From Spirogloea muscicola (lineage: Eukaryota; Streptophyta; Zygnematophyceae; Spirogloeales; Spirogloeaceae), in NCBI GenBank assembly GCA_009602725.1, contig WELB01000053.1:235896-291420 (forward strand): 55,525 nt of DNA, read 5' to 3'. Shown piece by piece: positions 1 through 55,525 of this stretch (position 1 is its first letter; each line of letters begins with the position of its first letter). The notes beneath the pieces were generated by a model. It had not been told where the DNA came from and made no database searches. It worked only from the letters and a program-made list of their open reading frames with translations. Made by a program: the position numbers and the translations under genes.

Positions 1-3000
1 CCCGCCCTCGGCGGCTACCGCCGCCTGCAGCTCTCCCCCGGGGCGGCCCCGGCGCACAACCGCCGCCGCCGCCTCCGCCTGGCCCCGCGCGCCGCCAGGA
101 CGCCGCAGCAGGAGGTCGCGGAGGAAGGTAACGACGCCCCCCGTCAAGCAGCAGCTGCTCGCAGCCCGCTCGTTGGCACAGTCTGCGGTGTCCGGCAGTC
201 TGGAGTGTGTGTGAGCTCAAGCCCTTCGTGAGGTACACAGACGGGCATACACTCAGTGGTGTTACTAGGATACGAGGCTGAAGGTCATGAATGCCAGCCT
301 GATAGACGACGGAGGGATAGCGAGAGCCCTTGGTCCCATCATCTGAGCCCTCCATTGCCAGAGACTCAGCTTCCGAGGGGCCAGCACAGGCATCAGCATT
401 GACAGGCGCGGGTGTCGTCCTGCAAGCTCGAGGCCTGACGTGCATGCTGCATGCGCCTGCGCGCCTTTGCAAGAGCAGCCTCGCGGCCGTTTGGGTTCCT
501 CAACATTGGGAAGAAGGCCGCCGACACCGAGCGCGCGGCCACTGGAGGGAGGACGATTGGCGGCAAGCTCCCGAAGGTGCCGGAGCGGGAGCGTGGCACG
601 CAGAAGGTGGCGGCGGGGCGCCCTGCAAAAGCAAAGGGTGCCGCGGGGACGCAGAAGGGCGGCATTGGCGCCGCTCTGGGCGCCGCGGCTGCCAAGCGGC
701 AGGCCGGCGGCACCACCAAGCTCGTGAGGCCCGAGGGCGGCACCGCAGTGGCACGCTCGGGCAGGCCTGCCAGGGACCTCCCCCGTGACAACAAGGTTGT
801 CTTCGTTGCCGGCGCCACTGGCAAAGTGGGCTCCCGTACTGTAAGGTGAGCTCGTCCCATCCCCCCGACGACAACCACTTGCAGTCCTGGTCTTGCATTC
901 GTCACCACACAAGTCAGGTGGTCAACCATCATATCTGTCAATCATTGACGTGCCTGCTTCTATCAGGCCATCCTTTTCTGTGCTTTTGCAATACATCCAT
1001 AGCACCAATTGATCGCGCTGGAGCAAGGTGAATGCTCCAGAAGCTAGTCCCGTTGGCCTTTGCGGGCCACCGCACTCTTGTCCAACTGATACCCTGTTCT
1101 GATGCTACAGGGAGCTGGTGAAGGCTGGCTTCCGCGTCAGGGCCGGCGCTCGCAACGTAGAGAAGGCCGAGGAGCTCCTGGCAGATGTGAGCTTTTGTAA
1201 TGCTGGACCAAGCGCGCTCAAAAATGTCCAGTGATGCGGCAACTCCAGCCAATAATTGCTCCACTCTGGAAGCAAGTTGGACACTTAACACTCTCGTGTT
1301 GGAAGCTCGTAACTCATGAACTGGCAGGATTTCGTCTGGAGCAATCAGAAGACAGCCTAAGTTGCTGGCTTTGTCTGGGTCGTCGCAGGTCTTGGATGTT
1401 GCTGCCAAGCCCGGAGGCTTCTGGGCTAGCCTTGGGGTCAGCCTGCCGCCTGCAGTCCCCAGCCTCGCAGTCTAAGTTTTTGCTCTTGAACAAGAGACGG
1501 CTGGAATGAGTCGCATCGGCCAGCCAGGACAGATGTGTTAGATGGGAATGTCAGCTCGTGTCCACCACTAGTGTGATCAACAGCATGCAGCTTTAATGGA
1601 TTGACTGATTCGCCTGTGAGCTGCCCTACTGAGGCGCTTGCTGCCACCCTGGTCTCCTCGAAGGGGCTCGTCCGGAGGCAGAAGCTGGTGGAGATTGTGG
1701 AGGTGAATCTCCAGGACCTGGAGTCGGTGGAGGCCGCCATTGGAAACGCAGGTACAGTAGTGAGCGCCCTGGGCGCATCAGAGAGCTCACTGCTGGATGT
1801 TACAGGCCCTTACAAGGTTGATGGCAAGGCCAACAAGGACCTCACTGCTGCAGGTAAGGTCCAATGCTGGCACCGCTGCTGTCCTTGTGGTCTGCACCTG
1901 TGACAAGCTTCGTTTCTGTAACGCACTTTAGCCTCTTTGTACCCTACATATCGTCTTTAAGATTGCAAGTCATGTTACTGCGCGCAGCTCCACCCATATT
2001 TTGTTTAGTTTGACGGGCTGTGCTTTCAATCCTTCAATGTCTAATTGTCAATGTCCTTGCTGCACGGCACACATTGCAGCTGTGGATATGAAAGTCAATC
2101 ACTTTGTGCTTGTCACGTCCCTGGGGACTGGCAAGCCTGGCTTCCCGGCAGGCCTTCTGAAGTATGTACCAAGTCCCTAAGTACAACTGGTAGCCTTGAC
2201 ACACAAAGATGTCAGGTGAAGTTCTTGAGTTCAGGAACTTCAAGAGAAAGAGACTGGCATACGTAGCAGTAGCTGCTGGATAGTTGCTGCATTTGCAGCT
2301 TGTGGGGAAGAGTTTGTGGGCTTGCTTACCAGCTATTCTATGACCGCTGCTCAGACTTGTATGTATGCTATCCCTGTGCTACAGCCTCTTTTGGGGCGTG
2401 CTCGTGTGGAAGGCCCAGGCAGAGAAGGCGCTCCGTGAAAGCGGCGTGCCTTACACCGTAAGCAATTGTTCAGAGACTCAGACGTGCTAGCTGAATGGGC
2501 CAATAGTAGGTTATGGACATAGTGCAAGGTTGTTCTAACTTGATACCTGCGTTGCAGATTGTGCGGCCTGGGGGAATGGAGAGGCCCAAGGATGACTACA
2601 AGGACACGCACAATCTCCGCCTGGCCCCACCAGACACCGAATTTGGGGGCCAAGTTTCCAACCTGCAGGTGAGCACTCTTTGCAATCTTGCCATATGGTG
2701 CTTTGAGTAACTGAAACTGCTGTGCAGATGGTGCCAATTGTAGACCAACATTATATACTTGATTATCCTTGATTAGGTTAAATCTGAATATTGTTTCAGT
2801 TACAAGAAGCTGCTGATTGACATGGCACGTTGACTAGCAACTGGCTTCCAACAGAGTACGTATACATTGTGCTGATACTTACAGTGGACTTGCTGTTTGC
2901 CATTGTCTCCTCAGGTTGCGGAGCTGATTGCTGGCATCATCAGCAACCCGGACTTGTCTCAATTCAAGACCCTCGAAGCTGTCGCTGAAGAGGATGCTCC

Positions 3001-6000
3001 CCTGCGGCCGATCGAGGAGCTCCTTGCTGAGGCCCCATCTGAAGGCCAACCTCAGGAGGACGATATTGCAGCGGCAGGGCAGCTGCAGCGGGATGACAAC
3101 GGTAGGCCGGCAACAGCCAGCAGGAAGATAGCAGGCAGCAAACGGCAGCAGGAGGTAAGTGACAACATGACGTGGTTCCTTTTTGTTGTATTATCATGAT
3201 GTTGATGTTTCTCCGCTACCAGTATCAATACCTGTACTCGAGACGCTTTGGCTTCCTGTGCTCCGAATAAGATTACATGCCTGCTCTTTCTCCAATTGTA
3301 CCAGTTACAGCTGGCTTCTGTTACACTGCTTCATAGCAGTCTGTGTTACGATTATCGTACATGAGGGTTTACCTGTCTGGGCAGGACAAGGAGATGGAGG
3401 GTAAGCGGCAGGAAGAATTGAGGGCAAAGGCTCAGCAGGAACGGGAGGCAGCTGAAAGGCAGGCTGCTGCTGAGCGAGAGGCAGAGCAGAAGAAGCTGGA
3501 GGCAGAGAAGGTCCGTGCTCTGCAGGTGAGGCAGGGGCACACTTAAAAGAGAGCGGTCAAGTAATGGGAGCAATTGTCAGTGATATTGATAGTAAAGTCC
3601 TCAGCAGCAGCAGTGTAAGGGGTCCTCCACAGAGCATTAAAACATCTGTTAAAGTGCTTACCATTGCCATCAATGTTCAAGTTTTGCAGTTGTGCTGCAG
3701 GTGCTGCAGCCAGCAGCTAGCCTCGTTGTTAAGTTGTGTCCTTCTGCAGGCAAAGCTCAGCAAGCAGCTGCAAGAGGCCAAGGAGGACGAGGCGGAGGCT
3801 AAGCGGCTGGCTGACGAGCAGACGGCAGAGAAGGCCGCCCTTGAGAGGCGCGCAAGTGAGATCAAGGCCAAGGCTGAAGCTGCCTCCCGGGCAGCCAAGG
3901 AGGCCAAGGCGCTTGAGGTGGCGGCCTTGGCATCTGCCAAGGAGGGCAAGATGTGAGGAGATCAACATCCAATTTGCTTGCACATGAATCCACTCAGGAG
4001 ATGACGGGAAGTCAGATTTTGAGCTTCTTGCACCTCTTAGCGGTCAAAAGAGCTGCAACCATTACATGCATGCAGTCAGACAACTGATGTGCATGTTTTA
4101 TGCATCTCGCAGCCTGAGCGCGCGAGAGAAGCAGGAGATTCTTGCCAAGGTTCGCTCGGAAGCGTCCTCATCAGTTGATCTGGGCTCCCCACCACAGCAG
4201 ATCGGCTCTGCGCAGAAGGCCTCCAGCGGGCAGCTGGGCGGCGGGTGGCCATGGCAGAGGGTCACGGAGGTTTCCAAGGTTGCCGAGCAGGCAGTGGAGA
4301 AGCCGGCTGAGGAGGCCAAGAGGGCCGGGCAGTCTGTGGCTGGTGCAGTGGCCAGCGCCGCTGAGGCTGCCAAGAAGAAGATTGCCGACCAGCAGGAAGC
4401 TGCCACGGCCAAGGCGCAGCAGGTTCGCCATAAGCCCCTCATTCCAAGTACAGCTGCCGATATGACATCCATTGGTTTTATTCACAGGGAGCAGAAAAGC
4501 CACGTGCATGAAGGTCTCAAGTTTCACAATGTGATGAACTCTGGTGTTGTCTAGTCTGAAGTAGATAGTCTGACCTCTCTTTGTGCAGCTTAAGGATGAA
4601 GCTGCAGCAAAGGCAAAGGCCGTGCAGGACGAAGAGGAGAGGAAGGGGAAGGCGGCAGAGGCGGAGGCCAAGGCCAAGGAGCTGGAGGACAGGAAGGCTA
4701 GCGAGGAGGCCGAGGCCAAGGCTGAGGAAGAGCGCAAGAGGGGAGAGGCAGCTGCCCAGGTTAGTCAGCGCTGAACAGCAAGCTTGCAGCAATGCTTTGA
4801 GCAAGACCTGGCGCTCATTGTGAAGGTGTGCGGCGAAGAGTGCATGCAAGACCACCCAAAGCAATCCCCTGTGCTTCCAGAGCACCATACTGCATACATG
4901 TATGTCTGCACTTCTATCACATATGTCAATTGACCTTAACAAGTGTACAGCAAATTGAGAGTCCCATGTATCCCACTGCCTGCAGAGGTCAGCAGGAGTC
5001 GTGTCCTACATTTTTCGCTGACATACTACCTTGCCGGATGCAACGCATGCAGCAGGCCAAGGAGCAAGCTGGGTCAGCAGCAGGGCAGGTTGTGGATGGC
5101 TTGCAGGAGGCGCCAAAGAAGGCGCAGAGTGCTGTTAGCGGCTTCCGCTGGCCATGGCAAGTGGAGGACACCCCAAGGTACAAGGAGACAAGGCCCTTAC
5201 GTGCTACCTTGTCTTTTCTGTTCATGTTATATAGATAATGGGATTTGCTTGCAGCCATTGAGCTTCTCAGGCATGTCATTCTGAATGCTTGCACTCAGAT
5301 GTTCATGTCTGAAGTGCAAGGGAGGGCATGATTACAGACGTCTCATCTGATTGGCGATTGGTTGTTTGGGTCCGGTTGAGTTTCTAGGATGAGGATTCAT
5401 CGTTAAGTGAAGGTTCAGCTTTCTTACACTGGTTTTATGGCTTCTTAGGTAGACGGCCTCTCGCTCAGAAGGTTAGGATGTGCATGTTTGTATATGTAAC
5501 ATCGTGGCCCTTCTCCAATGTGCAGTGCTGATTTCACAGAGAAGGCAGAGGATGCTGTAGAATCTGCGAAGGAGCTCGCAACGCCTGCTCTGTCATCAGT
5601 GCAGTCAACAGCGGAGGAGGTAGCAGAGCCTGTCACTGACGTCCTTGGTGCAGCTTCCCAGCAAGTTCAGGAGACAGCGGAGGAGGTCCAGGACACAGGC
5701 TTCCGCTGGCCGTGGCAACAGACACTGCCGAAGAAGGCTGAGGAGGCAGTGGCCGATGCGTGAGATGGCTTTCTCTTCCGTTTGTAGCACCTCAACTTCT
5801 GTACATCTGGGTCTTCTTGCGCGAGCTATCAGCTGCCTGATTGAGTCTGCCCAAGTATAATGCTGGCCTTCTTGTCATCCTGGTGCAGGTCTTCTGAGGC
5901 TGCTACTCAAGCTAGCACTCTGACTGAGAGGGCAGAGGAGCTCGTCGAGGACAATGCTGCACCGCTGGCGGAACAGGCAACAGACACGGTGAAGACGGCC

Positions 6001-9000
6001 GCTGGGCAGGTCCAGGAGTCAGTCAGCGGCGCCGCTGAAAATGTCCAGGACTCCGGGTTCCGCTGGCCCTGGCAATTTGTGGAAGATGCAAAGCAAGCGG
6101 CAGATGTGGCCTCCAAGGACATGTTCGTAGCACCTCACCGTACCTCTGCATTGCCAGAAGTAGATGCGCTCTGCAAGAAGGTAATTGTGTTACTTAGTAA
6201 TATACTAGGTGCTTGCTAACTACTACTACCAACCTTGACTGTAGCTGTACTGGGACTTCATCTATGTGGCTGCAAGTGACCTTCTCTTTTTGCTTACCTG
6301 CACAGTGCGCCTGAGGCTGCGGCCAAGGTGGAGGAAGGGGCTGGACAAATAGAGGAAGCTGTGGAGGAGGCTCAGCCTGCAGCAGAGGCTGCAGTTGGCA
6401 AGGCCAAGTCTGTTGTCGAGGAGGTGCAGGACAAGGCTGGCGAGGTGGCTGAGAGTGTGCAGGAGCAAGGCTTCCGCTGGCCCTGGCAGATTGCGGACGA
6501 CGCAAAGCAGGCGGCAGATGGTGCCATCAAGGACACGTACGTAGCACGTTGTCATACCTATGCACTGCTCATGACTGAATGTGCTCCACAAGATCATTGA
6601 TTGCGCAAGTGCTTGAGAAGAGCAGCCTTGACTATAGGCTTCTTAGTAAATTTTTTCAGGGAAGCTGATGCAAGTGAAATGTGCTTGATGTGCTTCACCT
6701 GCAGGTTGCCTGAGGCTGCGCCTAAGGTGGAGGATGGGATTGGACAGGCAGAGGAGGCTGTGGAGGAGGCGCAGCCTGCTGCAGAGGCTGCAGTTGACAA
6801 GGCCGAGTCTGTGGTTGAGGAGGTAAAGGACAAGGCTGGTGAGGTGGCTGAGAGTGTGCAGGAGCAGGGCTTCCGCTGGCCGTGGCAGATTGCGCAGGAC
6901 GTTGAAAGGGAAGCACAGGCGGCAGCTGCCAAAATGTATGTACATCCAATTCGGTGACTGCAGATTAGTCAGCTCAAGTCGTTGTGTGTCACATGTGCCA
7001 CGCTTTGCAAGAACGTCATAGCACCTCTGCACAATTTGTTTTGGTGAAGCAGAAGACCAGAAACGGATTATGCGCTAATCTCCTGTCATGTGGACCTTGC
7101 CTTAGGTGCAGTGTCCGTAGAAGAGTCTGGCTGTTGCATCCACTTCTTGTCATGCAATGCTTCAGGATGCTCCTCTCACTTCCCACCTTGTCAATGCAGT
7201 GCTCCTGAGGAGGCTCCTTCAGTGGAGGATGCAACCCAGAAGGACGAACCTCTAGAAAGCAAGCAAGCAAGCGAGGAAGCTGGCGACATGGCTGAGCAGG
7301 TGAAGGACAGCGTAGGCAAGGTCGCTGGCGAGGTGCAGGAGCAGGGGTTCCGCTGGCCTTGGCAGATTGCTCAGGATGCCCAGGAGCAGGCACAGGCAGC
7401 AGCACGCAGCATGTAAGTCTCAGATGAAGGCCTCGATGATAGTAATCACCAGCACTAGGCTGCTTAAAAAACAGTGCACCCCGTTTAAAGGTTGCGATAA
7501 GCTAGCATGGCGAGCAGTACGCAATAACGGAAGAAAAGTGGCTACTGTCCTTATTTCAATACTCTCACAAAATGGCATATGGCTTGCAATTCACTTGCTT
7601 TCAATCTGGCTGCAGTTCTCCCGTGACTGCTGGTCAAGCCCAGGCTACAGTGGAGCAGGCGCAAGATTTTATCAAGGACGAAGTGCTTCCGCAAGCCGAG
7701 AATGTGCCAGAAGAGGCACAGGAGGCCATGGAATCGGTCAAGCAAAAGGTCGAGGATGCCACCGAGGCACTGCCGCAGCAAGGCTTCGAGTGGCCATGGC
7801 AGAAGGCCGAGGACGCTATCAAGAGTATCAGCAACAAGTGAGTTGAGTCCGCAAGCTCGTGGGCTTGCCCACAAAAAGGAGATAGTCGTTATAATGGATT
7901 CACTTGCATTGAAGGTAACAGGTCACCTGGGTTTGTAGATTAGGCGTCAAGATTGCTCGTGGGATGGGAAGTCAGCGTTGCTTTGCTATTATTTTGTAGG
8001 GCATCTGAGGTAACCTCTCAGGCGGTGGAAACCATTGAGGGGGCGACCTCTCAGGCCACTGAAGCTGCCGAGGAGGGCGGGTTGTCGTCCAAAGATCTGC
8101 TGGAAGAGGCACCAGCCCAGGCAAAGGACGTAGTGGACGATACTGCAGAGAAGGCATCAGATGCTGTGCAGGGTACTTCAGAAAAGCTTGAGGCTGCATC
8201 TGCAGAGGCACGGGGCGTTGTTGAAGACGTCACGACTAATGTTCAGGAGGCTGCTGAGGCTGCTCCGCAGAAGCTGCCAGCACCTTTTGGCGGCTTCCGC
8301 TGGCCGTGGCAACGCGACACTGCTGCAGAAGCTGCAAGGTCAAAAAACGTTACACGTAATTTGAGAAATCATCGGAGCCAGTAGATACTGGACAATGAGC
8401 AGCATTTATTCTCAATGCACGCATGATGACAGCAACACATGGTGTCTCTCTCCTTCCCAAGTGCACACTGGATTCACGACAATCTTGTGTTCACCTGCAG
8501 TGCTGTGGATGAGGCTACTGAGGCTGCACAAGAGGTGCCGGCAAAAATTGATGATGCCATTGATTCGACAGCGGAGAAAAATGAGGGGTTTGCTAGCCAA
8601 GTAGAATCGGTGGTAAAGGACAACATCAACATTGAGGAGGCCGGGAAGAGCATTGGCGATAAGTGAGTGAGCCTGCAGTCAACTGAATTTACATGCAGTG
8701 TCATGGAGGAAGAACGAGTATAGATTCGTGGTCAGTAGCTAAGTTGTAGTATAAGGAATAAGGTCAAGCTTTTCTATCCTCACGTGCCTAATCGCCAGAT
8801 CACGACCTTTCATACTCCTCATGCACACTTCTTTTCCGTAGGGTGTCGGAGGTAACATCTCAAGCCACGGAGGCAGCTGAAGAGCCAGAAGAAGCTGCTC
8901 AAACATTGTCCGGCACACCAACAGGCCAAACTGCAGACTACCCAGTCGATAACTCGGTGAAGGAAGCATCCAAAGAGGCCTCGCAGGATGCTGGGGATGC

Positions 9001-10680
9001 TGCCGATAACGTGCAGGGCAAGGTTCAGGAGGCAGCCCCGCTGAAGCCGCTGGATGCTTTGGGTGGTTTCCGCTGGCCCTGGCAGCTGAATGGTCCTGCA
9101 ACACCTGCAAGGTCAGCAAGTAGCTATTATCATCAATCAGTCGTAATGATGTGAATATAGCAGTGTTGTACTCTACATTGCCAGTGAATCAGCGTGTTGC
9201 AGCTTTCAGAGCTGTTATGGCCACTTGCTTTTTCTGTCTCCTTCAAGTGCCAGCATATTGACAATGAAGCCTCCTGGCTCATATGCAGTGGAGTGAGCGA
9301 GGCTGCTGATACCACGCAAGAGGTTGCGGCAAACATTGAGTCTGCTGTCCAAGATGCACCGGAGAAGGTTGAGTCTGCTTTCAAAGAGACGGTCGAGAAG
9401 GTCAAAGGAGCTGCTGGTGAGGTCAAGTCGGCTGTCGAGGACAAGGTGGAAGAAGCCCCTCTGCCACAGAGTGCCACACCGCAGTCTCCATTTACCAGGT
9501 AACAGATCAAGGACAAATACCAGATGCAAGTTACTGCAGTGCTGAAGAGTGCAAGCATTGTCTGCTCTGTAGTGGCTTATATATATTTCTGCCTTTGCAT
9601 TGTGGATTGGCTAGTTTGTGCCCTAGAGGACCTCAGGCAGCTGTGACTAGGAATGGCACTCGTTGCTCCATATATTAGTGGTTACTCCTTGGGAGGTTTC
9701 TAAATGTATTCATTGGTGTATTTTAAGTACATATCTTTATCAGACCCTTTAGATAAGCTTCTTATCAACCTCCTCTGGTGGGCATGTGGACAGATACGAA
9801 GACCTCAAGCCGCCCGCGTTCCCTGGCCCCCTGCAAATGGCAGAGGGCACATCCACCAGCGCGCCCTCCACACAGGACATTGTGGCCCCCCTTAAGGGGG
9901 CCGCAGCGCAGGTTGTGCAGCAGTTACGCTGGCCCTGGCAGAAGGATTCCCAGCCTGAGGATATCAATGCCCCTGCAGAGCCTCCTACCCCAAAAGAGGT
10001 ATTGAGCCTTATATGTTATTAGAGTAGTCATCTCCATTGTTCGTTAAATAGGAGCATGTACATCACAAAGCAACCTCTGCATGACGGAATTTGAGTGACA
10101 CAATCCCCATGACTTGTCATTGGACTTTTGAAGGAGGTATCGGACGCGGTAAAGGAGGAGGTGGCTCCACCCCCACCCACTGCCGAGGTCCCCAAGTTGG
10201 AGCCAGCCGTTGAAGCCGACAAGGCGGTGCAGGCTATAGAAGAAGCCAAGGCGGAGCCCGCTCCACTGGCAGCGAAGGTTGCAGAAGCCGTGCCAGCTCC
10301 TCTCAAGCAGGTCGGAGCAGGCTTGCGGCCATGGGTAGCGACATCGCTGGGTGCAGTCACAAGCAAGGTGCGACGCTTGGAATCCTGTAGTGCAAGGCAT
10401 GTCTAGCAATCAAAGAATGTTATGGAGTTGTCCACCGCAGCAGCATAACAGTCTCATTAATACACGTCTATTGTTTGCATAGGCTGTGAAGGCTGGCTTC
10501 CGCTGGCCCTGGGAGGCAGGGTCCTCAAGCACAAACAGCAGCGTGGCCTCGTCGTCAAAGTCGTCAACAGATCTGCCATATGCCAACAGGCCACTCAGCC
10601 CTTACACCATGTACCCTGACCTGCGACCGCCCACATCCCCGACTCCCTACAAGCCCACCACGACGCCAGATACTGAGTAG
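1..10680 (+). CDS. Tic62-like NAD(P)-binding protein with WPWQ-repeat tail and FNR-recruitment motifs (5' partial)
   Basis: Exons: 1-127 (cut by window edge), 479-845, 1111-1186, 1389-1436 (weak), 1634-1853 (start weak), 2080-2161, 2385-2457, 2558-2668, 2915-3154, 3385-3525, 3750-3952, 4113-4422, 4589-4759, 5053-5177, 5526-5759, 5889-6122, 6306-6536, 6705-6935, 7200-7412, 7616-7837, 8000-8338, 8501-8662, 8842-9111, 9289-9498, 9794-9998, 10134-10367, 10483-10680. They join in phase to at least 1,758 residues; plant Tic62 is far shorter. Exon 1 is Arg-rich and transit-peptide-like. The Rossmann domain (about 800-3100) has VFVAGATGKVGSRTV (nucleotide-binding loop), LVTSLGTGKPGF, NLFWGVLVWK and IVRPGGMERP, all typical of Tic62. 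Then come charged helical segments, 12 WPWQ motifs and two FNR-type motifs. Tic62 links stroma, inner envelope and thylakoid by binding FNR; a similar role here is inferred. An alternative start is ATG 451, with an in-frame stop at 436. Confidence 0.85.
4237..10515 (+). repeat. Twelve-copy GFRWPWQ protein motif encoded across successive exons
   Basis: Copies lie at 4237-4257 (GGGWPWQ), 5140-5160, 5698-5718, 6055-6075, 6469-6489, 6868-6888, 7345-7365 (all GFRWPWQ), 7782-7802 (GFEWPWQ), 8292-8312, 9065-9085 (both GGFRWPWQ), 9924-9941 (LRWPWQ) and 10495-10515 (GFRWPWE). Each lies in its own exon of the Tic62-like gene, usually near the 3' end. Exons 8501-8662, 9289-9498 and 10134-10367 lack it. 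Between copies the protein is rich in Ala, Glu, Lys, Val and Gln, in helical repeats such as AEEAVEEAQPAAEAAV and KDKAGEVAESVQEQ. These recall amphipathic LEA-type or apolipoprotein-type helices. I know no named family with this motif. Confidence 0.93.
9485..9830 (+). other. FNR-recruitment motif 1, split by an intron
   Basis: Joining exon 9289-9498 to exon 9794-9998 gives SPFTRYEDLKPPAFPGP. This matches the Tic62/TROL FNR-binding consensus, roughly Ser-Pro-Tyr-x-x-Tyr-x-Asp-Leu-Lys-Pro-Pro-x-x-Pro-x-Pro. The intron falls inside the Arg codon in the middle of the motif, so neither exon alone encodes it. In plants this Ser/Pro-rich stretch forms a self-assembling helix between two FNR dimers. 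FNR binding here is inferred from the motif. Confidence 0.8.
10591..10647 (+). other. FNR-recruitment motif 2 at the C terminus
   Basis: The last exon encodes PLSPYTMYPDLRPPTSPTP about 15 residues before the stop. It is a nearly canonical Tic62/TROL motif with Lys replaced by Arg. It lies about 35 residues after the last WPWE copy. A C-terminal position is the same as in plant TROL, where the motif anchors FNR to the thylakoid. Confidence 0.85.
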
Positions 10681-12353
10681 GATATGTAGAAGTTGAGAAG
10701 ATAGCTGCTACGCAGCAAGCAATTTGGGAGTGTAGAGGCAAATCATCAATCTGAGTCCCACATGCTGAGGTCTCTTGTATTGTAGCTTACGTGTGGTTTT
10801 ACCCTTCGAGTGATCACCTTTTTTGCCAATGCATTCTTTGCCCCACTAAGGCTATTATGGGATGCAAGCAATGTGCCTCTGCTACCTGTCCAGAACTTGG
10901 CTGCATGCACCAGAGTGTTTGTGGAGCTCAATCTGCATGTTGGTATGTATCACTGTTGGCAGCAGTCAACTGTGTCTGCCTGCAGGAGTTTTAAGCATAA
11001 CAAGTGGCTGGTTGTGAGAGTAGCATCCTGTGTAGTCCTCTTCCTGCTGCCTCATCTCCTGGATTCTGGCTGTCCTTACACATGCAGCTCAGTCTGACAC
11101 TTGAGGTCCACTCGTAAATCTGACAACCACGTCTGCTATTGTCATCATGGATGGATTGCTATAACGAGTATGTATGCAGCACAGAGGAACCAGCTACATC
11201 GACTGGCCCACCTGGTGAATGTGCGACGTCGCAATCGGGCCGAAAGCTCAAAGCAAGCTCAGGGCACACAGCGTCCGCAAACAAACGTTGCATGTTACAG
11301 TGTGCAGCTCTTGCTTCCTTTGCAGCGGGCCCAGGCTCTAGCATTAATGCATGGCGCGCCCAAAGCCAGGCCACTGGCTTGCGAGGTGGTGCTCTTGCGC
11401 TTTAGATAGAAAGTGGCTCTCCTGAAAGGGGCAAGAGTTCTGATCCGCCAGCCAGAAAAGAGTTGACAAGTTTCGAAGGGGCCAATGAAAGGCTTTCCCA
11501 ACGCTTTCCCGGTAGGATAACCACTGAGTAATCTCTTACTTAGAAGCTGCAAGTCAGGAAGACTAGCAGCCAGAAAGCAATCCCCTTTGACGAAAGCCAG
11601 AGGCTGCAGTCAGAGCATGGCCAGCACGCAGATGCAAGGCCTGGGCCATGGACTGCTCGAGTGACATGTACAGGCGCATGTGAAACACCTGCGTCAGCGA
11701 GCCAGCACTCTTGAAGTCGGCCTGCTCGCCTCGCCTGCGAGACACAGCCTGCGCGCAAGCCAGGCCAACAGGTCTGGCCACTGACTTAGAAGAAGTGCTC
11801 GCCCATTGAGGATAGGGGCTGGGAACGGCCAGACTTAGAGAAGCCTAGCAGGTATGTGCTCGTGGGTAATAGAATCCCCCCTTCAGTTGTGGTTTCCATT
11901 TGTTTACATTAGTACCCTGATTCTTTGTTCTACTCGTACAGTATACTGGCTTCCTTGGACTCCCTCTTACTTCATGCACACCGCCTCCTTTCTCTTTCGT
12001 CCTTGTTGCGCAATCCAGGCTTTCACTCCTTGCACGTTCCTTTGGGCGTTCTTACTATTTCTGGGCTCGCCAACCACAGCCATCGTTCCTTCCTGGAAGA
12101 GCCTACCTCGCTTCGGGCTGGCCTCAAGAAAAGAACACTTCTCTTCCGAATCGACAGCAATGGTCGTCAGAGGCAAGCCCAAAGAGAGAGAGAACCCCAA
12201 GGAATGGACAAGGCCTCTCTCAGCCATGGCCTTGAGTTTAGAAGAGCTGTTTCTTGTGCTCACCCGTGGGTACGTGTTACCTTAACCACCTTAGCATAGG
12301 GCTTCATGTATTGTATCTCCATTCTTTTGCACTAGTTTTTGCCTGAACGATTA
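10681..12353. other. Spacer: 3' end of the Tic62-like gene, then repeat debris
   Basis: I see no coding exon here. From 10681 to about 11100 is probable 3' UTR. From 11328 to 11840 are several dispersed-repeat fragments, described separately. From 11850 to 12350 is a low-complexity, repeat-like stretch; 12050-12110 resembles the GGCTGGC...CAGCC dispersed repeat. Confidence 0.5.
11328..11840 (-). repeat. Dispersed repeat fragments, including a broken retroelement-type reading frame
   Basis: 11328-11405 matches 29690-29770 (both contain a GCCAGGC...ATGGCTTGCG-type stretch, about 75 bp). 11405-11490 is a minus-strand copy of the repeat containing AAGGTTCGAAGGGGCC and CCAGCCAGAAAAGA. 11540-11781 (-) encodes a broken peptide with HLRAGHALTAASGFRQ, closely matching HLRAGRALAAAPGFRQ at 29073-29340 (-) and HLRAGRALAAASS at about 32790 (+). 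11795-11840 carries CGCCCATTGAGGATAGGGGCTGG, which recurs at about 49640. Confidence 0.7.
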
Positions 12354-12420
12354 CAATGAATTGGGTTGAATTGGCGTCCCTTTCGTTTCATCATGCGCAC
12401 CGCGCGCCTCCTCTTTTAGC
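12354..12420 (+). repeat. Dispersed repeat with TTGGCxTCC...CATGCGC...CCGCGCGCC core
   Basis: Related copies lie at 34430-34500 and 43810-43870, with a weaker one near 29855-29905. Three of the four sit 300-1000 bp upstream of a start codon on the same strand (DDB1, Ariadne ligase, formamidase). At 34480 and 43885 the copy runs into the GGGCTGGC...CAGCCC repeat, so both may be parts of one element. Confidence 0.7.
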
Positions 12421-12424
12421 CCAT

Positions 12425-12807
12425 ATGTCCCCAACTATCGGTGTCCGCGACGTGGGTGCCAGCTTCGGAGCTTACGGTCGGAACACTGAAGCGCTCTACC
12501 AAGGCAAACAGGTCCTCGCAGCTCGTTGGCGACTCTCGCGGCGGCGCTCGCGGCCAGCTGCCGCGCCCGCCGCCGCCGGCCGCNGCGGCTGAGGCGTGCC
12601 GAGGCCAGGGCCGCGGCGGCGAGCGAGCAGCACCAGCCCTGGCCGCGGCGCGTCGCTGCCAAGGCGGCTGTCATCGTCTGCCACTCCAGCTTCCGCTACA
12701 GCTACCGTCTCGTGCTTTAGCGAACGAGAGAAGGCGCTCAGGGCGTTCAGATAAACCAGTGCCGTCTCACAGGGAACGGTATCTTGCAGCGCGCGTCGTC
12801 TGCCGCC
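12425..12807. other. GC-rich 5' region of DDB1 with a one-base assembly N
   Basis: GC content rises sharply around 12530-12660, with GCCGCCG runs and one N at 12584, about 220 bp before the DDB1 start. It is probably promoter and 5' UTR. Long ORFs here run on both strands and look compositional. I see no TATA box that I would trust. Confidence 0.5.
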
Positions 12808-15800
12808 ATGTCGGTGTGGAATTACTGCGTGACGGCGCACAAGCCGACGAATGTGACGCACTCGCTCGTCGGCAACTTCACCAGCCCCACTGAGCTCAAC
12901 CTCATCGTCGCGTATCCGTGCTCCAACGTTGCAGCCGGCTCCCGTGCTGCGGCCCGCTCTTTGCATCTCTCCTCGGCAGCCTGACCTGCCCTTCCAGGCT
13001 GCTGCTCGTCACCTTTCTGCGTCCACCTTGCATTTAAGTCGTCACAGGTGGACGATGGCGATGGTCTTGTCATCGTTTCAAGAGAAGCGGAGTTGCAGAA
13101 GCAGCTCCTCGTTTCAAGTGACAGTAGGAGGGGCAGAATACATACTGCGCTCTGGTAGTCATGCCACTCTGAGACTGTCGCTCCTCTTCAGTCTCATGCA
13201 GCTCCTCCTTGCTCAGACCAGATTAGATGCGTCCTTCAGCCTGTTGCAAGCATTTCATAGAGATTCTGTCAGGAAGCTCTTAGCAAGGTTTCGCTGCCCT
13301 CTCAGTGCATTACACCTCTTGACTGCTCTGAGAAGGATATGAAAATATATACGCTCGATATTACCTTGACTGCAAGCTGTCAGAAAATGCACGCGCATCG
13401 AGATACATCTTCTCACTCCGCAGGGCCTCCAGGTAACGTGCATGCTTAAGTCTTTCTGCTCTGTGGCTCGGGGTTTTGGCAGGGGTTTTCCTCAATTGAA
13501 CGTTGTTGCTTCTTATTGTGCCTGTCAGAGCTGGCAATTGATACCGTGTGTCCTGAATTGACATCATCCGTTTATGCTCTTGCTGCAGCCACTCATGGAC
13601 GTCCCCATCTATGGCCGAGTTGCGACCTTAGAGCTTTTCCGACCTCCGGTATACCCCTTGTCCCTCTTGAGAGTGCACAGATTGTTAGTGCTCATTAGCT
13701 GCTTACTGGTCAACAATCAATGAGCTGTATCTGCAGGTGGACAACTTTGAGCTGCAGACGCTTGCTGATTAGTAAGAGCAGCATGAGGGCCAGCCGAATT
13801 GGTGGCAAATCATTATTTGGCATCAGATCGTTGTAGCACAATATTGACTACTTGCTCTAAATCATACCATGCAATACTTGCTCGTTGTCCTTGTGAAATT
13901 CTGGATTTGCTGCATGTTACCTCATCCCAGAGACTAATTGTAGGATATCCTTGCTGGACATTAGGGAGAGTCGCAGGATGTGCTCTTCTTGTCAACAGAG
14001 CGATACAAATTCTGTGTTCTTGAGTATGACTCTGAGACTGGAGAGCTCGTTACTAAGTAAGCTCCGGGGGGATGCCTTGATCTAAAGGCTGCTGGCTGTT
14101 GACTATCTCATGCTGTGCTTCACACGTGCCCTTAAATATGAGTGATTTACATCTGCATTGCGTAATCATAACTGGTCCATGCGTATGTAGCCAAAGTCTA
14201 CTACATAGCTCAGAGCCCCACATGATCTCAATAGCTTGCTGCAAGTTTGTAGCAGCTTTGACGCTCTGTTATTTTGGCTGCATTTACAGGGCTATGGGAG
14301 ATGTGTCAGATCGCATCGGACGTCCAACAGTCAATGGTCATGTGAGTGATTAAGCTGAAATGCCTTAGCACAAGCCAAGTCGGTGTTTCGCACCAGGGCC
14401 AATTGAATATTCTTGTCACCCTTTTAATATCGTCTTCCAGAGCAACAAGAGAAGCACTTACGAATTACCTCTGAGATATCTTGTGGTCAATGCTAGCTCT
14501 CTCATGCTCCACCTGTCAACTTGCTAGTGATGCAGATTGGCATAATTGATCCAGATTGTCGGTTGATAGGCCTTCATCTGTATGACGGTCTCTTCAAGGT
14601 CAGCCTCTTCTTTGAATGCCTTGATTTAAAAGTTCAGACAAGCTTTATCATAATACGCTATTGTCATTCATGCCATGTGGAACCAGTGACCCGCCACGTG
14701 TGTGCCTTTGATAGCCTCAAGCAGTGATACAAAAGGACTATGTTCTTGGGAAGTAAATGCATGCAACGAAAGCGTCTTCTCCTTGCAGGTCATACCCATT
14801 GATAGCAAAGGTCAGCTCAAGGAAGCCTTCAATATCAGGTCAATGTGCACACAGTGACCAAATGACCGTCTGCTGTGCTAAATATTGGGGTTTCCAGTCA
14901 CTTCTAAATCTACTGTCAGATTTTCCACAGATATTAAGGCACCAAATGACCAACAATCAAGCTGTTCTCACTTCTCAGTGTACTGCATGCTGTCAGATTG
15001 GAGGAGCTCCAAGTCTTTGACATTGAATTTCTGTATGGGTGTACAAAGCCTACAATCGCCGTACTATACCAGGTAGGAGTAACAGACGATCCAGTTAGCA
15101 CTTTAGTGTTGATGTATTGCCTCGAGCACATTGATGAAAGAAAGGAATGAGCTGCCTATCAAGCTTAGCAGAATCCTCATCAGATTACAGGTTGGCTAAC
15201 CATTGTCTGCCTGTGTGCAACAGGACAACAAGGATGCTCGTCATGTCAAGACATATGAAGTCTCCTTGAAAGACAAGGATCTCAGCGAGGGCCCCTGGAT
15301 GCAGTCCAATGTTGACGGTGGAGCGGGCTTCATCATACCAGTCCCACTACCGTTGGGTGGGGCCATCATCATTGGCGAGCAGACAATTATGTACCACAAT
15401 GGATCTGTCTTTAAAGTCATTCCTATACGTTTTGTAGGTTCCATCTCTGCCAAGTGGGACTACATGCATAAGGAATCAATACAATGTTTAAGCTATGCTT
15501 GATGTTGCAATGTCAACTATTGTGCATGAATCACTTGGATTAATATGTATTGTCTCAGTCCTTAGCTTGCGGTGTCGATTGGACGAGCAAGTGCTAAGTT
15601 TGGATATGGAGACATCGGCACTGCTTGGAAGTTTCTATTATTGGTAGTAAGATTCATGCGCTCGTGCTTGTGTCTAACTTCAAGATAGCAACTTATTCTG
15701 TTCCGCTCTTTCAGTGATTAACACAATTCCTTGTAACTTCTCCAGTTTGTGACCAATGCGTATGGACGAGTTGATCCGGACGGGTCCCGTTACCTTCTGA

Positions 15801-18800
15801 GTGATAGCAATGGTCAGCTCAACCTGCTGGTCATCAACCACGATAAGGAGAGGTAGGGTGGTTCTGTTAGAATTCCTCTTGCAAGTATTCAATGCTCCTA
15901 CTTTCCACATAGTAGCAACACCGTTAGTACAAGCAGTTCTGGACATGGATCTTGTCAGGCGGCTGTGATACTGCACTGTTCAGCTTTTAGCACTGAGTAT
16001 TGCTGCAGGGTGCTTGGCTTGAAGCTGGAGCTACTTGGTGAGACATCGGCTGGTTCAACACTGTCATACCTGGACAACGGTGTGGTGTACATAGGCTCAA
16101 GCTATGGGGATTCTCAGGTAAACACTATACTTGCAAGCATGGGTTTCGAGAGGCAGCTAATGCGGGTCTGTAAGGCTTCTGCTAAGCATAGGAGCAGGCA
16201 ACATGCTATATTTGTCTAGCCGTCTTTGAGGTTCTTGTGGCCGTATCTCATTTTCGTAGCAGATTTTCCAAGTCCTCTGCTTTTGTAGAGCAGGCATTCC
16301 TCTCACCTTGGAACCTTGACGGCCTTGCTGCTGAGCCGATTCGCTTTATGCCGTGATTGTGCAGCTTGTAAAGCTCAACCTGCAGCCAGATACCAAAGGG
16401 TCCTACGTTGAGATCCTGGAGAATTTTGTCAACCTGGGCCCCATTGTAGACTTGTGTGTCGTTGACCTGGAACGCCAGGGTCAAGGTCAAGTCGTCACGT
16501 GCTCCGGGGCATTCAAGGATGGGTCTTTGCGCATCATTCGGAATGGCATCGGTATCAACGAGCAGGTATTGGGCCCTCGCAGATAAAATTTAGGCTGGCC
16601 CATGATGTAGCATTGAAGTCCTTACACTGGAACAAAGGGCTTCCCATTCCTCATCCTGAAACTGACTACGTATATTGTCCTAATACTTTGCAAGCCTATA
16701 TTGATGGAGGCTGGACTTATATTCAAGGGCTAGTAAAAGTCTTTGTTTTGTTGTGATCCTTATGGCGTGCGACATCACAGGCAGCTGTTGAGTTACCAGG
16801 AATCAAAGGCATGTGGTCCTTACGTGCGTCATCCATGGATGCTTATGACACGTACTTGGTAGTCACCTTCATAAGCGAGACTCGAATATTGGCAATCAAT
16901 GCTGATGACGAATTGGACGAGACTGAGGTGGAGGGTTTTGATCCAGAGGCACAGACGCTCTTCTGTGGCAATGCTGTTCACGATCAGCTCGTCCAGGTAA
17001 GGCCTCTGCTCTTGGCGCGATAAGGCAACCAATGTCTTATTTGAGGTCTGATATTGAAAGTCAAATCTAACATCTACCTTCTGGTTATCCTATTGAGTTT
17101 GGAATGTCACTCTGCTGCAGCCCTGGCACATGTCTTGCCCTTCTTTGAGCTGCAGATCCTTGTTGCTGGCCCCAAAGCTTCCATGATGTCTAGGGCCCAA
17201 CAATCTGCACACAGCTTCAGCAAACGAGCTAGAGCAGGTTGTGACACTGCTGCCTGTTTGTTGATCATACCTCTTGGAAGGTCACTGCTGGTTGCCTGCG
17301 ACTTGTGGATGCTGCCACACTCAAAGCTATAGCAGAATGGAAGGCCCCTTCCGGCATTACAATCAACGTAGCCACTGCCAATGCTTCACAGGTGCCCGCA
17401 TGACTCATGCAATAATGCCATCTTTTCATTTCCTTGACTGAAAGCGGAGCCTATCCTTGATGAGGACCTTAAAGTCAATTGCATGTCCCTCTCCGTGTCT
17501 GTCTTTCAACAAGGCCAATGGGCTTTGTGAGTGATGGAAGGCAGATATTTTACAAGTAATGGCAAAATATGTTGTCTAGGAATCTGAACAGCGATGTCAG
17601 GCAAAAATTGCAATGAGTGCTTGCTTGTAGCTTGCTGATGTCTAGCTTGCTGTCAGGTAAGAAGTTGTTTGCTGCAGATTCTCATCATGCCCTCCCTTTG
17701 ACAACACCTGTGATGGGGCAGGTCTTGTTGGCCACTGGTGGAGGGAACTTGGTCTATCTAGAAATAGCTCAGGGCAAGCTGGTGGAGGTCAAGCACGTGC
17801 AGCTTGAGTTTGAGGTTTCATGCCTCGACTTGAATCCTCTGGAGGAAGGAGCTGAGAGCAGCCAGTTGGCCGCGGTGGGGATGTGGACGGACGTGAGTGT
17901 CCGAGTGTTCTCTTTGCCTAGCCTGGAACTTGTGGCGAAGGAGAGCTTGGGGGGTGAAATCATCCCCAGATCCGTCCTCTTTTGCTCCTTTGAGGGGGTA
18001 CGCAGTTTCATCAGAGCCAATTCTCACAAGATTGCTTTGTTCAGGATTAAGCATTTCCAGGTCTTATTACTGGAAATCATCCCCGTTCGAAGATCTCTTG
18101 CAAAATCATCATTTCTTGTAGAGACCTTTAGCATACTTATATACTTGTGCACACGGCTGTTGTGATGCCAGGTACCTTATTTGCTCTGTGCACTTGGAGA
18201 CGGACATCTCTTCAATTTTGTGGTGGAAAGATCAATTGACGATAAAGCAAGGCTCTCCGATCGAAAGAAGATTTCGCTTGGCACACAGCCAATTACACTG
18301 AGGACTTTCCGGTCCAAGAATGCTACGCATGTGTTTGCGGCTAGCGATCGCCCAACTGTCATCTACAGCAGCAATCGTAAGCTGCTGTACTCCAATGTGA
18401 ACCTTAAGGAGGTTAAACACATGTGCCCATTCAACTCAGCTTCATTCCCAGACAGGTGCGCTTCACTCCATCTTTCTCACATTATCTGCTATTTAATATT
18501 GACGATCTTGCTTTGGACAAGCCTGTTTCACTTGACCTCAAGCATGTCACAAATACTGAGACACTGTTGTCTGCCTTGCTGAGGCCAGTCTTGCAATAGG
18601 CAAGGAGGGCGAATTGACTATAGGTACCATAGATGACATACAAAAGTTACACATTAGGACTGTACCACTAGGCGAGCATGCCCGCAGGATAGCTCATCAG
18701 GTTTGGCATCTCGCTATTGCCTCTGGTTGGGCTCTTCATTGCTGGACTTGGGTCATGCTCGCAACAACACTAAGCAGCAAATCACAGGCAGCTGCCTTCC

Positions 18801-21221
18801 AAAAGAGGAGCTAAGAATCAGTGACGTTTGCCAGAGAATTCCAGAGAGAGCAAACAGTAGCTATTAATACAATTGAGAAGGTCCTTGCGGTTGATTCGAT
18901 GCGCAACTAAGTGTACGTTCAATTGTTATAGGAGACTGACAGCTCAAATGGCTCTGCTTATGGAACAGGAGCAATCCAGAACTTTTGCTATTTGCAGCCT
19001 CAAGACAATACAATCAAATGGCGAGGATATAGAGCACTTCTTTGTGCGCCTTATTCATGACCAGACCTTTGAGATACTCTCGTCTTTCCACTTAGATGCC
19101 TATGAAAATGGGTGTTCCATCCTTTCATGTACATTCGCAGATGATCCAAACCCTTACTTTGTCGTGGGGACAGCATACGCCCTGCCAGAGGAGAACGAGC
19201 CCTCCAAGGTGATATAATTAGTCTTCAATTAGATAACAAGATGATTGGATGCTTGTGCATCATGTGCTGAGCCTAACACAACCCAGGTCTCTGAGGTTCG
19301 GTGCATGTCCTCTGCAGCCTTGAGGCCTTATTGTTTAGCTGACAAGCACTTTGGGCAGCAAGCTATTCTTAAGCTGACAAGCATTTTGGGCAGCAAGCTA
19401 GGCATACACTACAAGCTCAACTGTTGCATGAAATTCTTAATTTGACTGAAACTTAAATGTTATGCTTTCACCTTCACAACTTTCTCATCCAGGGAAGGAT
19501 TTTGGTATTCACGGTGGAGGATCAGAAGCTGCAGTTGGTCACAGAGAAGGAGACAAAAGGAGCAGTGTACAATCTGAATGCTTTCAATGGAAAGCTTCTT
19601 GCTGGGATCAATCAAAAGATTCAGCTGTATAAGTGGTCACAAAGGGATGACAGCTCACGGGAACTTCAGAGCGAGTGTGGCCATCACGGGCACATCCTGG
19701 CTCTGTACGTGCAGTCGCGCGGCGACTTCATTGTAGTTGGTGACTTAATGAAGAGCATTTCGCTTCTTATCTACAAGGTGCGTGATTGCGTCAATCTCTT
19801 TCAGGAATGCTCAACATTTTGGGTTGCAGATGACCACATTGTCAGAGCTATCAATACCTATTGCCCTGCATTTGTTGTGCTTCTCTTGATGCTTTTCTAA
19901 GACAGCATGCTTGACGCCTGCAGCCTGAGGAAGGTGCAATTGAGGAGATAGCACGGGACTACAATCCGGATTGGATGACGAGTGTACATATTCTTGACGA
20001 CGATACTTATCTTGGTGCTGAGAACAATTTCAATCTCTTTACAGTGCGAAAGAATAGGTAATGTTTGCAACTGCTTTCCTTTGTGGGGTTTTGATTAATC
20101 ACACCAGAGTATGAGGACGCACTGGAATTGCTGCATTGCAGCCTAACACCTGTTCCTGCCAAGCAGGAACTGTGCTCTATCTACCTGCCAGAAGTTGTAC
20201 CAAATGGATGACCAACTTATTGACAGCCTGACAGTCTTTTAGCGGCACGAGTTCTTGAGGGCCTTACGTTCGATTGCAGCTCATACTGATGCTAGCTCTG
20301 GCTGCCTGGTGCCTTACGTGTTGCTACTTGATTCTGCAGCGATGCGGCCACGGATGAAGAGAGGAGCCGCTTGGAAGTGGTTGGCGAGTACCATCTGGGG
20401 GAGTTTGTCAATTGTTTCAGGTCGGGCTCCTTAGTGATGCGCTTGGCTGATTCTGAGTCGCCTCAAATACCAACCACAATCTTTGGCACGGTCAACGGCG
20501 TCATTGGCGTCATCGCATCCTTGCCACACGATCAATTTGCATTCTTGCTGCGGTTGCAACACCACCTCACCAAGGTTGTGAAGGGCGTTGGTGGGCTGAG
20601 CCACGAGCAATGGCGCTCATTCAGGTGCAGTACCTGACACATCTTACTGCTAGTAACCTCCGGCGATCAAGTGCCTCCTGGCCAATGTCTCCCCCTTCCC
20701 TCTTGCCCTTTTCTTTTCCCTAGAGCAATCGAGGGGACCCCCCAGTTCTGGCAAGGAGATCAAAAGGACCCTGTTCAAGATCAAGAAGATCTTTTTAATC
20801 TACTAGCTACTAGGGCAGGGGGAATGTGGGAGGGGATAAGTGGGTCGGCAGTAAGGGGGGGTGGTTGAGAGAAAAGTACAGGGCAGGGTCTCGCTATGCT
20901 GTATGAATCACTGTGTAAGCAGGACTTGATTGGGCAGCATGTTAAGAAATAAGCTCTCAGAGTCCATTGCTAGTTGCAGATACCTGAATGAAGTACCACG
21001 TCATTCGAAGCTGTCCCGCTGACGTGCTCATGCTCCGGCTTTGGCCCCTGCATTGCAGCAATGAGCGCAAGACGTCGGACGCCAAGGGTTTTCTGGATGG
21101 GGACTTGATTGAGTCTTTCCTTGACCTGAAGCGGAGCCGCATGGAGGAGATTGCGGCGATGATGGAAACTCCAGTCGAGGAGCTTTGCAAGCAAGTTGAG
21201 GAGCTTACACGATTGCATTAA
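12808..21221 (+). CDS. DDB1: DNA damage-binding protein 1 (DDB1), complete
   Basis: Exons: 12808-12911, 13384-13432, 13589-13648, 13965-14056, 14290-14341, 14536-14598, 14789-14838, 14997-15072, 15224-15433, 15746-15852, 16009-16117, 16365-16565, 16781-16996, 17281-17391, 17722-17997, 18172-18455, 18589-18700, 18969-19208, 19493-19777, 19924-20057, 20340-20624, 21059-21221. They join in phase to 1,092 residues, the usual plant length. The start [19 protein letters not shown] and the end [15 protein letters not shown] are diagnostic. Also seen are [48 protein letters not shown] and [16 protein letters not shown]1 is a three-beta-propeller adaptor of CUL4 ubiquitin ligases; it recruits DCAF substrate receptors for DNA repair, light signalling and chromatin work in the nucleus. 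All introns are GT-AG. A TGTAA at 21366-21370 could be an alga-type poly(A) signal. Confidence 0.98.
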
Positions 21222-22140
21222 TTGCACTACCTGCTGCACTGACAACAAATCTCTCTGCTTTCCACTGCTTACCTCCCCTCTCCCCGCCCCTCCCCCCAGT
21301 TCTGCCTCCACCATGTTCCAATACTTCTCTCCTGCCGTCCATTGACATGTACGCGCTCAGCTCTCTGTAACCCTTTGAGAAAGGTTCACTGTCTGCATTC
21401 TATGCTCTGTCCCTTGTTTGATATCTTGTCACTATGATTCTTGCAAGGGCTCTGCACTCGGCTCCATCAGCAGAGTTGACAAGCGTCGCCCCGCAGCGCC
21501 GCTAGCTTGATGGATTGACTTGAGGGCAGAATGAGGAGCTGCGGAGTGCATGCCAAGGCTGCAGGCCTTTGTTCTTGCAAAGCATTGCAGTCTCAAGACG
21601 CCTCATGAAATGTTGCTATGCTGACAACAGAGAACATTATGCTGTGCAAGATCAGGCTCAGCATCGAGGCTTGAAGGCTGGTCTCTGGCAACAACCAAAG
21701 CTAAACCAGCTTGGTTGTTGCCGCTGCTAGCACATGTAACTAGCTTGCAGCGATCCTGATCGGCAAAGGGGAACCCTGAACCCAATAATGTTTAGGTTGG
21801 GTAGGAAGCTCAATCAGCCCTTCAAGAAGCAAGTGCCTGGCTTCTCAAGCTGGCGAGTCCCTTCCATCACAGTCCATCAGCCAGGGCTCCCTTACTCGCC
21901 CCTCGGTCCAGTATGGCCTGAGCTCGTGTGACGCCTCCCCTGTAGCGTCAAGCTTGCTTAGCAGTTGCTTCCGAGCGATAGGTGGCAAACTTGCTCTAGA
22001 CATTGCATTCGCTTCGGCCTGCTACCTGGTGCTCACCGTTCCTGATCGGCTGCTGGTGTCCGTCTGTATTTCACTTGCCTCAGAGTCCTCCCTGGCTGGG
22101 TTATCGTACCCATTTTGTAGTAGCCACTGAAGTAGCTGTG
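21222..22140. other. Spacer downstream of DDB1
   Basis: The first 200-300 bases are probable DDB1 3' UTR with a TGTAA at 21366. The rest has short overlapping ORFs with no recognisable protein and no clear repeat copy until about 22140. Confidence 0.5.
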
Positions 22141-22490
22141 TGGCTCTAGCATTTTCTGGCCCTCCTGGACTCCCTTCATTCTTCTTTGGGCTGGGCTGTC
22201 ACAATAAGTGCCCCCTGTTGGGATGATTTCTGGCTGCTGCAATGTTGTGTAGCTGCAGTTGACAATGGTGGTGATCCTTCGAACATGGCAGTCTTTCTAT
22301 TTCTGGGCTGGTCAATTACAGCCATCGCCCTCTATTGGAAGAGTCTGTTCCTCTACTGGAAGAGTCTTCCTCTGGCTTAGAGTGGTTTGTGGCTACTATA
22401 ATACACTGTGTGCTCTAAAGCTTTCTCTGGCCCCTTCGACCTTTGTTCATCCTTCTTCTGGGCTGGCCACTCGCAGCCACCGCCCTCTTC
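22140..22490 (+). repeat. Three tandem-like copies of the GGGCTGG(C/T)...CAGCC dispersed repeat
   Basis: About 22150-22215, 22300-22375 and 22425-22490 each contain a TTCTGGGCTGGxCA(A/C)T(T/C)(A/G)CAGCCA-like block followed by CGCCCTCTxxTGG(A/T)AGAG. Similar blocks occur at 28685-28735, 32560-32630, 32940-33020, 33455-33490 (-) and 55200-55255. Confidence 0.7.
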
Positions 22491-22800
22491 TGGTGGTGGG
22501 CGTCAATAATCTCCTACAGGACGCCCTGGCGGACCTGATGCGCGACGCTGGCTACCACGCCATTGTGGAAGTGAGCAATATAATGCCCATCACCACGGAT
22601 TACCAGGGACGCCATCACCATCGCACCCTGGACATTGTGGGTGTACAACCTGGCGGAGACCCACGAGCCTTGGTTGATGTGGTGGTGACAGAGGCAAAGA
22701 GTTCCGCATCGAGGCACATTCCTGGGCACGCAGTGGGAGGTGCTGAGCAGAGAAAGCTGCTCAGCACCAGTCAGAGTAGTGTCGGTAGAGCTCCGGCACT
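22490..22800 (+). mobile_element. Degenerate 3' coding end of a non-LTR retrotransposon
   Basis: The reading frame encodes NNLLQDALADLMRDAGYHAI and then RRTLDIVG-type residues and LVDVVVTEAKSS. The same order (a Cys/His stretch, a xxLLxxAxxxxxxxAGY/I block, then a D-V/I stretch) occurs at 31540-31870 as HMLRCARTGERTGTHYLLRN and FVEAGITVALEN. This arrangement is typical of the region C-terminal to the reverse transcriptase in algal non-LTR elements. Stops and frame changes show that it is dead. Confidence 0.6.
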
Positions 22801-22859
22801 ACTCTGACTACCCCCGCAGGGATCACCTCCTACCGGCTGCAATTGACACTTTCGGCTGC

Positions 22860-23210
22860 ATGGGTCCTCGCTTCCATACCCTACTGGAGAATATTGCAAG
22901 TTTGAGATATGCTCGACGTGAGGATATGCTCCCAGCTTAGATGGGCATGCCGGCAGCCTACTTGTCATTCTTGCGACGTCGTGTGTCAGCTTGTCTGCAG
23001 CGAGCTCAGGCTCATGCGTTGCATCAGAAAGCTGGTCGGGCCTTAGCTGGTAGCTCAAGAGCTTGTCAATTGCCGTCCAGTATTCGGGCATCAGTTAGCG
23101 ACCTCTATGTGCTGGCTCGTTGTTACTGAGCGGGTCAGCTTAGGAGCAGGTGACGTACATTTGTCAATGTGCTTGCCTTCGTACTTGGCCACACAGGCCC
23201 TCCATCTCTT
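22860..23210 (+). mobile_element. Repeat element copy 1 ending in a SDLYVLTRGY-type peptide
   Basis: It closely resembles the reverse complement of 33740-34200, over at least 300 bp. The shared order is TGGGTCCTCGCTTCCATACC, the GGCATGCCGGCAGCCTAC block, GTCGTGTGTCAGC, GTTAGCGACCTCTATGTGCT, then TGAGCGGGTCAGCTTAG. The + frame encodes QRAQAHALHQKAGRALAG and later RASVSDLYVLARCY before a stop. Confidence 0.8.
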
Positions 23211-23640
23211 ACTACACACTCCATTCTCTTCTGGAAGCGTCGTTTCTTTCTCTCTTTGCCCTTGCCAATTCAAAAGCCAGGCCGAAGAGAGCCAGCCTCC
23301 CTCGCCTTGTTTGCAGCATGCTCAGGCTAATGCTTTGCACCAGAAAGCTGGGCGAGCTCTAGTTGGTGGCAGAAGGGCTTCGTATCTGCCATCTAGTATC
23401 CATGCATCGGTCAGCGACCTTTATGTTTTGACCCGTGGTTACTGATCGGGTCAATCTACTGTAGGTTATGTAGGTCTTAAGATGTGCTTGCCTTTGTACT
23501 CGGCCATTTGGCCTTCGTTTGTTTCAAATACACGAAACCTCTTCCCTCGCCCGCCCTGGCCAGCAGCCTTCGGGCCTTGTCCATCCCTTCCCGGCTGGCT
23601 GTTCACAGCCGCCGCCCCCTTTGGGAGAGCCCACTCTGCC
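23210..23640 (+). mobile_element. Second, partial copy of the SDLYVLTRGY element plus dispersed repeat
   Basis: 23310-23445 encodes QHAQANALHQKAGRALVGG and then HASVSDLYVLTRGY before a stop, matching the element at 22860-23210. 23480-23515 repeats the TGTGCTTGCCTT(T/C)GTACT(T/C)GGCCA tail found at 23168-23195 and, inverted, near 33760. 23570-23640 is a GGCTGGCTGTTCACAGCC repeat copy ending about 65 bp before the RPB8 start. Confidence 0.7.
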
Positions 23641-23704
23641 CTCGGCCGCGAGCCGTGGGGCTGCGTGCGCGGGGCGTGGGCGCCCGGCCCGCCCGCCGGG
23701 CGGC

Positions 23705-24773
23705 ATGTCCGGCAAGGTGCTCTTCGAGGACATCTTCGCGGTGCGCGACGTCGACCCCGGCGGCAAGAAGTTCGACAAGGGTGCGTCCCTCGGCAGCCCT
23801 GACTGCTGCTGCCGCTGATGATGGTGGTAGCGGTGGCGTCCACGACGTCAGGAATGGCGGGCTCAGCTCTCGTCGCCACTGCCACTGGCACGGCGATGCT
23901 GAAGGGGTTGTTGCCTGATGGCGGGTGCCGCCGTCGTTGCAGTGTCGCGGTTTATCGGGCACAGCGAGCAATTCGACATGGACCTCCTGCTGGACGTCAA
24001 CGTGGACGCGTACCCGCTGCAGCGCGACGATAAGTTTGCGCTCGCGCTCGCGCCCACGCTCAACCTCGATGGCTCCCAGGACGAGGGCTTCTTTGACCAG
24101 GTTTCTCTGCCTGCTGCATGCCCCTCGCGCCAGCTGCAGCAGAGCCGTGCTCTGCAGTCAGAGGCTGACTGGTGAGCTGGGTGATCAGGACTGAGCAGCT
24201 CAGGTCCAAGGTTTAGGCGCAAGGGTTTTGGGTATGGAGTTTGGGGTTTGAGGTTTGGGATTTGACCTTCTCAGGTTGTGGGTCTGACAGCAGGGTTAGC
24301 TTCTCGACAAATTACATGCGTGCCAGCATGTTCAGCAGGCTCTTGCTTGGTAGCATTGTCGGCTGTTCTTTCTCTGGAGTTGAGCAGAATTTGCTGATAG
24401 TTGCTGTCAGCCTGCAGTCGAAGAAGAAGTCGCTGATGGACCAATACGAGTATGTCACATATGGCAAGCTGTACCAGTGGGGGGGATTGGAGGGCTCCAA
24501 GGCGTAAGCACGCTGCGCGAACACACTTAATGCTTGCTGCTCCTTATTCATTTCTGCTAGGCTGCAACACCAGTCCCTCAACAGCCCCTGTTGAGAAATC
24601 TGTGCTGAGCAAATACTGCTCAATCAATAAGGTACATTGCATCCTTACACGTGTGCAGTGAAGTGCACATCTCATATGGCGGCCTGCTGATGAGGCTGGC
24701 TGGCGACATGAGCCACCTGAAGGACCTCAAGCTGGATCAGCGGCTATACTGCCTGATACGTCGAGTGTCCTGA
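23705..24773 (+). CDS. RPB8: DNA-directed RNA polymerases I, II and III subunit RPABC3 (RPB8)
   Basis: Exons 23705-23780, 23943-24100, 24418-24503 and 24659-24773 join in phase to 144 residues, the normal size of this subunit. The N terminus has VLFEDIFAVRDVDPGGKKFD; then come FDMDLLLDVNVDAYPL, DQYEYVTYGKLYQWGG, VHISYGGLLMRLAGD and the end LDQRLYCLIRRVS. All are hallmarks of RPB8. The protein is a small OB-fold-type subunit shared by all three nuclear RNA polymerases. The ATG sits in a GC-rich island right after a repeat copy. Intron 2 (24101-24417) contains a degenerate TTTAGGG-like stretch at 24205-24265. Confidence 0.97.
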
Positions 24774-25809
24774 AGGCCTACGCAGCCCTCTTTCCCATTC
24801 GTTTGGCCACCAGTGTCTTTTTTCTTGATGGCTGCGAAGCCAGTACTGGTCCACAATACGCCATCCATCAGAGGGGTGTCGACAAGAGCATACAGGAGCG
24901 CCTGCCAGCGCAGTAAAAGCCTGCCTGTTCTCCACATTCCTATTCTTTCATTAGGAGGCCACTTAGAGCTCCCCACATGCAGGGAGCTTGTACAGCAATT
25001 TTGGGCTACTTAGGCCAGTCAAACTGTGGGTTGGGCAGATGGACATTAATGACACTGGGTATCGGTCATCTGCATTGCTCAATTTCTACTTGAATGTGTG
25101 GTGTCTTACAGGTTGATGATAATAGGCTTTATCATTGTATTGTCCTCTTATTGTTTATACTGTCCAACTGTTGCTTGTTATGGTGATGCTACACAACCGC
25201 ACCAGGCTAAAATCCTTGAGCACCTAACAGATAGGGCGGCTTTTGATAACATGCTCCTGCAACATGGCAAGATTAGCTCCTAAACGGCAACAAGATGCTG
25301 TGACGCGTATGACATGGCTACTATGGCTACAATAAGCTATGATACTACATGATACCTCAGTGGTCAGTCTATCTCCACAATATGCAGTATCGCAGACACT
25401 TACTGCTACAAGTTGTGCTCATCAAGGGACTGTCTTGAAGTATGTGAGGAGCTCGTCATCTGATAAGCCGTCCCACCCCAACATGCTGCATATGTACTCC
25501 GGAAGAGCAGCTCAGATAGCTTGAGGCTCGTGTTTGGAAGTGCATCGCTTCCCAAGGTGCAATAACATGGGGATATCCAGGACGTATTTGCGATCAGTCA
25601 ATGCAGCTCTTGCCTACTATCGGTGCAAATTTATCTCAATAAGTTTGCAACCAAGCCGAAAAAGGTATCCATGAAGCAAGGCAAGCGCCTCTATGCCAGC
25701 TCATCTGACAGTGACTAGTCTGTGGCCACCATATGGCCGGTGGCTTTGGGCTACAGATAACAATAGCCTGTGATGCATATGCCTATGATTCTCCAGACCA
25801 CCGCCTGCT
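24774..25809. other. Spacer between convergent RPB8 and methyltransferase genes
   Basis: No coding exon, RNA gene or repeat copy is recognisable. It should hold both genes' 3' UTRs. Confidence 0.5.
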
Positions 25810-28449
25810 TCAAGCGTCCATTGCGGCTGCAAGCTTCTTTGCTAACACAATGTACATGGGATCTGTTCGACCAGGGTTGGGAGAGAGATCAAGAGCCTGC
25901 CATGTCAAGCAGAGACATCAAAGGCTGCTGAGTCTTAGTTATAACAACTTGCACAATATGCCAAGGTGAGCAAGCAGCATGTCAGACAGGCCTGCCACTA
26001 AGTAGCGTAGCCAACAACCATAATTAGACTCAGCAGCACAAACCAAACACAGTCAAAGTATCAATAATCTGTCAATGCTGCAAAACTATACAGATGCAGG
26101 AAGCAAGGTTGTAGATGAAGGAGAGTCTAGTGGTCTTCCACAAGTAAGCACTACAGATAGAATTGAGAATGACAATCTGTGGGGCCGCCTGCTGACCTGG
26201 GGCGGTTCAAAGCCACCAGCGTAATGGAAGTAAGAGCCCACAATCCAAACGTGATCAACATCCCCAGTAGAGGTCCAAATGGAGATGGCTTTTGTAAAGA
26301 AACACCTGTTGGAGAAGCTGCAATGTTGCAATGGCAGAGGCAACTACTTCAGGCCCCAAAGCGACCATAAGTTGCTCAGTTTTACAATCAAGGAGAGATT
26401 CAAGAAGCCCTTGCAAATTACAGATTGGAAGATGCGCAAGGTATATTCAAGAACAACCTCATGGCTGCAGTGCCTCCAGGTTTTAAGACCCTGTTCATCT
26501 CCTTGAATATTTCCAGCGGCCTTGTCAGATAATCAACACTGACCTGCAACATGCATACTGTGGCATTGGAGACAGCCGTTGGAGCAACAAAGCCTGCTTT
26601 TGTGGCCTAGCCTTAGTCCAGAAACCAACAAGCACTCAGACGGATAGAGATACAATGCTTACTGCATTGGTGATGAAGTCGAATGAATTATCAGGAAAGG
26701 GGAGTTGAGGCTTGGCATTCAGATCTTGCACAACGTACTCTGTGAGAATCTACCAAGAGACGAGGACCAGACATGTTAATTTTACATTCCATCCGTGTAT
26801 ACTGTGTCGAATCAAGCACAAACACCATTGAGCAAGAGCATCTCAGCACAGACAAAGTTGATCAATTTCATGACAGCTGTGGCTTGGTCCAGTCACTTAT
26901 CAGCATTGATTCAGCGCTGCCGAAAAAGTACGAACGTGAGCAACCTGCCTCAGCATTCTTGTAATCAGTGAGTGGCTGTGAAGGTAGCACCTACCGGATT
27001 TCGTTCAAGTTCGTCTTCATTCAGACCCAAGCCAACAATTCTCTCTTGCTTGTAACCCTTGGGATAGTGGCTGATCTATCATCACAAGGCAGTACCAGTA
27101 CTTTGGTCAGGGCAAATCATCAAAATTAGAGCTGCTCGGCTCTCTCCACATGCGAGCAGCAACTTAATTTAACTGATCATTGACTGATTGAGAAAATTGC
27201 TTTGTGTATGAATTGGATACAAGTATCTAGTAGCTCCCGATGATATGCATGTGCAAATCAACAAGGAGTGACTGAAGAGGCATGCATTGTCTGCACAACA
27301 GGGTCCTCTCAGAAAGACTCACCCAGCTGCTGCACATGTCCAGGACAGCAACACCAGGAGGTCCTGGAGGAGGCAAAGTCCTCTCATAGAACTTTGTCAA
27401 AGCTCCAATTGCATAGTCGTCAATGTGGGTGACAAAGCGCGGGACAGAGTAGAAAGCCGTGTCTGCTGTCCTGCAGGCAGAGTGCACGGCAACTTCTAAC
27501 CTCAGACTCCAACGACTTTCAGTCCTCTACTTGCACCAGCACGTACATCTGCTGCCAGCTGCAGTCGCCTGGCTCATGCATCAGTTTACCTACTCAAAGC
27601 TATCTGCTTCTGAGAAGTAAACGTTAAGGATCCGCACGTGCTATTATTCGCCTCAATGCCATCAGAGATTACATCGACATGCTCCGGACTGCTTCCGCAC
27701 AATTTTACATACTCATCATAGCGCCTGAAGTCGTCAGCCTTGAACGGGAACTTCTCTGGCCATTGCACGTTCTGGAGAGCCTGCCAAGAAAGAGACACCT
27801 GACCAGTGGCTTACATCAACCACCTTGAGCTTGCATTAGCCCTGCGGCATAAGGGCCTGCTGCATGTTAAAACGCGGATGCAGCAGTGAGGACGTCGCTT
27901 CTCCTTTCCGCCTCTCCAGCACTTCCAGTATGTCCGAGCATTGGCTGCTGACTAGGCATTAATAAGTTTCAATGGAAATGACACTCTAGTGAGTCTCTTC
28001 ATCGGACCAATCTGCTGCTGCTTGACTCAAGACTACACATTCCCTCTTAGCCACTGCCCCCTTTTCCTTTTAACAAATGCAGCTTACTCTTGGAGCCAGT
28101 TTTGAGTGAAATGTGTAAGAGGCTCCTTAAACTCTACCTCCTCGGCTTCGGACGTCCTTGCTCTGGCCATGGCTGGAGGGAGGCCTCCGACCCCCCTCCC
28201 TCCGAGCACTACCAGGCCGAGCAATCCGATGGCTGCGCGTCGCGCGAGCTGACTGCGGCGCGGCGTCCACATCGCCGCCTGGCCCCGGCCGGAAGACGCT
28301 CGCAGCAGCAGCAGCTGGCGGCCGCCGGAGCTCGCTCCGCGCGGCTCCCCCGGCGTCGCAAGCCCAACCCGAGAGCCGCCGCCTCCCGACAGCTGCCGCC
28401 GGATGGTCGGGACAGGAAGCGGGAGAGCTGCGGCCGCGACGCCAGGCAT
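25810..28449 (-). CDS. SAM-dependent methyltransferase-like protein, predicted thylakoid lumen
   Basis: Minus-strand exons: 28449-28138, 27780-27713, 27470-27323, 27075-26995, 26749-26663, 26543-26458, 26317-26197, 25896-25810. They join in phase to 329 residues. Conserved blocks are WPEKFPFKADDFRRYDE, FYSVPRFVTHIDD, VAVLDMCSSW (SAM-site-like), SHYPKGYKQERIVGLGLNED, LPFPDNSFDFITNAVSVDYL, EMNRVLKPGG, FSNRCFFTKAISIW and VGSYFHYAGGFEPPQ. They match a plant and algal family related to Methyltransf_11; the substrate is unknown to me. The first exon has an Arg/Ser-rich plastid transit region, then LARRAAIGLLGLVVLGG (residues 68-84) and a PPAMA-type cleavage site near residue 95, as in twin-arginine lumen signals. 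The end of exon 1 is uncertain: GTAAGC at 28087 looks stronger but breaks the frame. Confidence 0.85.
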
Positions 28450-28564
28450 CGCCGCTGCCACCGCCGCCGCCGCCGCCGGGCCCGCGAGGCGGCGCGGCAA
28501 TGGCGTGGCGCAGAGGCGGGCCGGGCGGAGACGGCGACGTGGAAGCTTGGCTAAGTTGCGCCAG

Positions 28565-28790
28565 CTTCGAAGGAAGCTTGTGCGTTTCAGGCCGAGATGG
28601 GCTTGCCAGCTGCATCTCTGCCGTTGCTTGCGCCGTCGAGTGCAGCCTGTCTGCAGCGTGCTCAGGCTCATGCTTTGCATTCCTTTCTCTTGGCTGGCCA
28701 ATCACAGCCATCGCCCTCCACTGGAAGAGGTTTTCTTCTTTGCATCAGAAGTCTGTCGGATGTGAGGCTCCTCACTCGTAACTACTGAGT
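28565..28790 (+). mobile_element. Fragment of the SDLYVLTRGY-type element next to the methyltransferase start
   Basis: The + strand encodes LQRAQAHALH, then a GGCTGGCCAATCACAGCCA repeat block, then LSDVRLLTRNY before a stop at about 28787. It therefore joins both repeat types. It begins about 115 bp upstream of the minus-strand methyltransferase ATG, so it may now form part of that promoter. Confidence 0.65.
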
Positions 28791-28819
28791 GGTCCATCCT
28801 CCCCCGTTCTGCCATGGCC

Positions 28820-29055
28820 CCGCAGTCGCTGCTTAGCTCGTACTTTGGCCCCTTCGAACCTTGTCAATTCTTTTCGGGCTGGCTTCTCACAGCCCTTGCC
28901 CCCATTGGAAGAGCCACTTCTTCTTTGCATCAGAAAGTTGGGCGAGCTCTAGTTGGTGGTAGAAGAGAAGTGGCACTCCCAATGGGGGCAAGGAAGCAAG
29001 CGCGGCCAGATTAACTGGTGGCTGGGAGAGGCCAGTCCAAAGGAATGGACAAGGT
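28820..29055. repeat. Fold-back repeat: two inverted copies of the dispersed GGGCTGGC repeat
   Basis: 28826-28924 (+) runs CGCAGTCGCTGCTTAGCTCG, TTTGGCCCCTTCGAACCTTG, GGGCTGGCTTCTCACAGCCC, then CCCCATTGGAAGAGCCACTT. At 28966-28992 the last part returns inverted as GAGAAGTGGCACTCCCAATGGGG. The two arms could form a hairpin with a roughly 40-nt loop. Single copies lie at 31004-31115 (+), 33168-33275 (-), 34053-34155 (-), 34300-34350 (+) and 43885-43935 (+). Confidence 0.8.
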
Positions 29056-29072
29056 CTGAAGGAGCCGGAGTG

Positions 29073-29770
29073 CTAAGGACTGAGACAGCAGCAAGCGGAC
29101 TCTGAGTAACCTCTAGTCAGTAGATGCAAGTCTGAATAGCTAGCAGGCGGACAGACATCGCCCTGACGGAAGCCGGGGGCCGCCGCCAAAGCGCGGCCTG
29201 CGCGCAAGTGGACCGCGAAGGCAAGGGACCACTGCGAAGAGATGGCCAAGCACATCCGGAGGACTTGAGCGAGGGACCCGGCGACATTGAAGCCAGGCTG
29301 CTCGCCCTGCTGCCCGTGGCGGTGGGCCGCTGCTCGCCACGCAAGGCGGTGAAGCAGGTCAAGCCATTTTGCGCCAAAGGCTCCGTTCTTATCGACGCAT
29401 TCCAACCAGGGGCACCCACGCCGACTGTGCCAGGTTGGGCGACACATCATGCAAAGAAGAAGAAGGAGAGACACTAGAAGGACCACCCCCGGGGCGACCA
29501 CTTCTTCTCATTCGCCATGGACATATATGGCGGCTATGGAACGAAGTGGTCTTCCCTCCTCCATCGCCTGGCACAACATGTCGATGCCCGCCGACGTGGT
29601 CGGGCGGGTAGCTGAGGGCATTCTAGCGTCCCGAAAGCAATCATTGCTTGCTATAGAATGCAGCTTTCGATGAATCTGCACTGCTCCCAGGCACTCGCGA
29701 TACACCAGCATGCTGGGCGCGCACTAAGCCAGGCTAATGGCTTGCGTGGTGGTGCTCTGGCTCCTCAGCT
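29073..29770. mobile_element. Broken retroelement segment
   Basis: 29340-29073 (-) encodes HLRAGRALAAAPGFRQ and ends DLHLLTRGYSE, the tail peptide shared with other copies. 29370-29450 (+) encodes GSVLIDAFQPGAPTPTV, homologous to LVLIDTFQPGAIHAACIKL at 32040-31960 (-). 29690-29770 repeats 11328-11405. The pieces are in conflicting orientations, so this is nested or rearranged debris. Confidence 0.6.
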
Positions 29771-29869
29771 TAGCTTGTCGGACACTACTGTACTAACTCG
29801 TGGGTACTAGTGACCCCCTTAGGCAGCTTATTGCCAGGTTACCTGGACTTTGTAAGGCTCGGATCGGCC

Positions 29870-30440
29870 TCCATCTCATTTCATGCTCACAGCGCCCCTT
29901 TCTCTTTTCTTCTGTCAGGAGCGATCGCCCTTTTAGACAAGCTTTCTTCCATTTCCGGGAAGAGAAAGGCGCGCTTGAGATGGAACGGAGGCCAATCTGA
30001 GCCATAAAAAGTCCTGGTAACAAGGCAGAAGGTTGTGGGAGGCATTACGTTCACCTCCCTCAACACATCGAAGCACGTGAGCTGCCAACGAGATCTCGTC
30101 CTCTGAACTGAATGATGGCCACATTCACTCTGTTGGATGCCAGCCAAAACAAAGTGGGGGGAGGCTAAGGTGGTGGTAGACGGCCGTCTGGAAGAGGTAG
30201 CCGGAGAGCCGAAGGGACTCGTAGATCGGCAAAGCGTTGAGCCACTCCGACGCCCCCGGAGAGATTGTTGAACGAAGACGGGAGAGCCCACGCCCATCCT
30301 CCTTGAGCAGAGCTGAGAGCAGCAGCTGAGAGCTGAGAGCTGAGAGCAGAGCGGAAAGCAGCGGCTGGAGGGACCTCGGGCATGCTCTTTTAGCACCTTC
30401 GAGAGCTCTCGCTTAACGACGATGCAAACGAATTCGGTTT
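29870..30440 (-). mobile_element. Degenerate retroelement frame, C-terminal zinc-like region
   Basis: The minus frame at 30124-29933 encodes SLAAHVLRCVEGGERNASHN, parallel to SLAAHMLRCARTGERTGTHY on the + strand at about 31586-31645. It lies in a stretch full of frame changes. Confidence 0.5.
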
Positions 30441-30960
30441 GCTGCACAAAGTGTGCCAAGCGATGGCGCGGGACCTGCCGGGTGCCCGGTCGGCACTCAC
30501 CAGCAGCACCCTGCTGGCCCTCTCCAAACCAGCCGAAGGCGCACGACCATAACGATGAGCCAGGTCCTCACCCGCCTGGTTTCTAGTTCCAGCAGAACCG
30601 AGAGGCGGCGCAGCTCCACTTCTCTCGCCACCAATTTGGCGCAGGGCTGTCTTCAGGCGCGGAGGCAGTGGTCCATGGCCTGCGTGTGGTGCCAGACTAC
30701 ACTCCCGACTGGATGGCCTTATCGGTGGACGTGAGAAACGCATTCAACAGCGTTGACAGAGTGACCATCGCTGAGGAGCAACGCACAAGTTCTCCCTCCC
30801 TAATTCCCTTCTCCCGGTGCACCTACGGAGCACCCTCAAGACTGCTCTGGGTAGTGGGCACGTCGGACGTCGTCCTGCAATCCGGCACAGTCACTCGGCA
30901 GGGAGACCCTCGCGGCGGGTTTTCTTCGCCTTGGCACACCTAGGGTTGCTCCACCATCTG
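30440..30960 (+). mobile_element. Non-LTR reverse transcriptase fragment, broken
   Basis: In successive frames the strand encodes AVVHGLRVVPD, MALSVDVRNAFNSVDRV (a reverse transcriptase motif A with the catalytic-type Asp) and VLQSGTVTRQGDPRGGF (motif B-like QGDPxGG). A frameshift near 30700 and loss of the YADD block mark it as dead. It abuts a copy of the dispersed repeat at 31004-31115. Confidence 0.75.
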
Positions 30961-31076
30961 CGCCACATGTGCTGCCCCGCTCAGAGGGCTTTCCCGAGCC
31001 CTTCAGGCCCCGCAGTCGCTGCTTAGCTCGTAGTTTGGCCCCTTCGAACCTTGTCAATCCTTTCGGGGCTGGCTTC

Positions 31077-31526
31077 TCACAGCCCTAGCCCCCATTGGGA
31101 GAGCCACTTCTTCTTTCCCGAGCACCACCATGCCTCGTGGGGGGGTCCTGGCATCCTGCCGGTATCTGTAGGACTAGCGTGTATGGAAAACGTCGAAGGC
31201 CAAAGTGAAGGGTGGGAGGGATGCCAGCTGGAACCCGAACACATCTCGGGCCGGATTGTGAGGCCGAGGGTGTGTAACTCGCGCTCCAAAGTGCTGCAGG
31301 GACGAGTGACTTCATCAGGGGGTCCTAATAGAGTGGAATCGTCTGCGTATCTTGGCATTTGCACGTCAGGGTGGCCTCCGTTGCGCAGTGCACGTAGGTG
31401 TGCCAAGCCGACGAGAAACCCACCGAGAGGGTCTTCCTGCGGGGTGCCTGTGGTGGATTGCAGGACTACCTGCGACGTACACGCTCCCGGAGCATTCTCG
31501 AGGGTGCTCCGTAGGTGCACCAACAT
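31077..31526 (-). mobile_element. Non-LTR reverse transcriptase fragment with YADD box
   Basis: The minus-strand frame encodes VVLQSTTGTPQEDPLGGFLV (motif B), LAHLRAL, and RYADDSTLLG at about 31350-31323 (motif C, the polymerase Asp-Asp). A short thumb-like stretch follows (LERELHTLGLTIRPEMCSG). The frame then runs into the dispersed repeat. It is a second element copy, opposite in orientation to the one at 30440-30960. Confidence 0.8.
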
Positions 31527-31539
31527 TTCTTAAGTAGGA

Positions 31540-32480
31540 CAATGTTTTCGGAGCTCCTGACGCGCAGCCCTGACGCGGCGTCTTTGGCGGCCCATATGCT
31601 CCGGTGCGCACGGACAGGGGAGCGGACCGGCACCCACTACTTACTACGCAATGCCATGTTTGGCATATTCGTGGAGGCCGGTATCACTGTGGCGCTCGAG
31701 AATACCAGCATCATGCCTCCGACCGCTGGGGCGGATGGTCGCCTCCACACCCTGCGCGCCGATCTCGTCGCAAGCGCGCTCGGCGGGGGGCCTTTTCCCA
31801 CCACCTATCCTCCATGGGCGAGCCCTTTCTTCTGCTCATTGCCGACGTTGTCACGACTGACTCTTCTGGAGCGCCAGGAGCGCCAAATGCTCGTCGGAGG
31901 CGGGCTACGCAGTCCGCCAAGCGGCAGGCGCCAATGAACGGAAATACTCGGATCACTCGGTGGGAGACGAGTTTGATGCAGGCGGCGTGGATGGCCCCTG
32001 GTTGGAACGTGTCAATGAGGACCAGGTCGAGTACTCCCATGCAGCGCCCTCAAAGCGCATATTCCGGGCCAGCATCACCGCGCGTTGGCTTGCACCCCTT
32101 GGGAGGGGTCTCAGAACCAGGAAGGAGCTCGAAGACCGTCCATGCAGCTTCGTCGAGGCTGTTCCGTGCCCTACGAGTGAGTATGGGCCGCGAGGCTCGC
32201 TAAATGTGTGGCCGTGCCCAATGAGGTATGTGCCGCAGGGTGGGCAGACTGGGTTATAGTATACCGCATCTGAGTCTAGGAACCTTGCCCAACGCCACTG
32301 AGCCGGCGAGGGAGCCGGGGGAAGGGGTGCTGGGGCTGCCGAGGGGCGGTCGTGGAAAGAGGCCTCAGCGTGGGCTTGAGCCTGGTACGTGGCGCGAGTT
32401 GCCTTCCTGGAGCAGTGGCGCTCATGTCGCGAACGATCCGCAGGCTGGGCCAGGGCTGCTGGCGGTACTGGCAATTTCGT
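31540..32480. mobile_element. Retroelement 3' domains on both strands
   Basis: 31545-31800 (+) encodes ELLTRSPDAASLAAHMLRCA, then YLLRNAMFGIFVEAGITVAL and RLHTLRADLV: the Cys/His and endonuclease-like region after a reverse transcriptase. 32040-31960 (-) encodes LVLIDTFQPGAIHAACIKL. No frame is intact. 32050-32480 continues minus-strand element sequence with CPPCGTYLIGHGHTF. Confidence 0.6.
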
Positions 32481-32559
32481 GAGACAGCTGGTGCGGCAGG
32501 GCGTGTGGTTGGAGCTGCAGCAGCTGCAGGGATAGCGGGGTATTGCGGGATTCTCGTCC

Positions 32560-33025
32560 TTTGTTCATTCGTTTGTGGGCTGGCTTTTACCAGCCCCTAT
32601 CCTCAATGGGCGAGCCCTTCTCTCAATATTTGAAGCAGAAAGCGCGGCCAGATTGACTGGTGGCTGTGAGAGGCCAATCCAAAGGAATGGACAAGGGCAG
32701 ACAGACGAGACGCGGTAGGCTCTCTCGCCCAGGTGTATTGCATGCGCCTGTCAGTATCGCCGCAGCTGTCAATGGCACGCGCGTTGCATCTGCGTGCTGG
32801 TCGCGCTTTGGCTGCAGCTTCTAGCCATAGCCAGCGGACCCGCTACCCGGAGACTACTTCCTCTGACCTGCGGCTGCTCAACAGGGGATATTGAGCACCC
32901 AGTGGCCACTTGAGTCGCCGTGTGCTTGCACGCTTTTCTGTCCCCTTCAGACCCTGTTCATTCTTTCCTCTGGGCTGGCCAGTCACAGCCATCGCCGTCT
33001 ACTGGAAGGGCCATTCCTCTCAGTA
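32560..33025 (+). repeat. Dispersed repeat copies around a tail-peptide fragment
   Basis: 32560-32640 and 32940-33025 are GGGCTGGC...CAGCC repeat copies. Between them, 32730-32895 encodes MRLSVSPQLSMARALHLRAG and ends DLRLLNRGY, followed by TTGAGCACCCAGTGGCCACTTGA. That last string recurs at 55148-55170 as TGAGCACCCAGTAGCCACTTGA. Confidence 0.7.
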
Positions 33026-33167
33026 CCCCCGTGTCAGCAATAGGAAATTAGGTGAGCCAAGGGTTGATGAGAAACCCCGACGGGGGTGGAGGGAGGCTTG
33101 CTGGCTGGAGCCCTGTCGACCTGCAGCTCGTGAAGCAGCTCGGCCAAAGGGGCGGGGCCTGTGAAAG

Positions 33168-33275
33168 AAGAAGTAGCTCTTCCAATGGGGGCAAGGGCTG
33201 TGAGAGCCAGCCCGAAAAGAATTACAAGGTTCGAAGGGGCCAAAGTACGAGCTAAGCAGCGACTGCGGGCCTGGA
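33168..33275 (-). repeat. Dispersed repeat, minus-strand copy
   Basis: Read on the + strand it has AAGAAGTAGCTCTTCCAATG, GGGGCAAGGGCTGTGAGAGC, then AAGGTTCGAAGGGGCCAAAG and CGAGCTAAGCAGCGACTGCG. GGTTCGA resembles a Pol III B box, so a tRNA-derived SINE origin is possible but unproven. Confidence 0.8.
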
Positions 33276-33739
33276 GAGGCTATGGCAGAACGGGGGAGGA
33301 TGGACCACTCAGTAGTTACAAGTGTGAGAGGCAAGCCCAGAATACCATACCCGGGATTCAAAGAGGCCGAGAAGCACAAAACCACACCTCAACGCAAGTG
33401 GCTACAACGGATGGGTGCTGAACAAAGAAACAGAACAAGACACTTGCAGTAGAGGGCGATGGCTGTGAGTGGCCAGCCCAGGAAAAGAATGAAGGGGCCA
33501 GGAAAGCGCTACAGTATGCAAGAGAACAGCAAATGGAAGCTCAGTAACCCCGAGTCATCAGCCGCAAGTTGGAGTGACTTGCAGCTGAAAAAGAGAAAAG
33601 CGCTAAATAAGCGTGTAAGCCAGCCAGGTGCATACAGAGGGTGTTCATGACTATATCTGCGGAGCCACAGGCTAGGCAGACAGGGCGCTCTTACTTACTC
33701 CAGCATTAGGAAGTCAGATAAGGGAGTCGAGTGTGTATT

Positions 33740-34200
33740 AAGTGATGGAGGGCCTGTGTGGCCAAGTACATAGGCAAGCACATGCCAGATTTGCCAGATT
33801 TACATCACCTGCTGCTAAGCTGACCCGCTCAATAACCACGAGTCAGCACATAGAGGTCGCTAACTGATGCCCGAACACCGGACGGCATTGACAAGCTCTT
33901 GTGCCACCAGCTAAGGCTCGACCAGCTTTCTAGTACAAAGCATGAGCTTGAGCTCATTGCAAACAGGCTGACACACGACGTCGCAAAAATGACAAGTAGG
34001 CTGCCGGCATGCCCATCTGGTTGGAAGCATATACTCACGTCGTTCATATCGAGAGAAGTGGCTCTCCCAACGGGGGCAAGGGCTGTGGCAAGCCAGCCCG
34101 AAAAGAATTGCCAAAGGTTCGAAAAGAATTGCCAAAGGTTCGAAGGGGTCAAATGACGGAGGAGCATATCCTAGACGATGTTCTCAAGTAGGGTATGGAA
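33740..34200 (-). mobile_element. Repeat element copy 2 (inverted relative to 22860-23210)
   Basis: Its minus strand matches 22860-23210. It ends in RASVSDLYVLTRGY and a stop at about 33831, and its distal end has a TATGGAAGCGAGGACC block at 34194-34209. A dispersed repeat with a duplicated AAAAGAATTGCCAAAGGTTCG unit (34100-34142) is inserted at 34053-34155. Confidence 0.8.
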
Positions 34201-34429
34201 GCGAGGACCAAGGGGAGGAACCACCACGGCAACGACCGCGTCGGCTCGCAATGTCAATAACCGAGAGCACCGTCGCTCGACCGGCTGTGACCTGTCACCT
34301 CGGGCTGGCTTCTCACAGCCCTTGCCCCCATAGGGGAGCCACTTCTACTGTCACCTCGAACGAGGCTTCTCGTCAGGTTTATTCATGACTACTTCTTCTT
34401 GGACTTCATTCTGCCTGAACAATGTATTA

Positions 34430-34500
34430 CGAATTGGCCTGAATTGGCCTCCCTTTTAAAATTCATGCGCTCCGCGCGCCTCTCTTCTGGGCTCACAATA
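34430..34500 (+). repeat. Dispersed TTGGCCTCC...CCGCGCGCC repeat
   Basis: GAATTGGCCTGAATTGGCCT, then CATGCGCTCCGCGCGCCTC and TTCTGGGCTCACAATACACA. It corresponds to 12354-12420 and 43810-43870. It lies about 300 bp upstream of the Ariadne-type gene; a GC-rich block with one N (34756) separates them. Confidence 0.7.
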
Positions 34501-34805
34501 CACACACCGCCTTCTACTGGACGGGTCTTGCCTCTTCTCATTAGCCGCTCTTTTCATACCAGCAGCTGCATTTCTCATGCATTGATCGAAGATAGGAATC
34601 CGGCTATTTTACCTGGGGCCGTGGTCATCGGGTGGGTAGTTGGGGGGAGGTCGAGCCACCCGGGGGCGTCGGGCGGGGGCCCGGGCCGACGGTGCCGCGG
34701 CCGTCGGGCCGCCGGCGGGGGTACGGCCCGACGGAGCCCGCGCCGTCGGGCCAGGNGCCGCCGCCGCCGCCACCGCGGCCGCTTGATCTTGGCCCCGTGC
34801 TGAGA

Positions 34806-37800
34806 ATGCGCGGCGAGGGGAAGGCCGCCGCCGCGGCGAAGGGTGAGGAGGAGGAGGAGGACGACGACGACGAGAGCGGCGGCCTGTACCATGGCAGCGA
34901 CGGGGCCTGCAGCGACGGCGGCACGCCGGACGCCTCGGTGAACGATGCCGGGGACTACGAGGAGGTCAGCACCATCGAGACGCCGGATGAGCCCGACTAC
35001 AAGGTGAGCTCTTCCCGGTGGCACCAATTATTGCTGCACAACTGCTGCGCTAGCATTGAGGCTGGGACCTGGAGGTCATTTGTAGCCTAGAAAACATGCA
35101 TGCTGCTGTAGAAGCTCGGCGAGCATGCTCTTGCATGTTCTTTGCTCGGTGTCTGTGTGTTTGCCTCATGATTGCAGGGTACCAATGCAAGCAGGGTACA
35201 AGTAGATTGGCTCCTTCAATGATGCCAGGTCCTGTCCTTTTTGAGTGGGTCGGTGCTTCGCAGGACCCTAAATAGGATCTAATATGTCGCAGGTTATCAA
35301 CAAGGAGTCCCTTCTGGCCGCCCAGGTGAGGCGGTTCACAAGAATAAGAACCATGAGCAGCCTGAAGGAAAGTGAGTGCAGTTGTGCCAGGCCACGTAGA
35401 AAGGGAGGGCGAGGAGCAAAGCCTGGTCATGTAGTGTTTCCCTCTTGCTAAAACAGTGCTCAATTATCTTCGCCCATGCTGCTTACTGCATATTCCCCAC
35501 AGATTTGAGCACTTCAAGGCATGGCATGGATAATCTCGGTATCGTCTGGCAGATCAAAGACCTGCACAAAGTGGTAGACGTGCTCGGGGTTCAACTCCAA
35601 CACGCAAGGGCGCTGCTCATCTACCATCGATGGGACATTGAGTCACTCTTTGGCAGGCTTGCGGACAAGGGCGAGGAGAGGCTCTTTGTTGAGGCAGGGT
35701 TGCCATTCAATGCTAGAAGCGCAGGGGTGATGCAGGAGATGCAGGGGCAAGTCAACTGCAGGGCTTGCTTGGAGACTGTGGCCAGTGCAAGTGCCACCAT
35801 GATGAGCTGCGGGCACAGCTTTTGCAACGACTGTAAGACTACTGTTGTCCTGACAGTCTGAACATGGAGTAATGGACGGCTTGATGTGCATGTCTGGGCA
35901 TGGCTAGCACACCAAGAATGCTCGATCGGAGGCACGTAAAGGCAGCTCCTCTCAAGCTTCTGAAAAATATGCTCCCTCTGTGTGCAGGTTGGACGCGCTA
36001 CTTCATCATTAAGATCCTGGAGGGTCAGAGTCGGCGCGTGACATGCATGGAGCACAAATGTATCGCTATATGTGATGAGCACAAAGTGCGGAAGCTTGTA
36101 GGAGCATTCGACGCAGATGCTGTGAATCGGTATGAGCAGTCTTTATTGGAGTCCTATATTGAAGACAACAGCAAAGTGAAGTGGTGCCCCAGTGTGCCTC
36201 ACTGTGGGAATGCCATCCGTGTGGATGGAGAACCTTTTGCTGAATTGGAATGCGTTTGCAGTCAGCAATTCTGCTTCAATTGCTTGGCGGAGCCACACTC
36301 TCCATGCTCATGCTCAATGTGGCGGCTTTGGGACCAGAAGTGCAAAGACGAGTCGGAAACTGTCAATTGGTTGACAGCGCACACAAAGCCATGTCCAAAA
36401 TGTCAGAAACCAGTTGAGAAGAACGGGGGATGCAACCTCGTCGCATGCATCTGTGGCCAGGCTTTCTGGTAAATCACTACCTCTCCACATGTTGATGTCA
36501 TTACGGTGTGTGACCTTCTAGGTATGTCGCCGTTTTATCCAGGCAGGGTCTATCATGTGTGATGAATGACTGATGACTGAGAGATAGCTTCTCAAAGTAG
36601 GAATGAGCTTCTGGTTGGCGTGTTTGTCAAGATGCTAGTTATTATGCATGTCTAAGGTACTGCAGATGCCGCTGATATTCAGCAATATGTCTACAGCAAT
36701 GTTTCTCTCTCTACTGTGGAGAACTGAAGCATTGAGATGATCTTCTTGCACTGTGTCAGTTGGTTGTGTGGAACCGCGACTGGTCGGGAGCACACATGGA
36801 CGACCATATCTGGGCACAGCTGTGGCCGTTACAAGGATGAGAAGGAGGCCGAAGCCCAGCGAGCGCAGCGTGACTTAAAGCGCTACATCCACTACCACTC
36901 AAGATGGAAAGGACATATGGACTCACTCAAGTTTGAAAAGAAGCAGCGGGAGATGGTGCAGGCCAAGATCTCCAAGTTGGAAGCGAGTGAGTCCCTGGTC
37001 AAGGATTACACATGGCTTACAAGCGGGCTGCAGAAGCTGTTCCGAGCACGTAGATCTTTGGCGTATTCCTATGCCTTTGCATACTACATGTTTGGCAACG
37101 AGCTCTTCAAGGATGACATCAGCGAGGAGCAGAATGTCATCAACCAGAACCTTTTTGAAGACCAGCAGCAGCAATTGGAGGGGACTGTGGAGAAGCTCAG
37201 CAAGCTTGTGGAGTCACCAATGGACCTCGATGCTGATGATGACGAAGTGCAGAAAATCCGTCTGGAAGTCATCAATCTTACGTCTTTGACGGATGCCCTT
37301 TGCCAAAGGATGTAAGCTGGCACCTTGCAATAACACCTATCATACTAGGACTAGCGAAGGAGGTTTCAAGCTGATCAGTAATGCTCATGCATTACAAGCT
37401 GTTACAGCTCCTCTTACTCAGATTGGAAAGCGAGCTGCTTACGTGCAGGTATGACGTCATCGAGAACGACCTATTGGGCTCCCTGCAACTGACAACCCAT
37501 CACATAGCTCAGTACAAAGCTCGAGGATATAAGCGCGCCTCGGAGATTACCTCGCAAGCAGGTGTAAGCAAGGCAACCCCAGAATGGTCCACAGCTGCAG
37601 GTGAGCAAGATTTGCTTGGTCCTAGGAGGTTTCCTCCTCGTTAGCTGCCACCCGTGCAAGAAGTAAGCACATTGCAAGTAGTCATTGGAACAAACATTGT
37701 GTTTCATCACGAGCCTTCTGCCGCAATTTTGTGTCAAGGTGAGGGATAATTCTGGCGCCTGGGATCTCAGGAGTGTCTTCTGTATGGTGCATATGCCATG

Positions 37801-38737
37801 TACTGACGGTCCATCTGTGCATCTTGTATCTCAATGGTCATAGTCTGGGTGTATGTCGTCTCTTGGAGCATGTATGCACGTTATTCAGACCTAGACTGAA
37901 GTGTCTTATAGGTGTTTTTAAAGGGGCAAGAGCACCTATGTCAAGGGCGATAGCACTTATGATAGTGGCGCTGTCAAGAGCATCGGTGCTGCAACTTACC
38001 TACATCCCTGTTCTCCGTGCCTAGTGCAACACTAAGTTCTTGCGACACTCTGACATGGTCGTAGTACATGACTGTATACCAGGCAATGAAGCCACGAGCA
38101 GAAGAAGGGAAAGTCAGGGGGAGCGTGACTCCTCGGTCTTGGATATGGAGGACGATGATGAAGACAAGGGCGGGGAGGAGGGCAAGGGCTCTCCTTGGCA
38201 GGTGGGGTGCCTTAAAAGGCCGGCAGGGGAGCCTGCTAGCCCCGCCTTTGAGGCGACAAAAAGGTCCTCACAGGAGAAGTCCGCTTGCCCTGATGAGTGG
38301 CAGACCGGCATCCCTTTTCAGAGTACAGTAGCAGCAGGTGAGCTTGCTTGTCGTGTTTTCAGCACGTCAAGTCACTGACTCTGCATTCAATAGGAGCACT
38401 CTTGCATCTATTCAAGAATGACAGAGGAATTGTAAGTCGGGCAATGCCAAGGGAATCTGCTGTCAATATTAAGCTCCTCTTCCTGAGGGGTGTCATTTGG
38501 GCATTCTGTTGTGCAGGGCTGGGTGGTGAACAAGGCGGCGCGTGATGAGCACGCTGTGAAGATGGAGCAGCAGTTGGGACGCATTTGTCCCTCTCGTCAC
38601 GATTGTTTGCAGCCAACATTTATTTGCACATGCCACGGGGCTTGCAGGGGCCTGCATGCGTCCATGCTGACTGCATTGCTGAGAAGGTGCGAGTCAATGA
38701 GACTGCTTTGCAGTTTCATCAGCAGATTGCGCTTTGA
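34806..38737 (+). CDS. Ariadne-type RBR E3 ubiquitin-protein ligase
   Basis: Exons: 34806-35003, 35293-35325, 35553-35832, 35988-36468, 36760-37311, 37449-37600, 38083-38337, then tentatively 38394-38431, 38517-38555, 38648-38737 (705 residues in phase). An acidic N terminus leads to INKESLLAAQIKDLHKVVDV (UBA-like), RING1 CRACLETVASASATMMSCGH then SFCNDCW, the IBR (CPSVPHCGNAI, CVCSQQFCFNC) and RING2 CPKCQKPVEKNGGCNLVACI then CWLCG. The GGC in RING2 carries the catalytic Cys that forms the ubiquitin thioester. RING2 is completed only across the 36468/36760 junction. The Ariadne domain follows (CGRYKDEKEAEAQRAQRDL, YSYAFAYYMF, FEDQQQQLE, YDVIENDLLGSLQ). The family works in cytosol or nucleus with cullin-RING ligases. 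The last three exons match nothing I know; the gene could end soon after 38337. Confidence 0.93.
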
Positions 38738-39709
38738 TCAAGGACATGTTGGCATGCCTCAGAATTCAGAAGCCTGAGATATATGTTGTTGGAAGAGGAG
38801 ACTCAGGGCTGTTCAACAATTGCGTGAGCCTGCGGATGGGGTCAATACGCAAAGCCATGGCATGCTACCTTATATAAGTAGGTGTAGCAGGATGTCAGCC
38901 TTGCAGCTAAGCAACCACGCTAACAAATTATTTGTGTCCTTGCAGATGAGCTTTGCAGGGCGGGCAGCCACAGGCAGGGCACATATACGCCTCCACAGCT
39001 TTTTGTCACAAAAGCATCTGCGAATTTCGTCAGGCTGACATTCACAGTTACTTTCACATTCTTTGACACAATCTTGCCCTTTACTTGGCCATAGAAAATG
39101 AAAGAAAAATGAAATGTTTTGAAAAATCCAATTTCAGATTGGATTTTTCTCAGAGCAGCTCTGATGCCAGTCCAGGCATGGGCTTGCTTGCTGGGCAGGG
39201 TGCTGAAATTCTACATGGCACGGCGGCATTGAGCACTGTCAGACCCATTAAGACTTGTGCACAGCAAAACCATGTCCCAGCATCGCTGTAATGTCAGCTG
39301 GCACTTGCACTCGCATGGTGGAGCTGGTCATGTCGCTCCGCATCTGATTTGTTGCACACACTGAAGAGACGCGCAAATCTCAGGCAAAACTCTGCATTCC
39401 TATGAGGGCTTCAAGCTGCCGGATGCCAATCAACCCGCCATTCTTGCGGGGTCAGCAGCACTCGGCCCAGGTTCCAGCCCCTCTCCTGCAGCTGCACAGC
39501 AGAGGTGTGCAATGGTTAAAGTGCCATCTTCCTGCTTTCTTAAGGTTGCTTAAGTCTGCAGTTGTGTTGTGGAGGTGGACTGGAGTATGTGCACACAAAA
39601 TGGTGCAGCAGCTTTTCTCCACAGCTTGAGAGGTAGCATGAGGAAGTGCCCAAACTTCATGGCCAGCTTTTTAGCGTGGACAGCTCTGCATGCATGACAG
39701 TTCCAGGGG
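38738..39709. other. Spacer between convergent Ariadne and RUS genes
   Basis: No coding exon is recognisable. It contains the hairpin at 39121-39149 and presumably both 3' UTRs. Confidence 0.5.
39121..39149. terminator. Perfect 12-bp stem, 5-nt loop hairpin
   Basis: GAAAAATCCAAT, loop TTCAG, ATTGGATTTTTC. It lies between the 3' ends of two convergent genes, so it could act in 3'-end formation for either strand. It could also be a small inverted-repeat element. The role is a guess; the structure is plain in the sequence. Confidence 0.4.
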
Positions 39710-42700
39710 CTACTGTCCAGATTGACTCACAGAGTTGCAGAAAGAGACATATGCCTGCTCTACCCAGGCGGCAGCCTCCAACTCCATCTCCTCCAACTCA
39801 AGGACGTCATCACCACTGTTCACTGCTGTGTCCAGCAGGAGCGCCAGCCGCAGGGCGTGCGTGTAACCCCTAAGCATGTCAGCTGAGCTGGCCGTCTTGT
39901 GAAGGATCACGCAGATTGTGCCGCCTCTGTAGACCAGCAAATAACTCTCTGCATGGAACAACTTATGTGATCGTCATTTAGCAGGTTGTACTAATTCTGC
40001 AGGGCTACTTTTACCTACAATTGTAAGTTTATGTACTATAATTGTCAGGCTGAGCTACGTTATTGCTTCATCTTGCTCCACAATCAGCATCCAACGAGAA
40101 ATGTGCAACAGTGCTCTACAGCCAGCTTGCAGCCCACTTGCCTTTTCTGTAACGTGCTTTGATATTTTGCAGTGCTGTCCACCTACGCAACAAATGGTCT
40201 CTATCTTTGAGCTTGTCGCACAGCAGCAATCAGCATACGTAGGAGTCCGCAAGCGTGGTCTGTGACATGCACAACTAGCTTCGCTGTTGCGTGTGAGCCA
40301 GAGGTAAAGCAACGGGTTCGATCATCTTGCAAATGAAGCTGTAACGTCCACAATAACCTGGCTTGATGTGCAGCTCACTCATCAGGAGGAATGACCTCTG
40401 AGAGCCTGGCGCCAAGGATGATGGGCCGCAGTCGAAGGGTGCCAGCTTTTGACGGGATCAGGTTATCCGGAAGTGGAAGGATGCGTTCAAGTGGTGCAAC
40501 TTCGCGCGGCCTGCATACTACATACGGCAGCAGGAGATCAAAAAATCTACCAGGAGAATACAGTTTTGATGGTGGTAAGCTACATTTTGCATGTTCAAGC
40601 ATCAAGACTCAAGATGGGCTCATCCTTGCCACCAACCATGGGAGCGAGCGATGTACTCGCGGAGTAGTATCTTTGTCCGCTCAGTGTTGAGACTTGTCAA
40701 GCAAAGGCAGCGCACCGCCCTGTAATTGGCTGGTCGCACCACGGAAAAGCAGATAGCAAAGTCAAGCATGACTGGTGTACTTTGCAAAATAGCGCAGAGT
40801 TGCATGCATTCGTGTAGTGGGATCACTTCATTTCGATATTGTCAGAACCAGCAAAGATTGACTTGACCAGGCAGCTGGCGAATCCTACCCATCCGGCTAC
40901 CAGGCACAAGACTGCTGTAGACATTCAACAAGGAGGCAGCTGACATGTGATGGCCAGCACGACAGTACCATAGACGTGAAATGCGGTGAGAAGGAGGAAG
41001 CAGGACCAGGTGGGAAGCGCGCTGCCACCCGTCACTCTGGCCACCACAATTCCCAAGAGCATGCCCGCAATGGTAGCCACGGTCTCTTGGCTACCCTCCT
41101 GCAGACATACGCTTGACGATGCTGTTAAGTTACGTCCACTTCTTCATGGTGACACACTGCATTATCCTGGTTTCTAGCAATATATTACTGGGTAATCACC
41201 AGTAAGTACACTCTCGATGGTCCCATAGCACACCTTGGCAGACACGTCAGCGGCGTTCTGCTGAAGTGCGAAGTGCTGGGTCAGCGCCGCTCGAGTCGCT
41301 CCACTGGCCACACCGGCTGTGGGAAAAATTGGTAGCAAGTCACTGTACTTGCAGAGCTGTAGGTCAACTGGAAGAAGGACTACATAGCCTCCTGGCAGCT
41401 ACCCTAAGAAGACTTATAATACTCAACATGCCCTGTGCTCTTGCCACCTCTACTGGGTGCTAAGTCCACAGGATAGACATGGAGAAAATCACTGAGCTCT
41501 GTCTGCTTGCAAGCTATGACCTTCGAGATGGGGATATCTGATACACAGAATTAGACAGCTACTGCACCCACAAACTATAAGCTCTCTGTAAGAACACCAA
41601 AAGGATCAATGATCCAAGCCACCAGGCGTAGCACTTCAGCACTGCCCGCACTGAGCATCGGCAGTCCTGTCAAAACAATTGAAGGTGGAGTGCTATGAAG
41701 CAAGAACGGCGTGAACAAAGACAGACTGGACCTCACTTATTGAACGTGAGATGCTGCCAAGGCAGAGGAGGAGGAGGAAGGCCTTGGGGACGAGGGGCGA
41801 GAGCAGGTCCAGCAGCATTCCTGCATAGGAACAGCTCATATGACAACCTCCTCAATATCCTTCATGTCATGGGATGCTAGATCATGCTGAGGGGACACAT
41901 CTAGTACGAGTGAATGTGCTCATTTGCATTAAGAAACAGGAACAATGTACCCCAACTGCTGCAATGGCTGCTGCCCAAGCACCTGACCTATGTCATTCAT
42001 GAAGTCGGCCGCCAGCCGCCACTGCTTGGCCTTGCTGTCGAGGTTGGAGCCTTGAGAGAGCGTGAAGAGAATGCCTCCCAGCATGCCAGTGAAGTCCCTC
42101 ACAAACCACTGCATTGGAAGAGAGGAATAAGAGCATCACTGTTTGTGACATGCATAGATGCATGCTGCTTGGCTTCTTCCTCAACCCGGATCTTCCTTGC
42201 GGGACAACCCAGTAGGTGCAGGATACTGAGACAGTCAATGCTAAGGACTATCTGTATGCAGTCCTTGCTGGTGGGTCCAATCCTGCAAGCCCAAGTAGCA
42301 TAGAGATGGGAAGATGCAAGGATGCTGCTAAGTGCTGGGACAAAAGGAGGGGGCAGTAGAAATTAAGCAATGTGTCCTGCCAATACTATTTTACTTCTGC
42401 AGGTCTACAAGCATTTCAAGCAACCAAAAAGCAGTGCTTTACGCTCCTCGCAAGTCGTACATTGCGTCGCTAAATGGCGACTAACCTGGAAAGTGGCTCC
42501 CATGACAGTGGCAGTTGACTCTCCCACACCGATTGCTCCCAAGAGCACCTGCTCAGAAGGTCTGAGGCCTTGAGCCGGTCATCAGGCCCTCTGCCCGGTG
42601 AGCTGAAGGAGACACAACCTTCATGAAGAGCCAAGACATTGTATTGAAATGCATGGCCGTTAAGTCAGCAGTGCCAACCTGGGTGGAAATCATGCTCCTA

Positions 42701-43550
42701 ATGTATGTTGACAAGCCCTGCACAATTGCAGTCGCCAGGATCAAAAACACTTGCCGCTAAGTGCCATCCAGTCAAACCCGAAGTAAATTGTGTACGACCT
42801 GTCTCACTTCACAACCAGGCAACCCACCCCGAACTGTCTACGGCCCCGGGAACATGAGACTGTCGTCCTTCTTCCAGTGACATCAAGCGTGACATTAGCT
42901 GTTGAAAACTAGTGGTCAGAGACTAGATTAAGGAGTTGTTATCCTTGCCTGAAGGGTGTCCCAGAGTTGGAACGGCAGGTAGTCCTCCGTCACGCTGTGC
43001 GGGAAGCCCTGTGGCAAGAGCTCCAGGCTCAGAATCAGCATGGCGCTCTTTGAAGCTTGATAAGGAGGTCCTAAACCCTAGCCCCTAAACCCGTAAACAC
43101 CTATCCTGTAAACCCTAAACCTTGATTCATAGCGTCTACCCTTAAAGCGGTACCCCTAATATACTACATGCTAGACGAAGTTGTGATCTTGAGCCCAAGC
43201 TCAAAGCCAAGACGCCGGCATCAACGCTGGCCTGCCGTTGCTGCAATGGCAACGTCCGGCAAGCGGTCTGACCTCCGGCAGGAAGGCCGACCGCAGGCTC
43301 CGCAGGAGGGGCACCGACGAGCTCCGGTCTCTGCGCGCTGAGCGGGTGGCAGGCGCTCGTCAGCTGCAGCTCCTGCAGGCTGGCCTGCTTGGGAGGACGC
43401 GTCAAAGACGTGCCTGAGGACGCGGACGCGGCCAACGCCGCCGCCGCCGCCGCCGCCGTCGTTGCCGCTGCCGGCGCCGTCGCGCAGCCAGACGGCGGTG
43501 CGGCGGCCCGCGCCGTGGCCGCCGTACTCCTCCGCCACGACGGTGGCCAT
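39710..43550 (-). CDS. RUS/DUF647 family membrane protein
   Basis: Minus-strand exons: 43550-43315 (end uncertain), 43027-42949, 42717-42679, 42548-42486, 42108-41988, 41820-41737, 41316-41234, 41098-40969, 40729-40637, 40517-40396, 40211-40187, 39948-39710. They join in phase to 437 residues, a normal family size. Diagnostic blocks are LPQGFPHSVTEDYLPFQLWD, GLSTYIRSMISTQ, GAIGVGESTATVMGATFQWF, RDFTGMLGGILFTLSQGSNL, DSKAKQWRLAADFMNDIG, TGVASGATRAALTQHFALQ, NYRAVRCLCLTSLNTER and ILHKTASSADMLRGY. ROOT UV-B SENSITIVE proteins act in plant UV-B, vitamin B6 and auxin-related responses; the human relative is RUSF1. The intron after 42949 begins GCAAGG, so it is probably GC-AG. The first exon is Gly-rich from CGG codons. 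Confidence 0.93.
43073..43135. repeat. Degenerate telomere-type repeat inside RUS intron 1
   Basis: It contains CCTAAACCCTAGCCCCTAAA and TAAACCCTAAACCTTG, variants of the plant-type CCCTAAA unit. It sits in the first intron of the RUS gene, just after a GC-rich exon. The tract is too short and mixed to be a true telomere. Confidence 0.75.
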
Positions 43551-43551
43551 G

Positions 43552-43655
43552 GGTTTAAGAAATAGGGTTTAGGACTTAGGGCTCCGCCGGGAGCCCCTCT
43601 GCCGCGCCACCGCAGCGCTCTAAACCCTGAACCCTTAAACCGGACCCTAAGAGGA
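43552..43655. repeat. Degenerate telomere-type repeats upstream of RUS
   Basis: GGGTTTAAGAAATAGGGTTTAGG at 43552-43574 and CTAAACCCTGAACCCTTAAACC at 43620-43641 are in opposite orientations, about 50 bp apart, around a GC-rich block. This lies directly upstream of the RUS start at 43550. Confidence 0.75.

Positions 43656-43698
<43 letters not shown>
43656..43698. repeat. (CGG)n microsatellite
   Basis: About 14 uninterrupted GGC/CGG units. A similar array at about 50262-50303 lies in the 5' part of the DUF3110 gene and ends at an assembly N. Confidence 0.95.
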
Positions 43699-43699
<1 letters not shown>

Positions 43700-43809
43700 A
43701 GGTAGGGAATGGGTATTGAAGACCTATCACAGTTTCCAGTCTTATCTCTTTCTTTCTTGTCCTTACTTTAGGTGTATTTAGCCTTGTTTAGTCTGCAGTA
43801 GCCTTCGCC

Positions 43810-43935
43810 TGGACAATGTACTGGCTTGAATTGGCCTCCTTTTCATTTCATGCGCCCCGCGCGCCTTCTCTCTCTTTCTTTTTGGGCTGGCTTTTCGCAG
43901 CCCTTGCCCCCATTGGGAGTGCCACTTCTTCTCTT
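43810..43935 (+). repeat. Dispersed repeat, composite copy, running into the assembly gap
   Basis: GAATTGGCCTCCTTTTCATT, CATGCGCCCCGCGCGCC, then GGGCTGGCTTTTCGCAGCCC and CCCCATTGGGAGTGCCACTT. It shows both repeat modules joined in one element and may continue into the Ns. Confidence 0.8.
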
Positions 43936-43940
43936 TCTTT

Positions 43941-44794
43941 NNNNNNNNNNNNNNNNNNNNNNNNNNNNNNNNNNNNNNNNNNNNNNNNNNNNNNNNNNNN
44001 NNNNNNNNNNNNNNNNNNNNNNNNNNNNNNNNNNNNNNNNNNNNNNNNNNNNNNNNNNNNNNNNNNNNNNNNNNNNNNNNNNNNNNNNNNNNNNNNNNNN
44101 NNNNNNNNNNNNNNNNNNNNNNNNNNNNNNNNNNNNNNNNNNNNNNNNNNNNNNNNNNNNNNNNNNNNNNNNNNNNNNNNNNNNNNNNNNNNNNNNNNNN
44201 NNNNNNNNNNNNNNNNNNNNNNNNNNNNNNNNNNNNNNNNNNNNNNNNNNNNNNNNNNNNNNNNNNNNNNNNNNNNNNNNNNNNNNNNNNNNNNNNNNNN
44301 NNNNNNNNNNNNNNNNNNNNNNNNNNNNNNNNNNNNNNNNNNNNNNNNNNNNNNNNNNNNNNNNNNNNNNNNNNNNNNNNNNNNNNNNNNNNNNNNNNNN
44401 NNNNNNNNNNNNNNNNNNNNNNNNNNNNNNNNNNNNNNNNNNNNNNNNNNNNNNNNNNNNNNNNNNNNNNNNNNNNNNNNNNNNNNNNNNNNNNNNNNNN
44501 NNNNNNNNNNNNNNNNNNNNNNNNNNNNNNNNNNNNNNNNNNNNNNNNNNNNNNNNNNNNNNNNNNNNNNNNNNNNNNNNNNNNNNNNNNNNNNNNNNNN
44601 NNNNNNNNNNNNNNNNNNNNNNNNNNNNNNNNNNNNNNNNNNNNNNNNNNNNNNNNNNNNNNNNNNNNNNNNNNNNNNNNNNNNNNNNNNNNNNNNNNNN
44701 NNNNNNNNNNNNNNNNNNNNNNNNNNNNNNNNNNNNNNNNNNNNNNNNNNNNNNNNNNNNNNNNNNNNNNNNNNNNNNNNNNNNNNNNNNNNNN
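43941..44794. other. Assembly gap (854 N)
   Basis: Unknown sequence. It ends 8 bases before the formamidase ATG, so that gene's promoter is missing. Reading frames drawn through it are meaningless. Confidence 1.
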
Positions 44795-44802
44795 CCGCCG
44801 CC

Positions 44803-47800
44803 ATGGCGCCGCCGCGGCGCGCTGCCGGGCTCGCCGTCCTCACAGGTCCCCGCCTTTGCCCTGGCGCGGCAGCCGGCCAGCTAGCTCCCCGTCCGCTGCC
44901 GGCCGGCGGCCGTGCGGCTGCTCTCGAGGCCGCCCGTTGTGGCAATGACGCTCGCCTCTGCTCTCCCTCGCGGTGCAGCGCTGCTGGCGCTGCTGCGCGC
45001 CGGCGCCGCGGCGACCGACATCTGCGACTCGGAGAGCGTGTCGTACCTCCCCGCCAATGCGTGAGCCCGTGCCGCCTGCTCCGGCTCACCTGCGAGCTGG
45101 CTCGCAAGGCCCCATATTAGCTCACTTTTCTAGACGTAGCTTGCAAAGCCCCAGGGTTCTCGCAATCCATAATCCAGACGTGGGCTCGCTCAGAGCACAC
45201 GCCGTAACCAGCGGCGTCTGCTCATGCCACTGCCCGTTGCGCTTCGCCATGGCAGCAACACCGTGAAGTGGGGCTACTACGATCTGACTGCCCCTTATGT
45301 TGCGCACGTCAAGTCGGGGCACAAGATCACGATCGAGGTCCTCACGCACGAGTGCGGCACCGACTACAACAAGATGATTAAGGTCCCGGCCCGCCTGCCG
45401 CCACGGCCGCCCGATTGAGAGCCACCCAACCATGTGCATGACACACCGCCCAGGCCAGCGCACTGAGTCCGGCTCAGAGCTACCAACAGCTGGTCGACAT
45501 TGCAGCTGCCCTCGATACTCCCACAAGGCCTGGCCTTGCTCGTCTCGCTCCTCCGCGACTGGCACTAGCCTCGAACTTCTTTGGGGTCTTGAGGAAAGCA
45601 GCCACTGAGGATGTGTGTAGCTTGGCAAGGATCAGAAGGTGGCCCGAGCCCAGGTGCTAGTGGAAGTCCGCAAGGTGCTGCCAGTCCCGTCTCAGCTTCT
45701 CATTGCATGCGTGCAGGGTGACCCAGGCGTGGAATCCGTCTACAAGTGGCTCCCCAACCAGACGACCAATACCAAGGCTGTCCCCCAGTGGCCGCTGAGC
45801 GGTCCGCACATTGTGACTGGCCCCATCAAGATCTGCGGCGCCAAGGCTGGCGACATTGTACAGGTCGGACTCGCTTGTACCCGATCTCATTGATCCAAAG
45901 GTGGTGCTATTATGCACTTGATAGGCGTGCTCACGAACGCTTGAAGTCAAGAGAAGGAGCTCTAGTCCCAAGGCAGCAGCTCGCCCTGACATAGAACCAT
46001 TGGACCTGCAAGCTTTCAGCAATGAGTCATCAAAGCATCTCCAGCAGCGTGCATGCTTGCTCTTTGAGTGCTTACTCCCCAACAGGATTAGAACCTCAGC
46101 TAGTATGATGAACTCTGCAGGTTGACATTCTCAAGTTTGTGCCACGAAAGAACCCTGTGACTGGCAAAACCTTTGGGGCAAATACAATGTCGCCATTTGG
46201 GTGAGCAGCTACTGCTGCAGCTCCTCATTGCAGGGCTTGCAACAGCTTTCTAGATATCATATACATTTCTGCTTTTGACTTAAGTTGCTCCTTCAGCCGA
46301 AGGTCTCATTACATGCGACTCAAGGGCGTTGGCCTATATACCATGTGTGGGTGGTACTGGATAGGTACCACTACTCCCATGGTGGGCACCGGAATGGGAC
46401 TGCCTTTGGGCCACAGGATGCCTGCACAATTACCGTGTATGAGATTGTCAAGGAGAAGAAGACTTACTATGCACAGCCAGTGTATCAGGTTAGCCACTTG
46501 TATTTACCCGAGGACCCAATGTGGGCCGGTTCATTTACTACATGTCACTTTCTATATTCCTTCAGATGCTACAAAGTGACCACTGAGCCAATGTAAGCAC
46601 ACTACGGATGAACTCAAGATCCAGGGTTTGTAAAGATGAATCTGCTGCAAGGCGTCTCCGTGAGGTTTAATCTCTGATACTCCTGTGCCTTTAGTCCAGT
46701 CCTCGGGCACAGTCGTCCAGACTGAAGCACTTGCGGTCTCTTTGCAGTTCAAGGTGCCGAGCCTGGTGGACCCAAGCGGAGTTGTGAATCCTATCAATGA
46801 CTACCCAATAGGCGTCATCGTTCCACACAAGTATGACCTTGGTAAGGCTACAATTTACCACTTAAACACAGGATTTCAATGTACTTCATATGTCTGTAAG
46901 CAAGACTTGGTATCCTCACAGCTCGTTGGTCACATCATCCATCTTCGCTGAGAGTTGAAGGGAACTGCTGGAGCAAGAATGCAATCCATGTACTCAAGCA
47001 TTTGTCACGAGACTGTGGTAGGCCTCACAAACAAGCTGGTCACCTACGCCCCCGGCTTTCAAGGCAAGCTGGCAAAGGGCTTCACGGAGATTGTGTATAC
47101 GAATGCCACCTTGGACTATCGTATTCCGCTTAGGCCCCATCTTGGAGTGATGGGTCAGTCCTCATCAGGCCATCACAGCAGGCTAATGTTGCTCCCTGAG
47201 AATGTGAAGATTTCAACTATTGAACTACTCATTGAGAGATAGGCTTTAGTCGAGACTCTTCGTCATGCCTCTGACTGCCTGTGCTTGATGAGTAACTTAT
47301 ATTGCACTCTGAAACAGCAAGAGCTGGCGGTCGATTTCGTCTCTCCTTGAGCATGTTTTGATAGATGTGACTGGCTACTTTTGCTGCTGCAGGTGTCATG
47401 CCCGCCAACGGCCAGAACTTCCTTAAGGGAGCCGTCAACGGAACCAAGGGGGCCAACACAGTGCCACCAAGCAAGTATGACTACTTAGAAGTGGAGCTTC
47501 CCGGCAGCCATAGGAGCTCAAAGCTATTCTCTAAGCTATGGCCTTGTAAAGCATTGTCATCAGCACAAGTAAAACTTGCTGACGTTGATGGTGAGTGCCG
47601 ACTCTTGATGTTGTAAAGATTTGGAGGCAACATCGACAACTGGCGCGTTGGAAAAGGGACCACCATGTACTACAGGGCTGAGGTTGACGGCGCCCGCTTC
47701 TACGTTGCTGATACACATGCTTGTGAGAACCACCGCTTCTGAGAGGGCGAGCATGGCAGTGCACATGCTAATTGCAGACAGTACTGTAATGGGAGTTTTG

Positions 47801-49157
47801 ACTACTTCAGATATGTATTGCATACAAGTTAGCTGGATGAGTAAGTGAGCACCAATCTCTCCAGCATTTCTTTGTTAGTCAATCGGGGCAGATGGATCAG
47901 ACCTAACAGCACTCCAAAACTCCTAATCCGCAAGGTTCACACTCACTTGTTATCGTCCTCCCTGAATGAGTGAGTGCAGCTCAGGGAGATGGCGAGATAT
48001 CAGGAACTGCAATTGAGACCAGCTTCACGGTCACCCTTCGGATCACCCTCATCTCACAGGTGAGGATCTCGATCTACTCTTGGATGCGCACTCCTGTGCA
48101 AGTTGTCAAAAGAGTAAGGATCAGAAATCACTTACAGTTGAAGTCCTTAGTATCATATGAGTACGAGTACAGCATCATGATTGGTAATCAGCATGTGTGA
48201 AGCCTGCTGACAACGGTGATTACCATCGCCTGCTCCTCTGACAACATGTTGACCGACATGTCAATGACAGGCCAAATTGCCAGCTACAATCAAGACTATT
48301 GACTTCCCGTTAGGCGAGACTAGCACAGTAAGCGCGCTTCTTTTGTAGATTGTTGTTGATAGCAAGGAATTACTGTGTGTAAGTTAAGGCTACGCAGCAA
48401 TATATACAGAACCTGTAGAGTCCGCAAGTGCAGCTGCACAGAGTCTGATACTTAGTGACCTGGCTGCACTCACACCTTGCTTGCAAGATGCTCTCTCATG
48501 CCCGGTCGTACTTGCTTGGCAGGAGTACTTCGTCCACGGCTTCGCCTATTCAGACTACCTGTCGCAGCTGCCAGTACCAAGCACCATTCTGCCTGACATC
48601 AGCCGTCTGGACATTGCCTTTCACGGGGCATATGACAAGACGCGCAACTTCCTCATGGATGCCTTCAAGCTCACCGAGGAGGAAGCCATAGGCATCATGT
48701 CAACCTCAGTCGACTTTTTCGTGACCCAGGTATTTGCAATTTGGCCTGTGCCTCATCCCTCTTCATACAACCACAGCAGCAGGCGGTCAGATACTAGCAC
48801 TTGCAATTACTGCAAGAGAGGCACTTACTCTCTGCGCGCTCTTAGCACCATGGAAGAAGTGAAGAAGTTGTCACAGCTTGCTATGGGCACCCAAATGATC
48901 AATTCGCAGACCCTTGCGTTGATGTCTGACTGTCCTTATTGTTGCTTCTGTAGGTGGTGGACAGCAACTGGGGAGTCCACGGGACCATCCGCAAGGCCGT
49001 CTTCGCAAAGCGCACGCAAGCCCGCAGGCTGCTGGAGTATGTTGGGGACAGTGACCTCATCGACCAGATGCACCACCGTGCAAAGCTGGCCGCCCGCAGG
49101 CGCAACTCGGCCATAGCCCATCTCTGGGGAAAGTCCTCATCTCGTGAACAGACTTAG
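44803..49157 (+). CDS. Acetamidase/formamidase family protein with predicted signal peptide
   Basis: Exons: 44803-44845, 44979-45060, 45256-45382, 45717-45863, 46121-46200, 46365-46488, 46748-46841, 47022-47153, 47393-47474, 47619-47722, 47980-48059, 48271-48327, 48523-48729, 48954-49157. They join in phase to 520 residues. Conserved blocks are WPLSGPHIVTGPIKICGAKA then GDIVQVDILKFVP, RPHLGVMGVMPANGQ, FGGNIDNWRVGKGTTMYY, VADTHASQGDGE (family GDGHAAQGDGE) and VDSNWGVHGTIRKAVF. FmdA/AmdA enzymes hydrolyse formamide or short amides to the acid and ammonia. The first two exons splice to a Met-Ala-Pro-Pro-Arg-Arg start and LLALLRAGAAA, then TDICDSESVSYL: a plausible secretory signal with cleavage near residue 25, split by an intron. 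Exon 46365 is the least certain; its acceptor was chosen to keep phase. Nitrogen scavenging is inferred. Confidence 0.9.
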
Positions 49158-50186
49158 ACATTTGCAGGTCAGGGGTCCCAGAGAGCACAGGATTAGCTCC
49201 TCTTGTCATCCTTAGAATCACAAGCCAACATGCATGCAATTTTTCAAGTTTCGCCGGTTGAGTACTTCCTCACTTGAACATGGTCCACTTAGGCCCACAG
49301 GTTCTGCCCTTAGCAGCTTCTTGCAGGACACTCTAGCCAGCCCGCAGCGAGCCATTGATTGCAGTTACATGAACAGAGTGTAGTCTGTCTATCAAAGCTT
49401 GCGCCTCAACCCTGGCGCCCTAAACCCTAGCCCCAATCTGCGTAGGTGATGCAAACGAGACACTTGGCCTGATTCAGCATGTCACTTGCCCTTCCCACAA
49501 ACAAAAAAATGATTTTCCGCTTAAATGGGCTGTCGTGTTGAGATTTTCTCACTCGACCTCGGCCAATCCCTTTTGGATGCCTTTCCCATTACCACTTCCT
49601 TCTGGACAAGCGCCTCTCTTGATCTTAGGGAGAAGGGCTCGCCCATTGAGGATAGGGGCTGGAAAAGCCAGCCCAAAAATCCTTGATCGTAGGCCTTCTA
49701 CGACGTCGTTCACTAATTTACTGACCGTGAATTCTTAAATCGCTAGAGACTCGGCAGCTCTCCAGGCGACATATGACAGAGCACCGCCCTAACGTCAGCG
49801 TCACATTGCTTGCGATGACGCGTCAGGCGGGAGGGTGCTGACGTGGCTCTCTCGGGTGTGCCCCGAGGTTTAGTCTCATGTGTGCTACCGTAAGTGTCAG
49901 TAAGTGTTAGTAACACAAAGACGGCGTCAAGCAATTTAGGCGTCCGGTCGGAAGGTCGAGCCGTCGCGCCAAGTGGGCAGGTGGCGAAACTGGCCGCCGT
50001 CTCGAAAGCCGGTGGAGCCGCTGTTAGCTAGCACCAACTTTTAGGTTAGCGTGACAGTGTGATTTAAAAAGCCCCAGGGGTGATGTCTGCACCTGGCGCT
50101 GTGCTGTGCCCCCCCGGGCGCGCCGGCCCCGTCAATCGGTGGAGTATTGCTGGGGGGGTAACCTGAGATCCGTCCGGTAATCACTT
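49158..50186. other. Spacer with small repeat fragments
   Basis: 49418-49432 has GCCCTAAACCCTAGCCCC, telomere-like. 49630-49690 has CGCCCATTGAGGATAGGGGCTGG then AAAAGCCAGCCCAAAAAT, a minus-strand dispersed repeat also seen at 11795-11840. From 49740 to 50186 I see no gene; it is probably promoter of the DUF3110 gene. Confidence 0.55.
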
Positions 50187-50261
50187 ATGACCATTAGAAA
50201 CCCATTAAGGCGACATTTTCAGCGCCACTTGGATTCCGCAGCGTCGCAGAGCCCGGCGCCC

Positions 50262-50302
<41 letters not shown>

Positions 50303-52044
50303 AGNGGCGGGCCGCCATGGCCTCGCGAGGCGGCGGCGCTGGGCGGGCGCCTCATCGCTGGCCACCGAGGCGACTCTGAGCCCTCTCGCGCAGCAGGTGG
50401 CCTGCGGCCAGCACGGGCGGTGCATTGCGGCCTCCCCGCCTTTCGCGGCGGGCTTCGCGGCGGGCTTCCCGGCCGTCCGGGGCCCTCTGGCGGCGCCGAG
50501 GCCGAGGGGCGGCAGCGCCGTCTGCCCGGCGGCCGCCGGCGAGGCGGGGAGCGCGGACGGCGAGGAGCCGGAGGTGGACACGGCGCTGAGCCTCAAGGGC
50601 GACATCCCGCCCACCTCCGACGGCTTCCTGCGCCACGTCTCGTCGCGCGCGTACGACATGCGCCGCCTCCTGGAGCAGAGCCTCGAGGCTGTCAGCTACG
50701 ACGGTGAGGGCACGGGTTCGAGCGGCGCGGAGCTCGTTCTTCTGTGCTGGGCTTTGTCACACCTTGGTTGCAGATGCGTTGAGGACCATATTCATGTGCT
50801 GGTCATGTCGTAATACTGTTGGTTTAGTACTTATGTATGAATGATGTAATGAGTAGCTGCGTCTCGGTGTCCCGTGATCAGACGGATTTCGTGTGTATCT
50901 CATTGCCTATGCTTGCAGTGCTGGAGGCCAACCCGTGGCGGGACGACTCAAAGCCTGTCTACGTCCTCGCCAAGGAGGAGCGCGGGGAAAACAAGCTGTA
51001 CACGATGAAGACGCGGCGAGCGAGGAGGTCAGAGCCCTAGTTCGCCCACTAGAGTCTGTCCTCCACACTGTGTCAGCTTCTGCTGGCGCTTTGAAATTGC
51101 CTGGTTTATGGGTTTGATGCAAACTAATGGCAATATCATTCTTGACCGCTAGTGGGTTGTTAATGTCTCAGCGAGGTGGAGCGAGAGCTGGACCTTCTCT
51201 TCCCCGGGAAGCGTGGCAGCAGGAGAGGGAAGAACGGCCGTCCCAGAGGAGCTGGCTCAAAGCCCTCGCAGGAGGCTGTGAACAGAGAGCGGGAGAGCCC
51301 TCCTCCGACTCCTGCTGGCTCATCCAATCCGTCGCGGTTCCGCATGCACGTCGAAGATGTCCGAGAAGGCGTTCTGGTACGAACTTGTCAACCTGAATAT
51401 TCCCGCAGCCTGCCAGGGGAAAGAAATAGTACAGCCATTACCATGACCGTGATCACCCAGCACATGCGCTTACTTCATACTGCCGTTTGCTCATATCAGG
51501 TATTTGAGGACGAGAACGAGGCAGCAGAGTACTGCAATCTCCTAGATGGAGGAGGCCACAATTGCCTAGGCATTGCAGAAGTGGACGCCTCAGATGTGAG
51601 TAAAACTTCCATAACCTGCTCTATGCCATCTCGAAGTTTCACCCTGATTGATTAGCGAAGCTATGCCAAAGCAGGCAGTATGCATATAGGTCAGTCATAT
51701 CTATCGTGCTGGTCCTTCAGGCAGAGAGCAGTGTGAGAAAGAAAGGTCTGGCTTTCTCTTCTTTTGTTGCTTTTGTGACTTTTTGTCAGCCAGTCCCGTG
51801 AACAGTTTTCTGTATGCCACTGATACAGGTTCAAGGGTTCCGCTTGTTAGATTACATTTGTCAAGCTTCTTGCCACGTATAGCTGCTGACTCACTTCAAA
51901 GCAATGTCTGGCTTCAAGTAGGTGTTTGCAATGTGCCAAAAGTCGCGAGCCCTGGCAGTGCTGTTCCGGAAAGGCAACACGCCCCCACAGCCTGACCGCT
52001 TGAAGCGGACCCTCACTGCTCGCAAGTACTCCCTGGAGGATTGA
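50187..52044 (+). CDS. DUF3110 family chloroplast protein
   Basis: Exons: start uncertain (50187 or later) to 50703, 50919-51027, 51172-51376, 51500-51595, 51922-52044. The conserved C-terminal part is split: KPVYVLAKEERGENKLYTM, then GVLVFEDENEAAEYCNLLDG and IAEVDASDVFAMCQKS; the end is TLTARKYSLED. This fits DUF3110, a small domain of cyanobacterial and plastid proteins of unknown function. The N terminus is Ala/Pro/Ser-rich, like a transit peptide. An N at 50305 inside a CGG array makes the true start unknowable here: ATG 50317 is one frame off the conserved frame and hits a stop after 20 codons. Between the two halves of the domain lies a basic Gly/Arg/Ser/Pro insert of about 60 residues encoded by exon 51172-51376. 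Confidence 0.82.
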
Positions 52045-53157
52045 AGCCCCACCTCAGACTTCATATTGCCAAGGGGATTGACAATAGTGAGCACGCATGC
52101 AGGGATTGCCAGCATAAAGGCAGCGCCTTGCTTTGTCCTGACTTGTATAGATTGGCATGGGCCCTTGCTGGGCGTGCAGTGGCCGCAAATGCAGCCTAGT
52201 GTACATACATGTGCTTAGTGTGACGTGGCGTGGCAATTGTGTGAGCTGGTGATCGTTGTTGAATTAACAAAGTGCCACAAGGCAGCTGGATCTAGAAGCT
52301 TCAGCTGTGCAGATAGCTCTTGGTGGTTGTCATTCTGGCTTTGCTGAGGCCTGTGGAATCCTGTGAAAGCTGCAAAGACTGCTGCACGATTGTGGTGGCA
52401 GCAGTTGTTGCCACACTGCTTTCGTTGTTCCAGGTAGATTGGAACTCAAAGCCCAGGAGTTCCGCGCAGGATCTGAACGTCTACACCACATTGAGTTCGC
52501 CACCCTTTGCTGTGACTGATACTGATTTGCAGTCTGGGTGGCAGAATCTGTCTGAAAACCTCTTCACTGGAGATAGTCCGCGATGTGAATGGGCCACGGG
52601 CCCCAGTCTTTGGACTCATCCTTGGCAGTGATGCAGGCGTAGGTGGCGGTGCCGTGACTAGCTAGCGTGGCCTTGCGGCTGGTAAGTGGAATTGAGAACT
52701 TGCAACCTCGACAGGGATCAGATTGCTGCATTGCTCGCTTGTTCTGCTAGCTCTCAATACAGAGTGCGTGAATGTTTCCTGTCGATCCAGTTGTTCCCAC
52801 CACGAGACGTGCTCATCAAGAGTGTGCCAGCAACCCCTGGGCCTCAACAACCAAAGATGTATGGCTAAAATCATGGCTGGCTAATTGCTGTTCGGTGTGG
52901 TCAACAGGGCAGATAATTTTGCACACCGGCTACATCTTAAATTGACAGTCGAGGGCTCATAACATGGAACATTTACACTCAACAACTCAAGCTTCAGAGT
53001 CCTCAAACTAGCAACACAACAGGAGATCATGGTCTTTCGTTAGGAGTGAGAAGCTCCTATTGGCGCACCTGTCACATTGCCCGCGGAGCAACTTACTCAG
53101 CGCAGCGGCGCTGAGACCGTCAAAGCAACAACAGCCAGCCAGCCGCTAAGCACGTGC
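52045..53157. other. Spacer between convergent DUF3110 and nuclear-protein genes
   Basis: Short ORFs only, none recognisable. It probably holds two 3' UTRs. Confidence 0.5.
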
Positions 53158-54290
53158 TCATCGATGCACAGTATCCCCGGCGCTGCCGTCGCTGTGCATG
53201 TCCATGCTCAAGTCGTCGTCGGCTGCTGGCGCTGCAGTGATGTCCGTGTAAGCCGCGACGCCTTGCTCCGTGGCTGCCAGGAGCCGCCGCTGCAGCCGCT
53301 GCTCCTGCTGCCGCTGTCGGTCGTCGAAGCTGCCCGGCTCCTGCACCAGTCGTCGCTCGACGGCAGGAGGGTCCTCGGCCCGCGGCACCTGGTGCTGCGC
53401 GGGGGCGTATGCTGCCAGCGCCGAGCGCCTCGTTGGGCTGGAGACAGCCGCCGCCGCTGCAAACATCGAGCCCTTGCCCTGGTCGCTGACGTTGCCGCCG
53501 TTGCCGCTGCCGCCACCGCCGAGCCTTGGCGGAGGGGCGGCCGCGGCCGGTAGCGGGTGCTGGAGGTGCAGCTGGTACGGATACGGCGGCAGTGCAGCGG
53601 CAGCGGTGGCAGCGGCAAGCTGGTGGGCCAGCGGTGGTGCCGACGGCAGCGGCGCCGCCTCTTGCTCGAACTCTCGCTGCACGTGCAGCGGCCGCCACGG
53701 CCGCCGTCAGCAGCGGCAAGCGGGACCGTCGGTGGCCGTGGCCATGGCTGGCGGCACTGAGCAGGCGGTGCTGACACTGGCGGACTTACCTGGAGGAAGG
53801 CGAAGAGGTGCTCCCTGGCGACATGGGCTGTGCCGGGCTGCTCGCGCAGTGCCCACTGGTGCACTCGCTCCTGCGGCGCAAGCACCGCCGCCGCGGCGGT
53901 CAGCAGGCCTCACTCTCGCAGCAGAAGGCGCAGACATCGACTTGGCAAGTTGGACAATCGAACCCAGATCTTTGTTCGGGTGGCGGCGCGTACCAGGGCG
54001 GAGCGCTGGCCGGCCTGGAAGGCTACGCGCTGCTGCGCCTGCGCCTGGGTGTATAGCTGCGAGACGGAGTTGGCGGCGGCGCAGAAGGAGGAGTAGAGCG
54101 TGCGCTCCGCCTCGTCCAGCCTCGCCGCCTCCGACTTGCGCTTCTTGGCCATCGCCGCCCGCTGGAGCTCCTGGCTGCAGCGCATCACCGCCACGGCGGT
54201 CGCGGCGCCGTGGCCGCCATGGGTGGCGGCGGCTCGGGGTGTCGAGGGCCGGCGTTTCCTGGCGGCTCTGGCTCTGGCGCTGGTGGGCAC
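53158..54290 (-). CDS. Plant-conserved protein of unknown function (MAKKRK...SQLYTQAQ family)
   Basis: Minus-strand exons 54290-53994, 53870-53790 and 53676-53158 join in phase to 298 residues. The core is LQRAAMAKKRKSEAARLDEA, ERTLYSSFCAAANSVSQLYT, QAQAQQRVAFQAGQRSALER and VHQWALREQ. It corresponds to a land-plant and algal family (plant members read roughly SQLYTQA...FQAGERHALEKLYQWI), sometimes mislabelled holocarboxylase synthetase in databases. KKRK could be a nuclear signal. The long C-terminal part is Ala/Pro/Gln-rich and low complexity, with an acidic end (DDDLSMDMHSDG). ATG 54185 is an alternative start that keeps the whole conserved core. The large + strand frame across the same bases is its antisense shadow. 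Confidence 0.82.
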
Positions 54291-54600
54291 TAGCGATGGA
54301 CGGTGGAGGCTGTATTGGGCGGTCCCTGTGGTGAGAGGGGGCGAGATGGGGCGGGGGGACGGAAGGGGGGGCGATGGATGTGGGGAAGTGGAGCACGACA
54401 GCAGGGGCGCAGCAAGGTGGGGGATGGAGGGAGGTAGGGTGGGAGGGAGAGGCGGAGGAGGAGAGAGGGAGAGGGGGGCATTAGAGGCGCCTAGAGTGTC
54501 CTCCAGTCATTTGCAAGTACTGCCGGTCATGGTTCACAGCTTCACCCATGCGCTGACATGTTGGCATTATATCTGCAACCTGGGGTCTTTGAGTCAACTT
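54291..54600. other. G-rich upstream region of the nuclear-protein gene
   Basis: 54330-54480 is strongly purine-rich on the + strand (long G and GGA runs), so C/T-rich on the coding strand of the downstream gene. It is probably its promoter or 5' UTR. No gene is seen. Confidence 0.5.
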
Positions 54601-54706
54601 GAGTGACATATGCTAACATAGTCTCATCTCGGCGGTACCTACTTATGTAATCTGAGTGATATATGCTTACTTGGTCTCAAGTTGGCGTTACCTACTTATG
54701 TAAGGG
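54601..54706. repeat. 53-bp tandem duplication
   Basis: Unit 1, 54601-54653: GAGTGACATATGCTAACATA ... TACCTACTTATGTAATCT. Unit 2, 54654-54706: GAGTGATATATGCTTACTTG ... TACCTACTTATGTAAGGG. They differ at scattered bases. Confidence 0.9.
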
Positions 54707-54980
54707 GACAAGTAGAGCTAACGTGATCATGCAATCCCAAGAGGCTCATTTGACAAGTTTACCACACCAACGTCAGTGCATGTAGGAAAAATGTGGGCAA
54801 AGGAGTGCGCTGGCCAAGGAAGAGCGTCAGATGGAAGGACGCATGGACAGCCTAGCAATGCTGCTTTGTGCCTCCTATTGACTGGCCTGTAAAGCCACTA
54901 AGTACAAACGTACCAGTGGTGTTCATTTATCTCCAGCTGGCTGCAACTTCGAAGTCGCACTGTGATACTTTCTGCAGCTT

Positions 54981-55007
54981 CGGCGTCACAGCTAAGCTGT
55001 GACGCCG
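54981..55007. promoter_or_regulatory. 27-bp palindrome with 13-bp perfect arms
   Basis: CGGCGTCACAGCT, centre A, AGCTGTGACGCCG. Each arm holds a GTCAC/GTGAC core. A dimeric transcription-factor site (bZIP-like TGACG) or a cruciform is possible. The nearest gene I can name starts 700 bp away. Confidence 0.4.
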
Positions 55008-55139
55008 ATGAGTAGACTCAGCAGAGTCGCTTCCCGCATCGTCGACCTGAATTCAAGACGAGAAAAGAAGATCCAATGCTGGACTGTAGCCTCGTACCTC
55101 AGCGCTTATTACGCATTGCCTCTGATCATGGTTATATGG

Positions 55140-55260
55140 TGATTCTGAGCACCCAGTAGCCACTTGACTCGCTTTGCTTGTTCCTGGCCCCTTCGAGGAT
55201 TAATTCATCCTTTTCTGGGCTGGCCCTTTACAGCTATGGCCCTCTACTGGGCATAGTATT
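55140..55260 (+). repeat. Dispersed repeat copy
   Basis: TGAGCACCCAGTAGCCACTTGA at about 55147, then GGCCCCTTCGAGGATTAATT, TTCTGGGCTGGCCCTTTACAG and GGCCCTCTACTGGGCAT. It has the same order as 32885-33010. Confidence 0.75.
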
Positions 55261-55269
55261 CTCTCCCGT

Positions 55270-55525
55270 CTGATCATGGGTTTAAGGAGTTAGGGCGCAA
55301 GCGAGTCGCCGCCCCCTCCGCCAGGCGCGCCGCGAGTCGCGGCGCATCCGGCGGCGGCGCCGGCGGCTGCGGCACTGCCTCTGCTGCCCTTCATCTTTGA
55401 GCTTCAAGCAATCTTTGAGCGGCCGCAGCTTGCCGTCGCCCGGCCATGCGCCGGCCTCGGCGGCGGCGGCGGCGTGATCCACCGACAGAGCGGCCGGCGC
55501 AGAGCCGCGCAGGCGCGGCCTGCGG
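55270..55525. other. GC island, possibly the first exon of an unseen minus- or plus-strand gene
   Basis: It starts with GGGTTTAAGGAGTTAGGGCG (telomere-like) and becomes very GC-rich, as at other gene starts in this window. The minus strand from 55482 reads Met-Asp-His-(Ala)5 then GAWPGDGKLRPLKDCLKLKD, but no partner exon is in the window. No product is assigned. Confidence 0.25.

Follow-up and report, generated by a model that had tools for sequence, protein, structure and literature searches.

A TIC62 gene with a long charged tail

The window analyzed here, a stretch of 55,525 nucleotides of Spirogloea muscicola DNA, begins with a TIC62 gene on the plus strand (2..10680), whose 26 exons encode 1742 amino acids plus a stop codon, with the N-terminus missing. 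In the gene model built from the DNA, exons 1 to 9 lie at 2-127, 479-845, 1111-1186, 1634-1853, 2080-2161, 2385-2457, 2558-2668, 2915-3154 and 3385-3525, exons 10 to 18 at 3750-3952, 4113-4422, 4589-4759, 5053-5177, 5526-5759, 5889-6122, 6306-6536, 6705-6935 and 7200-7412, and exons 19 to 26 at 7616-7837, 8000-8338, 8501-8662, 8842-9111, 9289-9498, 9794-9998, 10134-10367 and 10483-10680, all on the plus strand. All introns are GT-AG, and the exons splice into one open frame. Two homeologous copies are present on contigs C91 and C160. The model of the C160 copy is identical, with an open frame, and the C91 copy has the same exons except for four extra bases close to the 5′ edge of exon 4. All three copies run into a contig end or a run of N at the N-terminus, and the start codon is unseen in each; with regard to the transit peptide expected of a TIC62, the first exon is rich in R, A and P. 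An ATG at position 452 was rejected as the start codon, as it is not conserved in C91 or C160.

The N-terminal part of the protein harbors an NAD(P)-binding domain (NDR, atypical SDR; 787..2986, plus strand; residues 146-376, spliced over exons 2-8; Pfam NAD_binding_10, E = 2.2e-30). Three protein searches, each scoring approximately 8000 candidates, gave TIC62 matches, with a protein named TIC 62 as the best match in two of them, and the NDR domain is 53-63% identical to those of the 120 relatives listed (the best 120 of 401 matches, with no gymnosperm among the names; the unlisted remainder may include many algae). Of the 27 rows chosen for a tree of NDR domains, 25 were used (those of Nelumbo and Tasmannia were omitted because their domain starts did not match the pattern), and the three copies grouped with streptophyte TIC62s at 100/100, outside the embryophytes. 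The group I signature of the TIC62 family, given as E-R-P/A-T-D-x-Ar-K/G-E-T-H by Balsera 2007 (PMC1847441), reads ERPKDDYKDTH in this gene; compared by eye, it has K in place of T and D in place of E and otherwise agrees. The NDR domain, the TIC62 matches and the tree position, together with a tail motif that matches chain C of PDB entry 3MHP (see below), uphold the Tic62-like identity proposed in the initial annotation, and on this sequence evidence the gene is the TIC62 of a streptophyte alga, probably a zygnematophyte.

TROL is described as the other thylakoid FNR tether, with a C-terminal FNR-docking domain of the same kind (PMC6953530). TROL is rhodanese-like, whereas the whole-protein Pfam scan of the Spirogloea protein returned only NAD(P)-binding families and no rhodanese domain. 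The one extra FNR-motif match in the same genome (contig C83, E = 1.16) was considered as a TROL candidate, but lies in a brief open frame surrounded by stops and was rejected as probable noise.

Two kinds of short motifs in the tail

Downstream of the NDR domain, a charged segment rich in Ala, Glu and Lys (2987..4236, plus strand, from the spliced translation) leads to an array of exactly 12 WPW[QE] blocks on the plus strand (4237-10515), eight of which read GFRWPWQ and four of which are variants, in agreement with the count and range first reported. The exact copies are motifs 2 (5140..5160), 3 (5698..5718), 4 (6055..6075), 5 (6469..6489), 6 (6868..6888), 7 (7345..7365), 9 (8292..8312) and 10 (9065..9085), and the variants are motifs 1 (GGGWPWQ, 4237..4257), 8 (GFEWPWQ, 7782..7802), 11 (QLRWPWQ, 9921..9941) and 12 (GFRWPWE, 10495..10515). 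The motifs are spaced by 70-148 residues and contain 24 of the 25 tryptophans of the tail, in which 0.04 copies of WPW would be expected by chance given its composition. As the exons share one open frame and the homeolog models, both with 12 motifs, agree, the 12 blocks fit one protein, and the GT-AG introns make the joining of these exons in one transcript, as initially assumed, compatible with the sequence. Exons 14-23 are all of phase 2-2, and eight of these ten carry one motif each. At the DNA level, some exons match their neighbors with approximately 77-87% identity, which points to duplication.

All 18 matches of an array query to the genome fell at the three TIC62 loci. A DNA pattern for F-x-WPW-[Q/E] gave 51 matches, 21 of them outside these loci, against 172 for a reversed-pattern control; no second WPW array was found in the genome outside the TIC62 loci, where there were at most two matches per contig, more than 20 kb apart. 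We found no description of the motif in the literature.

Two predicted FNR-binding motifs lie toward the end of the tail, both on the plus strand. Motif 1 (9479..9830), a divergent copy recognized in the translation by comparison by eye with the published consensus, is interrupted by the intron at 9499-9793 and reads PQSPFTR before it and YEDLKPPAFPGP after it. Motif 2 (10570..10656), DLPYANRPLSPYTMYPDLRPPTSPTPYKP, is near the C-terminus and matches the Tic62 peptide of PDB 3mhp_C (E = 8.2e-6). Its segment SPYTMYPDLRPPTSPTP, which also matches 3mhp_C, fits the FNR-binding repeat consensus S-P-Y-x2-Y-x-D/E-L-K-P2-S/T/A-S/T-P-S/T-P (PMC1847441), with K to R as the sole difference by eye, and the second copy, SPFTRYEDLKPPAFPGP, departs from the consensus at three places. 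These motifs, which had not been named in the initial annotation, lend support to its idea of an FNR tether. The tail appears to contain two separable short modules, polyproline FNR docking in two copies and WPW in 12.

Amphipathic linkers and a putative hinge

The linkers show a peak of hydrophobic periodicity at 98-100 degrees (z = 12.5 versus 200 shuffles), an amphipathic pattern that bears out their earlier description as helical. The tail has a net charge of -116, and all 11 linkers are net negative. A 721-residue piece of the array matched the Pfam family Apolipoprotein (PF01442) with 33 bits (E = 6e-8), below the Pfam cut-off of 90, and an assignment of the linkers to that family was therefore rejected. 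An AlphaFold2 model of one unit, that of motif 5, placed helices at residues 3-54 and 59-75 with a hinge at 55-58, in a weak model (mean pLDDT 61, pTM 0.26) built from eight paralogous rows. This low-confidence model suggests that, in each unit, GFRW forms a hinge between a long helix and a further helix that begins with the Pro. No solved structure gave a good match to the unit (best E = 0.65).

The motif is constrained relative to the linkers

When the three copies are compared, 3 of 84 motif columns are variable, versus 180 of 1073 in the remaining tail. Between homeologs, the motif has a dN/dS of 0.02-0.04 and the linkers one of 0.30-0.36; nonsynonymous to synonymous counts are 3/15 versus 196.5/171.5 (rounded for the test; Fisher P = 0.002). 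The linkers thus diverge faster, as had been noted, which argues for selection on the motif itself, and free drift of the motif was found neither between homeologs nor across relatives. Constraint on the motif was not significantly higher than that on the NDR domain (P = 0.15). We counted this, and the small number of residues in the motif (seven), against the docking reading discussed below.

That the tail is a neutral or structural spacer, i.e., a low-complexity, LEA-like stress-type sequence grown by exon duplication in which the motif has little function, would account for its Ala/Glu/Lys-rich composition and the resemblance between some neighboring exons. This is very unlikely, as it is contradicted by the dN/dS values and by the conservation of the motif across relatives.

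The WPW motif is shared among TIC62 tails

Among the matches listed, 17 relatives carry [F/L]-[R/K]-W-P-W-[Q/E] in 2-6 copies each: they come from Closterium, liverworts, a moss, lycophytes, ferns and one Bryopsis-like alga, and include unnamed proteins. The TIC62s of Closterium (P0123), liverworts (P0002, P0003, P0010, P0014 and P0124), lycophytes and ferns share the NDR domain, the charged tail and both F-x-WPW-[Q/E] and FNR motifs with the Spirogloea protein, and the tail end of P0123 is closely similar to the region of FNR-binding motif 2. In these relatives the 2-6 WPW motifs mostly alternate with FNR motifs, whereas the Spirogloea gene has 12 WPW versus two FNR motifs and long amphipathic linkers. 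The moss Ceratodon carries WPW motifs (pattern WWW) with no FNR motif, and the Bryopsis-like alga (P0129) likewise has WPW and lacks the FNR motif. The claim that no known family has this array did not hold, since the motif is a module shared by TIC62 tails from zygnematophyte to ferns; its nesting in these tails also led us to reject a separate repeat family.

Angiosperm TIC62 of the pea type, an FNR tether, shares the NDR domain and the polyproline FNR-docking motif (the 3MHP-C match), but its tail is shorter, and WPW is absent from all 105 angiosperm-type TIC62s among the matches listed, which carry the FNR motif. With Ceratodon and P0129 as the converse case, this marks WPW as separable from FNR docking. 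Chlorophyte TIC62-like proteins (Chlamydomonas schloesseri, Parachlorella, Bryopsis) likewise have a long charged tail and an NDR domain, the latter 53-56% identical, but have neither motif and instead contain 2-3 copies of WIxxW[K/R]. Five of the six chlorophyte-type proteins among the matches listed are without WPW, which also counts against docking.

We tallied 38 motif instances from 13 of the 17 bearers with a pattern that demanded both W and allowed F/L/G/I at the Phe and P/F/S at the Pro position, and obtained F33/L5, R21/K10, W, P32/F5/S1, W and Q26/E9. The middle Pro is replaced in six of the 38 (WFW in five fern or lycophyte units, WSW in one moss unit), which seems more permissive than expected of a strict pocket.

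Discussion

We propose, with a probability of roughly 0.55, that the WPW array is an old TIC62 module for docking to or anchoring at a partner other than FNR, and that exon duplication multiplied it in this gene, giving a multivalent tether for FNR. A conserved chloroplast partner, distinct from FNR and located on or near the thylakoid, would dock to the module in a sequence-specific manner, and tandem exon duplication would have increased the copy number of the module. The rods of the tail may be strung together flexibly, each hinge offering an aromatic contact. One TIC62 could then make up to 12 weak contacts, and through their avidity both the NADP(H)-binding domain and FNR would be kept at the surface of the partner. 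A moss and a Bryopsis-like green alga have WPW but no FNR motifs, so it is unlikely that WPW binds FNR alone or that its direct role is to cluster FNR. That the WPW sequence is nearly fixed speaks to some extent for a specific pocket in a protein.

A membrane-interface role would account for the same residues, which weighs against docking. WPW would then insert into the lipid interface of the thylakoid or envelope between amphipathic, apolipoprotein- or LEA-like surface helices, forming a multivalent lipid tether with no protein partner. The amphipathic linkers, the weak Apolipoprotein match, the R or K that precedes the first W in 31 of 38 instances and the two occurrences of WPW in indolicidin, a membrane-active peptide (PMC6801614), are all in its favor. 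However, the negative charge of the tail and of every linker is unfavorable on anionic lipids, a lipid anchor would tolerate residues other than the Pro (32/38) and terminal Q/E (35/38) that are kept, and angiosperm TIC62, without WPW, is still described as a thylakoid tether (PMC8825262). We therefore regard lipid anchoring as possible but rather unlikely.

We consider it improbable that the 12 aromatic blocks act as stickers of a scaffold, associating with one another or with the NDR domain of TIC62 and yielding oligomers or condensates that concentrate FNR. Aromatic stickers separated by charged helical spacers and an effective valence of 12 would suit such a role, but the 2-6 copies kept by relatives are few for a condensate-only function. 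EPYC1, a pyrenoid linker with a Rubisco-binding motif, was considered as an analogy.

Wrongly joined exons or misassembly could be suspected from the truncated N-termini, but can practically be dismissed given the same 12-motif model on three contigs, the single frame with GT-AG introns throughout and the presence of the same modules in annotated proteins of relatives.

As a long shot within the docking reading, WPW might be the site through which the TIC62-FNR complex docks to a photosynthetic enzyme lost in angiosperms, e.g., flavodiiron proteins, such that FNR and an alternative ferredoxin- or NADPH-consuming sink would share a scaffold in algae and seedless plants. Dark-operative protochlorophyllide reductase, which we take to be likewise lost in angiosperms, is an alternative candidate. 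If so, WPW would have vanished with its partner, and gymnosperm TIC62 should keep it.

The FNR-binding tail of Tic62 was assigned to vascular plants only in a 2007 family study (PMC1847441), and Tic62 and TROL were called higher-plant specific in a 2021 paper (PMC7984839). The presence of the predicted FNR-binding motif in Closterium, the Spirogloea gene and liverworts indicates that the FNR tether appears to be older than land plants. As the angiosperm TIC62s listed are without the WPW module, studies of Arabidopsis and pea had little chance of detecting it. The WPW partner becomes a peptide-scale question that bears on the placement of FNR between linear and cyclic electron flow in seedless plants and algae, and the 12-copy array would be a natural high-avidity bait for that partner.

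Results

A pattern search of the window located 12 WPW[Q/E] blocks on the + strand between 4237 and 10515, eight of them exact GFRWPWQ and the rest GGGWPWQ, GFEWPWQ, QLRWPWQ and GFRWPWE. A hand-built model of 26 exons, with GT-AG introns throughout, joins them in a single open frame of 1742 residues ending at 10680, which confirms the 12-copy array described in the initial annotation. The motifs (residues 592, 740, 810, 886, 963, 1040, 1111, 1189, 1305, 1449, 1577 and 1685) are spaced by 70 to 148 residues and contain 24 of the 25 tryptophans of the charged C-terminal tail, whose composition predicts 0.04 WPW. Exons 14 to 23 have phase 2-2 boundaries throughout and eight of the ten carry a single motif, a signature of exons duplicated in tandem.

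The window protein is TIC62, as had been proposed from its likeness to Tic62. Pfam places NAD_binding_10 at residues 154 to 364. A whole-protein search returned 15 proteins, the best being TIC 62 of Glycine soja, the sole one so named, and many of the best 120 of 401 matches in a further search bear that name. At the C-terminus, PLSPYTMYPDLRPPTSPTPYKP matches the 3MHP Tic62 peptide in the PDB (E 8.2e-6), and SPFTRYEDLKPPAFPGP is a second, divergent copy of the FNR-binding motif, interrupted by an intron; both fit, to differing degrees, the FNR-binding consensus in the available part of PMC1847441. This C-terminus closely resembles that of Closterium TIC62. A Pfam scan of the whole protein detected no rhodanese domain, so the protein is not TROL, the other thylakoid FNR tether. 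The neighbors are ordinary nuclear genes, with an RSE1/DDB1/CPSF1-type beta-propeller exon at 17617-18165 and an Ariadne/IBR E3 ligase at 35885-37315.

In the assembly searched (153 Mb, 471 contigs), the array occurs at three loci, in the window and on contigs C91 and C160, which hold all 18 matches to the array query. The homeologous copies share 93 to 94% identity in exons and 81 to 83% in introns. The genome is described as triplicated in the part of PMC7994812 available; several stray F-x-WPW-[Q/E] DNA matches genome-wide likewise form pairs or triplets of identical or nearly identical sequences on different contigs, which fits triplication. The C160 frame is open throughout. In C91, four additional bases close to the 5′ edge of exon 4 break the frame unless a downstream in-frame AG acceptor bypasses them at a cost of 10 residues. 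The first exon of the window copy (2-127, the putative transit-peptide exon) abuts a run of no fewer than 3896 N, while the other two contigs stop at the same point, just 5′ of this exon, so that the start codon is missing in all three copies.

All 12 WPW cores are identical among the copies. Pairwise dN/dS is 0.02 to 0.04 in the seven-residue motifs, 0.20 in the 10 residues on each side and 0.30 to 0.36 in the linkers; it is 0.05 to 0.22 in the FNR motifs. On the three-copy tree, nonsynonymous to synonymous changes number 3/15 in motifs versus 196.5/171.5 in linkers (Fisher p=0.002), and variable columns number 3/84 versus 180/1073 elsewhere in the tail (p=0.0003). Selection on the motif itself, against diverged linkers, is thus borne out. 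The difference in constraint from the NAD(P)-binding (NDR) domain (dN/dS 0.13 to 0.21) is not significant among the three copies (p=0.15).

Hydrophobicity in the linkers has a period of 98 to 100 degrees (z 12.5 versus 200 shuffles), matching an amphipathic alpha helix and supporting the helices proposed between motifs. All 11 linkers are net negative, the whole tail reaching -116, and Pfam Apolipoprotein matches the array weakly, under its cut-off. AlphaFold2, run on the single unit of window exon 16 together with seven sibling exons, predicted two helices, 3-54 and 59-75, interrupted at GFRW (55-58), with a mean pLDDT of 61 and pTM of 0.26; confidence was 70 for residues 51-60 and peaked at 81 for residues 61-70, at and just past the motif. 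Given this low confidence, a GFRW hinge between two helices is only a suggestion of the model.

The array had been thought to belong to no known family, a view overturned by its relatives. Module order was read after residue 330 in 29 chosen proteins, the window protein and 28 relatives, scoring the WPW motif (W), the FNR-binding motif (f) and WIxxW[K/R] (x); the pattern misses GGGWPWQ and hence shows 11 W for the window. W is present in 17 of the 28 relatives, at two to six per protein, and the same motif is seen in bryophyte, lycophyte and fern sequences. The order is fWfWfWf in Closterium, WffW in the EukProt protein P0016, WfWfWfW in Marchantia (P0014) and Diphasiastrum, WfWfWf in Calypogeia (P0002), WWff in Riccia and WfWffW in Adiantum (P0005). 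The motif ends the protein in several seedless plants (FKWPWQQ in Adiantum). Across 38 instances retaining both tryptophans, as the tabulation pattern required, from 13 of the 17 W-bearing relatives, residue counts were F33/L5, R21/K10, P32/F5/S1 and Q26/E9.

Among the best 120 of 401 matches, none of 106 proteins (P0017-P0122) has W and 105 have f, 96 being angiosperm by name and nine without a name; no gymnosperm is among the names listed. The exception is the moss Physcomitrium (P0079), which has neither motif and, in the form listed, hardly any tail. Another angiosperm protein, Glycine P0001, has f and a tail without W. On their sequences, the angiosperm TIC62 forms examined lack W. The moss Ceratodon (P0013) keeps three WPW-type motifs (WWW), and f is absent from both moss proteins examined. 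As Closterium and liverworts have f, the pattern looks like a loss in mosses and not a gain in vascular plants.

Six chlorophyte-type TIC62-like proteins (P0015, P0125-P0129) have two or three copies of WIxxW[K/R] and no FNR motif. Five carry x only; P0129, placed with Bryopsis by the NDR tree (95/91), combines both motifs in one tail (WxWxx). WIxxW[K/R] could be another docking motif restricted to a lineage. In that tree, the three Spirogloea copies, Closterium, P0016 and land plants split from chlorophytes (100/100), and the three copies fall outside land plants (100/98), with no firm branching order among them, P0016 and Closterium, whose branch is long.

Discussion

The comparisons of copies and relatives establish a second tail motif of TIC62 as conserved and under constraint. 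Because W occurs without f, and f without W, the two are, at the sequence level, separable modules. W seems to predate land plants and is perhaps as old as green plants, the latter resting on a single chlorophyte-type case that could be convergence.

In angiosperms, Tic62 and TROL tether FNR to the thylakoid, to a greater extent in the dark, and influence cyclic flow (parts of PMC7984839 and PMC8825262). Since WPW persists without f in a moss and in P0129, it would dock the protein to some surface in the chloroplast that is not FNR, with 12 copies providing avidity. The 12:2 ratio of WPW to FNR motifs suggests that this lineage multiplied its contacts with that surface and not its loading of FNR. 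Retention of P, Q/E and F favors a protein partner. A tryptophan adjoining Arg in the motif and the amphipathic linkers would also suit a lipid anchor, which is the less likely alternative. That the protein partner is one that angiosperms lost, such as flavodiiron proteins (lost there according to PMC7865949), is a guess from distribution; two partial matches to the flavodiiron-type ODP domain in this genome score above its Pfam cut-off, and WPW is missing from five of the six chlorophyte-type proteins, which speaks against it. The array first observed is confirmed, and its interpretation as a multivalent tether clustering FNR or another stromal enzyme is supported only in part.

In the part of PMC1847441 available, the FNR-binding module is confined to vascular plants and group I Tic62 was not found in green algae; a portion of PMC5683061 states that Chlamydomonas has no known orthologues of the tethers. 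PMC12531127, available in part, traces the evolution of TIC components and includes TIC62 in its discussion; its figures may be relevant to the tail. Within the open-licence PMC literature we found no description of a WPW motif in TIC62, though one may exist elsewhere, and met the phrase "WPW motif" only for antimicrobial peptides. TIC62 has a second, apparently undescribed and widely conserved tail module, present here in twelve copies.
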